From contig NZ_GL476310.1 of the NCBI RefSeq assembly GCF_000148725.1, positions 493,562 through 538,561 of the forward strand: a stretch of DNA of 45,000 bases, given 5' to 3'. The notes below the pieces were generated by a model that saw only the letters and a list, made by a program, of their open reading frames with translations, was not told where the DNA came from and ran no database searches. This document shows, in pieces, positions 1 through 45,000 of this stretch. Position 1 is the first letter of the stretch. Each line of letters opens with the position of its first letter. The stretch comes from Roseibium sp. TrichSKD4 (GTDB lineage Bacteria; Pseudomonadota; Alphaproteobacteria; Rhizobiales; Stappiaceae). A program made the translations under genes and the position numbers.

Positions 1-12
1 AAGAGAAGGAGT

Positions 13-51
13 AAATAGAAATTTCAATTTTGTAAAGTGGAATTTCTATTT
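13..51. promoter_or_regulatory. Inverted-repeat operator before the XRE regulator
   Basis: AAATAGAAATTTC at 13-25 is mirrored by GAATTTCTATTT at 40-51, about 11 bp of near-perfect dyad symmetry in very AT-rich DNA just upstream of the HTH gene. XRE/CI-like repressors usually bind such dyads and autoregulate, so an operator is the natural reading (inference). The dyad covers a possible GTG start at 37, which argues for the TTG start at 64. Confidence 0.5.
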
Positions 52-63
52 ATTAAGGAAAAA

Positions 64-546
64 TTGGCGAGACCTGAAAAGGAACCCAAGACTGAGCTAG
101 GAAGGCGGCTTAGGAGCGTCCGTGCGCATTTAGGAAATCTGGAAAGATCCGATTTAGCGGAACTCTTTGATGTAAGCGTCACTACAATTGCATTCTATGA
201 ACGCGGGGAGAGCGAACCGACAGCGTCAATCTTGGCTGGTTACAAGAAACATTTCGGAGTGAGTTTAGATTGGCTATTAGCCGGTGAAGGGGCAATGTTC
301 GTTGGTGGGGATGTTCAGTTTGAGAATGTCACTCTTGCAGATATTCGAAAATATGTTTGGAACATCGCTGAGACGTATTGGGAAGAACTGCCCCGGAGAA
401 CACCTCCAGAGCAGGTCGCTAACCAATTTGTAGAAATGCTTGATTACCTCATTAGCCAACCAGACGTGACTGACGAACAAGCTTCTGGGGTAATTCAATT
501 TGACGCTTCTCGGCTGAAACGCGCATCCGGTCAAGGCGAGACATGA
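64..546 (+). CDS. XRE-family helix-turn-helix transcriptional regulator
   Basis: The roughly 160-residue protein has a Cro/CI-type HTH near its N-terminus: the segment with LGRRLRSVRAHLG, then DLAELFDVSVTTIAFYERGE and the closing LDWLLAGEG, the typical five-helix XRE layout. The C-terminal 80 residues are not recognised and may dimerise. The frame is also open from a GTG at 37, but AAGGA at 55-59 fits the TTG at 64, and the 13-51 dyad would overlap the earlier start. The 3' end overlaps the convergent acetyltransferase gene by about 95 nt. It probably represses itself and an unseen neighbour to the left. XRE family certain; target unknown. Confidence 0.8.
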   Translation: MARPEKEPKTELGRRLRSVRAHLGNLERSDLAELFDVSVTTIAFYERGESEPTASILAGYKKHFGVSLDWLLAGEGAMFVGGDVQFENVTLADIRKYVWNIAETYWEELPRRTPPEQVANQFVEMLDYLISQPDVTDEQASGVIQFDASRLKRASGQGET

Positions 547-1063
547 GAGCATTGTAATCATTAATATGGTAGCCAATTTCAGGGATATTGGCTCCCCCAA
601 TTGAGCGGTCGCGATACACCAACGGTCTGCAACCGAGCATTGGATAAATGCGACGGTAGGGATTTTGCTTAAAAGCCCAGACACAAGCGGGCCACAAATT
701 ATTTTCCTTTAGTGACAGGGCAAGTGCCATCATTGCCATTGGCCCCGCCTGTCCGCCCCGAAACTCTGGCAAAATATAGCAGGCGTGAAATTCTCCCAAT
801 GCATCTATTGCATCGTCATGATTGGGCTTTGAAATCGCAAAGCCCACCACGTTGTCGTTGTGTAGCAAAACAAAAAGCGCCTCTAGGTCGGGTCTTTCCT
901 GGAACCAACAATTCCATTGATTTCGCCTGTACGACAGATCTCTCATGTCATGCACTTCTCGAGGCATAAAACCATAAACCTCGCGCCAGCATTGAACATG
1001 AATTTTCGCAATTACCTCTACGTCATTTAAAGTTGCCGACCGTAAGCCCGTAATATTAGACAT
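452..1063 (-). CDS. GNAT-family N-acetyltransferase
   Basis: The predicted protein of about 203 residues begins with the standard GNAT opening (LRSATLNDVEVIAKIHVQCWREVYG), has the central strands FVLLHNDNVVGFAI and FHACYILPEFRGGQAG (the acetyl-CoA-binding R/QxxGxG/A region, here RGGQAG) and a late NPYRRIYPMLGC strand typical of the C-terminal fold. These enzymes transfer an acetyl group from acetyl-CoA to an amine; the substrate cannot be told. The frame opens further upstream (1099), but GGAG lies 9 nt before the ATG at 1063. It is convergent with the XRE gene and overlaps its 3' end. The tail after about residue 180 is basic and unusual. Confidence 0.8.
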   Translation of the reverse strand: MSNITGLRSATLNDVEVIAKIHVQCWREVYGFMPREVHDMRDLSYRRNQWNCWFQERPDLEALFVLLHNDNVVGFAISKPNHDDAIDALGEFHACYILPEFRGGQAGPMAMMALALSLKENNLWPACVWAFKQNPYRRIYPMLGCRPLVYRDRSIGGANIPEIGYHINDYNALMSRLDRMRVSAEKRQIELPQKLVRQSRLVG

Positions 1064-1089
1064 CTGCCAATTCTCCATATAGCTTGTAA

Positions 1090-1491
1090 TTGCGAGCAAG
1101 CTGTTGGGAGATTGCAGTGCGGGACGGTGTAATTAAGAGTTCAATTCAGAAAGCTGCTGTTTCCAGCGCGAAGTATCCAGTCTTAGATGCCGTTACCGCA
1201 TCCTCTCTTGTCAGTTTTGCACTCGGATGTGCGTTGACCTACAAGGTCATTGAGCCGATTAGCCAAGAAAATTTGGAGAAAGTGGCGGAAATGGCCGCAT
1301 GCTCAACCGGGGAACCGCACTCTTCGGTCTGGCTCAGGGCCAACACCGGCACATTGGTATCGAATACAACTATTATGAAACGCCTGTTAGTTGACGTCGA
1401 TGTCGAACGTTGCAAAATTCGACAGGCCGCGAACGCCAATCAAAGTGACGGGAAACCTCTCGCTTTTTCTCCAGGCGACACTCACGACTGA
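1090..1491 (+). CDS. Possible small hypothetical protein (doubtful)
   Basis: A 133-codon open frame fills the 320-nt gap between the acetyltransferase and the sensor-domain gene and overlaps the latter's 3' end by about 105 nt. It would start with TTG or with GTG at 1120, and no ribosome binding site is visible. No domain is recognised; one weakly hydrophobic stretch (SSLVSFALGCALTYKVI) is present. It may be a chance frame. Apart from it I see nothing in 1064-1386. Confidence 0.2.
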   Translation: MRASCWEIAVRDGVIKSSIQKAAVSSAKYPVLDAVTASSLVSFALGCALTYKVIEPISQENLEKVAEMAACSTGEPHSSVWLRANTGTLVSNTTIMKRLLVDVDVERCKIRQAANANQSDGKPLAFSPGDTHD

Positions 1492-2148
1492 CTGATTATA
1501 CTTCACAATTTGGCTGCCTGTTGTCTTGCCTGATTTGGCCAGCTCCAATAGTTTTGGCGCTATAACCGCTTCTGCGGGAAACATACTGATCAGATCCCCT
1601 TGTTTGTTGACGGCCAAAGACCAACAATCTCCGCATTCCGAGTAGGTATCAAAGAGAGCCGGGGGCGAGACTACTGCGACGAATGTCAGTTCTCCGATGC
1701 GTTTGGCAATTGGAACAAACGCCGCCCCCGAAGTTCTTCCTACTACCGTTTTTCCAATGTGCAGCCCCGGTGACACCTGGGCAGCCTGAAAATATCGTCT
1801 GTCGGATAGCTTGAGACGGGCATGAGGGTAGGAATAGCTATCATGCAGTAGCAAACCATCCTGACCGATAACAATGATGGCGCGGGCCCCGGGTATCCCG
1901 GCAGCGAGTTGTTTGAGGTCCAAGTGAATCAACCGCTCGCTATCTAGCGAAGCCAAAATAATAGACGCAGTATCAAGCGCTGTTTCTGCTGCGTATAGAA
2001 CGCGTTCTGTGGCTATCAGATTAGTCCTGGCTATTAGTCGGGCTTCCGTCAGTCTAAAGGAGGCTTCATCAAAAGGAGGGGTGTCTTCGGCTAGACTGGC
2101 ATTACGAAATGTGAAAATGAAAACGAACAGAAGCAGAATACGAAACAC
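1387..2148 (-). CDS. Secreted PDC/dCache-like sensor domain protein
   Basis: The protein (about 253 residues) starts with a strong signal peptide, FRILLLFVFIFTFRNASLAE, followed by a periplasmic fold resembling PDC/dCache ligand-binding domains: a long N-terminal helix, a strand set ending in ARAIIVIGQDGLLLHDS, the DRRYFQAAQ segment and the IGKTVVGRTSGAAFVPIAKRI strand pair that characterise these sensors. Such domains normally sit between two membrane helices of a histidine kinase, cyclase or chemoreceptor. Here the frame stops right after the domain, so it is either a solo periplasmic binding domain or a gene that has lost its signalling half. GGAGG lies 6 nt before the GTG at 2148, which fits better than the ATG at 2169. 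Confidence 0.6.
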   Translation of the reverse strand: MFRILLLFVFIFTFRNASLAEDTPPFDEASFRLTEARLIARTNLIATERVLYAAETALDTASIILASLDSERLIHLDLKQLAAGIPGARAIIVIGQDGLLLHDSYSYPHARLKLSDRRYFQAAQVSPGLHIGKTVVGRTSGAAFVPIAKRIGELTFVAVVSPPALFDTYSECGDCWSLAVNKQGDLISMFPAEAVIAPKLLELAKSGKTTGSQIVKYNQSVVSVAWRKSERFPVTLIGVRGLSNFATFDIDVN

Positions 2149-2301
2149 AATGCCCTCCGGTTTCGGCATTATTACCCATGCCGAATACTACTGACCTTAC
2201 GTCGTGAAACCGGCGTGAAAAATGCACAGCCTTTCTTCAATTTTTAAGACAGTTCTTTCGGCCCCGGTAAATCTGAAACGGGACATCACCTCGCGTTTTT
2301 T

Positions 2302-2412
2302 GTTCCCACTTAACTGCGAGTGGATTTCTGACAAGCTCTCGTAAACGGCGGAAAACCGCCAATTTGGCAAGGTGGGAACATGTAAGTATTGTTGACTTAT
2401 TTAGTTCCCACC
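2302..2412. repeat. Three GTTCCCAC motifs with a 9-bp dyad and a small hairpin
   Basis: GTTCCCAC occurs at 2302-2309 and 2404-2411, and its complement GTGGGAAC at 2372-2379. The last two form the perfect 9-bp dyad GGTGGGAAC/GTTCCCACC with a 24-nt spacer that contains TTGACT. GGCGG-AAAA-CCGCC at 2347-2360 is a small hairpin. The group sits just past the end of the small minus-strand gene. It could be a protein-binding array of a plasmid or phage-derived module; its function is not known. Confidence 0.35.
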
Positions 2413-2884
2413 TCAAAATGGCGTCGCTGTTGTTTTTATTGAGCTTTTAGAAAACGCAAAATGGCGCGGCGCGCGCTTGTCTCTAAATTTGCCATTCATA
2501 ATGACGCGGCGCGTTTCTACGAACTTTCTATAATTTTTGCGAAGAATGGCTATTTTCCGCGAAATTCCACTTATTACCGCATATTCCCGTAATTCCCGGA
2601 TTTGCCAAGCATAGTGTCGCGTTACATCAATCATTCTGTCGAGTTCGTAGGCTTTCTCGTTGAAGTCACTGATGTGACTTTGAACTGCCCGAAGCCGACG
2701 GCTATGTTGATATGCCAGTTCGCTCAGGGCAAGTGCGTTTTCGTTCCACTTGTCCTTGTCCGTATTTTCGAAAAAAACACCCGATCATTTCCAGTACAAC
2801 GGCTGTCGTTTCAGTGGCGCTAAGAACGACACTGAATTTGCTGTGGTCGGCTTCGGCGAAACATTTTGGATGGTGCATGGTCAT
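2413..2884 (-). pseudogene. Small hypothetical gene with a frameshift in an A7/T7 run
   Basis: An ATG at 2884 preceded by GAGAGGGA opens a frame starting MTMHHPKCFAEADHSKF that goes off after about 37 residues. Dropping one T from the seven-T run (2771-2777 on the plus strand) joins it smoothly to a second frame containing DKDKWNENALALSELAYQHS and ending at 2413, giving one helical, charged protein of about 155 residues. I do not recognise the family. The break may be a true mutation, a sequencing error in a homopolymer, or slippage-dependent expression. Neither half alone looks like a complete gene. Confidence 0.5.
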
Positions 2885-2910
2885 GGCAGTTCCCTCTCAA
2901 GGCAATGAAC

Positions 2911-2930
2911 GGCCACCAGTTTTGGTGGCC
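2911..2930. other. Perfect 8-bp hairpin GGCCACCA-GTTT-TGGTGGCC
   Basis: The stem-loop lies 27 nt upstream of the small minus-strand gene, in its 5' leader or promoter. No T-run follows on either strand, so it is not a classic terminator; an operator or leader structure is possible. Confidence 0.4.
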
Positions 2931-2943
2931 AGGCGATGACGGG

Positions 2944-3062
2944 TTGACAGACCGGCTAGAGGACCGGCAGAGCAAAGCTCTCCCATCACGCCCGACCATA
3001 AAAAACGCGCATGCGGCAAGCCGCTGCGCTTCGGGTGCGCCTCTAGTTCAACCGGCTGTCAA
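2944..3062. other. Structured non-coding segment with an interrupted long palindrome
   Basis: The left arm reads TTGACAG, CCGG, CTAGAGG and the right arm reads CCTCTAG, CCGG, CTGTCAA, so the two ends of this 119-bp segment are inverted copies with small insertions. Inside are GAGCAAAGCTC, GCGGC-AA-GCCGC and GCGC-TTCGGG-TGCGC hairpins. The intergenic gap 2885-3299 carries no convincing gene, and this segment is its only clear content. It resembles a transfer or replication site, or a structured RNA of a mobile module, but no family is recognised. Confidence 0.35.
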
Positions 3063-3299
3063 TCCGGGCTCCATAAGTTCATGAAGCAATGTTACATTGG
3101 GTGCCATTTGATGAAGTGTCAAGAAACTTAGCGTTTGAAACTAGGTGTGCCCGGGCTGCGTTTACTCCTAAGCTTCTTGGAATATGCGCAAAAATCCTCT
3201 GTGCGAAATCAGATCTTTTTGTCACATCACTTGGCTTTCCCCACTGCTTTGAACTATTCGTTGCATATAGCTTGGAATTGCAGCTTCAAAAGGGTGGCA

Positions 3300-5519
3300 A
3301 TGAAAGATTTAAGCAGTCGCTTTGAATTTGACGAAGATGCGTTGGTACTAGGTGACCCAAAAACCCTACGAGGCACTCTTTGGAGAGTTTATGACCGAAA
3401 AAACGGTTCGGCTGAGCGTCGGCTTCGAACCTGGCGAAAAACAAACTCTGATCTCGACATCGAGCTCCGTAGTCTTTGGCGACACGAAATGCGACAAGTG
3501 TCTAGAATAATGAGGTATCGGGACGCGGCCGACGTAATAGTAGATATCATTGAAGAAGTTGAAGATGAGGATGAATTTGCTCTCCTCTTAGCAGATCGTG
3601 GTGAACCTATTAAGTCTGCGAAACAGAGAAGAAACACAGCTACGGCCCCACGCGGTGCGCAAAGAATTTTGATTTGGCAGAACCTCGAAAGAGTCGCGCG
3701 CGCTCTGGGTATCTTGCATGACCAGGCCATCGTGCATGGAAGACTTACTCACGAATGCATTTTCACAGAAGGATCGAGTGCGCCTGATTTCAGGCTCAGC
3801 GGTTTTGAATGGAGTGTGCGTCTGGGTGTTGATACTGATGATGGACCAGCAGCCCATTCCTGGAGCCGGTTTAGGGCACCATGCTCCTTTTACGCAGACT
3901 GGGCTGCACTAGGTAATATCGCAGCAGATTTGCTTTGCGAAACTGCCAATTTTTCTACATACGAGGAATCCGGCTCTCAGCTAACTTCATCTGAGCGTCG
4001 GCTATTGAGGTTACTTATTTCTCCTCGCGCAATCGAGCCGATAGATGCTCGAATTGTAGTTAGAGAGATTACAAATGTAATTGAAGACCTAAAGAGATCG
4101 GCTGGAGGGCGCTTTGGCGCGTTGGTGCTATTCCCAAGTCCAGCGGAGTTGAGCCAGGCGATTGCAGACTACTTGGACGATGCGCTGGATCCAGATGACT
4201 TTGGCGCACAATTATCCTGGCTTGAAGACGATCTAAGCGACGAAGTTCGAATTATTAAAACTTCTTCCCAAACTAATGACAGAAGATGCACGCTGGTAAC
4301 CGATACCTTCAGATATACAATCCTGCCGATGCACGGGGCGGATAGTTGGCAGATTGGATATCTAGCGAAGATTATTCGAAATGACGGGAGGGGTACGGGC
4401 ACAGACGAGCCAGAAGTACTAGGTCACCCCGTACAAGTTTTCGCCAACAAGAAATCAGCAATTGATTCGAGGAGAGCTTTATGGCCGTCAGCAATCGATT
4501 GGGAAATGCTCACGAAAACAGATGTTGAGGAGGTTAAGTTTGCACCTGATGTGCGTGATGCGCTGTTTGTAATTGAGATCGTAGAAGCAACCGCAGAAAC
4601 TCTTAACGCTTTTCCAGTTTCTTCAATTGAGTACGATCAATCGTCGCACGAGCTAAAAGTAAGTCTTGAATGTGATGCTGCGCGAAAGGCGTTACTCCAA
4701 GAGGCTGGCATGCGGCCGGATATAGATCGACTCAGCTTTCTTTTGGAAAAGGCAGATGACGCCGTTTGGAGACTTTCATCTTCTCCGAAACTGGGGAGAG
4801 AAACCAGCTGGGATATAGAACTCGAATTCCTTCGAATTGAAGAAGGAGAGAATGGGAAAATGTTCGTGTTTGAAGGCGACCAAGCTCCCAGCGGGCAGCT
4901 CTTTTTAAAGCCACCTCGTGATCAGGGGCAAGAGAGCGCAACTCGCAGACGCATAAGAAATATAGCAAAATTAAGAGGTCGAACTGACGTTGTTGTGGGA
5001 CTTGATGATCCTTGGAAAACACGCAGAAAACGTCCTGCACAAGAACTCGCTGAATTGTCAAAACTGAAACTGGATCCAACAAAGACCAAAGCCGCGGATC
5101 TTATTGCGGAGATCGAACCCTATGTCTGTGTTGTCGGACCGCCTGGTGTTGGCAAGACGTATCTGGCGACTTCATTGATCTCAGAGATATTGGAAAACAA
5201 GACAGACGCGCGGATCCTCGTCGCAGCTCAAAGTCATGAAGCACTCAAAAACTTGGATGAGGCTCTTCGGAATTCTTTGGATCAAAAAGTAATGATCGTT
5301 AGAATTGGAAACGAAGATAATAGATTTGATGATATTGACAACTCTTCATACAAAGAATTGAAAAGTATTAGAGAAAGTACGGCAATTTCCGGATTGCAGT
5401 ACAGACGTTTTAGAGAGTCGATTGACAATACTTTAGCTGCTCACAAAAGAAATCAGAGGACCGACAGAATTTCGAGATTGAGCGATTTCATGCTCGTACC
5501 ACTGATCAGCCCCACCTGA
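3300..5519 (+). CDS. Kinase-like/superfamily 1 helicase fusion, 3'-truncated (defence-like)
   Basis: The preserved part is 739 residues. Residues about 20-200 resemble a protein kinase fold: an HGRLTHECIF segment (about 146) stands where the catalytic HRDxxxxN loop belongs and DFRLSGFEWS (about 163) near the DFG position, both degenerate, so it is probably a pseudokinase. Residues about 613-620 are a Walker A, GPPGVGKT, followed by ARILVAAQSHEALKNL, which matches motifs I and Ia of DNA2/UPF1-like helicases. The remaining helicase motifs are missing because the frame runs into the IS3-family element at about 5510. Start at 3300 is chosen from AGGGTGG 6 nt upstream; the frame is open from 3135. 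Kinase-helicase fusions of this size are common in anti-phage islands; that role is inference. The fragment is probably inactive. Confidence 0.65.
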   Translation: MKDLSSRFEFDEDALVLGDPKTLRGTLWRVYDRKNGSAERRLRTWRKTNSDLDIELRSLWRHEMRQVSRIMRYRDAADVIVDIIEEVEDEDEFALLLADRGEPIKSAKQRRNTATAPRGAQRILIWQNLERVARALGILHDQAIVHGRLTHECIFTEGSSAPDFRLSGFEWSVRLGVDTDDGPAAHSWSRFRAPCSFYADWAALGNIAADLLCETANFSTYEESGSQLTSSERRLLRLLISPRAIEPIDARIVVREITNVIEDLKRSAGGRFGALVLFPSPAELSQAIADYLDDALDPDDFGAQLSWLEDDLSDEVRIIKTSSQTNDRRCTLVTDTFRYTILPMHGADSWQIGYLAKIIRNDGRGTGTDEPEVLGHPVQVFANKKSAIDSRRALWPSAIDWEMLTKTDVEEVKFAPDVRDALFVIEIVEATAETLNAFPVSSIEYDQSSHELKVSLECDAARKALLQEAGMRPDIDRLSFLLEKADDAVWRLSSSPKLGRETSWDIELEFLRIEEGENGKMFVFEGDQAPSGQLFLKPPRDQGQESATRRRIRNIAKLRGRTDVVVGLDDPWKTRRKRPAQELAELSKLKLDPTKTKAADLIAEIEPYVCVVGPPGVGKTYLATSLISEILENKTDARILVAAQSHEALKNLDEALRNSLDQKVMIVRIGNEDNRFDDIDNSSYKELKSIRESTAISGLQYRRFRESIDNTLAAHKRNQRTDRISRLSDFMLVPLISPT

Positions 5520-5536
5520 GTGGTCCGTTTTGATTG

Positions 5537-6397
5537 TTAGTGCATGACTGGGCTTTGGTCCATCCGGACGATGGTTTCTGGTGCCGGTGGTCGGTAGCCC
5601 AAGGCGCTGTGTGGGCGTTTGGTATTGTAATGTTTCCTCCATTGTTCAATCAGGATTTGTGCTTCCTTTAAGCTGTAGAAGATTTCACCATTGAGTAGCT
5701 CATCTCGGAGGCGGGCGTTGAAGCTCTCGCAGTATCCGTTCTCCCATGGCGAACCTGGTTCGATGTACGCGGTCTTTGCACCCACAGCGTTGATCCAGTC
5801 CCTGACTGCCTGAGCAATGAACTCCGGCCCATTGTCTGATCTGATGTAGGCTGGAACACCTCGCAGGATGAAGAGATCCGTTAGCACATCAATCACGTCG
5901 GTGGAGTTCAGATTTCGCTTCACCCGGATTGCCAGGCACTCTCGGGAATACTCATCCAGGATGTTCAGTGTCCGGAACGCTTTTCCTTCATTGGTTCGGC
6001 AGTGCACGAAGTCATAGCTCCAGACATGATTGGGATACTCTGGCCGCAGCCGGACACATGATCCGTCGTTCAGCCAGAGCCGCCCTCTCTTCGGTTGTTT
6101 CATTGGCACTTTCAGCCCCTCTCGTCGCCACAGCCGCTCAACACGCTTGTCATTCACATGCCAACCAGCATCTCTGAGCAGAGCTGCAATACGCCTGTAA
6201 CCGTAACGGCCAAACTCACGGGCGAGTGCGATCATATCCGCCACAAGATGTTCTTCGTCAGCACGCCCTGCTGGAGGTTTCCTCTGCGTAGACCGGTGCT
6301 GACCCAGAACACGACAGGTTCGGCGCTCTGACACGCCGAGATGCTGACGAATGTGATTGATGCAGGCTCGACGACGGGCGGGGCTCAGAAGTTTCCC
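5537..6397 (-). CDS. IS3-family transposase OrfB (DDE integrase)
   Basis: This is a complete OrfB with an N-terminal HTH_21-like segment (ALAREFGRYGYRRIAALLRD) and an rve integrase core. The DDE triad is seen at WSYDFVHC, RSDNGPEF and CESFNARLRDE, and the end NTKRPHSALGYRPPAPE is diagnostic of the family. There is an ATG at 6334, but family alignment extends upstream to about 6397 (SPARRRACINHIRQHLGVSE), as expected when OrfB is made by ribosomal frameshifting from OrfA. Since orfA is interrupted, the fusion transposase cannot be made. Confidence 0.9.
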   Translation of the reverse strand, partial: GKLLSPARRRACINHIRQHLGVSERRTCRVLGQHRSTQRKPPAGRADEEHLVADMIALAREFGRYGYRRIAALLRDAGWHVNDKRVERLWRREGLKVPMKQPKRGRLWLNDGSCVRLRPEYPNHVWSYDFVHCRTNEGKAFRTLNILDEYSRECLAIRVKRNLNSTDVIDVLTDLFILRGVPAYIRSDNGPEFIAQAVRDWINAVGAKTAYIEPGSPWENGYCESFNARLRDELLNGEIFYSLKEAQILIEQWRKHYNTKRPHSALGYRPPAPETIVRMDQSPVMH

Positions 6398-6537
6398 TTT
6401 GCGGCCTCCGACAAGATCAACTTGTCCAGGGTCAGGTCAGACACTGCCTTGCGCAGCCGCTCGTTCTCTTTCTGAAGGCGTTTGAGTTCTTTCAGTTGGT
6501 CGGTTCCCATCCCACCATACTGCTTTCGCCACCGGTA

Positions 6538-7702
6538 ATACCAACCGTCAAAATTCAGAACCGATGGGCCCAATCTCGCATTCCGATGGACATGATGGTC
6601 CATGGTTGTTCAATTAACCTGTTCCATGCGCGGCAACAGATATCGATGATTTGTTCGTAGGATTTGAAGACCCGGTTTGACAGCCAGTTATCCCTGATGA
6701 ACTGCCATAGGTTCTCGACCGGGTTCAATTCGGGAGACCTCGGTGGCAATGGGAGAAGGGTAATGTTGTTGGGAATGTCGAGTTTGCCAGATGTGTGCCA
6801 GCCAGCCTGGTCAAGGATGACAACGGCGTGGGCTCCCGGAGCGACTTGCGACGAGATTTCCTGAAGATGCATTTGCATGGCCATGATGTTGCACTTGGGA
6901 AGGACGAGCGCAGCACCGACACCCCGTTCCGGGCAGATGGCCCCAAATATCCATGCTGACTTTGTCCGCTGATCCTTGGGGGCCCGCGGCCTTGTCCCGC
7001 GTTTTGCCCATCGCCTTGTGATCTTGGTCTTTTGACCCACACGCGCCTCGTCCTGAAACCAAACCTCTATCGGGGTGCCGCTTTCAAGCTGATTGCCGAT
7101 TTCCGCCAGTTCGGCTGGGAAGCTTTTTTAAAATCCTCGACGGCAAACTCGTTTTGCGCCGGATGCTGCGGCCGGGCCGTCAGACGCCGATAACCCGCAT
7201 TCTTCAGCTCCCGCGATACGGTACGCTCGTCAACGACAATGCCAAATTCAGACAGGATCCACGCAGCGAGATCCTTCAAGCGCCAACGTACCACTGCATC
7301 CACCGATGGATACGGGCCTCGTTCGACAATCTCGATCAACGCACGACGCTGCTGCTCGTCAAGTTTTGAGGGGCGACCTGACTTGGGCGTATCCTTCAGA
7401 CCATTGGGACCAGAAGCATTGAAACGCAGCACCCAATCGCGAATGATTTGGAGCGTCACTCCGCCAATATGAGCTGCGTCCGAACGGCTCCCCCCATCAT
7501 AGATCACCGCCAATGACAAAAGGCGACGGGTCTGTTTGGCGTCCCGGCACACCCTCGCCAACCGGCGAAGGGTACAACCGTCAAAGTCATCTCGAAGCGG
7601 TATCGCGGCTCCCATGGCAAACTCCCATCGTTTGCCATCTGGAATCATATTCGCAACAAAACCGGAAGCCCAAATATGAGTCACTTCATCTGACGTTTGG
7701 TA
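6538..7702 (-). mobile_element. IS630-family insertion sequence, complete, TA duplication
   Basis: The 1165-bp element has terminal repeats TACCAAACGTCA (right end, read inward) and TACCAACCGTCA (left end, read inward) and is flanked by TA at 6536-6537 and 7703-7704, the target duplication expected of IS630/Tc1-mariner. It is inserted in orfA of the surrounding IS3 element, so it arrived later. Confidence 0.92.
6555..7615 (-). CDS. IS630-family transposase made from two overlapping frames
   Basis: The N-terminal frame (from the ATG at 7615, with GGGAG 7 nt upstream) encodes the HTH region with GGSRSDAAHIGGVTLQIIRD and stops at 7067. The second frame carries the DDE catalytic domain: the first Asp in VWFQDEARVGQ, then VILDQAGWH and the Glu in NPVENLWQF, ending at 6555. 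The switch is a -1 shift at the T4A6 run near 7126-7135. Two-frame IS630 transposases made by frameshifting are known, so this is likely normal expression and not decay; the run does not form an ideal slippery heptamer in this frame, so transcript slippage is possible. Confidence 0.85.
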
Positions 7703-7859
7703 TAATACGTCTGTTCGGTGATACGAACCTGCCGAATGGCATCAATGCGCGGCATGCCTTGGCCGACAAGGACTTCAACCTGCCGCAACTTCGAGACAAT
7801 TTCTTCTGGCTTGTGACGTTTCGTAGCCATGTTGATCCTCCGTTTTCCTAAACATAACG

Positions 7860-9413
7860 ATGGACCACTTCAAAGGGGGAGGATCAGCTTTTGTTGCTCC
7901 GGCGATCATTGGAACGCTGTTCCCCACTCTTGCTGGCGCGGCTTCAGGAACGTTCCTCAGCGCATTGGGGTCCGGCCTTGAAGCCTTTACAGCAACCTTC
8001 CTCGTTGAAAGTTTGGATGCAGCGGTCGCGGGTGATTTCGATATTGGCGATATCCTGAAAGACTCTGCCTTCTCAGGCGTATCTGCGGGTCTGACGGCAG
8101 GCATTAATCTCGACACGTTCATTGGTGAGATACCAAAAGACTCCGTCCTGAACGACGCTCTGATATCCGGGTTTGGTGGGCTCAACGCCAAGCTGACAAT
8201 GAAGGGTATTCTCGACGGAGCCATTGATGGTGCGATCTCGTCCGGCCTCTCCTCTGCCGTTTATGGCACTGACTTCCTGGAAGGCTTCTCGTCTTCGGTT
8301 CTCAATACCGTGATCAATCTGACGCTAGCCGACGCACAATTCGAGATTGGGACGTTGGGAATCGAAGACGGTTCATTCCCTCACATATTGCTCCATGGAC
8401 TTGCAGGTTGTGCAGCGGGAGCTGTTCAGAACGGTGTAGGCGGTTGTGCGAGTGGGGCTGCTGGAGCAGCTACTGCTGAGTTAGTTGCAACCGCCTGGAT
8501 AAATGATCAGCTGGATTCCGGGCGCTTTAACAACCTCTCGAGGGAAGAACGGCTCAAGGAAGCTTATAAGATCAGATCGGAAGTCATCAAAATCGGTCAG
8601 CTATTTGGTGCATTTGCTGGCTATTTGACTTCTGGTGGTGACCCAAAAAATGTAAATATTGGAGCGTCCGTTGGGGCCTCATCGGTAGAAAATAATGCGT
8701 GTGGTTCCGGCGCATGCGCAGCATTAATTGCTTGGTTGGTGACAATACTAACTGTTGCAGATTATGCACTGACCGCTAAGGATGGATACGATCTTACTGA
8801 AGCGGCTTTAGCGTGTGATCAAGGCGACGCTGCAGCTTGTAATCGCGCCAAGGAGATGGCCACTGAACTTGCTCAAGATACTGGAATAGAGCTCACGATA
8901 GGAGCACCTGTTCCGGGTTCGAAAGTTGGCATAGAGATTATTCGGTGGCTCAAAAAACTGGATTTAGACCCCGATACTTTGGCTGCCATTGATCGAGCAA
9001 TAGACGATAATAATGTAAAGAGTACTACCGGAGTTGAAAGTCCTTATTCAGGAGGTGCGCATAAGGATACAAAGAACCCTGTGGGAGATAACTTAGATAG
9101 TCATCACTGCCCCGCGAAGGCTTGTTATAAGGATGCCCCTATTAGTTCGGAAGACGGTCCAGCAATCAAAATGGATCCGGCTGATCATAGATTAACCTCA
9201 AGTCGTGGAAGTAGCGCAGAAGCTAAAGCCTACAGAGCTGAGCAGAAAAGACTTCTGGATCTGGGGAAACTCGAAGAAGCTATTCAAATGGATATTGATG
9301 ATATCCGCCGTATAGAAAATGAAATTGGGCAACCGGGCAAATACGATAATGCAATCAAAGAAATGGTAAACTATGCGCGGACTCTTGATCCAGATGTTTT
9401 CCGAAATCGTTAA
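7860..9413 (+). CDS. CdiA/FhaB-type toxin C-terminal module with SHH nuclease-like tail (5'-truncated)
   Basis: The 517-residue frame lacks everything that makes a CdiA exported (no signal peptide, TPS domain or filamentous repeats); its first residues MDHFKGGG come from the IS3 end. Residues about 10-270 are the glycine/alanine-rich pretoxin region of large adhesin-toxins, ending at a VENN motif (SSVENNACG, about residue 278) that marks the start of the variable toxin part. After a hydrophobic helix (ALIAWLVTILTVADYAL) and an acidic linker, the tail has DSHHCPAKACY, DGPAIKMDPADHRLTSS and AIQMDIDDIRRIEN, resembling HNH/Endonuclease VII-type toxins with an SHH signature. An immunity gene follows 11 nt later. 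It is probably a silent reservoir module. Class confident; nuclease call moderate. Confidence 0.7.
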   Translation: MDHFKGGGSAFVAPAIIGTLFPTLAGAASGTFLSALGSGLEAFTATFLVESLDAAVAGDFDIGDILKDSAFSGVSAGLTAGINLDTFIGEIPKDSVLNDALISGFGGLNAKLTMKGILDGAIDGAISSGLSSAVYGTDFLEGFSSSVLNTVINLTLADAQFEIGTLGIEDGSFPHILLHGLAGCAAGAVQNGVGGCASGAAGAATAELVATAWINDQLDSGRFNNLSREERLKEAYKIRSEVIKIGQLFGAFAGYLTSGGDPKNVNIGASVGASSVENNACGSGACAALIAWLVTILTVADYALTAKDGYDLTEAALACDQGDAAACNRAKEMATELAQDTGIELTIGAPVPGSKVGIEIIRWLKKLDLDPDTLAAIDRAIDDNNVKSTTGVESPYSGGAHKDTKNPVGDNLDSHHCPAKACYKDAPISSEDGPAIKMDPADHRLTSSRGSSAEAKAYRAEQKRLLDLGKLEEAIQMDIDDIRRIENEIGQPGKYDNAIKEMVNYARTLDPDVFRNR

Positions 9414-9424
9414 GGAGTAAGCAA

Positions 9425-9889
9425 ATGGATTTGATTCCATTTTCCAGCCTATCGGAGCTACCGACTGGTCAGGGCACTTTGATAGACATCACCTCAAATA
9501 ATGACCTGATTGATATTTCAGAGAATTTTATTCTTTCGAATGTTCGAGGGCGTCGGAAGCCATACTATGTTGGTATACGAGCTTTTTTGTTCGACGCGAA
9601 AATCGCTTTCGAGTTTGATGCCCAATACAAACTTCACTCGGTGGAATTCCGGCAGCCCTATGATGTCCAGAATGCTAGTGCCCTTTACTTTCAGGGAAAA
9701 AATCTTCTGCAGGATACGTTAATTAGCGCACAGAAGATTTTGCTAGAAGCCAAAATTCCTTTTGAGATCAGCGATGTAGGAATCGACGCTCCCGAAATTG
9801 GGCTTTCTTTCTACTCGGATAGTTTTGATGACAGTCTCGATGTTGAATTGGATTCAGTCACAGTGTTTTTTCGACAGAATATTCCGTGA
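9425..9889 (+). CDS. Probable cognate immunity protein of the CdiA-type toxin
   Basis: This 154-residue acidic protein (MDLIPFSSLSELPTGQ...) starts 11 nt after the toxin stop with a clear GGAG. No signal peptide or membrane segment is seen, so it is cytoplasmic. I recognise no family. Position directly behind the variable toxin end, small size and acidity are what is expected for a CdiI-type protein that binds and neutralises its toxin in the producer. Low GC compared with the pretoxin modules on both sides fits exchange of toxin/immunity pairs. Confidence 0.65.
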   Translation: MDLIPFSSLSELPTGQGTLIDITSNNDLIDISENFILSNVRGRRKPYYVGIRAFLFDAKIAFEFDAQYKLHSVEFRQPYDVQNASALYFQGKNLLQDTLISAQKILLEAKIPFEISDVGIDAPEIGLSFYSDSFDDSLDVELDSVTVFFRQNIP

Positions 9890-9921
9890 TGATGCTGTGT
9901 TCTGCCCAATCTAACCACCTT

Positions 9922-11246
9922 GTAGCCTGATTCCGATTGGTGCGTTCGTCGCGCCGTATCTTGTCAGTTCATTCCTGTCCTTCTTCTCTGGTCTGACCGG
10001 TGTAGCAACGGGAACTGAAGGTGCTGCAGCTGGTGCGGCCAGTGGAGCTGCAGCGACGGGAACGGCGGCGGCTACGGGAACGGCCGCTGCTGCATCGACC
10101 GGTGGCACATTCATGAGTGCCATTACCAGCGGTTTGGAAGCCTTCACCTCAACCTTCCTTGTCGAAAGCCTCGACGCTGCGGTCGCAGGTGATTTCGATA
10201 TTGGCGATATCCTGAAAGACTCTGCCTTCTCCGGTGTGTCAGCTGGTCTTACCGCAGGTATCAATCTGGAAACCTTCGTTGGAAATCTACCAAAAGATTC
10301 GGTCCTGAACGATGCTCTGATTTCCGGGTTTGGCGGGCTCAACCCCAAGCTGGCAATGAAGGGTATTCTCGACGGCGCCATTGATGGTGCGATCTCGTCC
10401 GGCCTGTCCTCTGCCGTTTATGGCACTGACTTCCTGGAAGGCTTCTCGTCTTCCATGGTCAACACACTGGTGAACCTCACCCTTGCTGATGTTCAGTACG
10501 AGATCGGGGAGCTCGGGGTCATTCGAGGCCCCGACGGAAAAGTCATCGAAACCAAGGAAGGCTGGGGCGAAGGTTCATTCCCACATGCCATTTTGCATGG
10601 GTTAGCTGGTTGTGCCGCAGGTGCCGTCCAGAACGGCGGTCAGGGCTGCGCGGCTGGGGCTGCCGGTGGTATCGCGCAGAGCATTTTTGCCGGAACCTTG
10701 GGCGGCTCTACGCTGACAGGGGAGCAACAGGCTGCAAGGGCTCAGTTCTTGGGGGCGCTGGCTGGCTATATTTTCTCTGGAGGTGACGGGTCGAATGTTT
10801 CTACGGCCTCCGGCGTCGCGTTGTCCGGGTTTGTGAACAATTATCTGACACATCAGCAGTTCGATAGCATGCTGGAGTCGATGCGATCCTGTGATGGCGA
10901 TGAAGAATGCCGAGCATCTGTCTATCGGGAATACCTGGATAATTCGGCAGAGCAGCAGCATGCATTGGCTATGTGCGGAAATGATCTGAGTTGTCAGGCA
11001 CCGCACTTACAAGCGATGGCAGAAGCCCAAAACCATCCGTTTTGGCAGCAGCTAATGTCGCCGAGTTTTCAATCTGATCCATTACGTGAACAGGAGCTTC
11101 AAGCTCACCAAGTTTACCTTGGTTTCGAGTATCCGGGTTGGACCGCTACGCCAGATGCGACATCTGCATATTCGGCCTATCCCGAGTGGGCAGCCTCTAA
11201 TTGCCAAGGTGTCCTCCGTCAGCGCTTAATGGACAAATTGGTTTGA
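9922..11246 (+). pseudogene. Second, orphan CdiA-type C-terminal module, cut at both ends
   Basis: An open frame without its own start runs from 9922; a downstream ATG exists at 10113. It repeats the pretoxin region of the first module: VESLDAAVAGDFDIGDILKD and GFGGLNPKLAMKGILDGAID align almost without change, with long identical DNA tracts. It then diverges after FVNNYLTHQQFDS, a weak VENN equivalent. The unique tail is Cys-containing (SCDGDEECRAS, MCGNDLSCQA) and is not recognised. The element starting at 11217 cuts it, and its last ten codons (LRQRLMDKLV) are IS sequence, so the toxin end and any immunity gene are lost. Orphan modules of this kind recombine onto a full-length cdiA in other bacteria. 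Confidence 0.7.
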
Positions 11247-11296
11247 TTTCGTAAGGGAGTGATTTTGGCTCATCATTGCTAACTCAGGAGCAAATG

Positions 11297-11671
11297 ATGA
11301 GACGAAAGAAGGATCGAGTGACCGACGATGCGGATTGGATCGTAAAAGACATCAAACGCCAGACCCGCCGTCGGTTTTCCGCTGAAGAGAAGATCCGCAT
11401 AGTGGTTTCTGGTCTTCGAGGCGAAGACAGCATTGCAGAACTTTGCCGCCAGGAAGGTATCGCCCAGAGCCAGTATTATTCCTGGTCCAAGGACTTCATG
11501 GAAGCGGGCAAGAAACGGCTTGCTGGGGACGCAGCTCGTGAAGCCAGTTCTGATGAAGTAAAGTCTCTTCGCAAAGAGACGAGGGACTTGAAGGAAGTGG
11601 TTGCAGAACAGGCTCTGGAACTTCGCCTTCTCAAAAAAAGCATGATCGGGGATGGGGTCGACGACGAATGA
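11297..11671 (+). CDS. IS transposase OrfA
   Basis: The protein of about 124 residues has the helix-turn-helix RRRFSAEEKIRIVVSGLRGE...IAELCRQEGIAQSQYYSW and a C-terminal coiled coil (VKSLRKETRDLKEVVAEQ). Two ATGs are present; the second, at 11297, lies 6 nt after AGGAG. Its stop overlaps the orfB start in ATGA, so the two are translationally coupled. Confidence 0.9.
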   Translation: MRRKKDRVTDDADWIVKDIKRQTRRRFSAEEKIRIVVSGLRGEDSIAELCRQEGIAQSQYYSWSKDFMEAGKKRLAGDAAREASSDEVKSLRKETRDLKEVVAEQALELRLLKKSMIGDGVDDE

Positions 11672-12648
11672 GATATCCCGCCTCCGAGAAACTTGAAATC
11701 ATTCGACTGGTGGAGCAGTCCCATCTTCCAGTCAGACAGACGCTGGATCGGCTGGGTATTCCAAGGTCAACCTTCTACGTCTGGTATGACAAATATCAAA
11801 CCGGTGGCATAGATGCCTTGCAGGACACGGCCCCCATGCCTGCACGGGTCTGGAACCGGATCCCCGATGATATCCGCCAACAGGTCATTGATCTGGCCCT
11901 GGAAGAACCGGAACTCTCACCTCGGGAGCTGGCTGTCCAGTTTACGGACACAAAGCAGTACTTCGTGTCTGAGGCCAGTGTTTACCGGTTGCTGAAAGCC
12001 CATGACCTCATCACCAGTCCGGCCTTTATCGTGGTCAAGGCAGCTGACGAGTTCAAGAACAAGACCACAGCGCCCAATGAGCTGTGGCAGACAGACTTCA
12101 CCTATCTGAAGGTTATTGGCTGGGGTTGGTTTTACCTGTCAACAATCCTTGATGATTACAGCCGCTATGTCATCGCGTGGAAGCTGTGTACGACGATGTT
12201 GGCCAGTGATGTCACGGATACGTTGGAACTGGCCTTACAGGCTTCAGGCTGTAATCAGGCCAGTGTCCGCCACCGGCCAAGACTGTTGTCGGACAATGGG
12301 TCAAGTTACTTCGCCGGTGAGCTGGCCGACTGGCTCGACGACAAAGGCATGGACCATGTGCGTGGAGCCCCATACCACCCCCAAACGCAGGGCAAGATCG
12401 AAAGATGGCATCAGACCTTGAAAAACCGGATCCTTCTGGAGAACTACTTCCTGCCCGGTGACCTCAAAGCCCAAATAAGCAAGTTCATCAGCCACTACAA
12501 TCATCACCGATATCACGAGAGCTTGAAGAACCTCACACCCGCTGACGTCTACTTCGGGCGCGGCGAACAAATCCTGCGCAAACGAGAAAGGATCAAACAA
12601 AGCACCATCGAACAACGCCGCTTGCAACACCGCAAACAGGCCGCCTAA
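11668..12648 (+). CDS. IS transposase OrfB (rve/DDE integrase)
   Basis: This 326-residue protein has its own N-terminal HTH (LGIPRSTFYVWYDKY), a HTH_21-like linker and an rve core. The DDE residues are in WQTDFTYLK, LLSDNGSSYF and GKIERWHQTLKNR, and the C-terminus has HYNHHRYHESLKNLTPADVY. Its 3' two thirds are repeated without visible difference at 31745-32428. It is intact and probably active. Confidence 0.92.
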   Translation: MRYPASEKLEIIRLVEQSHLPVRQTLDRLGIPRSTFYVWYDKYQTGGIDALQDTAPMPARVWNRIPDDIRQQVIDLALEEPELSPRELAVQFTDTKQYFVSEASVYRLLKAHDLITSPAFIVVKAADEFKNKTTAPNELWQTDFTYLKVIGWGWFYLSTILDDYSRYVIAWKLCTTMLASDVTDTLELALQASGCNQASVRHRPRLLSDNGSSYFAGELADWLDDKGMDHVRGAPYHPQTQGKIERWHQTLKNRILLENYFLPGDLKAQISKFISHYNHHRYHESLKNLTPADVYFGRGEQILRKRERIKQSTIEQRRLQHRKQAA

Positions 12649-12716
12649 TATCGACAAACAGATGAGCCAGATACTCCCTTAAACAAAACTCATATCTGTC
12701 CAAAAATCCCTGACGA

Positions 12717-12960
12717 TGGACATATATGGGGTTGCTGGATGCCTCTATAGTGGCTCTTGATAAAAACACAGGCAAAGTTATCTGGCGCAAGAGGTTTGGT
12801 GACTACAAAGTCGGTTACACAATGACAGGCGCGCCGACTATAATTCATGATAAAAAATCAGGCCGAGACCTATTGATACATGGTTCCTCCGGGGATGAAT
12901 TCGGTATTGTCGGAAAACTCTATGCCCGTGACCCGGAAACCGGGGAGGAAGTCTGGTCGC
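12717..12960 (+). pseudogene. Fragment of a PQQ-dependent alcohol/methanol-type dehydrogenase
   Basis: The 80 residues starting LLDASIVALDKNTGKVIW contain YTMTGAPTI, LLIHGSSGDEFG and KLYARDPETGEEVWSRP, a characteristic inner piece of the eight-bladed quinoprotein dehydrogenases, including the tryptophan-docking ALDKNTGKVIW repeat. It has no start, no signal peptide and no end: the left break is the IS end at 12715, the right break joins a permease gene in another frame at about 12960. A 151-codon frame spanning the joint is an artefact. Confidence 0.75.
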
Positions 12961-12961
12961 G

Positions 12962-13531
12962 CCCATTGCCGGACTGCTTGTCGGCACAATCGCCGGTTAC
13001 GTGGGGGGCTGGACAGACACGGTCCTCATGCGGATCACCGATATCTTTCTCGCCTTTACGCGGCTGGTTCTGGCATTGGCCTTTGTTGCCGCACTTGGCG
13101 CTGGAATTGAAAATGCGGTGCTGGCGATTTCACTCACAGCTTGGCCGCCTTATGCACGGATTGCACGAGCCGAAACGCTGACGATACGTTCAGCGGATTA
13201 TATCAGTGCGGTCCGTCTTCAAGGGGCTGGGCCGCTGCGCATCGTTGTGCGCCATATTTGGCCCTTGTGTATCTCTTCGCTCATTGTTCGGGTAACGCTC
13301 GATATGGCTGGAATTATTCTGGCTGCTGCAGGTCTCGGGTTCCTTGGGCTGGGAGCGCAACCGCCTAGCCCGGAATGGGGTGCCATGATTTCGGAGGGGC
13401 GTAGGTTCATTCTGGATCACTGGTGGGTCGCCACGGTGCCCGGCCTCGCTATTTTCACAGTCTCTCTTGCCTTCAATTTGTTGGGTGATGGTCTGCGTGA
13501 CGTGCTTGATCCGAAGGACGGTAAACAATGA
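12962..13531 (+). pseudogene. DppC-type ABC permease, N-terminus missing
   Basis: The frame reads from PIAGLLVGTIAGYVGGW to the natural end LGDGLRDVLDPKDGKQ. It includes the EAA loop region (ARAETLTIRSADYISAVRLQGA) and LGFLGLGAQPPSPEWGAMI, typical of DppC/OppC permeases. About the first 110 residues, with the first membrane helices, are replaced by the PQQ-dehydrogenase scrap. The following ATPase gene overlaps its stop by 4 nt, as in an intact dpp/opp operon, so this was the end of a transporter operon whose binding protein and first permease are gone. Confidence 0.75.
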
Positions 13532-14382
13532 GCCTTCTTGAAGTTGAAAACCTTTGGGTTCGATTTCTAACCAGGCAAGGCGTCTTTGATGCTGTTCGCG
13601 GCGTCTCATTCTCGCTGGGCCGGGAGCGCCTTGGCATCGTGGGCGAAAGTGGCTCCGGCAAGTCCATGACGGGTCGCGCCATTCTGCGCCTCATTCGAAA
13701 TCCGGGCGTTGTTGAGGCAGACCATATCAATCTGGAAGGTCGGAACCTCTTGGGGCTATCGGAAACGGAGATGCGTCAGGTGCGGGGTCAGCAAATCTCC
13801 ATGGTGATGCAGGACCCGAAGTTCTCGCTTAATCCGGTCATGCCCATCGGCGACCAGATCATGGAAGCCTACCTGCAACACAACAATACGTCCCGCGCAC
13901 AGGCGAGAGCCAAATCACTCGCGATGCTGGAAGCGGTATCGATCCGTGATCCGGAACGTGTGGTGCGCGCTTATCCGCATGAAATGTCTGGAGGGATGGG
14001 GCAACGGATCATGATCGCAATGATGCTCATTCCTGACCCCAAAATCTTGATTGCGGATGAACCGACCTCTGCATTGGACATCTCTGTGCAACGGCAAGTG
14101 CTGGACATCATGGACGGCCTTGTGCAGGAGCGCGGAATGGGTCTGATCTTCATCACCCACGACCTGAACCTTGTGTCTGAATTCTGCGATCGGGTCCTTA
14201 TCATGTATTCGGGTCGGATCGTGGAAGTGTGTGATGCAAATAAGCTCCACGAAGCCAAACATCCTTACACGCAAGGGCTTTTGAACTCTCTGCTGCGCCT
14301 TGATCAGCCACGCAAACATCTTCAGGTGCTCAGTCGAGATGCCGCTTGGGCTGAAACGGAAAGCGTAAGGGGGCATTCATGA
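13528..14382 (+). CDS. Oligopeptide-type ABC transporter ATP-binding protein (DppD/OppD-like)
   Basis: The 284-residue ATPase has Walker A GESGSGKS (about residue 36), the Q-loop VMQDP, signature MSGGMGQR, Walker B ILIADEP and the H-loop ITHDL, and the C-terminal HPYTQGLL segment of the OppD/DppD branch. It would energise uptake of peptides or similar compounds as a heterodimer with the next gene. ATG overlaps the permease stop. As the partner permease is beheaded, the pair is probably stranded unless served by other subunits. Confidence 0.85.
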   Translation: MSLLEVENLWVRFLTRQGVFDAVRGVSFSLGRERLGIVGESGSGKSMTGRAILRLIRNPGVVEADHINLEGRNLLGLSETEMRQVRGQQISMVMQDPKFSLNPVMPIGDQIMEAYLQHNNTSRAQARAKSLAMLEAVSIRDPERVVRAYPHEMSGGMGQRIMIAMMLIPDPKILIADEPTSALDISVQRQVLDIMDGLVQERGMGLIFITHDLNLVSEFCDRVLIMYSGRIVEVCDANKLHEAKHPYTQGLLNSLLRLDQPRKHLQVLSRDAAWAETESVRGHS

Positions 14383-15170
14383 CGGCCCTTTCAATCAAAA
14401 ATCTCAATGTGTGGTTTGGTGTCGACCGCGACCGCGTTGATGCGGTGGTCGGTGCCCGTTTTCAGGTCGCCAAAGGTGAGAGTTTTGGCCTTGTCGGCGA
14501 AAGCGGGTCTGGAAAATCAACGATCTTGAAGGCCATTACAGGGCTTGCACCAACTTGGTCGGGCGACATCCTTGTTGAGGGAAATGCGCTGACTGGTGCA
14601 GCGCGTGGACGCGACTTTTATCGAACCGTGCAGATGGTGTTTCAAGACCCTTACGCGTCTTTGCATCCGCGTCACACGATTGATCAGGTGCTCAGCGAAA
14701 CCCTGCATCTCCACGGGTTCAAGGACATTGATGCCAGGGTGTTGCGCTTGCTTGATGATGTGGGCTTGTCTCGCAAATTCCGGTTCCGCTACCCGCACCA
14801 GCTATCAGGCGCACAAAGGCAAAGAGTGGCTGTTGCGCGCGCTCTTGCGGGTGAGCCTAAATTGCTGCTGCTGGATGAACCGACATCTGCATTGGACGTC
14901 TCTGTGCAGGCAGAGGTGTTGAACCTCCTGGCAGACCTCAGGGACGAGCACCATCTCACCTATCTGATGGTCTCCCACGACCTGCCGGTCATCGCGCACA
15001 TGTGTGATCGGCTTGCGGTCATGAAGGGTGGGGAGGTCGTTGAGGTCATGCAAACCGAAGACTTGCGACAGGGGACCGCCAAACATCCCTATTCTCAGGC
15101 ACTCCTTGCAGCCTCAAATGCCACCGGGATGCGTGCCAAGGCGCAAGAGACAGAGCCTCTCCCGGTGTGA
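14379..15170 (+). CDS. Oligopeptide-type ABC transporter ATP-binding protein (DppF/OppF-like)
   Basis: The 263-residue ATPase has Walker A GESGSGKS, Q-loop MVFQDPYASLHPR, signature LSGAQRQR (A in place of the usual second G), Walker B LLLLDEP and H-loop VSHDL. It is shorter than typical DppF (about 320-330), lacking the extended C-terminal tail. It overlaps the upstream ATPase gene by 4 nt and is the last gene of the operon, followed by a hairpin with a T-rich tract. Confidence 0.85.
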   Translation: MTALSIKNLNVWFGVDRDRVDAVVGARFQVAKGESFGLVGESGSGKSTILKAITGLAPTWSGDILVEGNALTGAARGRDFYRTVQMVFQDPYASLHPRHTIDQVLSETLHLHGFKDIDARVLRLLDDVGLSRKFRFRYPHQLSGAQRQRVAVARALAGEPKLLLLDEPTSALDVSVQAEVLNLLADLRDEHHLTYLMVSHDLPVIAHMCDRLAVMKGGEVVEVMQTEDLRQGTAKHPYSQALLAASNATGMRAKAQETEPLPV

Positions 15171-15191
15171 GAGCGTGCTCAATTCTTGTTG

Positions 15192-15219
15192 CCATCAAGG
15201 AGCGTTAGCGCCTTGATGG
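15192..15219. terminator. Hairpin terminator between dppF-like gene and rtcB
   Basis: CCATCAAG pairs with CTTGATGG around a GCG-TTAG-CGC tip, followed on the plus strand by a T-rich tract (TTTCTTCTTCTTCC). It ends the ABC operon. The rtcB stop codon lies within the hairpin, so it may serve both convergent transcripts. Confidence 0.6.
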
Positions 15220-16608
15220 TTTCTTCTTCTTCCAGAATGGTTCGATCTCGCCAGCCATGATGCAGCCATAGGGATCGATATAGTCCTCGATCTCGGCAAG
15301 GCCGAATTTCTTGATTTGGGCGACCACCGCCCCGGCCTTCTTGTAGCCGGATGGCAATTCCGACACGTCAATCTTGTTTTCATAGAAACGGATATCGAGA
15401 CCATTCGTTTCTTCAACAAGAAGCTCCTCGGCTGTTTTTCCCGCCGACCGGCGTTTGTGCTCCGAGCGCGAGTAGTTTCGTCCTGCACCATGCGGTGAGA
15501 AGCCAAGGGCATGGGAAGCATCCTTTCCGCGAACCACCAACACCGGTTCCGCCATGTTGAGCGGGATCAGTGTCAGTCCGGTCGCATCCGAAGCATAGTC
15601 TTCCCAGGCCGGGGTAGCTCCCTTGCCGTGATAGAAGAGGTCTCCCCGCTTGAAGACGAAGTTATGTTCGTTCCAAAAGCGCCTTGTCACCGTTGCACCT
15701 GCCAGATCGCTCGCGGCCTGATGGATCGCGTTGTGGTTCGCCTTGGTCCATTTGCGGATCAGCTGCAAGGCTTCCCAGTAGGCAATCCCTTCTTCCGTTT
15801 CAGCTGGAATCCACGCGTTCTGCTTCAAAGTTTTCGGCGACAGCTTGCGGCGGAACTTGTCCGCGACATTCATGCCGATCTTGTAGAGCAAAGCACCCGG
15901 TCCACGCGAGCCGTGATGGGTCACAAGCGTGGTCTTGCCGGTGTTTCGTGAAGTGCCGACGAACAGGAAGTGGTTGCCGTCACCCTGTGTCCCCAGATGC
16001 TCCTGCGCAGCGCGCAAGATTTTCGGGTTGTTCAGGTAGCGGTTTTCCCGAAATGCCTCATAGAGTGACATCGAAAGGGTAAAGCGCTTTCCGTTGGCAA
16101 GGCCACCTGCCCTGAAATGTGTCATGGCATGGGCTGCATCCAGAATCTTTGCCGGCTCTGTTTCCTCGAATTCGGTCATCATCACGGAGCAGCAGATATC
16201 CGCGCTATGCATTCCCGGGTGGATCGCACCACGCGCCGCAACAACGCCGCCCACCGGAATTGTCCCGAGCGGTCCGGCCGGGCAGACATCCGGCATGACG
16301 GCACCCGCCTCGATGGTCGGGGTCCGCATCAATTCGGTCATGTGGTGTTTTACTGCAATGAGGTTTGCTTCCTCATCAGAGTCTTCTGCCTCGATGCTTA
16401 TATGGAACGGCTTGGCCCCGGAAGGGGAAAGGGGAATGGTCAGAGCTGGCTTATAAGATTCCAGCATCTGGCGCACGACTTCCAAAGAGGTGCCGTGATC
16501 AAGTGCTGTCTGCCCGTCACGAAGGGCTGCGCCAAAGGCCTTGCCTTCCGCGTGGCCCCAGGATTTCAAAAGCTCGCTGGTCAGTTTTTCTTCGGTCAAC
16601 ATCGTCAT
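15205..16608 (-). CDS. rtcB: RNA ligase RtcB
   Basis: RtcB joins RNA 2',3'-cyclic phosphate (or 3'-phosphate) ends to 5'-OH ends using GTP and Mn2+. The protein of about 467 residues shows the family metal site ADICCSVMM (canonical ADIGCGM), GDGNHFLFVG, the HHGSRGPG histidines and the guanylylation motif SPHGAGRNYSRSEH. The ADICC version and associated rsr place it in the branch found with Ro proteins. The frame is open from 16635, but the ATG at 16608 with GAGAA upstream gives the usual N-terminus. It is the last gene of the rsr-Y RNA-rtcB unit, 51 nt after the fourth RNA. No rtcA (RNA cyclase) is present in the window. Confidence 0.95.
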   Translation of the reverse strand: MTMLTEEKLTSELLKSWGHAEGKAFGAALRDGQTALDHGTSLEVVRQMLESYKPALTIPLSPSGAKPFHISIEAEDSDEEANLIAVKHHMTELMRTPTIEAGAVMPDVCPAGPLGTIPVGGVVAARGAIHPGMHSADICCSVMMTEFEETEPAKILDAAHAMTHFRAGGLANGKRFTLSMSLYEAFRENRYLNNPKILRAAQEHLGTQGDGNHFLFVGTSRNTGKTTLVTHHGSRGPGALLYKIGMNVADKFRRKLSPKTLKQNAWIPAETEEGIAYWEALQLIRKWTKANHNAIHQAASDLAGATVTRRFWNEHNFVFKRGDLFYHGKGATPAWEDYASDATGLTLIPLNMAEPVLVVRGKDASHALGFSPHGAGRNYSRSEHKRRSAGKTAEELLVEETNGLDIRFYENKIDVSELPSGYKKAGAVVAQIKKFGLAEIEDYIDPYGCIMAGEIEPFWKKKKPSRR

Positions 16609-16659
16609 GGCATTTCTCGTTTCAATGTTCGGCAACCAGTTCCGGACAAAATTGAGGTT

Positions 16660-16806
16660 CGCAGGGCAAGGTTGGACAAGATGAAAATTCCGCCACCGGA
16701 TATTCCGGGCCAGACTTGAACTGGCACAGGACCGGCTTCCCGGTCCTCCCCAAGGCGGTTGTGCGCTTCAGGGGCGTCTACCTGTAATCCTGTCGGCATC
16801 CCTGCG
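16660..16806 (-). ncRNA. Y RNA-like gene D (fourth, nearest rtcB)
   Basis: The 147-nt RNA is closed by CGCAGGG/CCCTGCG (7 bp), then ATGCC facing CAACCTTG, then helix 2 GACAGGAT/ATCTTGTC (8 bp with one G-U), then TACA, the same plan as the other three. Its insert has a perfect T-arm, GCCAG-TTCAAGT-CTGGC (16709-16725), an acceptor-like hairpin CCGGA-ATA-TCCGG, and a long side stem AGGACCGG-GAAG-CCGGTCCT resembling a large variable arm. GGTAGACGC before the T-arm and TGGCGGAATT after the acceptor look like the two parts of a leucine-tRNA D-arm. No normal D-arm is formed. The class call rests on the shared outer helices. Confidence 0.75.
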
Positions 16807-16853
16807 GATCTCTTTACAATCCGCAATCGGCCTGCCTTTCGGTAAAATCCGCA

Positions 16854-16991
16854 GCCAGGGCGGCAAGGTGGGTGCAAAACGTTCCTGCTCTACCATTGAG
16901 CTACGCCGCATCAAATGGCTGCGGCGGCGGGATTTGAACCCGCAACCTGGCGATTAACAGTCGATGTAGTTCTGCAGGCATCCGCCCTGGC
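16854..16991 (-). ncRNA. Y RNA-like gene C with an almost complete permuted tRNA
   Basis: The 138-nt RNA is closed by GCCAGGGCGG/CCGCCCTGGC (10 bp perfect), followed by ATGCC, helix 2 TGCAGAAC/GTTTTGCA (8 bp, one G-U), then TACA. The insert contains a T-arm GCGGG-TTCAAAT-CCCGC (16927-16943), acceptor strand CGCCGCA, then GCCATTTGA, then the matching acceptor strand TGCGGCG (7 bp perfect, 16904-16910), TA and the D-arm GCTC-AATGGTA-GAGC (16887-16901). The order is T-arm, acceptor, D-arm, so the acceptor end is a closed loop and cannot be charged. CGA-CTGTTAA-TCG before the T-arm mimics an Asn (GTT) anticodon arm. This is the layout known for YrlA-type Y RNAs, which mimic tRNA and bind Rsr through the outer stem. 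Confidence 0.88.
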
Positions 16992-17018
16992 TGTTTGTTT
17001 TTTCTTCAAGTTCGGTGC

Positions 17019-17038
17019 GCTCGGGGGCAGCCCCGAGC
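17019..17038. other. Hairpin between Y RNA-like genes B and C
   Basis: GCTCGGGG/CCCCGAGC is an 8-bp stem with a 4-nt loop in the 60-nt spacer between the two RNAs. On the minus strand no T-run follows, so it is more likely a processing or spacer structure than a terminator. Confidence 0.4.
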
Positions 17039-17051
17039 AGGTTGTGTCAGT

Positions 17052-17181
17052 CGGCGGCAAGGGCGTGATGAAACATCAAAACCTGCGTCTTTCCTCGTTA
17101 GACGACACCGCGATCTCGCGGCGGCGTGGCTCGACCCACGCGTTTCAGGTTCCTGCGATGTAGTTCCATCGGCATCCGCCG
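17052..17181 (-). ncRNA. Y RNA-like gene B
   Basis: The 130-nt RNA is closed by CGGCGG/CCGCCG, then ATGCC facing CCTTG, then helix 2 GATGGAAC/GTTTCATC (8 bp with a G-U at the same place as in the other copies), then TACA. The insert has a T-arm-like hairpin CGTGG-GTCGAG-CCACG, an acceptor-like stem CCGCG-AGAT-CGCGG and then GTGTCGTCTAACG, which resembles the start of a glycine- or glutamine-tRNA D-arm, again in T, acceptor, D order. The acceptor stem is shorter than in copy C. It lies 27 nt after copy A and 60 nt before copy C in transcription order. Confidence 0.78.
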
Positions 17182-17208
17182 TTGAAATTCAGTCAGCTGC
17201 CAACAAGC

Positions 17209-17337
17209 CCAGACGGCAAGGAAGAAGAAACGGTGGGAGTCCCGCTCGAGCCTAAGAGCGCCTGCAAGGAGGGGAGTCGAACCCACTCGGACTGGTCCCT
17301 TTTATGGCGCAATGTAGTTCCTTCGGCATCCGTCTGG
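17209..17337 (-). ncRNA. Y RNA-like gene A (first after rsr)
   Basis: The 129-nt RNA is closed by CCAGACGG/CCGTCTGG (8 bp perfect), then ATGCC facing CCTTG, then helix 2 GAAGGAAC/GTTTCTTC (8 bp, one G-U), then TACA. The insert has a T-loop GTGGG-TTCGACT-CCCCT (one mismatch in the stem), a tiny acceptor-like hairpin CCT-TGC-AGG and a D-arm-like GCTC-TTAGGCTC-GAGC. It is the least tRNA-like of the T-arm/D-arm set apart from copy D. It lies 45 nt behind the rsr stop, so it is probably cut out of a shared transcript. Confidence 0.78.
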
Positions 17338-17347
17338 TTTTGTCTGG

Positions 17348-17379
17348 CGAAGGCGGCAACAGCTGTGCCGCCACCTTCG
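17348..17379 (-). other. Stem-loop between rsr and the first Y RNA-like gene
   Basis: On the minus strand CGAAGG and GGCGGCA pair with TGCCGCC and TTCG around CAGCTGT, giving about 11 bp with a 3-nt bulge. No T-run follows. It overlaps the first bases after the rsr stop and could mark an RNase cut or attenuate read-through. Confidence 0.45.
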
Positions 17380-17382
17380 GGT

Positions 17383-18956
17383 TTATTCGGTCAGGTCGAT
17401 CGCTTCGATCTCGCCAACCCATTGGATTGCGTCCATTTGACCCGCCGCAAATCGCGCAATCTGGTCGAATACTGCGTCGGAGAAACCTCCGACATTCAGG
17501 ATGTCCGACCGGGTCGCGGCCTGCGCCGTGCCGTAGGGCGCAATGTCGATGCACACCAGCGCGCATCCGGCTTCCGCCGCTTGAGCGTTTCCCAGGCACG
17601 CATCACGCCGGTGCGTTCTGCACCATGGTGACGGCCCCAGGTGTCAACCCAGGACTGGTTGTCGGAAACCAGGATCACCAGGTCCGGAGACCGTCGGTTC
17701 TGGTTCAGCCATTCCAGCGGCGCGGCACAGTTCGTTCCGCCGCCCCATTGTGCGGCGAGCTTCTGGGCGTTGGTCATGATCGTGTCGCGCGGTTCCAATG
17801 CAACCTTGCGGACATTCACTTCGAATGGCAGCACGGTTCCGCCCCGGTTCCGCCTGAGGACGGCAGCAGCCACAAGGGCGGCCACATCCACAAACCGTGT
17901 CCGGAACGTTGCTCCCTTTCGCAGGCCCGTCACCACCCCGCTCATCGAGCCGGAAACATCTGGGCAGACAACAACCTGTCCCTTGAAGGACGGAACGTTG
18001 GCAACGGCCAGTTCGAGCGCATCATGCATTGCCTCGCGAATTGCCAGCGACATGTCCGCAGACAAGGCCTGATAGGCCGTCATCAGCTGGTAAGGGAAGG
18101 CATTTGCCTTCTTCACCCGCTGCGGATCCCGGAGAATGGCCGCAACATCTGCCGTAGCCTGGGTATCTTCAAAGACACCGTGGCGCAGGAAAGTGTTGAG
18201 GTTCATCCGCACCATGTTCCAGCTGCCCTGCCGAGCGATCTTCATCCACTGCTTCTGCGAGAGAGGCAGGTGGGTAAGCATCTGGAACGGCACATCCGGC
18301 ACCGGACGCCCCTTCGGGTCGGCCTTGAACGAAACATAGTCGCGAATCTCAGCTGGCAGGGCGTCGGCGGCACACGGCTTGCCGATCAGCCATGCAAAGA
18401 GGGCGTCCCGCTGCGCATCACGCGGCTTGGGGTGTACCATCTTGATGACATCCGCCAGCGACGGATCATTACCCACGCTTGCCTGAAGCAGCTGATAGTC
18501 GGTGGCCGAGTTCAGCCAGCCGCGTACCAGAGCCTTCGGGCGAGACCCGAGCGAGCGCCGCCCGGTTTGTCCCGACCGCATGATCTGCACGAAGTTTCGC
18601 AACATCTTGCCGTTACTCGCGACCTTCGGAAAGGCGCGGGACAAAAGAACCGGGTCACGGGTTGCGAGGATCGCCAGCAAAAGCGCGGGCAGATCCTTCA
18701 TCTTGCCCTGCTGGCGGGCATAGACCGCCGTCTTGGCAAGAAACTCGTCCGGCACAGCGTTTGCGACCTGAAGGACAGTCGCAAGTTCCATCTCGGCATC
18801 CTGATAGTAGAGGTCGCCGATGGTTCCGGTCACTGCCAGCTGGGCCAGCTTGTGCTGGTCGTCATATTTATAGGCGTTGCCACCCGCCAGGTTAACGGCG
18901 TTGGTCTCGGAACCAAAACGTCCCTTCAGGGACGCGAATAGAGACTTGTTAGCCAT
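17383..18956 (-). pseudogene. rsr: Ro60/TROVE-vWA protein Rsr, with a 1-nt frameshift near the 3' end
   Basis: Rsr is the bacterial Ro60 orthologue, a HEAT-repeat ring that binds Y RNAs and misfolded RNA ends. The start at 18956 has GGAGGG 6 nt upstream. The TROVE part covers about residues 25-350 (YDDQHKLAQLAVTG, LLLAILATRDPVLLSRAF), then a vWA domain with the MIDAS motif DVSGSMSG and WGGGTNCAAPLEW. At about 17560 the frame breaks: as written it ends at 17496 with a nonsense tail, but adding one base after DAR restores LVCIDIAPYGTAQAATR, FSDAVFDQIARFAAG and a normal end at 17383. The lost part includes the last vWA strand. It is a recent mutation or a sequencing error, because everything downstream of the break is conserved. 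Confidence 0.88.
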
Positions 18957-19056
18957 GATGCCCTCCTTCGGGTTTGAGGCTGGAAGCGATGTGCTTACGT
19001 GTTCGTGTTTAGGAGGAGAATGCGTTAGGTGCCGTTGAGGCAAAAGAAAAAATTCA

Positions 19057-19158
19057 AAATAGGATAAGTTATTGAAGATAATGAATATATTCGCACGTTG
19101 ACAAAATCGACATGCTGTAATCCTATATAAATATATAAGATATTATCAAATAGGATAA
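19057..19158. promoter_or_regulatory. Three ATAGGAT motifs between rsr and rtcR
   Basis: AAATAGGATAA is present at 19057-19067 and 19148-19158, and in inverted form TAATCCTATAT at 19118-19128, in a very AT-rich divergent intergenic region. Spaced inverted repeats are expected for activator sites of RtcR, which binds upstream of the repair operon. The last copy overlaps the rtcR ribosome binding site, so it may also limit rtcR expression. Assignment to RtcR is inference. Confidence 0.5.
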
Positions 19159-19162
19159 AGCG

Positions 19163-20743
19163 GTGAAGAAGAACGTCGTTATCGGGTTCCTGGGAACGCA
19201 GCTGGATTCGGGTAAAAAGCGGAAATGGCGTCCTTCCGTGGCAGTGACCCAGCATGGCGGCTTTCCTGTTCATCGGCTGGAGCTGTTGCATGACCGCGGG
19301 TGGTCCCGTCTTGCCAATCAGGTGAAGCGCGAGATTGAGGAAGCGTCCCCGGCAACGGAAGTGTTGCTGCAGCAAGTCGATTTGAAGGACCCTTGGGACT
19401 TTCAGGAAGTTTACGGCTCCCTGTTCGATTTCGCTCGTGGCTATGGGTTTGATGAGGATCGGGAAGACTATTTCGTACACCTGACCACCGGAACCCACGT
19501 AGCGCAGATTTGCTGGTTTCTCCTGACGGAATCCCGACATGTGCCAGCCAAGCTTGTTCAGACCTCTCCACCCCGCGCAAACGAGACCGGTGTTCTCGGA
19601 GCCTACAACGTCGTTGATCTCGATTTGTCGCGATATGACGCCTTGCAGCAGCGATTTGATCTGGTTGCCGAGGAGTACAACGCCCTTTTGAAGGCCGGAA
19701 TTGAGACCCGCAATCCAAGGTTTAACAGCCTGATCGAGCGCATAGAGCTTGTTGCGACCAACTCGGACGCACCGCTCCTCCTGCTGGGTGCAACGGGAAC
19801 CGGCAAAAGCGAACTGGCGGAGCGCATCTACGAGCTGAAGCTTCAGCGCCGCCGGGTAAAGGGGCGTCTGGTGCATGTGAACTGCGCCACACTGAAAGGT
19901 GAGCGGGCGATGTCGAACCTCTTCGGACACAGGCGCGGGGCCTTCGGCAGCGGGACATCGGATCGACGCGGTCTTCTGCGCGAGGCGGATGGCGGTGTTC
20001 TGTTTCTCGATGAAATCAACGAACTGGGGCTGGATGAGCAAGCTATGATCCTGCACGCGGTCGAGACCGGAAGGTTCCTGCCGCTTGGCTCGGACCACGA
20101 GATCACCAGCCGGTTTCAGTTGATCGCCGGAGCCAATCGCGATCTGGGACAGCTGGTTGCTGACGGCAAATTTCGGCCGGACCTTCACGCGCGCCTGAAC
20201 CTTTGGACGTTCCGATTGCCCTCTTTGACCGAGCGTCGCGAGGATATTGAGCCGAATGTAGAATACGAACTCAACCGGGCGGAGAAACTGCTCGGCACGC
20301 GGGTCGGCTTCAACGCGGATGCCTATGCCCGCTATCTCGATTTCGCGACGTCCCCGGCAACCCTGTGGCCGGGGAACTTCCGTGATCTCGGTGCCTCCGT
20401 TCAGCGACTGAGCACGCTTGCCCCTCGGGCGCGGATCACGCTGGCGCTAGTTGAGCAGGAAATTGAGGCCCTGCAGGCCCAATGGGCGGCGGCAAAGACA
20501 GATCCGGACGGTGCCTTGCTGCGCGACGTGCTGGGCGAGAGGGCTGGGGAGCTGGATCCCTTTGACAAGGTACAGCTGGCCTATGTTATTCGGATTTGCC
20601 GGGAAAGCGCTTCCCTCAGCGCCGCCGGGCGCACTCTTTTTTCCGCATCTCGTGCGGCAAAGGCCAGTCAGAATGACGCCGATCGCTTACGTAAATATCT
20701 CGCAAGGTTTGCGCTAAGGTGGTCGGATTTGGCAACTGACTAG
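19163..20743 (+). CDS. rtcR: RtcR, CARF-AAA+ regulator of the RNA repair operon
   Basis: The 526-residue protein has the order known for RtcR: an N-terminal CARF-like sensor (VVIGFLGTQLDSG, FVHLTTGTHVAQICW), an AAA+ domain with Walker A GATGTGKSE (about residue 208), Walker B GGVLFLDEIN and sensor region WPGNFRDL, and a short C-terminal DNA-binding domain. RtcR activates rtcB operons in response to RNA damage products. The loop that should read GAFTGA and contact sigma-54 reads GAFGSG here (about residue 257). The start is GTG at 19163 with AGGA 8 nt upstream. Divergent from rsr, as usual. Confidence 0.92.
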   Translation: MKKNVVIGFLGTQLDSGKKRKWRPSVAVTQHGGFPVHRLELLHDRGWSRLANQVKREIEEASPATEVLLQQVDLKDPWDFQEVYGSLFDFARGYGFDEDREDYFVHLTTGTHVAQICWFLLTESRHVPAKLVQTSPPRANETGVLGAYNVVDLDLSRYDALQQRFDLVAEEYNALLKAGIETRNPRFNSLIERIELVATNSDAPLLLLGATGTGKSELAERIYELKLQRRRVKGRLVHVNCATLKGERAMSNLFGHRRGAFGSGTSDRRGLLREADGGVLFLDEINELGLDEQAMILHAVETGRFLPLGSDHEITSRFQLIAGANRDLGQLVADGKFRPDLHARLNLWTFRLPSLTERREDIEPNVEYELNRAEKLLGTRVGFNADAYARYLDFATSPATLWPGNFRDLGASVQRLSTLAPRARITLALVEQEIEALQAQWAAAKTDPDGALLRDVLGERAGELDPFDKVQLAYVIRICRESASLSAAGRTLFSASRAAKASQNDADRLRKYLARFALRWSDLATD

Positions 20744-20836
20744 GCTGAGTGATGAACTTTAGGAGAGCAGGAGAAGCGGCGTTCGTTTATGTGTCTTTCC
20801 CGAACAAAGTTCTCATAATTCAATTTGATTTTTTGC

Positions 20837-20845
20837 GCGCGATAA
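20837..20845. promoter_or_regulatory. Operator half-site GCGCGATAA before the LacI-type gene
   Basis: GCGCGATAA matches, in the same orientation, the site at 21972-21980 and is the inverse of that at 21945-21953. Its place upstream of the regulator's start suggests autoregulation. Confidence 0.45.
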
Positions 20846-20907
20846 GAAATTGTAAAAAAGTAACTGAGGACGGATCAAACTCGCCCCTCGGATGGGGCTC
20901 TGGTGCA

Positions 20908-21939
20908 ATGAGCAAAACTCAAATCAAAAACATGGAAGAATTCGCTGTTGTGAGCGGGATCTCCAGACCAACATTGTCGAAGTACTTCAACGATCCGGCG
21001 AGTGTGCGTGTCTCTACACGAGCACGCATCGAGGCTGCATTGGAGCAACACGATTACCGGCCTAATATTTTTGCGGTTAATCAAAACCGGAAGCTAACCA
21101 AAAACATCGGCATCGTTGTCCCTTATTTGGCGGACCCCTTCTTTGCGGAGATTGCGCGCAATCTGGAAGAAAGATGCATTCAGGCCGGGTATCGGCCAAC
21201 TCTTTACAGCTCGCACGGCGAACAAAAGCTGGAGCTGGAAATCATGGACAGCTTGCGAGGCTTGCGACCGGCTGGAGTTCTTTTTGCGCCTCTTGGGAGG
21301 GCGTCAGACCGCTCGGAAATTGAGAAATTTTGCAAGGCTGTTCCCACCGTTCTGTTCGACAGCAACCTGGACGGTATCGGCGAAGCCTTCATTGGATCAG
21401 ACAATTTCAGCTTTGTATCGCAAACGGTTGAGTATTTGACCCGTACAGGTGAGCCGCCGTCTTTTTTTGAGATGAAAACGCCCGCGAACCCAAACGCGAA
21501 CAAGCGGCGCATAGCCTATATTCAGATGATGGAGCGTCTCGGATTTGAGCCCAACGTCATCAAGGTAGAAGGGCAGGGCTGGGCTTTTGAGGAGATTGGC
21601 CGACAAGGTGCGCTCAAGTTGCTGGGGGCCGGAAACCTGCCTACCAATGCCATTCTCTGCAGCAATGATCGTCTGGCGATTGGGTTGCTCTCGGCCTGTT
21701 ATCAGCTGGGTATTCGGGTGGGGCGGGACAAAAGCGCATCTCTTCGAGTCGCCTCCAACGATGACCACCCGTTTTCGCGGTTTACATGCCCTTCTTTGAC
21801 AACGGCGGCGCATGACTATGAAAACGTCTCGAACAAAAGCGCCGAAACATTGTTTCAGTTGATCGAGGGCGGAGGGCACTTGCCCGAGCGAACCGAAACT
21901 TTGTTTCCGGCCCGCCTGGTTCTGCGCGATTCAGCTTAG
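20908..21939 (+). CDS. LacI-family regulator of the polyol operon
   Basis: The protein of about 343 residues has an N-terminal HTH (EEFAVVSGISRPTLSKYFND) with the LacI hinge region and a periplasmic-binding-protein-like effector domain from NIGIVVPYLADPFFAEIARN to the end. The ATG at 20908 gives the HTH at its normal position; the open frame to 20749 adds an unrelated stretch with poor start context. It precedes the smo-type operon in the same direction, and matching GCGCGATAA sites lie before both, so it most likely represses transport and oxidation of sorbitol/mannitol until a polyol binds (inference). Confidence 0.85.
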   Translation: MSKTQIKNMEEFAVVSGISRPTLSKYFNDPASVRVSTRARIEAALEQHDYRPNIFAVNQNRKLTKNIGIVVPYLADPFFAEIARNLEERCIQAGYRPTLYSSHGEQKLELEIMDSLRGLRPAGVLFAPLGRASDRSEIEKFCKAVPTVLFDSNLDGIGEAFIGSDNFSFVSQTVEYLTRTGEPPSFFEMKTPANPNANKRRIAYIQMMERLGFEPNVIKVEGQGWAFEEIGRQGALKLLGAGNLPTNAILCSNDRLAIGLLSACYQLGIRVGRDKSASLRVASNDDHPFSRFTCPSLTTAAHDYENVSNKSAETLFQLIEGGGHLPERTETLFPARLVLRDSA

Positions 21940-21944
21940 AAAAA

Positions 21945-21980
21945 TTATCGCGCGTAAAATTTATATTGACGGCGCGATAA
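21945..21980. promoter_or_regulatory. Promoter and operator of the polyol operon
   Basis: TTATCGCGC (21945-21953) and GCGCGATAA (21972-21980) are perfect 9-bp inverted copies with an 18-nt gap. TTGACG at 21966-21971 is a likely -35 box, so the right half-site would lie within the promoter, as expected for repression. The -10 box is not clear. Confidence 0.6.
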
Positions 21981-22031
21981 AATTGCTCTTACCTTACGTC
22001 CCAGTGATATCCAATCACTGGGAGGAAATTG

Positions 22032-23339
22032 ATGAAGTTGAAAAGCGTACTTTGCGCAGCAACTGCGTTTGGCCTGATGGCTGCCGCATCCGCTCAAGCA
22101 GAAACACTCACCATTGCCACCGTGAACAACGGTGACATGATCCGCATGCAGGGTCTCACCGAAGCCTTTACGGCCAAAACTGGCCACAAGGTCGAGTGGG
22201 TGACACTGGAAGAAAACGTACTTCGCCAGCGCGTGACGACTGACATCACCACAAAAGGTGGTGCCTTTGATATCATGACGATCGGCATGTACGAGACTCC
22301 GATCTGGGGCAAGAACGGCTGGCTCGTTCCACTCAATGACATGTCCGAAGAGTATGACGTTGGTGATATTCTCCCGGCCATGGCAAACGGTCTGTCTTAT
22401 GACGGCACGCTTTACGCAGCACCGTTCTACGGCGAAAGCTCCATGGTCATGTATCGCACTGACCTGATGGAAAAAGCTGGTCTTGAAATGCCGAAGGATC
22501 CAACCTGGCAGTTCATCCGCGAAGCAGCTGCTGCCATGGATGATCCGGAACAGGACATCAACGGCATTTGCTTGCGCGGCAAGGCAGGCTGGGGTGAAGG
22601 CGGCGCTTTCATCACTGTGACAGCCAACTCTTTCGGCGCTCGCTGGTTCGATGAAGACTGGCGTCCGCAATTCGATCAGCCTGAGTGGAAAGAGGCATTG
22701 ACCTTCTACACAAGCTTGATGAATGACTATGGTCCTGCCGGATACGCAACAAACGGCTTCAACGAAAACCTGTCGCTGTTCCAACAGGGCAAATGCGGCA
22801 TGTGGATTGACGCCACAGTGGCAGCTTCCTTTGTGACCAATCCGGAAGACAGCACGGTTGCTGACCACGTTGGGTTTGCATTGGCACCGAACAGTGAAGG
22901 CGTTTCAAAGCGCTCCAACTGGCTTTGGGCTTGGGCGCTCGCTATTCCGGCTGGCACTCAAAAAGCCGATGCTGCAAAACAGTTCATTGAGTGGGCTACG
23001 TCCAAGGAATACATTGAACTGGTTGCCGAAAAAGAAGGCTGGGCCAACGTACCTCCAGGTGCCCGTACATCTCTCTATGAGACTGCGGAATATCAGGAAG
23101 TTCCGTTTGCTGCGATGACGCTTGAATCGATCAATGCAGCAGACCCGACCAACCCGACTGTGAAGCCGGTGCCTTATGTCGGTATCCAGTTCGTTGCCAT
23201 TCCGGAATTCGCCGGCATCGCGACAGAGGTGAGCCAGGAGTTCTCCGCAGCCTATGCCGGTCAACAGACCGTCGATGAGGCGCTGGCGAAGGCACAGGCC
23301 ATCGTAAATGATGCAATGGAAGCTGCCGGCTACCGCTAA
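22032..23339 (+). CDS. smoE: Polyol ABC transporter substrate-binding protein (SmoE-type)
   Basis: A 435-residue family 1 extracellular solute-binding protein with a clean Sec signal peptide (LKSVLCAATAFGLMAAASAQA). The mature part has the sugar-binding pattern FDIMTIGMYETPIWGKNGWL, LYAAPFYGESSMVMYRTDL and LWAWALAIPAGTQKADAAKQF typical of sorbitol/mannitol SmoE. It binds polyols in the periplasm and delivers them to the two permeases. GGAGG lies 8 nt before the ATG at 22032. First gene of the operon; a stem-loop follows it. Confidence 0.9.
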   Translation: MKLKSVLCAATAFGLMAAASAQAETLTIATVNNGDMIRMQGLTEAFTAKTGHKVEWVTLEENVLRQRVTTDITTKGGAFDIMTIGMYETPIWGKNGWLVPLNDMSEEYDVGDILPAMANGLSYDGTLYAAPFYGESSMVMYRTDLMEKAGLEMPKDPTWQFIREAAAAMDDPEQDINGICLRGKAGWGEGGAFITVTANSFGARWFDEDWRPQFDQPEWKEALTFYTSLMNDYGPAGYATNGFNENLSLFQQGKCGMWIDATVAASFVTNPEDSTVADHVGFALAPNSEGVSKRSNWLWAWALAIPAGTQKADAAKQFIEWATSKEYIELVAEKEGWANVPPGARTSLYETAEYQEVPFAAMTLESINAADPTNPTVKPVPYVGIQFVAIPEFAGIATEVSQEFSAAYAGQQTVDEALAKAQAIVNDAMEAAGYR

Positions 23340-23351
23340 GCATCCTCCCGG

Positions 23352-23388
23352 GTCGGGCGTCAGGTCCTGCGTGGATTTGGTGCCCGAC
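23352..23388 (+). terminator. Intercistronic stem-loop after smoE
   Basis: GTCGGGC/GCCCGAC encloses a smaller CAGG/CCTG stem. No T-run follows, and a second hairpin, GGCAGG/CCTGCC, lies near 23430. Such structures protect the abundant binding-protein mRNA or thin out read-through to the permease genes. Confidence 0.5.
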
Positions 23389-23460
23389 ACCTATCCGACC
23401 TTCCGAAAATTATGACAGACTGGTCAGGCAGGTTTGGCCTGCCAACGGAGGAGGCTTGCG

Positions 23461-24336
23461 ATGGCGACCCGACAATCTCGGACCCTTGCGCGCTACATGA
23501 TGGCACCAGCTGTCATTCTATTGCTCGGGTGGATGCTCGTTCCCCTGACAATGACATTGTTCTTTTCATTCAAGAAGTACCTGCCTCTTCGCGGAGATTC
23601 ACTTGACAATGGCCTTGAATGGGTCGGCTTTCAGAATTTTGTTCGTTTCATTTCATCCAGTGCGTTTTGGCCGTCCGTTTCCACCACCATCATTATGGTT
23701 GGCGGTGTATTGGTCATTACTGTTGTTCTGGGTGTCTTTCTCGCGATCCTTCTGGATCAACCGCTCTGGGGGCAGGGGCCGTTGCGTATCCTCGTGATCG
23801 CACCGTTTTTCGTGATGCCGACGGTAACGGCGCTGGTCTGGAAGAATATGTTTCTGGACCCGGTAAACGGCCTGTTTGCCCATTTGTGGAAGTTCTTCGG
23901 ATTGGCACCCGTGGAATGGTTGGTCGACTATTCGCTCGGGTCGATCATCATGATCGTGTCCTGGCAATGGTTGCCCTTTGCACTCTCATTCTGATCACTG
24001 CCATCCAGTCACTCGACAGTGACAGCTGGAAGCCGCGAGATGGACGGAGCATCGCCCATTGCACGGTTCTTCTACATCGTGCTGCCACACCTTAGCCGCG
24101 CCATCACGATTGTCATCTTGATCCAGACCATCTTCCTGCTGTCGATCTTTGCAGAGATTTTCGTGACAACCGGAGGCGCTTTCGGTACGCGGACACTGAC
24201 TTACCTGATTTTCCAACGGGTTATCGACAGTCAGAATATTGGGTTGGGGTCTGCAGGTGGTGTCTACGCAATCATACTGGCCAACATTGTTGCCATCTTC
24301 CTGATGCGCATCGTCGGCAAAAACTTGGACAGGTGA
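23461..24336 (+). pseudogene. smoF: Polyol ABC permease (SmoF-type), broken by three 1-nt losses
   Basis: From the ATG at 23461 (strong GGAGGAGG) the frame is normal for 177 residues (membrane helices APAVILLLGWMLVPLTMTL, ILVIAPFFVMPTVTALVW) and then stops at 23994. The missing EAA region can be read by switching frames: LILITAIQSLDS in frame +1, then EAA-type residues in the third frame, and MDGASPIARFFYIVLPHL back in the first frame to the natural end at 24336. One base is missing near 23981, one near 24016 and one near 24038; the sum is three, so the two ends share a frame. Without this protein the transporter cannot work. Confidence 0.85.
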
Positions 24337-24340
24337 CATC

Positions 24341-25171
24341 ATGGCGCGTTCTGTTTCAACACGGCGCAAGGCGCTAAATACCATAATCGCCTGGACCATC
24401 GGACTGATGATCGTCTTTCCGATCCTCTGGACCATCCTGACCAGTTTCAAAACGGAAGCGCAGGCGATCAATGATCCGCCCTTGTTCTTCTTCTTTGACT
24501 GGACTTTGGAGAATTACTCGGTCGTTCAGGAGCGCTCAGATTACATGCGGTTCTTGTGGAACTCCATTATCATTGCCGGTGGTTCAACCCTTCTTGGCAT
24601 TTTGATCGCAGTGCCCGCGGCCTGGTCCATGGCGTTTGTTCCCTCCAAGCGCACGAAGGATATTTTGCTGTGGATGCTATCCACCAAAATGCTCCCGGCA
24701 GTTGGCGTGCTCTATCCGATCTATCTCCTGTTCATCAGCCTTGGTCTACTGGACACGCGTGTTGGCTTGGTCTTGGTCCTGATGCTGATCAACCTCCCGA
24801 TCATCGTGTGGATGCTCTACACCTACTTCAAGGAAATCCCGACGGAAATCCTTGAAGCGGCCCGAATGGATGGTGCAACGCTCAAGGAAGAAATCCTCTA
24901 TGTCCTCACGCCCATGGCGATCCCCGGCATAGCGTCGACCATTCTCTTGAACATTATCCTCGCCTGGAACGAAGCCTTCTGGACACTCAATCTGACGGCA
25001 GCACAGGCAGCGCCGCTGACGGCCTTCATTGCAAGCTACTCCAGCCCTGAGGGTCTCTTCTACGCCAAGCTGAGCGCAGCCTCGACCATGGCTATCGCTC
25101 CGATCCTGATCCTTGGCTGGTTCAGTCAGAAACAACTTGTACGCGGCCTGACATTTGGCGCAGTGAAATAG
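24341..25171 (+). CDS. smoG: Polyol ABC transporter permease (SmoG-type)
   Basis: The 276-residue MalG-like permease has six predicted membrane helices ([19 protein letters not shown] near the start, [18 protein letters not shown] in the middle) and an intact EAA loop, [19 protein letters not shown]. It forms the pore with SmoF. The ATG follows the smoF stop by 4 nt, with AGGTGA upstream. Confidence 0.92.
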
Positions 25172-25182
25172 GAACCGAAGAC

Positions 25183-26184
25183 ATGGGGCGTATTGTACTC
25201 GACCAAATCACCAAAAGCTTCGGCAGCACGCAGGTTATCCCACCACTGGACCTGACGATCGAAGACGGCGAATTCACCGTCTTCGTTGGTCCATCCGGGT
25301 GCGGAAAATCCACCCTTTTGCGATTGATTGCCGGGCTGGAGGATGTCACCAGCGGGCAGATTTCCATTGATGGTCAGGACGCGACACAGCTTGCTCCTGC
25401 AAAACGTGGCCTGGCGATGGTGTTCCAGTCCTACGCGCTGTACCCGCATATGACGGTTCGCAAGAACATCGCGTTTCCGCTGCGCATGGCGAAGATGGAG
25501 CAATCGGAAATCGACAGGCGTGTAACAGCTGCAGCGGATGTGTTGAACCTGACCGACTATCTTGATCGCCGTCCGGGCCAGTTGTCAGGTGGTCAGCGTC
25601 AACGCGTTGCTATTGGGCGCGCCATTGTTCGCGAGCCGTCCGCTTTCCTGTTCGATGAACCGCTGTCAAATCTGGACGCCGCCTTGCGTGTTGGCATGCG
25701 TCTGGAAATCAGCGAGCTGCACGAGCGCCTGAAAACCACAATGATCTATGTGACCCATGATCAGGTCGAAGCGATGACCATGGCAGACAAGATTGTCGTC
25801 TTGCGCGCTGGGCATATTGAGCAGGTCGGCTCGCCTTTGGAGCTTTATAAAAACCCGCGCAATAAGTTTGTTGCTGGATTTATTGGCTCCCCGAAAATGA
25901 ACTTCATTGAAGGGGAAGAAGCGAAGCGCCACAACGCTCATGCCATTGGGGTGCGTCCGGAACACATTGAAGTTTCGGAATCTGGCGGCGACTGGACCGG
26001 TGTTGTCGGGGTGTCCGAGCATCTGGGCTCTGACACATTCTTCCACATACACGACACAGGCCTTGCAGACACGATAACGGTGCGCGCAGGTGGGGAAGTG
26101 GGCTTTCGCCATGGCGACCGCGTACACCTGACGCCGCGTTCAGATGTCATTCACAAATTCGACGCTCAAGGCCTTCGTCTATGA
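25183..26184 (+). CDS. smoK: Polyol ABC transporter ATPase (SmoK/MalK-type)
   Basis: The 333-residue ATPase has Walker [11 protein letters not shown]-loop [10 protein letters not shown], signature LSGGQRQR, Walker B AFLFDEP and H-loop VTHDQ, then the MalK-type C-terminal OB domain ([13 protein letters not shown]). It drives polyol uptake. Its stop overlaps the start of the next gene by 4 nt. Confidence 0.92.
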
Positions 26185-26954
26185 CGCGGCTTGCCGGGAA
26201 AAACGCTCTGATTACAGGTGCTGCCCGCGGCATCGGGTTGGCGTTTGCAAAGGCCTATGTCCAGGAAGGTGCCCGCGTCGCTATCGCTGACATTAATGTG
26301 GAGCTCGCGCGGGAAGCGGCAGAAGAGATTGGTGCTAGCGCCATCGCCGTGGAGATGGATGTAACTGATCAGACCAGCATTGATGCTGCGGTTTCCGCCA
26401 CCGTAGAAGCCTTCGGGCAGATCGATATTCTGATCAACAACGCAGCTTTATTTACAGCAGCTCCGATCACTGAGATCACGCAAGAAGACTATCAGCGGGT
26501 CTTTGATATTAATGTCTCCGGAACGCTTTTCACTCTGCAGGCTGTCGCGCGGCACATGATCGACAAGGGTGTTCGCGGACGCATCATCAACATGGCCAGT
26601 CAGGCCGGACGGCGCGGAGAACCGCTTGTCGCTGTTTATTGCGCAACCAAGGCGGCCGTTATCAGCCTGACGCAGTCAGCTGCTCTCAATCTGATTGAAT
26701 ACGGCATCAACGTGAACGCGATAGCGCCGGGTGTTGTCGATGGCGAGCACTGGGATGGTGTGGACGCGTTCTTTGCCAAATACGAAAACAAGGCGCCCGG
26801 TCAAAAGAAGCGGGAAGTCGGGGAAAGCGTTCCATTTGGACGAATGGGACGCCCGGACGACCTTACAGGAATGGCCGTGTTTCTGGCGAGTGCGGATGCC
26901 GAATACATCCTCGCGCAATGCTACAACGTCGATGGCGGACAATGGATGAGCTGA
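26181..26954 (+). CDS. smoS: Sorbitol dehydrogenase, short-chain type (SmoS)
   Basis: The 257-residue SDR has the cofactor motif [11 protein letters not shown], the catalytic Ser in [11 protein letters not shown] and YCATK. The C-terminus ([24 protein letters not shown]) matches SmoS-type D-sorbitol (D-glucitol) dehydrogenases that make fructose with NAD. Position between the transporter ATPase and a mannitol dehydrogenase supports this role. Confidence 0.9.
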
Positions 26955-26956
26955 TC

Positions 26957-28447
26957 ATGGCAGAAAACAGCAGATCAAGTCTGACGCGCCTAACAGACAC
27001 AGCGTTGGGCGGCCTGAATGAAGCGATCAAGCGCCCAAGCTACGTTCGAGCTGCATTAAAGCCCGGTATCGTTCACATCGGGGTTGGGAATTTTCATCGG
27101 GCACACCAAGCTTGGTACTTGCACAAGCTGATGGAGCAGGGGCTTGCTCACGACTGGGCAATCCTCGGAGCCGGCGTTCGAGCAAGCGATGCCGCGATGC
27201 GCGCTCGGTTGCTTGCTCAAGATTGCCTGACCACATTGATCGAATTGGATCCGAACGGCTCGTCTGCCGAGGTGGTGGGATCAATGATCAATTACCTGCC
27301 GGTGGAGGAGAGTAATGCGGTATTGATTGCCGCCATGTCGGATCCCGCTATCCGAATTGTCTCTCTGACAATCACCGAGGGGGGATATTTTCAAACCTCA
27401 ACCGGGGCATTTAATGCGGACCACCCGGACGTCGCACATGATGTTGCCCATCCAAATGAACCGCGCACAGCATTCGGTGCAATTGTTGCGTCCTTAAAGG
27501 CCAGACGTATGTCTGGAGCGGGGCCATTTACTGTTCTTAGCTGCGACAACCTGCAGGGCAACGGCGATATTCTGCGTCAAACTGTGGTGGGTCTGGCACG
27601 CTTGATGGATGCAGATTTGGCAAACTGGATCGATCAATCTGCGACTTTCCCGAACTCCATGGTGGATTGCATAGTCCCGGCGACCGGTGAAACCGAACTG
27701 GCGCTTGCCCGATCATTTGGCGTTGAGGATCAGGCTCCGGTCACTCACGAAAACTTCCGCCAATGGGTGATTGAAGATGCGTTTTGCGCAGGTCGCCCGC
27801 CGCTCGAACAAGCTGGCGTGACGCTAACGGACGATGTTCATGCTTATGAGAGCATGAAAATCCGCATTTTGAACGGTGGGCACCAGTTGCTGGCCAATGC
27901 AGGTGAAATTCTGGCGCTACCTACCATCGCTTCCTGTATGGACCATTCTGGCGTTTCCGCGTTCTTCCGCAAAGTGCAGCTGGAAGAAATCTTGCCGCAT
28001 GTAAAGCCCGTTCCGGGAATGGAACCAGATCACTATCTGTCGCTGATTGAGCAGCGCTTTTCCAATCCCAAAATTCATGACACGACCCGCCGCGTTGCCT
28101 TTGACGGATCGTCGCGTCATGCCGGTTTTCTCATTCCGACAATACGCGAAGCCGTTGAGGTCGGTGCGTCTGTAGAGGGTTTGGCTTTAGCACAGGCACT
28201 TTGGGCGAGAATGTGCGCAGGATCGCGTGAAGATGGCTCAACTATTGAACCCAATGACCCACATTGGGATGTGCTTACTCAAACAGCACTGTCAGCGCGC
28301 GATGAGCCTATTGCCTGGCTTAAACAAAGCTACTACGGCGGACTTTCAGAAACTTCCAGATTTACGGAAGCCTTCGACCGCTGGCTTAGGGCCCTTTGGC
28401 AAGAGGGCTGCGACGCGACGCTCAAAGCATATGTTTTAGGTGGTTAG
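26957..28447 (+). CDS. mtlK: Mannitol 2-dehydrogenase, long-chain type
   Basis: The 496-residue protein is a polyol-specific long-chain dehydrogenase: N-terminal Rossmann domain with IVHIGVGNFHRAHQAWY, the central FTVLSCDNLQGNG and PNSMVDCIVPAT segments, and the catalytic Lys in SMKIRILNGGHQLLAN. It oxidises mannitol to fructose with NAD. The ATG at 26957 begins 2 nt after the SmoS stop; an earlier in-frame start within smoS is unlikely. Last gene of the operon. Confidence 0.93.
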   Translation: MAENSRSSLTRLTDTALGGLNEAIKRPSYVRAALKPGIVHIGVGNFHRAHQAWYLHKLMEQGLAHDWAILGAGVRASDAAMRARLLAQDCLTTLIELDPNGSSAEVVGSMINYLPVEESNAVLIAAMSDPAIRIVSLTITEGGYFQTSTGAFNADHPDVAHDVAHPNEPRTAFGAIVASLKARRMSGAGPFTVLSCDNLQGNGDILRQTVVGLARLMDADLANWIDQSATFPNSMVDCIVPATGETELALARSFGVEDQAPVTHENFRQWVIEDAFCAGRPPLEQAGVTLTDDVHAYESMKIRILNGGHQLLANAGEILALPTIASCMDHSGVSAFFRKVQLEEILPHVKPVPGMEPDHYLSLIEQRFSNPKIHDTTRRVAFDGSSRHAGFLIPTIREAVEVGASVEGLALAQALWARMCAGSREDGSTIEPNDPHWDVLTQTALSARDEPIAWLKQSYYGGLSETSRFTEAFDRWLRALWQEGCDATLKAYVLGG

Positions 28448-28450
28448 GGC

Positions 28451-28482
28451 CAGGCCCATTTCATTCAAATTAATGTGGCCTG
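28451..28482. terminator. Stem-loop between convergent mtlK and the decarboxylase-like gene
   Basis: CAGGCC and CAT pair with ATG and GGCCTG around a 13-nt loop with a single bulge. It lies directly behind the mtlK stop; the T-run is poor on both strands, so it is a weak terminator at best. Confidence 0.4.
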
Positions 28483-28495
28483 ACCTTAGCTCGAC

Positions 28496-28876
28496 CTATT
28501 GGGATTCGACTTCAGCAAATACCTTCTTTGCAGCACGGAAGCACTCCAGTCCCTGAGGCACACCGCAATAGATCGCTATAACGTGGATAATGGCGCGGAC
28601 TTCTTCCTTCGTCACTCCGTTATTAATGGCACCGCGGCAATGAAGTTCCCACTCCTGCATCTTGCCAAGCGCACCGATCATGGAGAGGTTCATCATGGAC
28701 CGTGTTTTTGCATCAATTGCCTCATCGCCCCAGCCGAAGCCCCAGCACCACGCGGTCATGGCCTCTTGAAAAGGCAATGTGAAATCATCAGCAGCGCCCA
28801 AGCTTTTTTCAACATACTCAGCGCCCAGCGTTGCCTTGCGCTGAGCCAACCCTTTTTTAAACAGATCCTGATCCAT
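28496..28876 (-). CDS. Carboxymuconolactone decarboxylase-family protein
   Basis: The 126-residue protein has the CMD/AhpD helical core: FTLPFQEAMTAWCWGFGWGD, then the family hallmark RSMMNLSMIGALGKMQEWELHC and GVTKEEVRAIIHVIAIYCG. Members include the protocatechuate-pathway decarboxylase and AhpD-like thiol enzymes; the exact reaction cannot be fixed. ATG at 28876 with GAGGTG upstream is preferred to the GTG at 28885, which overlaps the stop of the aldehyde dehydrogenase fragment, so the two formed an operon. Confidence 0.8.
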   Translation of the reverse strand: MDQDLFKKGLAQRKATLGAEYVEKSLGAADDFTLPFQEAMTAWCWGFGWGDEAIDAKTRSMMNLSMIGALGKMQEWELHCRGAINNGVTKEEVRAIIHVIAIYCGVPQGLECFRAAKKVFAEVESQ

Positions 28877-28881
28877 GGTGT

Positions 28882-29212
28882 TCACCTCAGCTTGATTGCA
28901 ACGTTTTTGGTTTGCACATAATTCATCAGGGCTTCACGCCCCTTCTCCCGGCCATAACCGGACTTCCCAAAGCCACCGAACGGGGTTTCGACCCCGCCCG
29001 CGTACCATTCATTGACAAAGACCTGCCCCGCTCGCAGCTTCTGGCTGGCACGCATGGCGCGATCAATATCTTTGGTGAAAACGCCGGCAACAAGACCATA
29101 AGGCGTGCCATTGGCTATCTCGATTGCTTCGGCTTCATCCTTGAACCTGAGAACGGACAGCACTGGTCCAAAAACCTCATCATGGGCAATTGTTGTGTCT
29201 TTGGTCACATCG
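28882..29212 (-). pseudogene. C-terminal stub of an aldehyde dehydrogenase
   Basis: About 110 residues remain (DVTKDTTIAHDEVFGPVLSVLRF ... in part), including EVFGPVLSV, NGTPYGLVAGVFTKD and the final TPFGGFGKSGYGREKG of NAD(P)-dependent aldehyde dehydrogenases. The catalytic Cys and Glu and the Rossmann domain are missing. The frame runs without a start into the IS21-family end at 29213, which is the cause of the truncation. Confidence 0.85.
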
Positions 29213-29284
29213 TGTTGATTTTCACTGAGAACTGACCCGGTATTTTCACCGAGAATTGACCCACCTTTAGTTATGCGTCGTGGT

Positions 29285-30076
29285 CTATGACGCGGTCAAT
29301 GTTGGGGTCTCCTTTCTAGTTTTCTTTGTATCCTTGGAACTGGCTTTGAAGCGGTAGCTGTCGTTGCCTGTTTCCAAGATGTGGCAGCGGTGCGTGAGGC
29401 GGTCTAAGAGAGCGGTGGTCATCTTTGCATCTGTGAAGACCTGCGCCCATTCTGAGAAGCTACGGTTGGTTGTGATGATGACGCTTGTGCGCTCGTAGAG
29501 CTTGCTGAGCAGGTGAAAGAGCAGCGCCCCACCTGATGAACTGAACGGCAGGTAACCGAGCTCATCCAGGATGACCAAGTCGACTTTGGTCAGCATATCA
29601 GCGATTTTCCCAGCCTTGCCAATCGCTTTTTCTTGCTCCAGTGCATTGACCAGCTCCACTGTTGAGAAGAACCGAACCTTGCGCCTGTGGTGTTCGATCG
29701 CCTGAACGCCGATTGCTGTGGCGGTGTGGCTTTTGCCCGTGCCGGGCCCACCGATCAGAACGACATTCTCGGTGTTTTCGATGAACTCACACCGGTGTAA
29801 CTGCCGGACTTTCGCTTCGTTAATTTCACTGGACGCAAAATCAAAGCCGGTGAGGTCTTTGTATGCAGGGAAGCGGGCGACCTTTGTGTGGTAAGCGATG
29901 GATCGAACCTCTCGTTCCGCCATTTCAGCCTTGAGCAGCTGTGATAACATCGGGGTCGCGGCTTCAAAGGCTGGGGCACCTTGGGCGACCAGGTCTTCGA
30001 CGGCATTTGCCATGCCATAGAGCTTGAGGCTGCGCAGCATGATGACGATAGAGGCTCCGGCTGGGTCATGACGCAT
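29285..30076 (-). CDS. istB: IS21-family helper ATPase IstB
   Basis: The 263-residue DnaC-like AAA+ protein has Walker [12 protein letters not shown], Walker B LVILDELG, and the arginine region [14 protein letters not shown]. It assembles on target DNA and stimulates IstA. Start overlaps the istA end by 11 nt. Confidence 0.93.
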
Positions 30077-31595
30077 GGCGCTTCTCCCCAGCCTGTCTCA
30101 GGCCATCGTAACGATTTAGATTTGCCTCGGGCGTGGTTTGCAATGCCAAGGCGTCCGGTGGGTCGACTTCTGGATGTTCCGTCGGCTTACGGTCGATCAA
30201 CCGGTGTAGAAGGTTCAGGATATGCGTCTTGGTTGGCACACCCGCTTCCAGCGCCTTGTCCACGGCGCGTAACACGTCCTCTTCGTTATGCTGCAGAACC
30301 AATGAGAGGATGTCGACCATTTCCCTGTCACCCCCCTCCTTGCGTAACATGCGTTCCTGCAGCCGTTGGAAGGCTTCCGGCATCTCGGTGAAGGGCGCGC
30401 CATTGCGAAGGGCGCCAGGTTTGCGCTGAATGACAGCAAGATAGTGCCGCCAGTCATAAACAACCTTGCCTGATTTGCGGCAGGACCGATCAATGAGCCG
30501 TGCATGTTCACAAACTGTTTGCCCTTCGGCCACAACGACCAGTCGGTCAGGGTAGACATGCAGGCTGACACGGCGGTTCGCAAAGCTGGCGGGCACGCTA
30601 TACCTGTTGCGTTCGAATGTGATCAGGCATGTGGGAGACACTCGCTTGCTATGTTCGATAAATCCATCGAAGGCCGGCGGCAGAGCCATCAGCATTGGCT
30701 TCTCAGCTTTCCACACATCGGCGAGAGACCCCGGCAAGGCTTTGTGCGGCGTCTCCGCCCAAAGGGCGATGCACCGATCTTCAAGCCATTGGTTCAGTTC
30801 AGCCAGATCTGCAAGGACGGGCATGACCTGCCAAAGCCGATTGCGCGCGTCCTGGACGTTCTTCTCGACCTGGCCTTTCTCCCAACCTGAAGCCGGATTG
30901 CAGAACTCAGGCTCAAAGACGTAGTGGCTAGCCATCGCCTTGAAACGGACGTTGATGTCCCGCTGCTTGCCTTTGCCGACGCGATCAACCGCTGTCTTCA
31001 TATTGTCATAGATCCCTCGGCCAGGAACGCCGCCAAACACGCGGAACGCGTGCCAATGGGCGTCAAACAGCATCTCGTGCGTTTGCAGCAGGTAAGCCCG
31101 GACCAAAAACGCCCGACTGTGTGACAACTTGATATGCGCGACCTGAAGCTTCAGTCGCTCGCCGCCAATATTGGCCCAGTCTTCACTCCAATCAAACTGG
31201 AAAGCTTCGCCGGGCTGGAAGATCAGAGGCACAAATGTGCCGCGCCCTGTCGTCTGTTCCGCCCGCTGCCGGTCCGCACGCCACGCACGGACAAAGGCCG
31301 CCACACGTTCATAGGAGCCATCATACCCTAACTGCACCAGATCCACGTGCATCTGTTTGACGGTTCGACGCTCTTTGCGCGACTTGCGCGTCTGGGCCAC
31401 AAGCCAAGAAGACAAACGGTCCGCATACGGATCAAGTTTGGTTGGTCGCGGCGGGGTTTTGAACTTCGGCTCAACAATGCCCTCGCGCAGATACTTCTTC
31501 ACCGTGTTGCGAGATAAACCCGTGCGACGGGAAATCTCTCTGATTGGCATTTTGTCACGCAATGCCCAGCGTCGAATGACACTCAAAAATCCCAT
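30066..31595 (-). CDS. istA: IS21-family transposase IstA
   Basis: The 509-residue transposase has an N-terminal HTH ([22 protein letters not shown]), a DDE core with [10 protein letters not shown], the [10 protein letters not shown] segment and the Glu in [12 protein letters not shown], then a beta-barrel C-terminus. GGAG lies 8 nt before the ATG at 31595, which is preferred to the ATG at 31646. Confidence 0.93.
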
Positions 31596-31708
31596 GTCGA
31601 TCACTCCATATCCCCCGAGCCAAAAACGTCGGGGTAGTGTGTTCACATGGGTCAGTTCTCAGTAACAATTTATGGGGCCACCGGGTCAGTTCTCAGTGAA
31701 AATCAACA

Positions 31709-32495
31709 CTGGCTGTCCAGTTTACGGACACAAAGCAGTACTTCGTGTCTGAGGCCAGTGTTTACCGGTTGCTGAAAGCCCATGACCTCATCACCAGTCC
31801 GGCCTTTATCGTGGTCAAGGCAGCTGACGAGTTCAAGAACAAGACCACAGCGCCCAATGAGCTGTGGCAGACAGACTTCACCTATCTGAAGGTTATTGGC
31901 TGGGGTTGGTTTTACCTGTCAACAATCCTTGATGATTACAGCCGCTATGTCATCGCGTGGAAGCTGTGTACGACGATGTTGGCCAGTGATGTCACGGATA
32001 CGTTGGAACTGGCCTTACAGGCTTCAGGCTGTAATCAGGCCAGTGTCCGCCACCGGCCAAGACTGTTGTCGGACAATGGGTCAAGTTACTTCGCCGGTGA
32101 GCTGGCCGACTGGCTCGACGACAAAGGCATGGACCATGTGCGTGGAGCCCCATACCACCCCCAAACGCAGGGCAAGATCGAAAGATGGCATCAGACCTTG
32201 AAAAACCGGATCCTTCTGGAGAACTACTTCCTGCCCGGTGACCTCAAAGCCCAAATAAGCAAGTTCATCAGCCACTACAATCATCACCGATATCACGAGA
32301 GCTTGAAGAACCTCACACCCGCTGACGTCTACTTCGGGCGCGGCGAACAAATCCTGCGCAAACGAGAAAGGATCAAACAAAGCACCATCGAACAACGCCG
32401 CTTGCAACACCGCAAACAGGCCGCCTAATATCGACAAACAGATGAGCCAGATACTCCCTTAAACAAAACTCATATCTGTCCAAAAATCCCTGACG
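31709..32495 (+). mobile_element. 5'-truncated copy 2 of the 11.2-kb IS
   Basis: From CTGGCTGTCC to TGACG this 787-nt stretch matches copy 1 (11929-12715) with no difference that I can see. Left end and orfA are missing, cut at the IS21-family right end. The right end is intact and joins the sensor kinase fragment. Confidence 0.9.
31745..32428 (+). pseudogene. Truncated IS transposase OrfB
   Basis: The last 227 or so residues of the OrfB at 11668-12648 are repeated exactly, including the three catalytic acidic residues, but the N-terminal HTH and the orfA gene are absent, so it cannot act alone. Confidence 0.9.
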
Positions 32496-32496
32496 A

Positions 32497-34943
32497 CCGA
32501 CACTATCGCAGAGTTGAAGGACCGTTTGGCAACGACGTTTTCAGCGTTGTTGAGCAATCGTCCGGAATATGCCCAGTTTCGACTGATTGAGGCCAATGAA
32601 AGCGGCACCGAAATTGTTCGGGTTGATCGAACGCAATATGGATTGAGAACCGTCCGGCCAGAAGACCTTCAGGACAAGGGCGGCGAACCGTATTTTGCGC
32701 TTGCGATGAAAAGCAGGGGGCACAGAGTTGCGTTCTCTGACGTTACCCTCAATCGCGAGAACGGGAAAATTGAAGAAAACGCAAAGCCGGTTCTCAGGGG
32801 GGCAATCGACGACCCTTTGGGGGACCGGAAGGTTATTTTGATCGTTAATGTAAACTACGAGAAAATACTTTTGGCAGCGTTTCAGTCAGCCCCACCTAGA
32901 CACGATATGATTGCCGTAAACGCCCGCGGTGATTTCATGCACTATCAGGTCAAGGGGGCGATGTCTGGTCAGAAGCTTTTTCTGGCGAACGCGGCTCAAA
33001 GTGACCTGCCTAAGCTGGTCGCGGCTTATACTCAATCATCGGGCGCCGAAGGGCTCGTCGAGCTGAATGAGCAGATCGGTTATTTTGTGCGCTCTAGCGC
33101 TGGGTTTAGCCAGGACTCGACCAAAATCGGATTGATACAGTATCTTCCAAAATCTGAGTTTTTTGCGGAGTCGTCCGCATTTTTCTACCGGGTTCTGGAG
33201 ATTGGCATGTTCCTGCTTGTGCCAATCCTCTTGATTGCTGTGTATGCGGGCCGGAAATTTATCGAGCCGCTTCGGAAGCTTGCCAACCAAGTGCAAGCCC
33301 TGCCCGAAAAGCGCCTTGTTAGTGGGTTGCCAGAGAAAAGGGACGATGAAGTAGGCTATCTGGCATCTGCAATTAGAAAACGAGCTCAAGACCTCTTGGA
33401 GGCAGAGGCGCAATCATCAACCATACTGGAGAAGGTAATCGAAGGGATTATCTTGATCGATGACAAGGGAGTTGTCGAAAAATACAACGCGGGCAGTCAA
33501 AAAATATTCGAGTACACGCCTGAAGAGGTCATCGGTAAAAACGTAGCTATGTTGATGCCAACTGAATTGGCTGATGTGCATGACAGCTTCGTTCATCGTG
33601 CGAATACAAATGACGTGATGCCAGAGTTCCATAGCTTCCGCGAGTTTGAAGCTCTGGACAAATATGGGAACGAGGTTGCAATAGAACTGAGCGTAAATTC
33701 GTTGCAAATCAACGGTCAGCGCAAGTACATCGGAGTTGTGCGTGATGTTTCTCATCGTCAGGAAATTGACCGGATGCGGAACGAGTTTATCTACACGGTC
33801 AGCCATGAACTTCGCACGCCGTTGACGTCCATTCGCGGATCACTCGCGCTGGCGAACACATTGGCCGCGGGCACTGAGATACCTGAAAAAGTGTCAAAGA
33901 TGATGGATCTCGCACTTAAAAACAGCGAACGCCTCAACCTTCTTGTGAATGATATTCTGGACCTTGAAAAACTTCGGTCCGGCAAAACGACCTTCGATTT
34001 GTCAGAAGTTGATCTGAACGAGGCGGTCGAGGAATCTGTGGCATTGAACCAGCACTACGCGCTTGAGCGAAATGTCAAACTCAAGGCAACGCCTCTTGAG
34101 CAGCCTGTCGTAGTGAAGGTCGACAAGGCGCGATTGCAGCAAGTGCTTTCCAACCTGATTTCGAATGCGGCCAAATTCAGCCACGAAAATGGAACGGTCG
34201 ATGTCCGCGTTGGCCTAGAAGGCGAGGCGGCCAAGCTGTACGTCATAGATGCCGGCATGGGTATTCCAGACGAGTTCAAGGCCTATATTTTTGATCCCTT
34301 CAGTCAGGCTGATGGCTCGGAGCGCCGTAAAAAAGGTGGTACCGGGCTTGGTCTCAACATTACAAAACGTCTTGTTGAGGGTATAGATGGCGGCATCAAC
34401 TTCACCAGTGAAGAAGGCGTGGGCACGACATTCGTCATCGAGTTCCCACGCCTACAAAACGCCGAGTTGGTGCGCCCGCCACGGCTGGCTGAAGACAGCA
34501 CTTTGATCGGCCTTTACATCGACCATGAAGAGGATATGGAAGAAGCGCTCTGCTCTGGGTTGGAAGGTGAAGTGGAATGCCTTCACGAGGTGACCTTGTC
34601 TGGTGCCCGAAAACGTCTTTCCGAACAGGCGTTCGACTTTGTGATCCTCAACACGGCGCTCTACGGGGATGATGAAAGCAGTGTCGACCTGCTTGATGAA
34701 ATCCCGGATGCAGCCAATGTCGCGGTGATTGCGATGTGTGAAGCTGGCAGCGAGCTTGAGCATCCGTCCGTCGATATGGTGCTGGATAACGGACTATCAT
34801 CGGAAGGTGAGATTGTCTCGGTTCTTGCCGCCATATTACTGGAAATGAAAAAAGGTGCTCTTGGTGCCGACACAGCGGAGAATTCGGCAAAACAACCGGA
34901 CGCATCCGGTCCGCATCTTGCAGCTGTTCGTGGTTCCAGTTGA
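32497..34943 (+). pseudogene. Hybrid sensor histidine kinase, N-terminus lost at an IS
   Basis: The frame enters from the IS end with TDTIAELKDRLATTF; a TTG at 32514 is only an apparent start. What remains is about 815 residues: the distal half of a periplasmic dCache-like domain (FRLIEANESGTEIVRVDR), a membrane helix (MFLLVPILLIAVYAG), a HAMP-like linker, a PAS domain (EGIILIDDKGVVEKYNAG), and a full kinase core with H-box VSHELRTPLTS, N-box NLISNAAKFS, G1 DAGMGIP and G2 GGTGLGL. The last 130 residues resemble a receiver domain lacking the usual phosphorylated Asp pattern. Without the first membrane helix it cannot be inserted correctly. Confidence 0.85.
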
Positions 34944-34974
34944 GCTTTAGAAATGAAAAGCCCCTTGCCCGGAC

Positions 34975-36021
34975 TTAAGCTTCTGAGTGCGGCACTGGGC
35001 CTAAAGTGGCTCGGTGAGTAACTTCGGTGTCGAGCTCCGTGTGGCGATCGAAACTTTTGCCAGCAAGCATGTTGGTCAGGACATCGGCTGCTTGTTTGCC
35101 CATGCGTCGGTGGGGAACATGAACGGTGGTCAGTGGCAACAGCGCGACACTGGCAAGTTCGATATCGTCAAAGCCGGTGATTGAAATGTCCTTGGGAACC
35201 TCTAGTCCATGCTGAACAGCAGCGCGCAGTGCGCCAATGGCCAACACGTCGTTTCCGCACATGATTGCCGTCGGTCTTGCTCCTGAGGTGAGGATTTCCC
35301 GGCAAGCCTGTTCCCCGTTTTCGATAGAATAATGAGTTTCAGCGAGCAAAAGACGGCTCGGGTCAAGGCCGCGCGCCAGCATGGCATCTTTGACGGCCTC
35401 AACCCGACCACGGGCACGGTCGTTTGTCGCTGTTGGTGCGGAAATAAACGCAACTTGCGTGTGCCCTTGGTCCAGTACGTCTTCCGCAAGAGCACGCATG
35501 GCCTGTCGATTGTTGAAGCCGATCGCCGGAAGGTTTGAGGAGGGATCGCACGCCCAAGCAATCAAGGCTGGAACCTTCCGCTTTTTAAGAAACTCATAAA
35601 TCTCTTCATTGCGGTGGTAACCGATCAGCAATAGGGCGTCTGCGCCTCGTGCTGCGAGTGTGCGAATTTGCTCTTCCTCGACATCTTCCCGATAGGCGGA
35701 GCTGGCTACAAGCAGAGTGTAGCCGTGATCGCGAAGGCGCTCTTGAAAGGCTTGCAGACCACGGGCAAAAATCGCGTTTTCCATGGTTGGAATGATCGCG
35801 CCGATTGTTTTGCTTTGCCGGGCTGCCAAGGCGCGGGCGTTGTAGTTTGGGGCATAACCTAGCTGGTCAACGGCTGCCATCACCTGATCAAGGGTGGCTT
35901 TACTGACCTGCGTTGGCGAATTGAGACAACGGGACACAGTTGCCGTGGAGACACCTGCAGTTTTGGCTACATCTGCCAAAGTCGGCAGTGCGGTTCCTTT
36001 TTTTGTTGGTCCCTGCGTCAT
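34975..36021 (-). CDS. LacI-family regulator of the sulfonate operon
   Basis: The 348-residue protein has an N-terminal LacI HTH (TLADVAKTAGVSTATVSRCLN) with hinge LGYAPNYNARALA and an effector domain from KTIGAIIPTMENAIFARG to ITGFDDIELASVALLPLTTV. It is divergent from the DHPS/sulfolactate genes, and a perfect LacI-type palindrome covers their promoter, so it most likely represses them until DHPS or a breakdown product binds. The family member is not HpsR-like of other bacteria as far as I can tell; the role is inferred from position. Confidence 0.85.
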   Translation of the reverse strand: MTQGPTKKGTALPTLADVAKTAGVSTATVSRCLNSPTQVSKATLDQVMAAVDQLGYAPNYNARALAARQSKTIGAIIPTMENAIFARGLQAFQERLRDHGYTLLVASSAYREDVEEEQIRTLAARGADALLLIGYHRNEEIYEFLKKRKVPALIAWACDPSSNLPAIGFNNRQAMRALAEDVLDQGHTQVAFISAPTATNDRARGRVEAVKDAMLARGLDPSRLLLAETHYSIENGEQACREILTSGARPTAIMCGNDVLAIGALRAAVQHGLEVPKDISITGFDDIELASVALLPLTTVHVPHRRMGKQAADVLTNMLAGKSFDRHTELDTEVTHRATLGPVPHSEA

Positions 36022-36106
36022 TCCAAAAGCCTGAGTTTAAGCCGAATTTTTTCGACCACAGCCCCTGATTACTATGCTTCGGGTCCAGATCAAACGAAAT
36101 TCATGC

Positions 36107-36135
36107 TTGCCAAGGAGAATGTAAGCGCTTACATT
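36107..36135 (+). promoter_or_regulatory. Sulfonate operon promoter with an 18-bp LacI-type operator
   Basis: AATGTAAGCGCTTACATT (36118-36135) is a perfect palindrome centred on CG, the classic LacI/GalR operator form. TTGCCA (36107-36112) and TACATT (36130-36135) are spaced by 17 nt and make a good -35/-10 pair, so the operator covers the -10 box. Confidence 0.75.
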
Positions 36136-36175
36136 CGCACTTATCGCTAGGTTATTCTGGTGTTGGGAGGTGAAT

Positions 36176-36358
36176 GTGTTGCTTATGTTGTCCGGGGCGT
36201 TTTTCGCCGCTTTCCTGATCAACGTTTCGATTGGCTCATTCGGAGGAACTCCCTTTCTGGGTAGCGTCGGTGAAATGCTTTTGTTGTTTGCCACGTCGAT
36301 CGCCTTCGTGGCGGCCGTCCTGAAAAAGGAGGAGGACGCGCGCGAGGCAGGCAATTGA
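36176..36358 (+). CDS. Small two-helix membrane protein leading the TRAP operon
   Basis: About 60 residues with two hydrophobic segments (VLLMLSGAFFAAFLINVSIG and MLLLFATSIAFVAAVL) joined by a short Gly-rich loop and ending in a charged tail. GGGAGG lies 5 nt before the GTG at 36176. No family is recognised. It is the first gene behind the operator and 27 nt before the binding-protein gene, so it may assist the transporter; that is a guess. Confidence 0.55.
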   Translation: MLLMLSGAFFAAFLINVSIGSFGGTPFLGSVGEMLLLFATSIAFVAAVLKKEEDAREAGN

Positions 36359-36385
36359 ACGCAAAGACAAACTGGGAGGAAGTGT

Positions 36386-37528
36386 ATGTCCGAGATTAAA
36401 GAGCTGCAGTCCGTAGAACGTAGAAATTTCATGAAGCTTGCAAGCGCCGGCGCTTTCACAGCGGCTGTTGTTGCAGGTGCAGGTGGGCTGCTGTGGTCTG
36501 AGCAAGCTGTCGCGCAGACTGCAAAAGAAGAGCGCGAGCGTGAGGCCGCGGCTGATCATGTGATGACTATCGCCACCGCTTATGTGCTTGGTGCGTCTCG
36601 CAGTTATCCAATCATGCAGCTGGATCTGAAAGAAAACATCCAGAATGCGACAAACGGTAAGGTCTATGTGAAGCTTGCACCAGGTGGTCAGCTCGGTGCC
36701 GGTGGTGCGCTGGCTCAGGCCGTCCAAAGCGGCACCATTCAGGCGGCACAGCACTCCCTGTCAAACTTTGCTCCGTTTGCATCTGCTGTTGATCTCATCA
36801 ACATGCCTTATTTCTGCGGCTCCAATCAGCGCTTCACCAATTTGGTGACGTCTGAGGCCTGGAAAAAGGAAGTGCACCCGAAAGTGGAAGCTTCCGGTTT
36901 CAAGGCGTTGTTCTACGTAGTGATTGACCCACGCGTGGTTGCTATTCGCAAAGGCAGCAACGCTGTCATCACACCGGGCGATCTCGATGGCGTGAAGTTC
37001 CGCGTTCCGGGTTCTGCCATGCTGCAGCAGTACTACCGCATGGTTGGCGCAAACCCGACGCCGGTTGCCTGGGGTGAAACACCTTCAGCAATCAAGCAAG
37101 GTGTTGCTGACGCTCTCGACCCGTCTGTTGGCGCTCTTTACGTCTTCGGCTTCAAGGATATCTTGAGCCACGTAACATTCACGCAGGCCGTTCCGGACAG
37201 TCAGGTCTATTCAATGAACCTTGAGTGGTTCAACAGCCTGCCTGCGGATGTTCAAGAAGGTATTGAGTTTGCTGGTGAAATGACCGCGCAGCAAAATCTG
37301 GCAAAAGTTCCGGCAGCGCGCGCCTACGCAATGTCCGAGCTGACAAAGGCTGGCGTTGAGTTCCATTCACTTTCCGAAGACCAGCTCGGCGAGTGGCAGG
37401 ATGCCGGTGGTTACCAGCGGTCCGAGTGGGATCAGTTCAAGGTGGACCTTTCTGGCTCCATGGATGCCTTCAACCGTCTGGAAGAAGCAGCAAGCACACG
37501 CGGCCGCTACTACGTCCACGACGCATAA
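36386..37528 (+). CDS. dctP: TRAP transporter solute-binding protein, Tat-exported (DctP family)
   Basis: The 380-residue protein has a twin-arginine signal, ERRNFMKLASAGAFTAAVVA, then a DctP-fold mature part: KVYVKLAPGGQLGAGGALAQAVQSG and the ligand region FRVPGSAMLQQYYRMVGANPTPVAW, with WGETPSAIKQGVADAL. It captures an organic anion in the periplasm. With the neighbours it is the likely DHPS-binding subunit (called hpsK in some DHPS users). GGGAGG precedes the ATG. Confidence 0.88.
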   Translation: MSEIKELQSVERRNFMKLASAGAFTAAVVAGAGGLLWSEQAVAQTAKEEREREAAADHVMTIATAYVLGASRSYPIMQLDLKENIQNATNGKVYVKLAPGGQLGAGGALAQAVQSGTIQAAQHSLSNFAPFASAVDLINMPYFCGSNQRFTNLVTSEAWKKEVHPKVEASGFKALFYVVIDPRVVAIRKGSNAVITPGDLDGVKFRVPGSAMLQQYYRMVGANPTPVAWGETPSAIKQGVADALDPSVGALYVFGFKDILSHVTFTQAVPDSQVYSMNLEWFNSLPADVQEGIEFAGEMTAQQNLAKVPAARAYAMSELTKAGVEFHSLSEDQLGEWQDAGGYQRSEWDQFKVDLSGSMDAFNRLEEAASTRGRYYVHDA

Positions 37529-37540
37529 GATCCAAATCTC

Positions 37541-37568
37541 GGCCCGGGAGATATCTCACTCCCGGGCC
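37541..37568 (+). terminator. Strong intercistronic hairpin after dctP
   Basis: GGCCCGGGAG and CTCCCGGGCC form a perfect 10-bp stem with an 8-nt loop, 13 nt after the stop and without a T-run. This typically stabilises binding-protein mRNA and lowers expression of the membrane subunits. Confidence 0.65.
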
Positions 37569-37638
37569 ACTCACCATTTCTGAAAGCTGACGCATTCCGG
37601 TCGGGCGCAAAGCGCCATTCACCGGGTGAGGGGAAGCT

Positions 37639-38154
37639 ATGTCCAAAATTCTGCATGCCTTGGACCAGAACGCGGAGCGCTGGTCACTGCTCGTATTCTA
37701 CACGATGATCGTCTTGACGATGTTTATCGAGGTGGTTCGGCGCGAAGTCTTCGCCTATTCCTCGATCTGGGGCGAAGAGATCGTTCGGTACAGCTTCATT
37801 TATCTGGCCTGGATCGGAGCAGCAGCTGCTGTCAAGGAGCGTGGCCACATCCGCATCGATGTGATTATGCACTATGCCTCGCCGCGATTGAAAGCGCTGC
37901 TCTATATTTTTGGCGATTTGGTCATGTTTGGCGTGGCGGCGGTTGCGTTCTTTTGGTCGATGGAAACTGTGTTGGTTTCGGCCAAATTCGGATCCGTCAC
38001 CCACGGTCTTCGCATCTCCCAGGTCTGGTTCCTCTTGGCGGTACCGATCGGGTTCGGGCTTGTCATCATTCGCCTCCTTCAGTCCTTTCTGCGCGATATG
38101 CGCGATCTTCGGAACGGCAACGCCGTTTACGAAGGCGACAAGCTGTTTGATTGA
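37639..38154 (+). CDS. dctQ: TRAP transporter small membrane subunit (DctQ family)
   Basis: The 171-residue protein has four membrane segments (LLVFYTMIVLTMFIEVVRR, SFIYLAWIGAAAAV, LVMFGVAAVAFFWSM, FLLAVPIGFGLVIIRLLQ) and the conserved WGEEIVRYSF motif after the first helix. It partners the large permease. GAGGGG lies 6 nt before the ATG. Confidence 0.9.
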   Translation: MSKILHALDQNAERWSLLVFYTMIVLTMFIEVVRREVFAYSSIWGEEIVRYSFIYLAWIGAAAAVKERGHIRIDVIMHYASPRLKALLYIFGDLVMFGVAAVAFFWSMETVLVSAKFGSVTHGLRISQVWFLLAVPIGFGLVIIRLLQSFLRDMRDLRNGNAVYEGDKLFD

Positions 38155-38165
38155 GGAGAGACGAT

Positions 38166-39497
38166 ATGCTTTGGCAACAACTCCAAAATCAAGCCGTTGA
38201 ACTCGGTTGGGACTTTTATGGTCCGGTCCTGATTTTCGTCGGCCTTGTCGCACTTGCCGTTCCAGTTTGGGCTGCAATTGGCGCGGCGGCGATCGCCATG
38301 CTCATGATGTCCGGCGCGCTTCCGCTGTCGCTCATCGGCGAAAGCCTCTTTCACGGCATTGACCACTTTGCTCTTACGGCGGTTCCGCTGTTCATCCTGA
38401 CGGGTGATGTTCTGGTCCGCACGGGCCTCAGCCGCAAGTTCTTGGATGTGGCAGAAGCGCTGACGTGCTGGACAAAAGGCGGCTTCGGCTCGGCAACGGT
38501 TCTCGTTTGCGGCATGTTCTCGGCCATCTCCGGGTCTGATGCCGCCGGTGCTGCTGCTGTGGGCCGGATGACGATCGCCCGTTTGGTGGAAAGTGGCTAC
38601 CCGCGTCCTTACGCCTGTGCCTTGGTCGCAGCAGGTGCCTGTACAGGTATCCTTATCCCGCCGTCGATCGCCTACATCATCATCGGCCTTGTCCTTGGCA
38701 TTTCCGCATCTACCTTGTTTCAGGCAGCGCTCATTCCCGGCATTGCCATTCTGGTCTCTATCCTTGTGACGAACATCGTCATGAACCGGATTTACGCCTA
38801 TGAAAACGGCGGCCAGATGAGCTTCGCCGAATGGTCTGCCAATGTGGTGCAAGCGCTGAAATCCGGATGGTACGCGTTTATTGTTCCGGGCATCATTTTC
38901 TATGGCATCTTCTCTGGAAGACTGACGCCAACCGAGGCGGGTGCTGTCGCCGTGGTGGTCACCATTGCCATGGGCTTCATGCTCGGCACTTTGAGGCTGT
39001 CTCATTTCCCGGCCATGTTGGTGAGCTCAGCGAAGGTGAATGGTGTGATCCTGCCGATCATTGCCTTCTCCCTGCCACTTGCTCAGGCGTTGGCTATTCT
39101 CGGTGTCCCGCAAGGCTTCGTCTATTCCGTTACATCTCTGACGGACAATCCGGCGATCCTCATCTTCCTGATGGTGGGTATCCTGATCGCAGCTGGCTGC
39201 GTGATGGAAACAACCCCGAATATCGTGATCTTGGCGCCGATCTTGAAGCCCCTGGCTGACAATATCGGAATGAATGAAATCCAGTTCTGCATCATGATGA
39301 TCACAGCGCTGGGCGTCGGGTTCATTACGCCGCCTCTGGGCCTCAATCTCTTCGTGGTCTCGGGTTTGACCGGGGAGTCGATCCTCAAGATTGCCGCTCG
39401 GGCCGTCCCCTTCGTGCTGTTCATGCTCGCGGTGACGCTGCTGATCGCCTACGTGCCCGAGATTTCAACCACGCTTCTTCCTGACATCTACAAGTAG
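38166..39497 (+). CDS. dctM: TRAP transporter large membrane subunit (DctM family)
   Basis: The 443-residue protein has about 12 membrane helices and the typical DctM patterns: ALTAVPLFILTGDVLVRTGLS, MFSAISGSDAAGAAAVGR and ITPPLGLNLFVVSGL. It carries out sodium-driven uptake with DctP and DctQ. The ATG at 38166 has GGAGAG upstream; the open frame extends 15 nt further into the dctQ stop. Confidence 0.92.
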   Translation: MLWQQLQNQAVELGWDFYGPVLIFVGLVALAVPVWAAIGAAAIAMLMMSGALPLSLIGESLFHGIDHFALTAVPLFILTGDVLVRTGLSRKFLDVAEALTCWTKGGFGSATVLVCGMFSAISGSDAAGAAAVGRMTIARLVESGYPRPYACALVAAGACTGILIPPSIAYIIIGLVLGISASTLFQAALIPGIAILVSILVTNIVMNRIYAYENGGQMSFAEWSANVVQALKSGWYAFIVPGIIFYGIFSGRLTPTEAGAVAVVVTIAMGFMLGTLRLSHFPAMLVSSAKVNGVILPIIAFSLPLAQALAILGVPQGFVYSVTSLTDNPAILIFLMVGILIAAGCVMETTPNIVILAPILKPLADNIGMNEIQFCIMMITALGVGFITPPLGLNLFVVSGLTGESILKIAARAVPFVLFMLAVTLLIAYVPEISTTLLPDIYK

Positions 39498-39505
39498 GAC
39501 TGACC

Positions 39506-40813
39506 ATGTCTGTCGAGTATTTGAAAAAAGCCACCAAGACGTCTCGCAGCGACGCGTCCGATACGACGGCGATCGTGCAGGAAATCCTCGACCGGATCGA
39601 GGCAGGTGGAGACGAGGCTGCGCTGGAATATGCGGCCAAGTTCGACAAGTATGAGGGCAATATTGTCCTCCCCGCTGAGGAAATCGAAGCCGCAAGCGCT
39701 CTGGTTCCTGCAAAGCTGAAACAGGACATTGAGTTCTCGCACGCCAATGTAAAGCGGTTTGCTGAATCTCAAAAAGAATCCTGCGGCAACACCGAAGTGG
39801 AAATCATTCCGGGTCTGATTGCAGGGCAAAAGTGCATCCCGGTTGACACAGCCGGCTGTTACATCCCGGGTGGTCGCTACAGCCATATAGCCAGCGCGAT
39901 CATGACTGTGACGACGGCAAAGGTGGCAGGCTGCAAAAACATCATTGCCTGCTCGCCGCCACGCCCGGGAGTTGGTATCAATCCGGCCATCGTCTACGCC
40001 GCTAAAGTTTGTGGTGCGGATCAGATCCTCGCCATGGGCGGTGTTCAAGGTGTTGCGTCAATGGCCTTCGGTCTGTTTGGTATGCCGCCGGCAAACATTC
40101 TTGTCGGACCGGGCAATCAATTTGTCGCTGAAGCCAAACGCATCCTGTTCGGCCGTGTCGGTATCGATATGTTTGCAGGGCCAACAGACAGTCTGATCCT
40201 CGCGGATGAAACCGCTGATCCAATGGTTGTTGCAGCCGATCTCGTGGGGCAGGCCGAACATGGCTACAACTCACCGGTTTGGCTGGTGACGGACAATCGT
40301 CCGCTCGCCGAAGAAGTTATGCGTCTGGTACCTGAACTCATTCAGGACCTGCCTGAAGTGAACCGGGACAATGCAATGGCGGCCTGGCGGGACTATGCCG
40401 AAGTCATACTTTGCGGTGACCGCGAAGAAATGGCGGCAACTTCAGATTCATATGCTCCAGAGCATCTGACCGTTCAGGCGCAAGATCTTGATTGGTGGTT
40501 GGGTCGTCTGTCCTGTTACGGTTCTCTCTTCCTTGGCGAAGAAACGACAGTTGCCTTTGGCGACAAGGCGTCGGGAACCAATCACGTTCTGCCCACATCG
40601 GGCGCCGCCACCTATACCGGTGGGTTGTCGGTGCACAAGTTCATGAAAATCGTGACTTGGCAGCGTGCAACCCGGGAAGGTGCCAAGCCTGTTGCAGAAG
40701 CAACCGCTCGCATCTCGCGCCTTGAAGGCATGGAAGGGCACGCCCGCACCGCCGACATCCGTTTGAAGAAATACTTCCCGGATGAAACGTTTGATCTGAC
40801 GGCAGGAGCCTGA
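39506..40813 (+). CDS. hpsN: DHPS 3-dehydrogenase, histidinol dehydrogenase family
   Basis: HpsN oxidises (R)-2,3-dihydroxypropane-1-sulfonate to (R)-sulfolactate with two NAD. The 435-residue protein has the histidinol-dehydrogenase fold: the NAD region PGGRYSHIASAIMTVTTAKVAGC, ILVGPGNQFVAEAKR, DMFAGPTDSLILAD, the metal-ligand segment GQAEHGYNSP, and the late conserved HVLPTSGAATYTGGL and EGMEGHARTAD. No other his gene is near, and suyAB and the TRAP genes lie alongside, which favours HpsN over HisD. Confidence 0.85.
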   Translation: MSVEYLKKATKTSRSDASDTTAIVQEILDRIEAGGDEAALEYAAKFDKYEGNIVLPAEEIEAASALVPAKLKQDIEFSHANVKRFAESQKESCGNTEVEIIPGLIAGQKCIPVDTAGCYIPGGRYSHIASAIMTVTTAKVAGCKNIIACSPPRPGVGINPAIVYAAKVCGADQILAMGGVQGVASMAFGLFGMPPANILVGPGNQFVAEAKRILFGRVGIDMFAGPTDSLILADETADPMVVAADLVGQAEHGYNSPVWLVTDNRPLAEEVMRLVPELIQDLPEVNRDNAMAAWRDYAEVILCGDREEMAATSDSYAPEHLTVQAQDLDWWLGRLSCYGSLFLGEETTVAFGDKASGTNHVLPTSGAATYTGGLSVHKFMKIVTWQRATREGAKPVAEATARISRLEGMEGHARTADIRLKKYFPDETFDLTAGA

Positions 40814-40814
40814 C

Positions 40815-41576
40815 GTGAACTCCGCTTCCTCCATATTTGATGTTGCAGGGCGCGTGGCCTGTGTGACCGGTGCAAGTTCCGGCTTGGGGCGGCGTGCAGC
40901 AACTGCACTGGCTCAAGCGGGTGCTTCGGTTGTTGGCGTCGCTCGCCGTGCAGCTGATCTGGAGGACTGGCAAAACGAAACCACGGGATCGACGGCGTGC
41001 GTGTCGGCGGACCTGAGTGACCGCGCAGGCTTGCCGGACATCGTTGATCAGATCACTGCGCCGTTTGGTTCGCCGAACATTTTGGTTCACGCGGCTGGGA
41101 TCAATACCCGGGAAGCTGCCGATAAGGTAACACTGGAAGGATGGGACATCACGCTGGCACTCAATCTCAGCGTCCCGTTCTTCCTGTCACAGGCACTTGT
41201 TCCCGCAATGAAGGAAAAAGGCTGGGGGCGGATCGTCAATTTCGCATCCTTGCAAACCACGCGCGCATTTCCTGGTGGCATCGCCTACGGCGCTACCAAG
41301 GGCGGTGTCGGGCAGATGACGCGCGCGATGGCCGAAGCCTGGTCTTCAAGCGGGATCAACACCAATGCGATTGGACCCGGTTTCTTTCCAACGGAACTCA
41401 CTGCCGCTGTCTTTGGAGATGACGAACGCGCTGCTCGCAATGCAGCTCAAACTTGCATTGGTCGAAATGGGAGGCTTGAGGACATTGATGGTCCATTGCT
41501 GTTCCTGTGTTCGCCAGCCTCTGACTATGTCACAGGGCAGATATTGATGGTTGATGGGGGGTTCACGGCGAAATGA
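40815..41576 (+). CDS. hpsO: Short-chain dehydrogenase, probable DHPS 2-dehydrogenase
   Basis: The 253-residue SDR has the cofactor motif TGASSGLGRR, HAAGIN, the catalytic Ser in NFASLQTTRAFPGG and YGATK, and ends VDGGFTAK. In DHPS pathways HpsO and HpsP are two 2-dehydrogenases that interconvert the enantiomers through the ketone; HpsO is the SDR. The start is GTG at 40815, 1 nt after hpsN, with GGAG upstream. The specific substrate is inferred from the operon. Confidence 0.75.
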   Translation: MNSASSIFDVAGRVACVTGASSGLGRRAATALAQAGASVVGVARRAADLEDWQNETTGSTACVSADLSDRAGLPDIVDQITAPFGSPNILVHAAGINTREAADKVTLEGWDITLALNLSVPFFLSQALVPAMKEKGWGRIVNFASLQTTRAFPGGIAYGATKGGVGQMTRAMAEAWSSSGINTNAIGPGFFPTELTAAVFGDDERAARNAAQTCIGRNGRLEDIDGPLLFLCSPASDYVTGQILMVDGGFTAK

Positions 41577-42586
41577 AAGCCCTTGTTTATAACGGTCCAG
41601 AAAAACTGGACTATCAAGACTTCCCAAATCCATCTCCCAAAGAGGGGGAAGTCCTCATCCAGATTGCACTTTGCGGGATCTGTGGATCAGACATGCACGC
41701 CTATCTTGGGCATGATGAGCGCCGTCCCGCTCCATTGATCCTCGGACATGAAGTTACCGGAACCATTGTATCTGGCGCAAAAACTGGACAGCGCGTTGCG
41801 GTAAACCCGTTGGTTCCTTGCGGTGAGTGCGCAGCCTGCCAACGGAAACAGGAAAATCTATGCCCGAACCGCCAGATCATTTCCATGCCGCCACGAGAAG
41901 GCGGGTTCGCAGATTATGTCGCGATGCCAGTTGGGAATTTGGTTGATGTTCCTGATCATGTGCCAGACAGCACAGCTGCGCTTGTTGAGCCGATAGCTTG
42001 CGGATGGCATGCGGTTCGGCTGGGTATCCGGGCGTTGGGCGATTTTTGGAACGGCGCAAGGGCTCTTGTGATCGGTGGCGGTGCAATTGGAACTGGTGCC
42101 GCGCTGGCGCTAAAGGCGCAAGGTATATCCGAAGTGTCGGTTGTGGAGCCTAATAGCCAGCGGGCCGCGTTCCTTGAGAAATCGATCGGCCTGAAGGTTT
42201 TGACACCAGAACAAGCAGAAGCCGAGCAGCCCTTTGATCTGATCATTGACGGCGTCGGGTATGCCGCAACACGCCAGATGGCATCTGCCTCAGTCCGTCC
42301 CGGGGGCGTCATCGCGCATATCGGCCTCGGATCAGGGGAAAGCGGTCTCGATATCCGCCGAATGACTTTGCAGGAGATCACCTTCATCGGGACCTACACC
42401 TATACCGCTGAAGATTTCCGCGAGACAGCCAAGGCCATGTTTGATGGTCGGCTGGGTGCATTGGACTGGGTTGAAATCCGTCCTCTTTCTAAAGGGGCAA
42501 CAGCCTTTGCCGATTTGCGGGCAGGCCAGGTTGCCTCACCAAAAATTCTGCTTAAGCCAGACACTACAGGAGACAAGAATGTCTGA
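41573..42586 (+). CDS. hpsP: Zinc-dependent alcohol dehydrogenase, probable DHPS 2-dehydrogenase
   Basis: The 337-residue medium-chain dehydrogenase has the catalytic zinc site GICGSDMHAYLGH with GHEVTG, a structural zinc loop CGECAACQRKQENLC, and a Rossmann motif GGGAIGTGAALALK. It overlaps the SDR stop by 4 nt and the suyA start by 8 nt, so translation is coupled. HpsP in known DHPS degraders is of this type; other diols cannot be excluded. Confidence 0.75.
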   Translation: MKALVYNGPEKLDYQDFPNPSPKEGEVLIQIALCGICGSDMHAYLGHDERRPAPLILGHEVTGTIVSGAKTGQRVAVNPLVPCGECAACQRKQENLCPNRQIISMPPREGGFADYVAMPVGNLVDVPDHVPDSTAALVEPIACGWHAVRLGIRALGDFWNGARALVIGGGAIGTGAALALKAQGISEVSVVEPNSQRAAFLEKSIGLKVLTPEQAEAEQPFDLIIDGVGYAATRQMASASVRPGGVIAHIGLGSGESGLDIRRMTLQEITFIGTYTYTAEDFRETAKAMFDGRLGALDWVEIRPLSKGATAFADLRAGQVASPKILLKPDTTGDKNV

Positions 42587-42869
42587 AATTCCGCATCTGC
42601 TTGTTCATGAGCAAGCCGACAACGTGGGTGTTGTCGTCGTGGAGGGGCTGACCGCTGGCACGGACATGCTGTGCTGCATTACCCATGACAACTCAACCTT
42701 TCGCCTGACTGCGGGAGCCGATGTGCCGATCGGGCACAAAATCGCTCTGACGGATCTAAAGGCAGGCGATACGGCCATTAAATACGGCGAAGACATCGGC
42801 AAGATCATTGCTGACATCCCCAAGGGCGCACACGTCCATACCCACAATTGCAAGACAAAGCGCTGGTAA
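42579..42869 (+). CDS. suyA: (2R)-sulfolactate sulfo-lyase small subunit SuyA
   Basis: The 96-residue protein is a UxaA-type SAF domain: HLLVHEQADNVGVVVVEGL, VPIGHKIALTDLKAGDTAIKYG and IGKIIADIPKGAHVHTHNC. With SuyB it cleaves sulfolactate to pyruvate and sulfite. The ATG at 42579 lies within the end of hpsP and has GGAG upstream. Confidence 0.92.
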   Translation: MSEIPHLLVHEQADNVGVVVVEGLTAGTDMLCCITHDNSTFRLTAGADVPIGHKIALTDLKAGDTAIKYGEDIGKIIADIPKGAHVHTHNCKTKRW

Positions 42870-42881
42870 GGAGTCGCTCCC

Positions 42882-44060
42882 ATGTCAAAATATTCCAACA
42901 TGACTTTCATGGGCTACCGGCGTGAAAATGGCCGGGTCGGGGTCCGGAACCACGTCGTTATTTTGCCGCTTGATGATATCTCGAACGCTGCCTGTGAGGC
43001 CGTTGCGAACAATATCAAAGGGACAATGGCAATTCCGCATGCCTACGGCCGCTTGCAGTTCGGTGAGGATCTGGAAGTTCATTTCCGCACCATTATCGGC
43101 ACGGGCGCCAATCCGAACGTTGCGGCTGTCGTCGTGATCGGAATTGAGCCGAGCTGGACCCAGCGCGTTGTCGACGGAATTGCCAAAACCGGAAAGCCGG
43201 TTTGGGGCATTTCCATTGAACAGAAGGGGGATCTGGAAACGATCCGTCAAGCAAGCTGGAAAGCCAAGGAATATGTCCATTGGGCGTCCGAGCTGCAGCG
43301 CGAAGAGTGCAACATCTCCGAGCTTTGGGTCTCCACCAAGTGCGGTGAAAGTGACACGACCACAGGTCTCGGCTCCTGTCCGACCGTTGGCAACATGTAT
43401 GACAAGCTGCTTCCGGAAGGCATCTATGGCTTCTTCGGCGAAACATCGGAAATCACCGGTGCCGAGCACATCTGTCAAAAGCGCGCGATCAACGAAGAAG
43501 TTGGCGAGCGTTGGTACAAGATGTGGAAGGCTTATCAGGACGATGTCATCTTCGCTCACCAGACCGACGACCTCTCCGACAGCCAGCCGACCAAGGGCAA
43601 CATCGAGGGCGGTTTGACCACCATTGAGGAAAAAGCGCTTGGCAATCTGGAAAAGATTGGCCGCACGTCTCAGTATGTCGATATTCTCGATCCGGCCGAA
43701 GCGCCTCAATCGGGCAAGGGTCTTTACTTCATGGATTCCTCATCAGCGGCTGCAGAGTGTGTCACGCTGATGGCTGCAGGTGGTGCGGTCATTCACACAT
43801 TCCCGACAGGGCAGGGCAACGTGATCGGCAACCCAATCGTGCCGGTGATCAAGATTACCGCCAACCCGCGCACTGTCCGGACTATGGCTGAGCACGTGGA
43901 TGTGGACGTCTCCGGCATTCTGCGCCGCGAAATGACCATCGATGAAGCCGGAGATGAGCTGATCGACATGATCCGCCGGACTGCGAATGGTCGAAACACG
44001 GCAGCCGAAGCACTTGGGCACCGTGAGTTCTCCATGACCAAACTATATCGCAGCGCCTGA
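42882..44060 (+). CDS. suyB: (2R)-sulfolactate sulfo-lyase large subunit SuyB
   Basis: The 392-residue protein begins [21 protein letters not shown], the signature of the altronate dehydratase/SuyB family, and has [19 protein letters not shown], the iron-binding type segment, and [23 protein letters not shown]. It is the catalytic subunit of SuyAB, cytoplasmic. It begins 12 nt after suyA. Confidence 0.93.
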
Positions 44061-44079
44061 TATCGGCGAGCGATCTTGA

Positions 44080-44105
44080 TTGGGCGGTTGGCAACGGCCG
44101 CCCAA
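44080..44105 (+). terminator. Hairpin between suyB and comC
   Basis: TTGGGCGG/CCGCCCAA is a perfect 8-bp stem with a 10-nt loop, followed by GCGGGGCTTTT. The short T-run could cause partial termination before the next gene. Confidence 0.5.
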
Positions 44106-44120
44106 GCGGGGCTTTTAATC

Positions 44121-45000
44121 ATGCAAACCCACTGTATGAACCTGTCTGAGGCGACGGAACTTGTCGAAGCGGCCTTTCGCAAGGTTTCTGTCCCGGTCGA
44201 ATCTGCGCGCTCTGTTGCCAGTGCACTCGTTGCAGCTGAAGCAGAAGGGCAGGTTGGACATGGGTTCTCCCGCGTTGAGGATTATGTGGCTCAGGTCGTG
44301 TCGGGCAAAGTGGTCGCGGATGCGAGTGTGTCTGTCGCCCATGCAGCGACCACGAGCCTTTTAATTGATGCTGGAAACGGTTTTGCCTATCCGGCACTCG
44401 ATGCAGCCATTCAGGCCGGTGCGGAGCTGGCGCAGGAGCATGGCTCGGCCACGATGGCGATTTACCGGTCCCATCATTGCGGTGCTTTGTCCGTGCAGGT
44501 GGAGAAGCTGGCTCAAAAGGGGCTGGTCGCAATGATGGTTGCCAATGCTCCTGCAGCCATGGCGCCGTGGGGAGCCAAGTCTGCGGTTTTCGGAACCAAC
44601 CCGATCGCCTTTGCAGCGCCCCGTGATAACAAGCCGCCGCTGGTTATTGACCTCTCCTTGTCGCGTGTTGCGCGTGGAAAGGTCATGAATGCAAAGAAAG
44701 CCGGGTCAAGTATTCCCGAAGGATGGGCACTTGATCAAGACGGGAAACCGACGACGGACCCAGAGGCTGCGCTTGAAGGGACAATGGTCCCCATCGGTGA
44801 GGCTAAAGGCACCGCGCTTGCCCTGATGGTGGAAATCTTGGCTGCTCTCATGACGGGTGCGGCCAGAAGTGCAGAAGCATCTTCTTTCTTTTCAGCGGAT
44901 GGTCCGCCACCCAATGTCGGCCAATACCTGATTGCCTTGAAGCCGTCTGACAATGTCGGCTTCGCAAGTCGTTTGGAAGATCTGCTCCAACACATCGAAA
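44121..45000 (+). CDS. comC: Sulfolactate dehydrogenase, Ldh2/ComC family (runs off the window)
   Basis: The first 293 residues are present, of roughly 340. The malate/lactate-dehydrogenase-2 fold is clear: GHGFSRVEDYVAQV, the catalytic His in YRSHHCGALSVQVEKLA, WGAKSAVFGTNPIAFAAP and VIDLSLSRVARGKV. In sulfolactate users ComC is the (R)-sulfolactate dehydrogenase that works with SlcC to racemise sulfolactate, or runs the reverse reaction. Start ATG 44121 (or 44136). The substrate is inferred from the adjacent suyAB. Confidence 0.8.
   Translation, partial: MQTHCMNLSEATELVEAAFRKVSVPVESARSVASALVAAEAEGQVGHGFSRVEDYVAQVVSGKVVADASVSVAHAATTSLLIDAGNGFAYPALDAAIQAGAELAQEHGSATMAIYRSHHCGALSVQVEKLAQKGLVAMMVANAPAAMAPWGAKSAVFGTNPIAFAAPRDNKPPLVIDLSLSRVARGKVMNAKKAGSSIPEGWALDQDGKPTTDPEAALEGTMVPIGEAKGTALALMVEILAALMTGAARSAEASSFFSADGPPPNVGQYLIALKPSDNVGFASRLEDLLQHIE

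What the first reader, a model, noticed from the sequence alone, without database searches (positions are those of the whole stretch)
16660..17337. Array of four tandem tRNA-mimicking Y RNA-like genes between rsr and rtcB
Four consecutive RNAs (129, 130, 138 and 147 nt) fill the 770-nt gap between rsr and rtcB on the minus strand, and none can be a protein gene. Each has a private closing helix of 6-10 bp, ATGCC on the 5' side facing CCTTG on the 3' side, a second 8-bp helix, TACA, then a tRNA-like insert. Rsr is known to bind Y RNAs, and YrlA-type Y RNAs imitate tRNA; most described loci carry one or two. Four divergent copies, each resembling a different tRNA, suggest a family of Rsr guides or adaptors linked to RtcB repair. 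I cannot tell whether such arrays are already described.
Basis: partly seen in the sequence, partly recalled or inferred. Interest (0 to 1): 0.92.

Follow-up and report, generated by a model that had tools for sequence, protein, structure and literature searches.

The report
tRNA-mimicking Y RNA gene array
Between two tRNA-damage genes this bacterium carries four small RNA genes that appear to share one protein-binding stem but differ in an insert that imitates part of a transfer RNA, and many related bacteria carry such sets too, often with spare real tRNA genes mixed in, which suggests a toolkit for coping with attacks on tRNA.

Summary
Four units (17337-17209, 17181-17052, 16993-16852, 16806-16660, minus strand) lie between rsr and rtcB, each with an outer helix, AUGCC/CCUUG loop, 8-bp inner helix and UACA. 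They are bacterial Y RNAs: Rfam YrlA finds units 3 and 2 (63.2, 39.3 bits; cut-off 69). Four is ordinary here: in 61 related gaps a helix search finds 192 units (shuffles 1.15), three or more in 42. New is the variety of inserts. Unit 3 is a YrlA-type permuted tRNA keeping a 7-nt anticodon loop (GUU). Unit 4 is a leucine-tRNA-like body opened in the D loop, a permutation I did not find described in the papers held; 37 other D-loop-opened units turned up. Some units elsewhere show little but an anticodon stem-loop. Among 15 unit-3 sequences the anticodon is the most variable triplet. In 39 of 80 related loci real tRNA genes sit in the array, 59 in all, only Asn, Gln, Lys and Pro. Best reading: a tRNA-damage operon under RtcR whose Y RNAs show tRNA parts, on Rsr, as decoys or adaptors for enzymes that attack or handle tRNA. 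Identity is firm; mechanism is inference; expression and binding were not testable.

The parts
17209..17337 (-). Y RNA unit 1 (class C): outer helix CCAGACGG/CCGTCTGG, ATGCC/CCTTG loop, 8-bp helix 2, TACA, insert with T-like arm carrying a one-nt bulge (17288-17269) and D-like arm (17259-17244)
   Evidence: comparative fold of class C; weak in YrlA (16.1 bits) and R1 (28.6 bits)
17052..17181 (-). Y RNA unit 2: YrlA-order tRNA module, T-like arm 17141-17124, capped acceptor 17123-17106, D arm 17103-17087 (Glu-like by eye only)
   Evidence: YrlA 39.3 bits, E 4.9e-7; not reported by R1 at E 0.01
16852..16993 (-). Y RNA unit 3: YrlA-order tRNA module with anticodon stem-loop 16963-16951 (loop CTGTTAA, anticodon GTT), T arm 16943-16927, capped acceptor 16926-16904, D arm 16901-16887
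   Evidence: YrlA 63.2 bits, E 6e-14
16660..16806 (-). Y RNA unit 4 (class B, Leu type): tRNA body opened in the D loop: D 3' half 16782-16774, anticodon arm without 7-nt loop 16773-16748, long variable arm 16747-16728, T arm 16725-16709, capped acceptor 16708-16696, D 5' half 16695-16686
   Evidence: R1 117.5 bits (the unit is among the 25 sequences the model was built from); no YrlA match
17383..19043 (-). rsr (Ro60/TROVE and vWA); start uncertain (TTG at 19043 or ATG at 18965); the 515-aa open frame stops at 17496, the rest lies in another frame ending at 17383
15205..16635 (-). rtcB RNA ligase
   Evidence: PF01139, E 9.5e-35
19163..20743 (+). rtcR, sigma-54 activator with RtcR domain, divergent
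   Evidence: PF06956, E 7.7e-75
17349..17378 (-). GC-rich hairpin between the rsr stop and unit 1, stem kept in the closest relative

Best explanation
The array is a set of bacterial Y RNAs. All four share the stem that Ro60/Rsr proteins bind (stem shown by sequence and structure; binding inferred). Each carries a different module that copies part of a tRNA: a body with an anticodon loop (unit 3), a body opened in the D loop with its ends sealed (unit 4), a YrlA-type body (unit 2), a piece with T-like and D-like arms (unit 1). They are probably made with rsr and rtcB when RtcR senses cleaved tRNA (inferred from gene order and published Salmonella work). I commit to this mechanism: held on Rsr, the modules engage enzymes that recognise tRNA parts. 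They can hardly decode or be charged, because the acceptor is capped and most lack an anticodon loop, but they still offer the elbow or an anticodon loop. So they act as decoys that draw tRNA-attacking nucleases away from real tRNA, or as adaptors that bring tRNA-handling enzymes such as PNPase to Rsr, while RtcB reseals cut tRNAs and, in many relatives, spare tRNA genes in the same array replace lost ones.
For: Y RNA identity; 279 R1 hits at E<=0.01 in the window plus 99 loci, all on the rsr strand; two-sided changes in 7 of 7 outer and 7 of 8 inner pairs of the unit-4 family, 128 cells against 43 shuffled, 0 of 500. D-loop opening: 38 units by motif, window included; of 45 units picked by geometry alone 33 have between their ends a D stem of three G-C or four Watson-Crick pairs, shuffled heads mean 19.1, maximum 26 of 200 runs; RNAalifold predicts the same stem in the consensus of the 13 non-Leu units. 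Anticodon loops, not conditioned on sequence: 76 seven-nt loops just after TACA in 328 distinct units, shuffles 29.5; T at position 33 in 57 of 76 against 21%, purine at 37 in 60, A at 34 in 6. Variable anticodon: the most variable of 134 three-column windows in 15 unit-3 sequences. Spare tRNAs: 59 in 39 of 80 loci, only Asn, Gln, Lys, Pro; all 48 in loci with a delimited gap lie between rsr and rtcB, and 52 of 59 have descriptor units on both sides; in the two genomes checked they are second, divergent copies. RtcR binds tRNA fragments ending in cyclic phosphate, and YrlA as competitive inhibitor of the nuclease was already suggested (PMC7790460, passages); Rsr and YrlA bind PNPase (PMC9879122, passages).
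Against: No expression, binding or cleavage data. Unit 1 folds worse than shuffles alone; units 1 and 2 do not beat shuffles against tRNAs. In one search one of five measures, further pair types, is no better than shuffles (38 against 38.0), and the three D-stem pairs never vary, so they give no covariation. Anticodon variability may be relaxed constraint. Two of 74 anticodon loops carry stop anticodons, about what chance gives, and the anticodons do not map onto the four kinds of array tRNA. Only 74 of 328 units show an anticodon loop by the strict scan, so a nuclease decoy explains only some. Fragments of Salmonella YrlA were not detected when tRNAs were cut. A simple -24/-12 search shows no site before rsr. 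The window has no tRNA gene, and its rsr frame is broken near the end.
Confidence: 0.5

Rival explanations
1. Adaptor only: the modules are tethers that bring PNPase or tRNA-modifying enzymes to Rsr for decay of broken RNA; variety reflects several partners, not decoying.
For: Published: Rsr and YrlA bind PNPase (PMC9879122, passages) and DusA and TruB modify YrlA (PMC8394870, passages). A T-like arm is required by the classes that take 223 of the 344 descriptor hits.
Against: Does not explain units that show little but an anticodon stem-loop (34 of 75 inserts under 45 nt by the strict scan), the variable anticodon or spare tRNA genes in the array.
Confidence: 0.3
2. Substrates or sensors: the units are bait whose cleavage at the displayed anticodon loop yields fragments that feed RtcR, amplifying the signal.
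For: RtcR responds to RNA ending in 2',3'-cyclic phosphate; some units show real anticodon loops.
Against: No fragments of Salmonella YrlA were detected (whether it has an anticodon loop I could not check); only 74 of 328 units here show such a loop.
Confidence: 0.1
3. Decaying tRNA insertions: Y RNA loops collect tRNA pieces by recombination and drift without function.
For: Likeness to tRNAs is not significant for units 1 and 2; stop anticodons are not depleted.
Against: Compensatory changes in T and acceptor stems of the unit-4 family; the ends are usually sealed in the same way; at least one unit is present in 59 of 61 gaps.
Confidence: 0.07
4. Not RNA genes: structured spacer or chance repeats between rsr and rtcB.
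For: Unit 1 folds no better than chance alone.
Against: 192 units against 1.15 expected; covariation; YrlA matches.
Confidence: 0.02

Closest known systems
YrlA, Rfam RF02553 (Salmonella YrlA, PDB 6CU1)
   Same: Stem with AUGC/CUUG loop; circularly permuted tRNA-like insert in the order T arm, capped acceptor, D arm; beside rsr and rtcB. Units 2 and 3 align end to end; the permutation is published (PMC11472068, passages).
   Different: All four units are under the curated cut-off. Unit 3 keeps an anticodon stem-loop; unit 4 is opened in the D loop and keeps anticodon and variable arms; unit 1 lacks a proper acceptor. In 14 related loci YrlA reports 12 matches over its cut-off where the descriptor finds 61 units.
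Salmonella rsr-yrlBA-rtcBA RNA repair operon
   Same: rsr, Y RNAs and rtcB in one direction, rtcR divergent (PMC7790460 and PMC9879122, passages).
   Different: The next long ORF after rtcB runs on the other strand, so no rtcA follows directly; four Y RNAs instead of two; many relatives add tRNA genes.
Anabaena trn operon under TrcR (PMC10272220, passages)
   Same: A stress-induced set of extra tRNA genes controlled by the same regulator as rtcB.
   Different: 26 tRNA genes on a megaplasmid and a repressor; no Rsr or Y RNA in the passages seen. An analogue for the spare tRNAs of relatives only; the window has none.
tRNA
   Same: T arm, D arm and acceptor helices; ARAGORN reads two relatives' class-B units as tRNAs.
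   Different: Acceptor closed by a hairpin, order permuted, carried on a Y stem; no tRNA call in the window.

Membership tests
Bacterial Y RNAs (broad sense) | Terminal stem from pairing of 5' and 3' ends with the conserved internal loop (AUGC opposite CUUG) | tested here: met
Bacterial Y RNAs (broad sense) | Encoded beside an rsr gene | tested here: met
Bacterial Y RNAs (broad sense) | Bound and stabilised by Rsr | not testable with these tools
   needs immunoprecipitation and RNA sequencing
Bacterial Y RNAs (broad sense) | Stable small transcript | not testable with these tools
   no expression data
YrlA (Rfam RF02553) | Score at or above the curated gathering score of 69 | tested here: not met
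   63.2, 39.3, 16.1 bits and no match for units 3, 2, 1, 4
YrlA (Rfam RF02553) | Permuted insert in the order T arm, acceptor, D arm, opened at the anticodon | tested here: inconclusive
   met by units 2 and 3; unit 1 has T-like and D-like arms but no proper acceptor; unit 4 is opened in the D loop instead
tRNA genes | Continuous cloverleaf found by ARAGORN | tested here: not met
   0 genes in the window
RNA repair operon under RtcR | rtcR divergent from rsr and rtcB | tested here: met
RNA repair operon under RtcR | sigma-54 (-24/-12) promoter before the operon | tested here: inconclusive
   38 matches with up to 2 mismatches in the window, 28.8 expected, none in the rtcR-rsr gap

The most novel reading that the evidence does not exclude
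rsr-rtcB arrays are a tRNA-emergency kit: RtcR senses cut tRNA; Y RNAs display tRNA parts (elbow, D-loop-opened bodies, bare anticodon stem-loops with exchangeable anticodons) as decoys for anticodon nucleases and other tRNA-targeting factors; RtcB reseals; spare divergent Asn, Gln, Lys and Pro tRNAs replace the attacked ones. The anticodon of a unit is swapped in evolution to follow the attacker, as in an arms race, and phages carry versions of the kit inside tRNA clusters.
Probability: 0.35. Interest if true: 0.93.

Novelty: new variant of a known kind. Interest (0 to 1): 0.82.

Why it matters
What Y RNAs do in RNA repair operons is open; the 2020 operon paper says its studies did not address it (PMC7790460, passages). 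The arrays make the question testable in natural form: many modules on one scaffold, in two tRNA permutations and as bare anticodon stem-loops, with anticodons that change while the stem is kept, beside spare tRNAs of only four kinds. That predicts which tRNAs are attacked in these hosts and which module should protect them. It also shows that the Rfam YrlA model reports only part of the family (12 matches over the cut-off where the descriptor finds 61 units).

Tried and rejected
Rejected readings. Protein genes: ORFs of 100 aa or more cross the array on both strands, but they were not searched against any library; I set them aside because they ignore the unit boundaries. Real tRNA genes: none in the window. 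Chance helices. Guide RNAs: no evidence, dropped. A sigma-54 site by simple pattern: none before rsr. Likeness of units 1 and 2 to particular tRNAs: not above shuffles; the Glu-like and Ser-like labels are by eye. rsr in E. coli genomes by distant DNA match with a Xanthomonas query: none.

Not universal, and the descriptor misses units. Of eight loci scanned, five gave no unit (L175, L177, L179, L181, L182); four were tried again with looser settings and gave at most one doubtful hit each. For the genome of L182 (G043) R1 had found three matches beside rsr, so a descriptor zero is not proof of absence. R1 has a match in 10 of 289 genomes of the class of G001 and Rsr in 10 of 398 genomes of its phylum, G001 itself included in both: the system is patchy.

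Literature. Ten searches. Passages seen, no whole text: PMC7790460, PMC11472068, PMC8394870, PMC7824862, PMC9879122, PMC10272220, PMC11042736. Asked for and not held: Chen 2014, Wang 2018, Sim and Wolin 2018, Sim 2020, Burroughs and Aravind 2016 (its DOI recalled by me). They could describe arrays or some of these classes; 'not found described' covers the held library only.

Rows dropped or chosen. One search used 61 of 80 loci (the others lacked a called rtcB downstream on the same strand). One search left 121 of 344 descriptor hits unclassified, false hits among them. One search dropped hits without TACA and then duplicates (356 to 328). A4 is 15 unit-3-like sequences picked by eye, window included; A5 is 29 of 38 class-C units plus the window (three with a long extra insert and six others left out). 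R1 was run on 99 of 111 loci, ARAGORN on 110 of 111. The class-B motif count selects on the D-stem motif, so its full pairing is circular; one search is the independent test and is weaker (four-pair stems 17 of 45, shuffled mean 9.4, maximum 16).

Full report
What was checked. The window's minus strand carries rsr, then a gap, then rtcB; rtcR lies divergently upstream. Each has an outer helix, ATGCC facing CCTTG, an 8-bp second helix and then TACA.

What they are. Of the Rfam families, YrlA (RF02553) is the one that fits. Without a threshold it finds unit 3 at 63.2 bits (E 6e-14), unit 2 at 39.3 (4.9e-7), unit 1 at 16.1 (2.5) and unit 4 not at all; the gathering score is 69, so a routine search reports none. 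The stem is the YrlA stem. Y RNAs in the broad sense is a safe filing; YrlA in the strict sense is not, least of all for units 1 and 4.

Relatives. An alignment of eight Rsr proteins brought 80 genome loci, the best of 371 (the closest, L010, Roseibium sediminis, is 92% identical in Rsr), and 22 viral loci; nine more came from eight plasmids and one phage. A helix descriptor finds 192 units in the 61 rsr-rtcB gaps that could be delimited, against a mean of 1.15 in shuffles and 27 in ten times as much flanking sequence; the counts per gap are 0 in 2, 1 in 4, 2 in 13, 3 in 17, 4 in 14 and 5 in 11. With short units allowed, single loci reach 7. A covariance model R1 made from unit 4 and 24 relatives finds 279 matches at E<=0.01 in the window and 99 loci, all on the rsr strand; its training sequences match by construction. 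Arrays are thus usual where rsr-rtcB occurs in this clade, but the system is patchy: Rsr in 10 of 398 genomes of the phylum.

Two permutations of tRNA. In known YrlA the tRNA is opened at the anticodon, so the order is T arm, capped acceptor, D arm; that this is a circular permutation is published (PMC11472068, passages). Units 2 and 3 follow it. Unit 4 does not: it runs D-arm 3' half, anticodon arm, long variable arm, T arm, capped acceptor, D-arm 5' half, that is, a leucine-type tRNA opened in the D loop. Joining its ends raises its best tRNA score from 34 (Pro) to 45 (Leu CAA), against a maximum of 42 in 100 shuffles, a modest margin. The family evidence is stronger. There are 25 Leu-type (window included) and 13 other D-loop-opened units by motif. 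Among 45 units selected by geometry alone, 33 have a D stem of three G-C or four Watson-Crick pairs between the ends, against a mean of 19.1 and a maximum of 26 in 200 runs with shuffled heads. RNAalifold predicts the same stem in the consensus of the 13 non-Leu units. Outer, inner, T and acceptor helices covary in the Leu type on four of five measures, the fifth (further pair types) being no better than shuffles; its three D-stem pairs never vary. In most of these units, judged from the parsed arms, the anticodon arm ends in a tight loop and the acceptor in a short hairpin loop (L004 keeps a 7-nt loop, and some arms are ambiguous), so they look like tRNA bodies with the working ends sealed.

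Anticodon loops. In other units a hairpin follows TACA directly. Tested without any condition on its sequence, seven-nt loops are 76 in 328 distinct units (29.5 in shuffles); in them position 32 is C or T in 66, 33 is T in 57, 37 is A or G in 60, and 34 is A in only 6. That is the signature of anticodon loops. A scan that requires the signature lists 74, with GTT (14) and TGA (8) commonest and two stop anticodons, about the chance number. Of 75 units with inserts under 45 nt, 34 show such a loop and little else. Window unit 3 shows CGA-CTGTTAA-TCG, anticodon GTT. Among 15 unit-3 sequences, window included, the stem CGA/TCG never changes while the anticodon triplet is the most variable of 134 windows of three columns. 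Against the closest relative, unit 4 differs at three bases, all in the cap of its anticodon arm, and unit 3 has two of its four differences in the anticodon (GTT to ATG). Relaxed constraint could also give this.

Real tRNA genes in the arrays. ARAGORN tRNAs in the array zone (1,500-3,200 nt past the start of the Rsr match) of the 80 genome loci; two are class-B Y RNAs read as tRNA and one is odd, leaving 59 in 39 loci: Asn-GTT 21, Gln-TTG 14, Lys 12, Pro 12, and no other kind. The same loci have 11 calls outside, of other kinds apart from one Pro. All 48 in loci with a delimited gap lie between rsr and rtcB, and 52 of the 59 have descriptor units on both sides. In the two genomes checked the array tRNAs are second, divergent copies beside the usual ones. 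The window has none. Several viral loci put rsr among many tRNA genes. That Cas13a prefers tRNAs with U-rich anticodons, Lys and Gln among them, is published (PMC11042736, passages); I use it only as an example of an attacker.

How it may work. Shown: the stem, the modules, the arrays, the loops, the tRNA genes. From published work in other species: RtcR binds tRNA fragments ending in 2',3'-cyclic phosphate and turns the operon on; YrlA was suggested as a competitive inhibitor of the anticodon nuclease and its own fragments were not detected (PMC7790460, passages); Rsr and YrlA bind PNPase (PMC9879122, passages); DusA and TruB modify YrlA (PMC8394870, passages). Inferred: that the four units are made together with rsr and rtcB under RtcR, sit on Rsr, and draw or recruit enzymes that recognise tRNA parts. 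I put decoy or adaptor as stated at about one half, with adaptor alone as the main rival.

Limits. Nothing was measured. Unit 1 is the weakest: on its own it folds worse than shuffles and rests on comparison. Units 1 and 2 show no significant likeness to any of the 41 tRNAs compared. Key papers on bacterial Y RNAs were not held. The descriptor misses some units. The window's rsr frame is interrupted near its end relative to the open frame of the closest relative; whether that is real or a sequencing error cannot be told here.

Noticed in passing
17383-17600: The rsr open frame (515 aa) ends early at 17496; the expected C-terminal end lies in another frame ending at 17383. The closest relative has an open frame of 587 aa and the DNA alignment shows two gap positions. 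Real frameshift or sequencing error.
   Followed up: partly
L020, L024, L037, L041, L047 and others, 39 of 80 genome loci (array zone): Extra tRNA genes of only four kinds (Asn, Gln, Lys, Pro) lie among the Y RNAs; divergent second copies in the two genomes checked.
   Followed up: yes
L090, L093, L094, L108, L109, L111: In these viral contigs rsr sits among many tRNA genes (6 to 23 ARAGORN calls per locus), sometimes with Y RNA units.
   Followed up: partly
L092:5849-7394: A 165-kb viral contig with seven descriptor hits downstream of rsr, among them Leu-like and other tRNA-like inserts, and tRNA genes nearby.
   Followed up: partly
L243:5577-6025: A Pseudomonas silesiensis plasmid has four short hits after rsr with loosened settings and no control, one with an ACG anticodon loop by eye, so short units may not be confined to alphaproteobacteria.
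   Followed up: partly
L013:7239-7333 and L014:7162-7255: ARAGORN reads D-loop-opened Y RNAs as tRNA-Arg and tRNA-Pro: a possible source of false tRNA annotation.
   Followed up: yes
2921-3003: C4 antisense RNA (RF01695, 61.3 bits).
   Followed up: no
11276-12648: Two adjoining ORFs that look like an IS3-type transposase pair, by eye.
   Followed up: no
17349-17378: GC-rich hairpin right after the rsr stop, stem kept in L010; a processing or attenuation site is possible.
   Followed up: no
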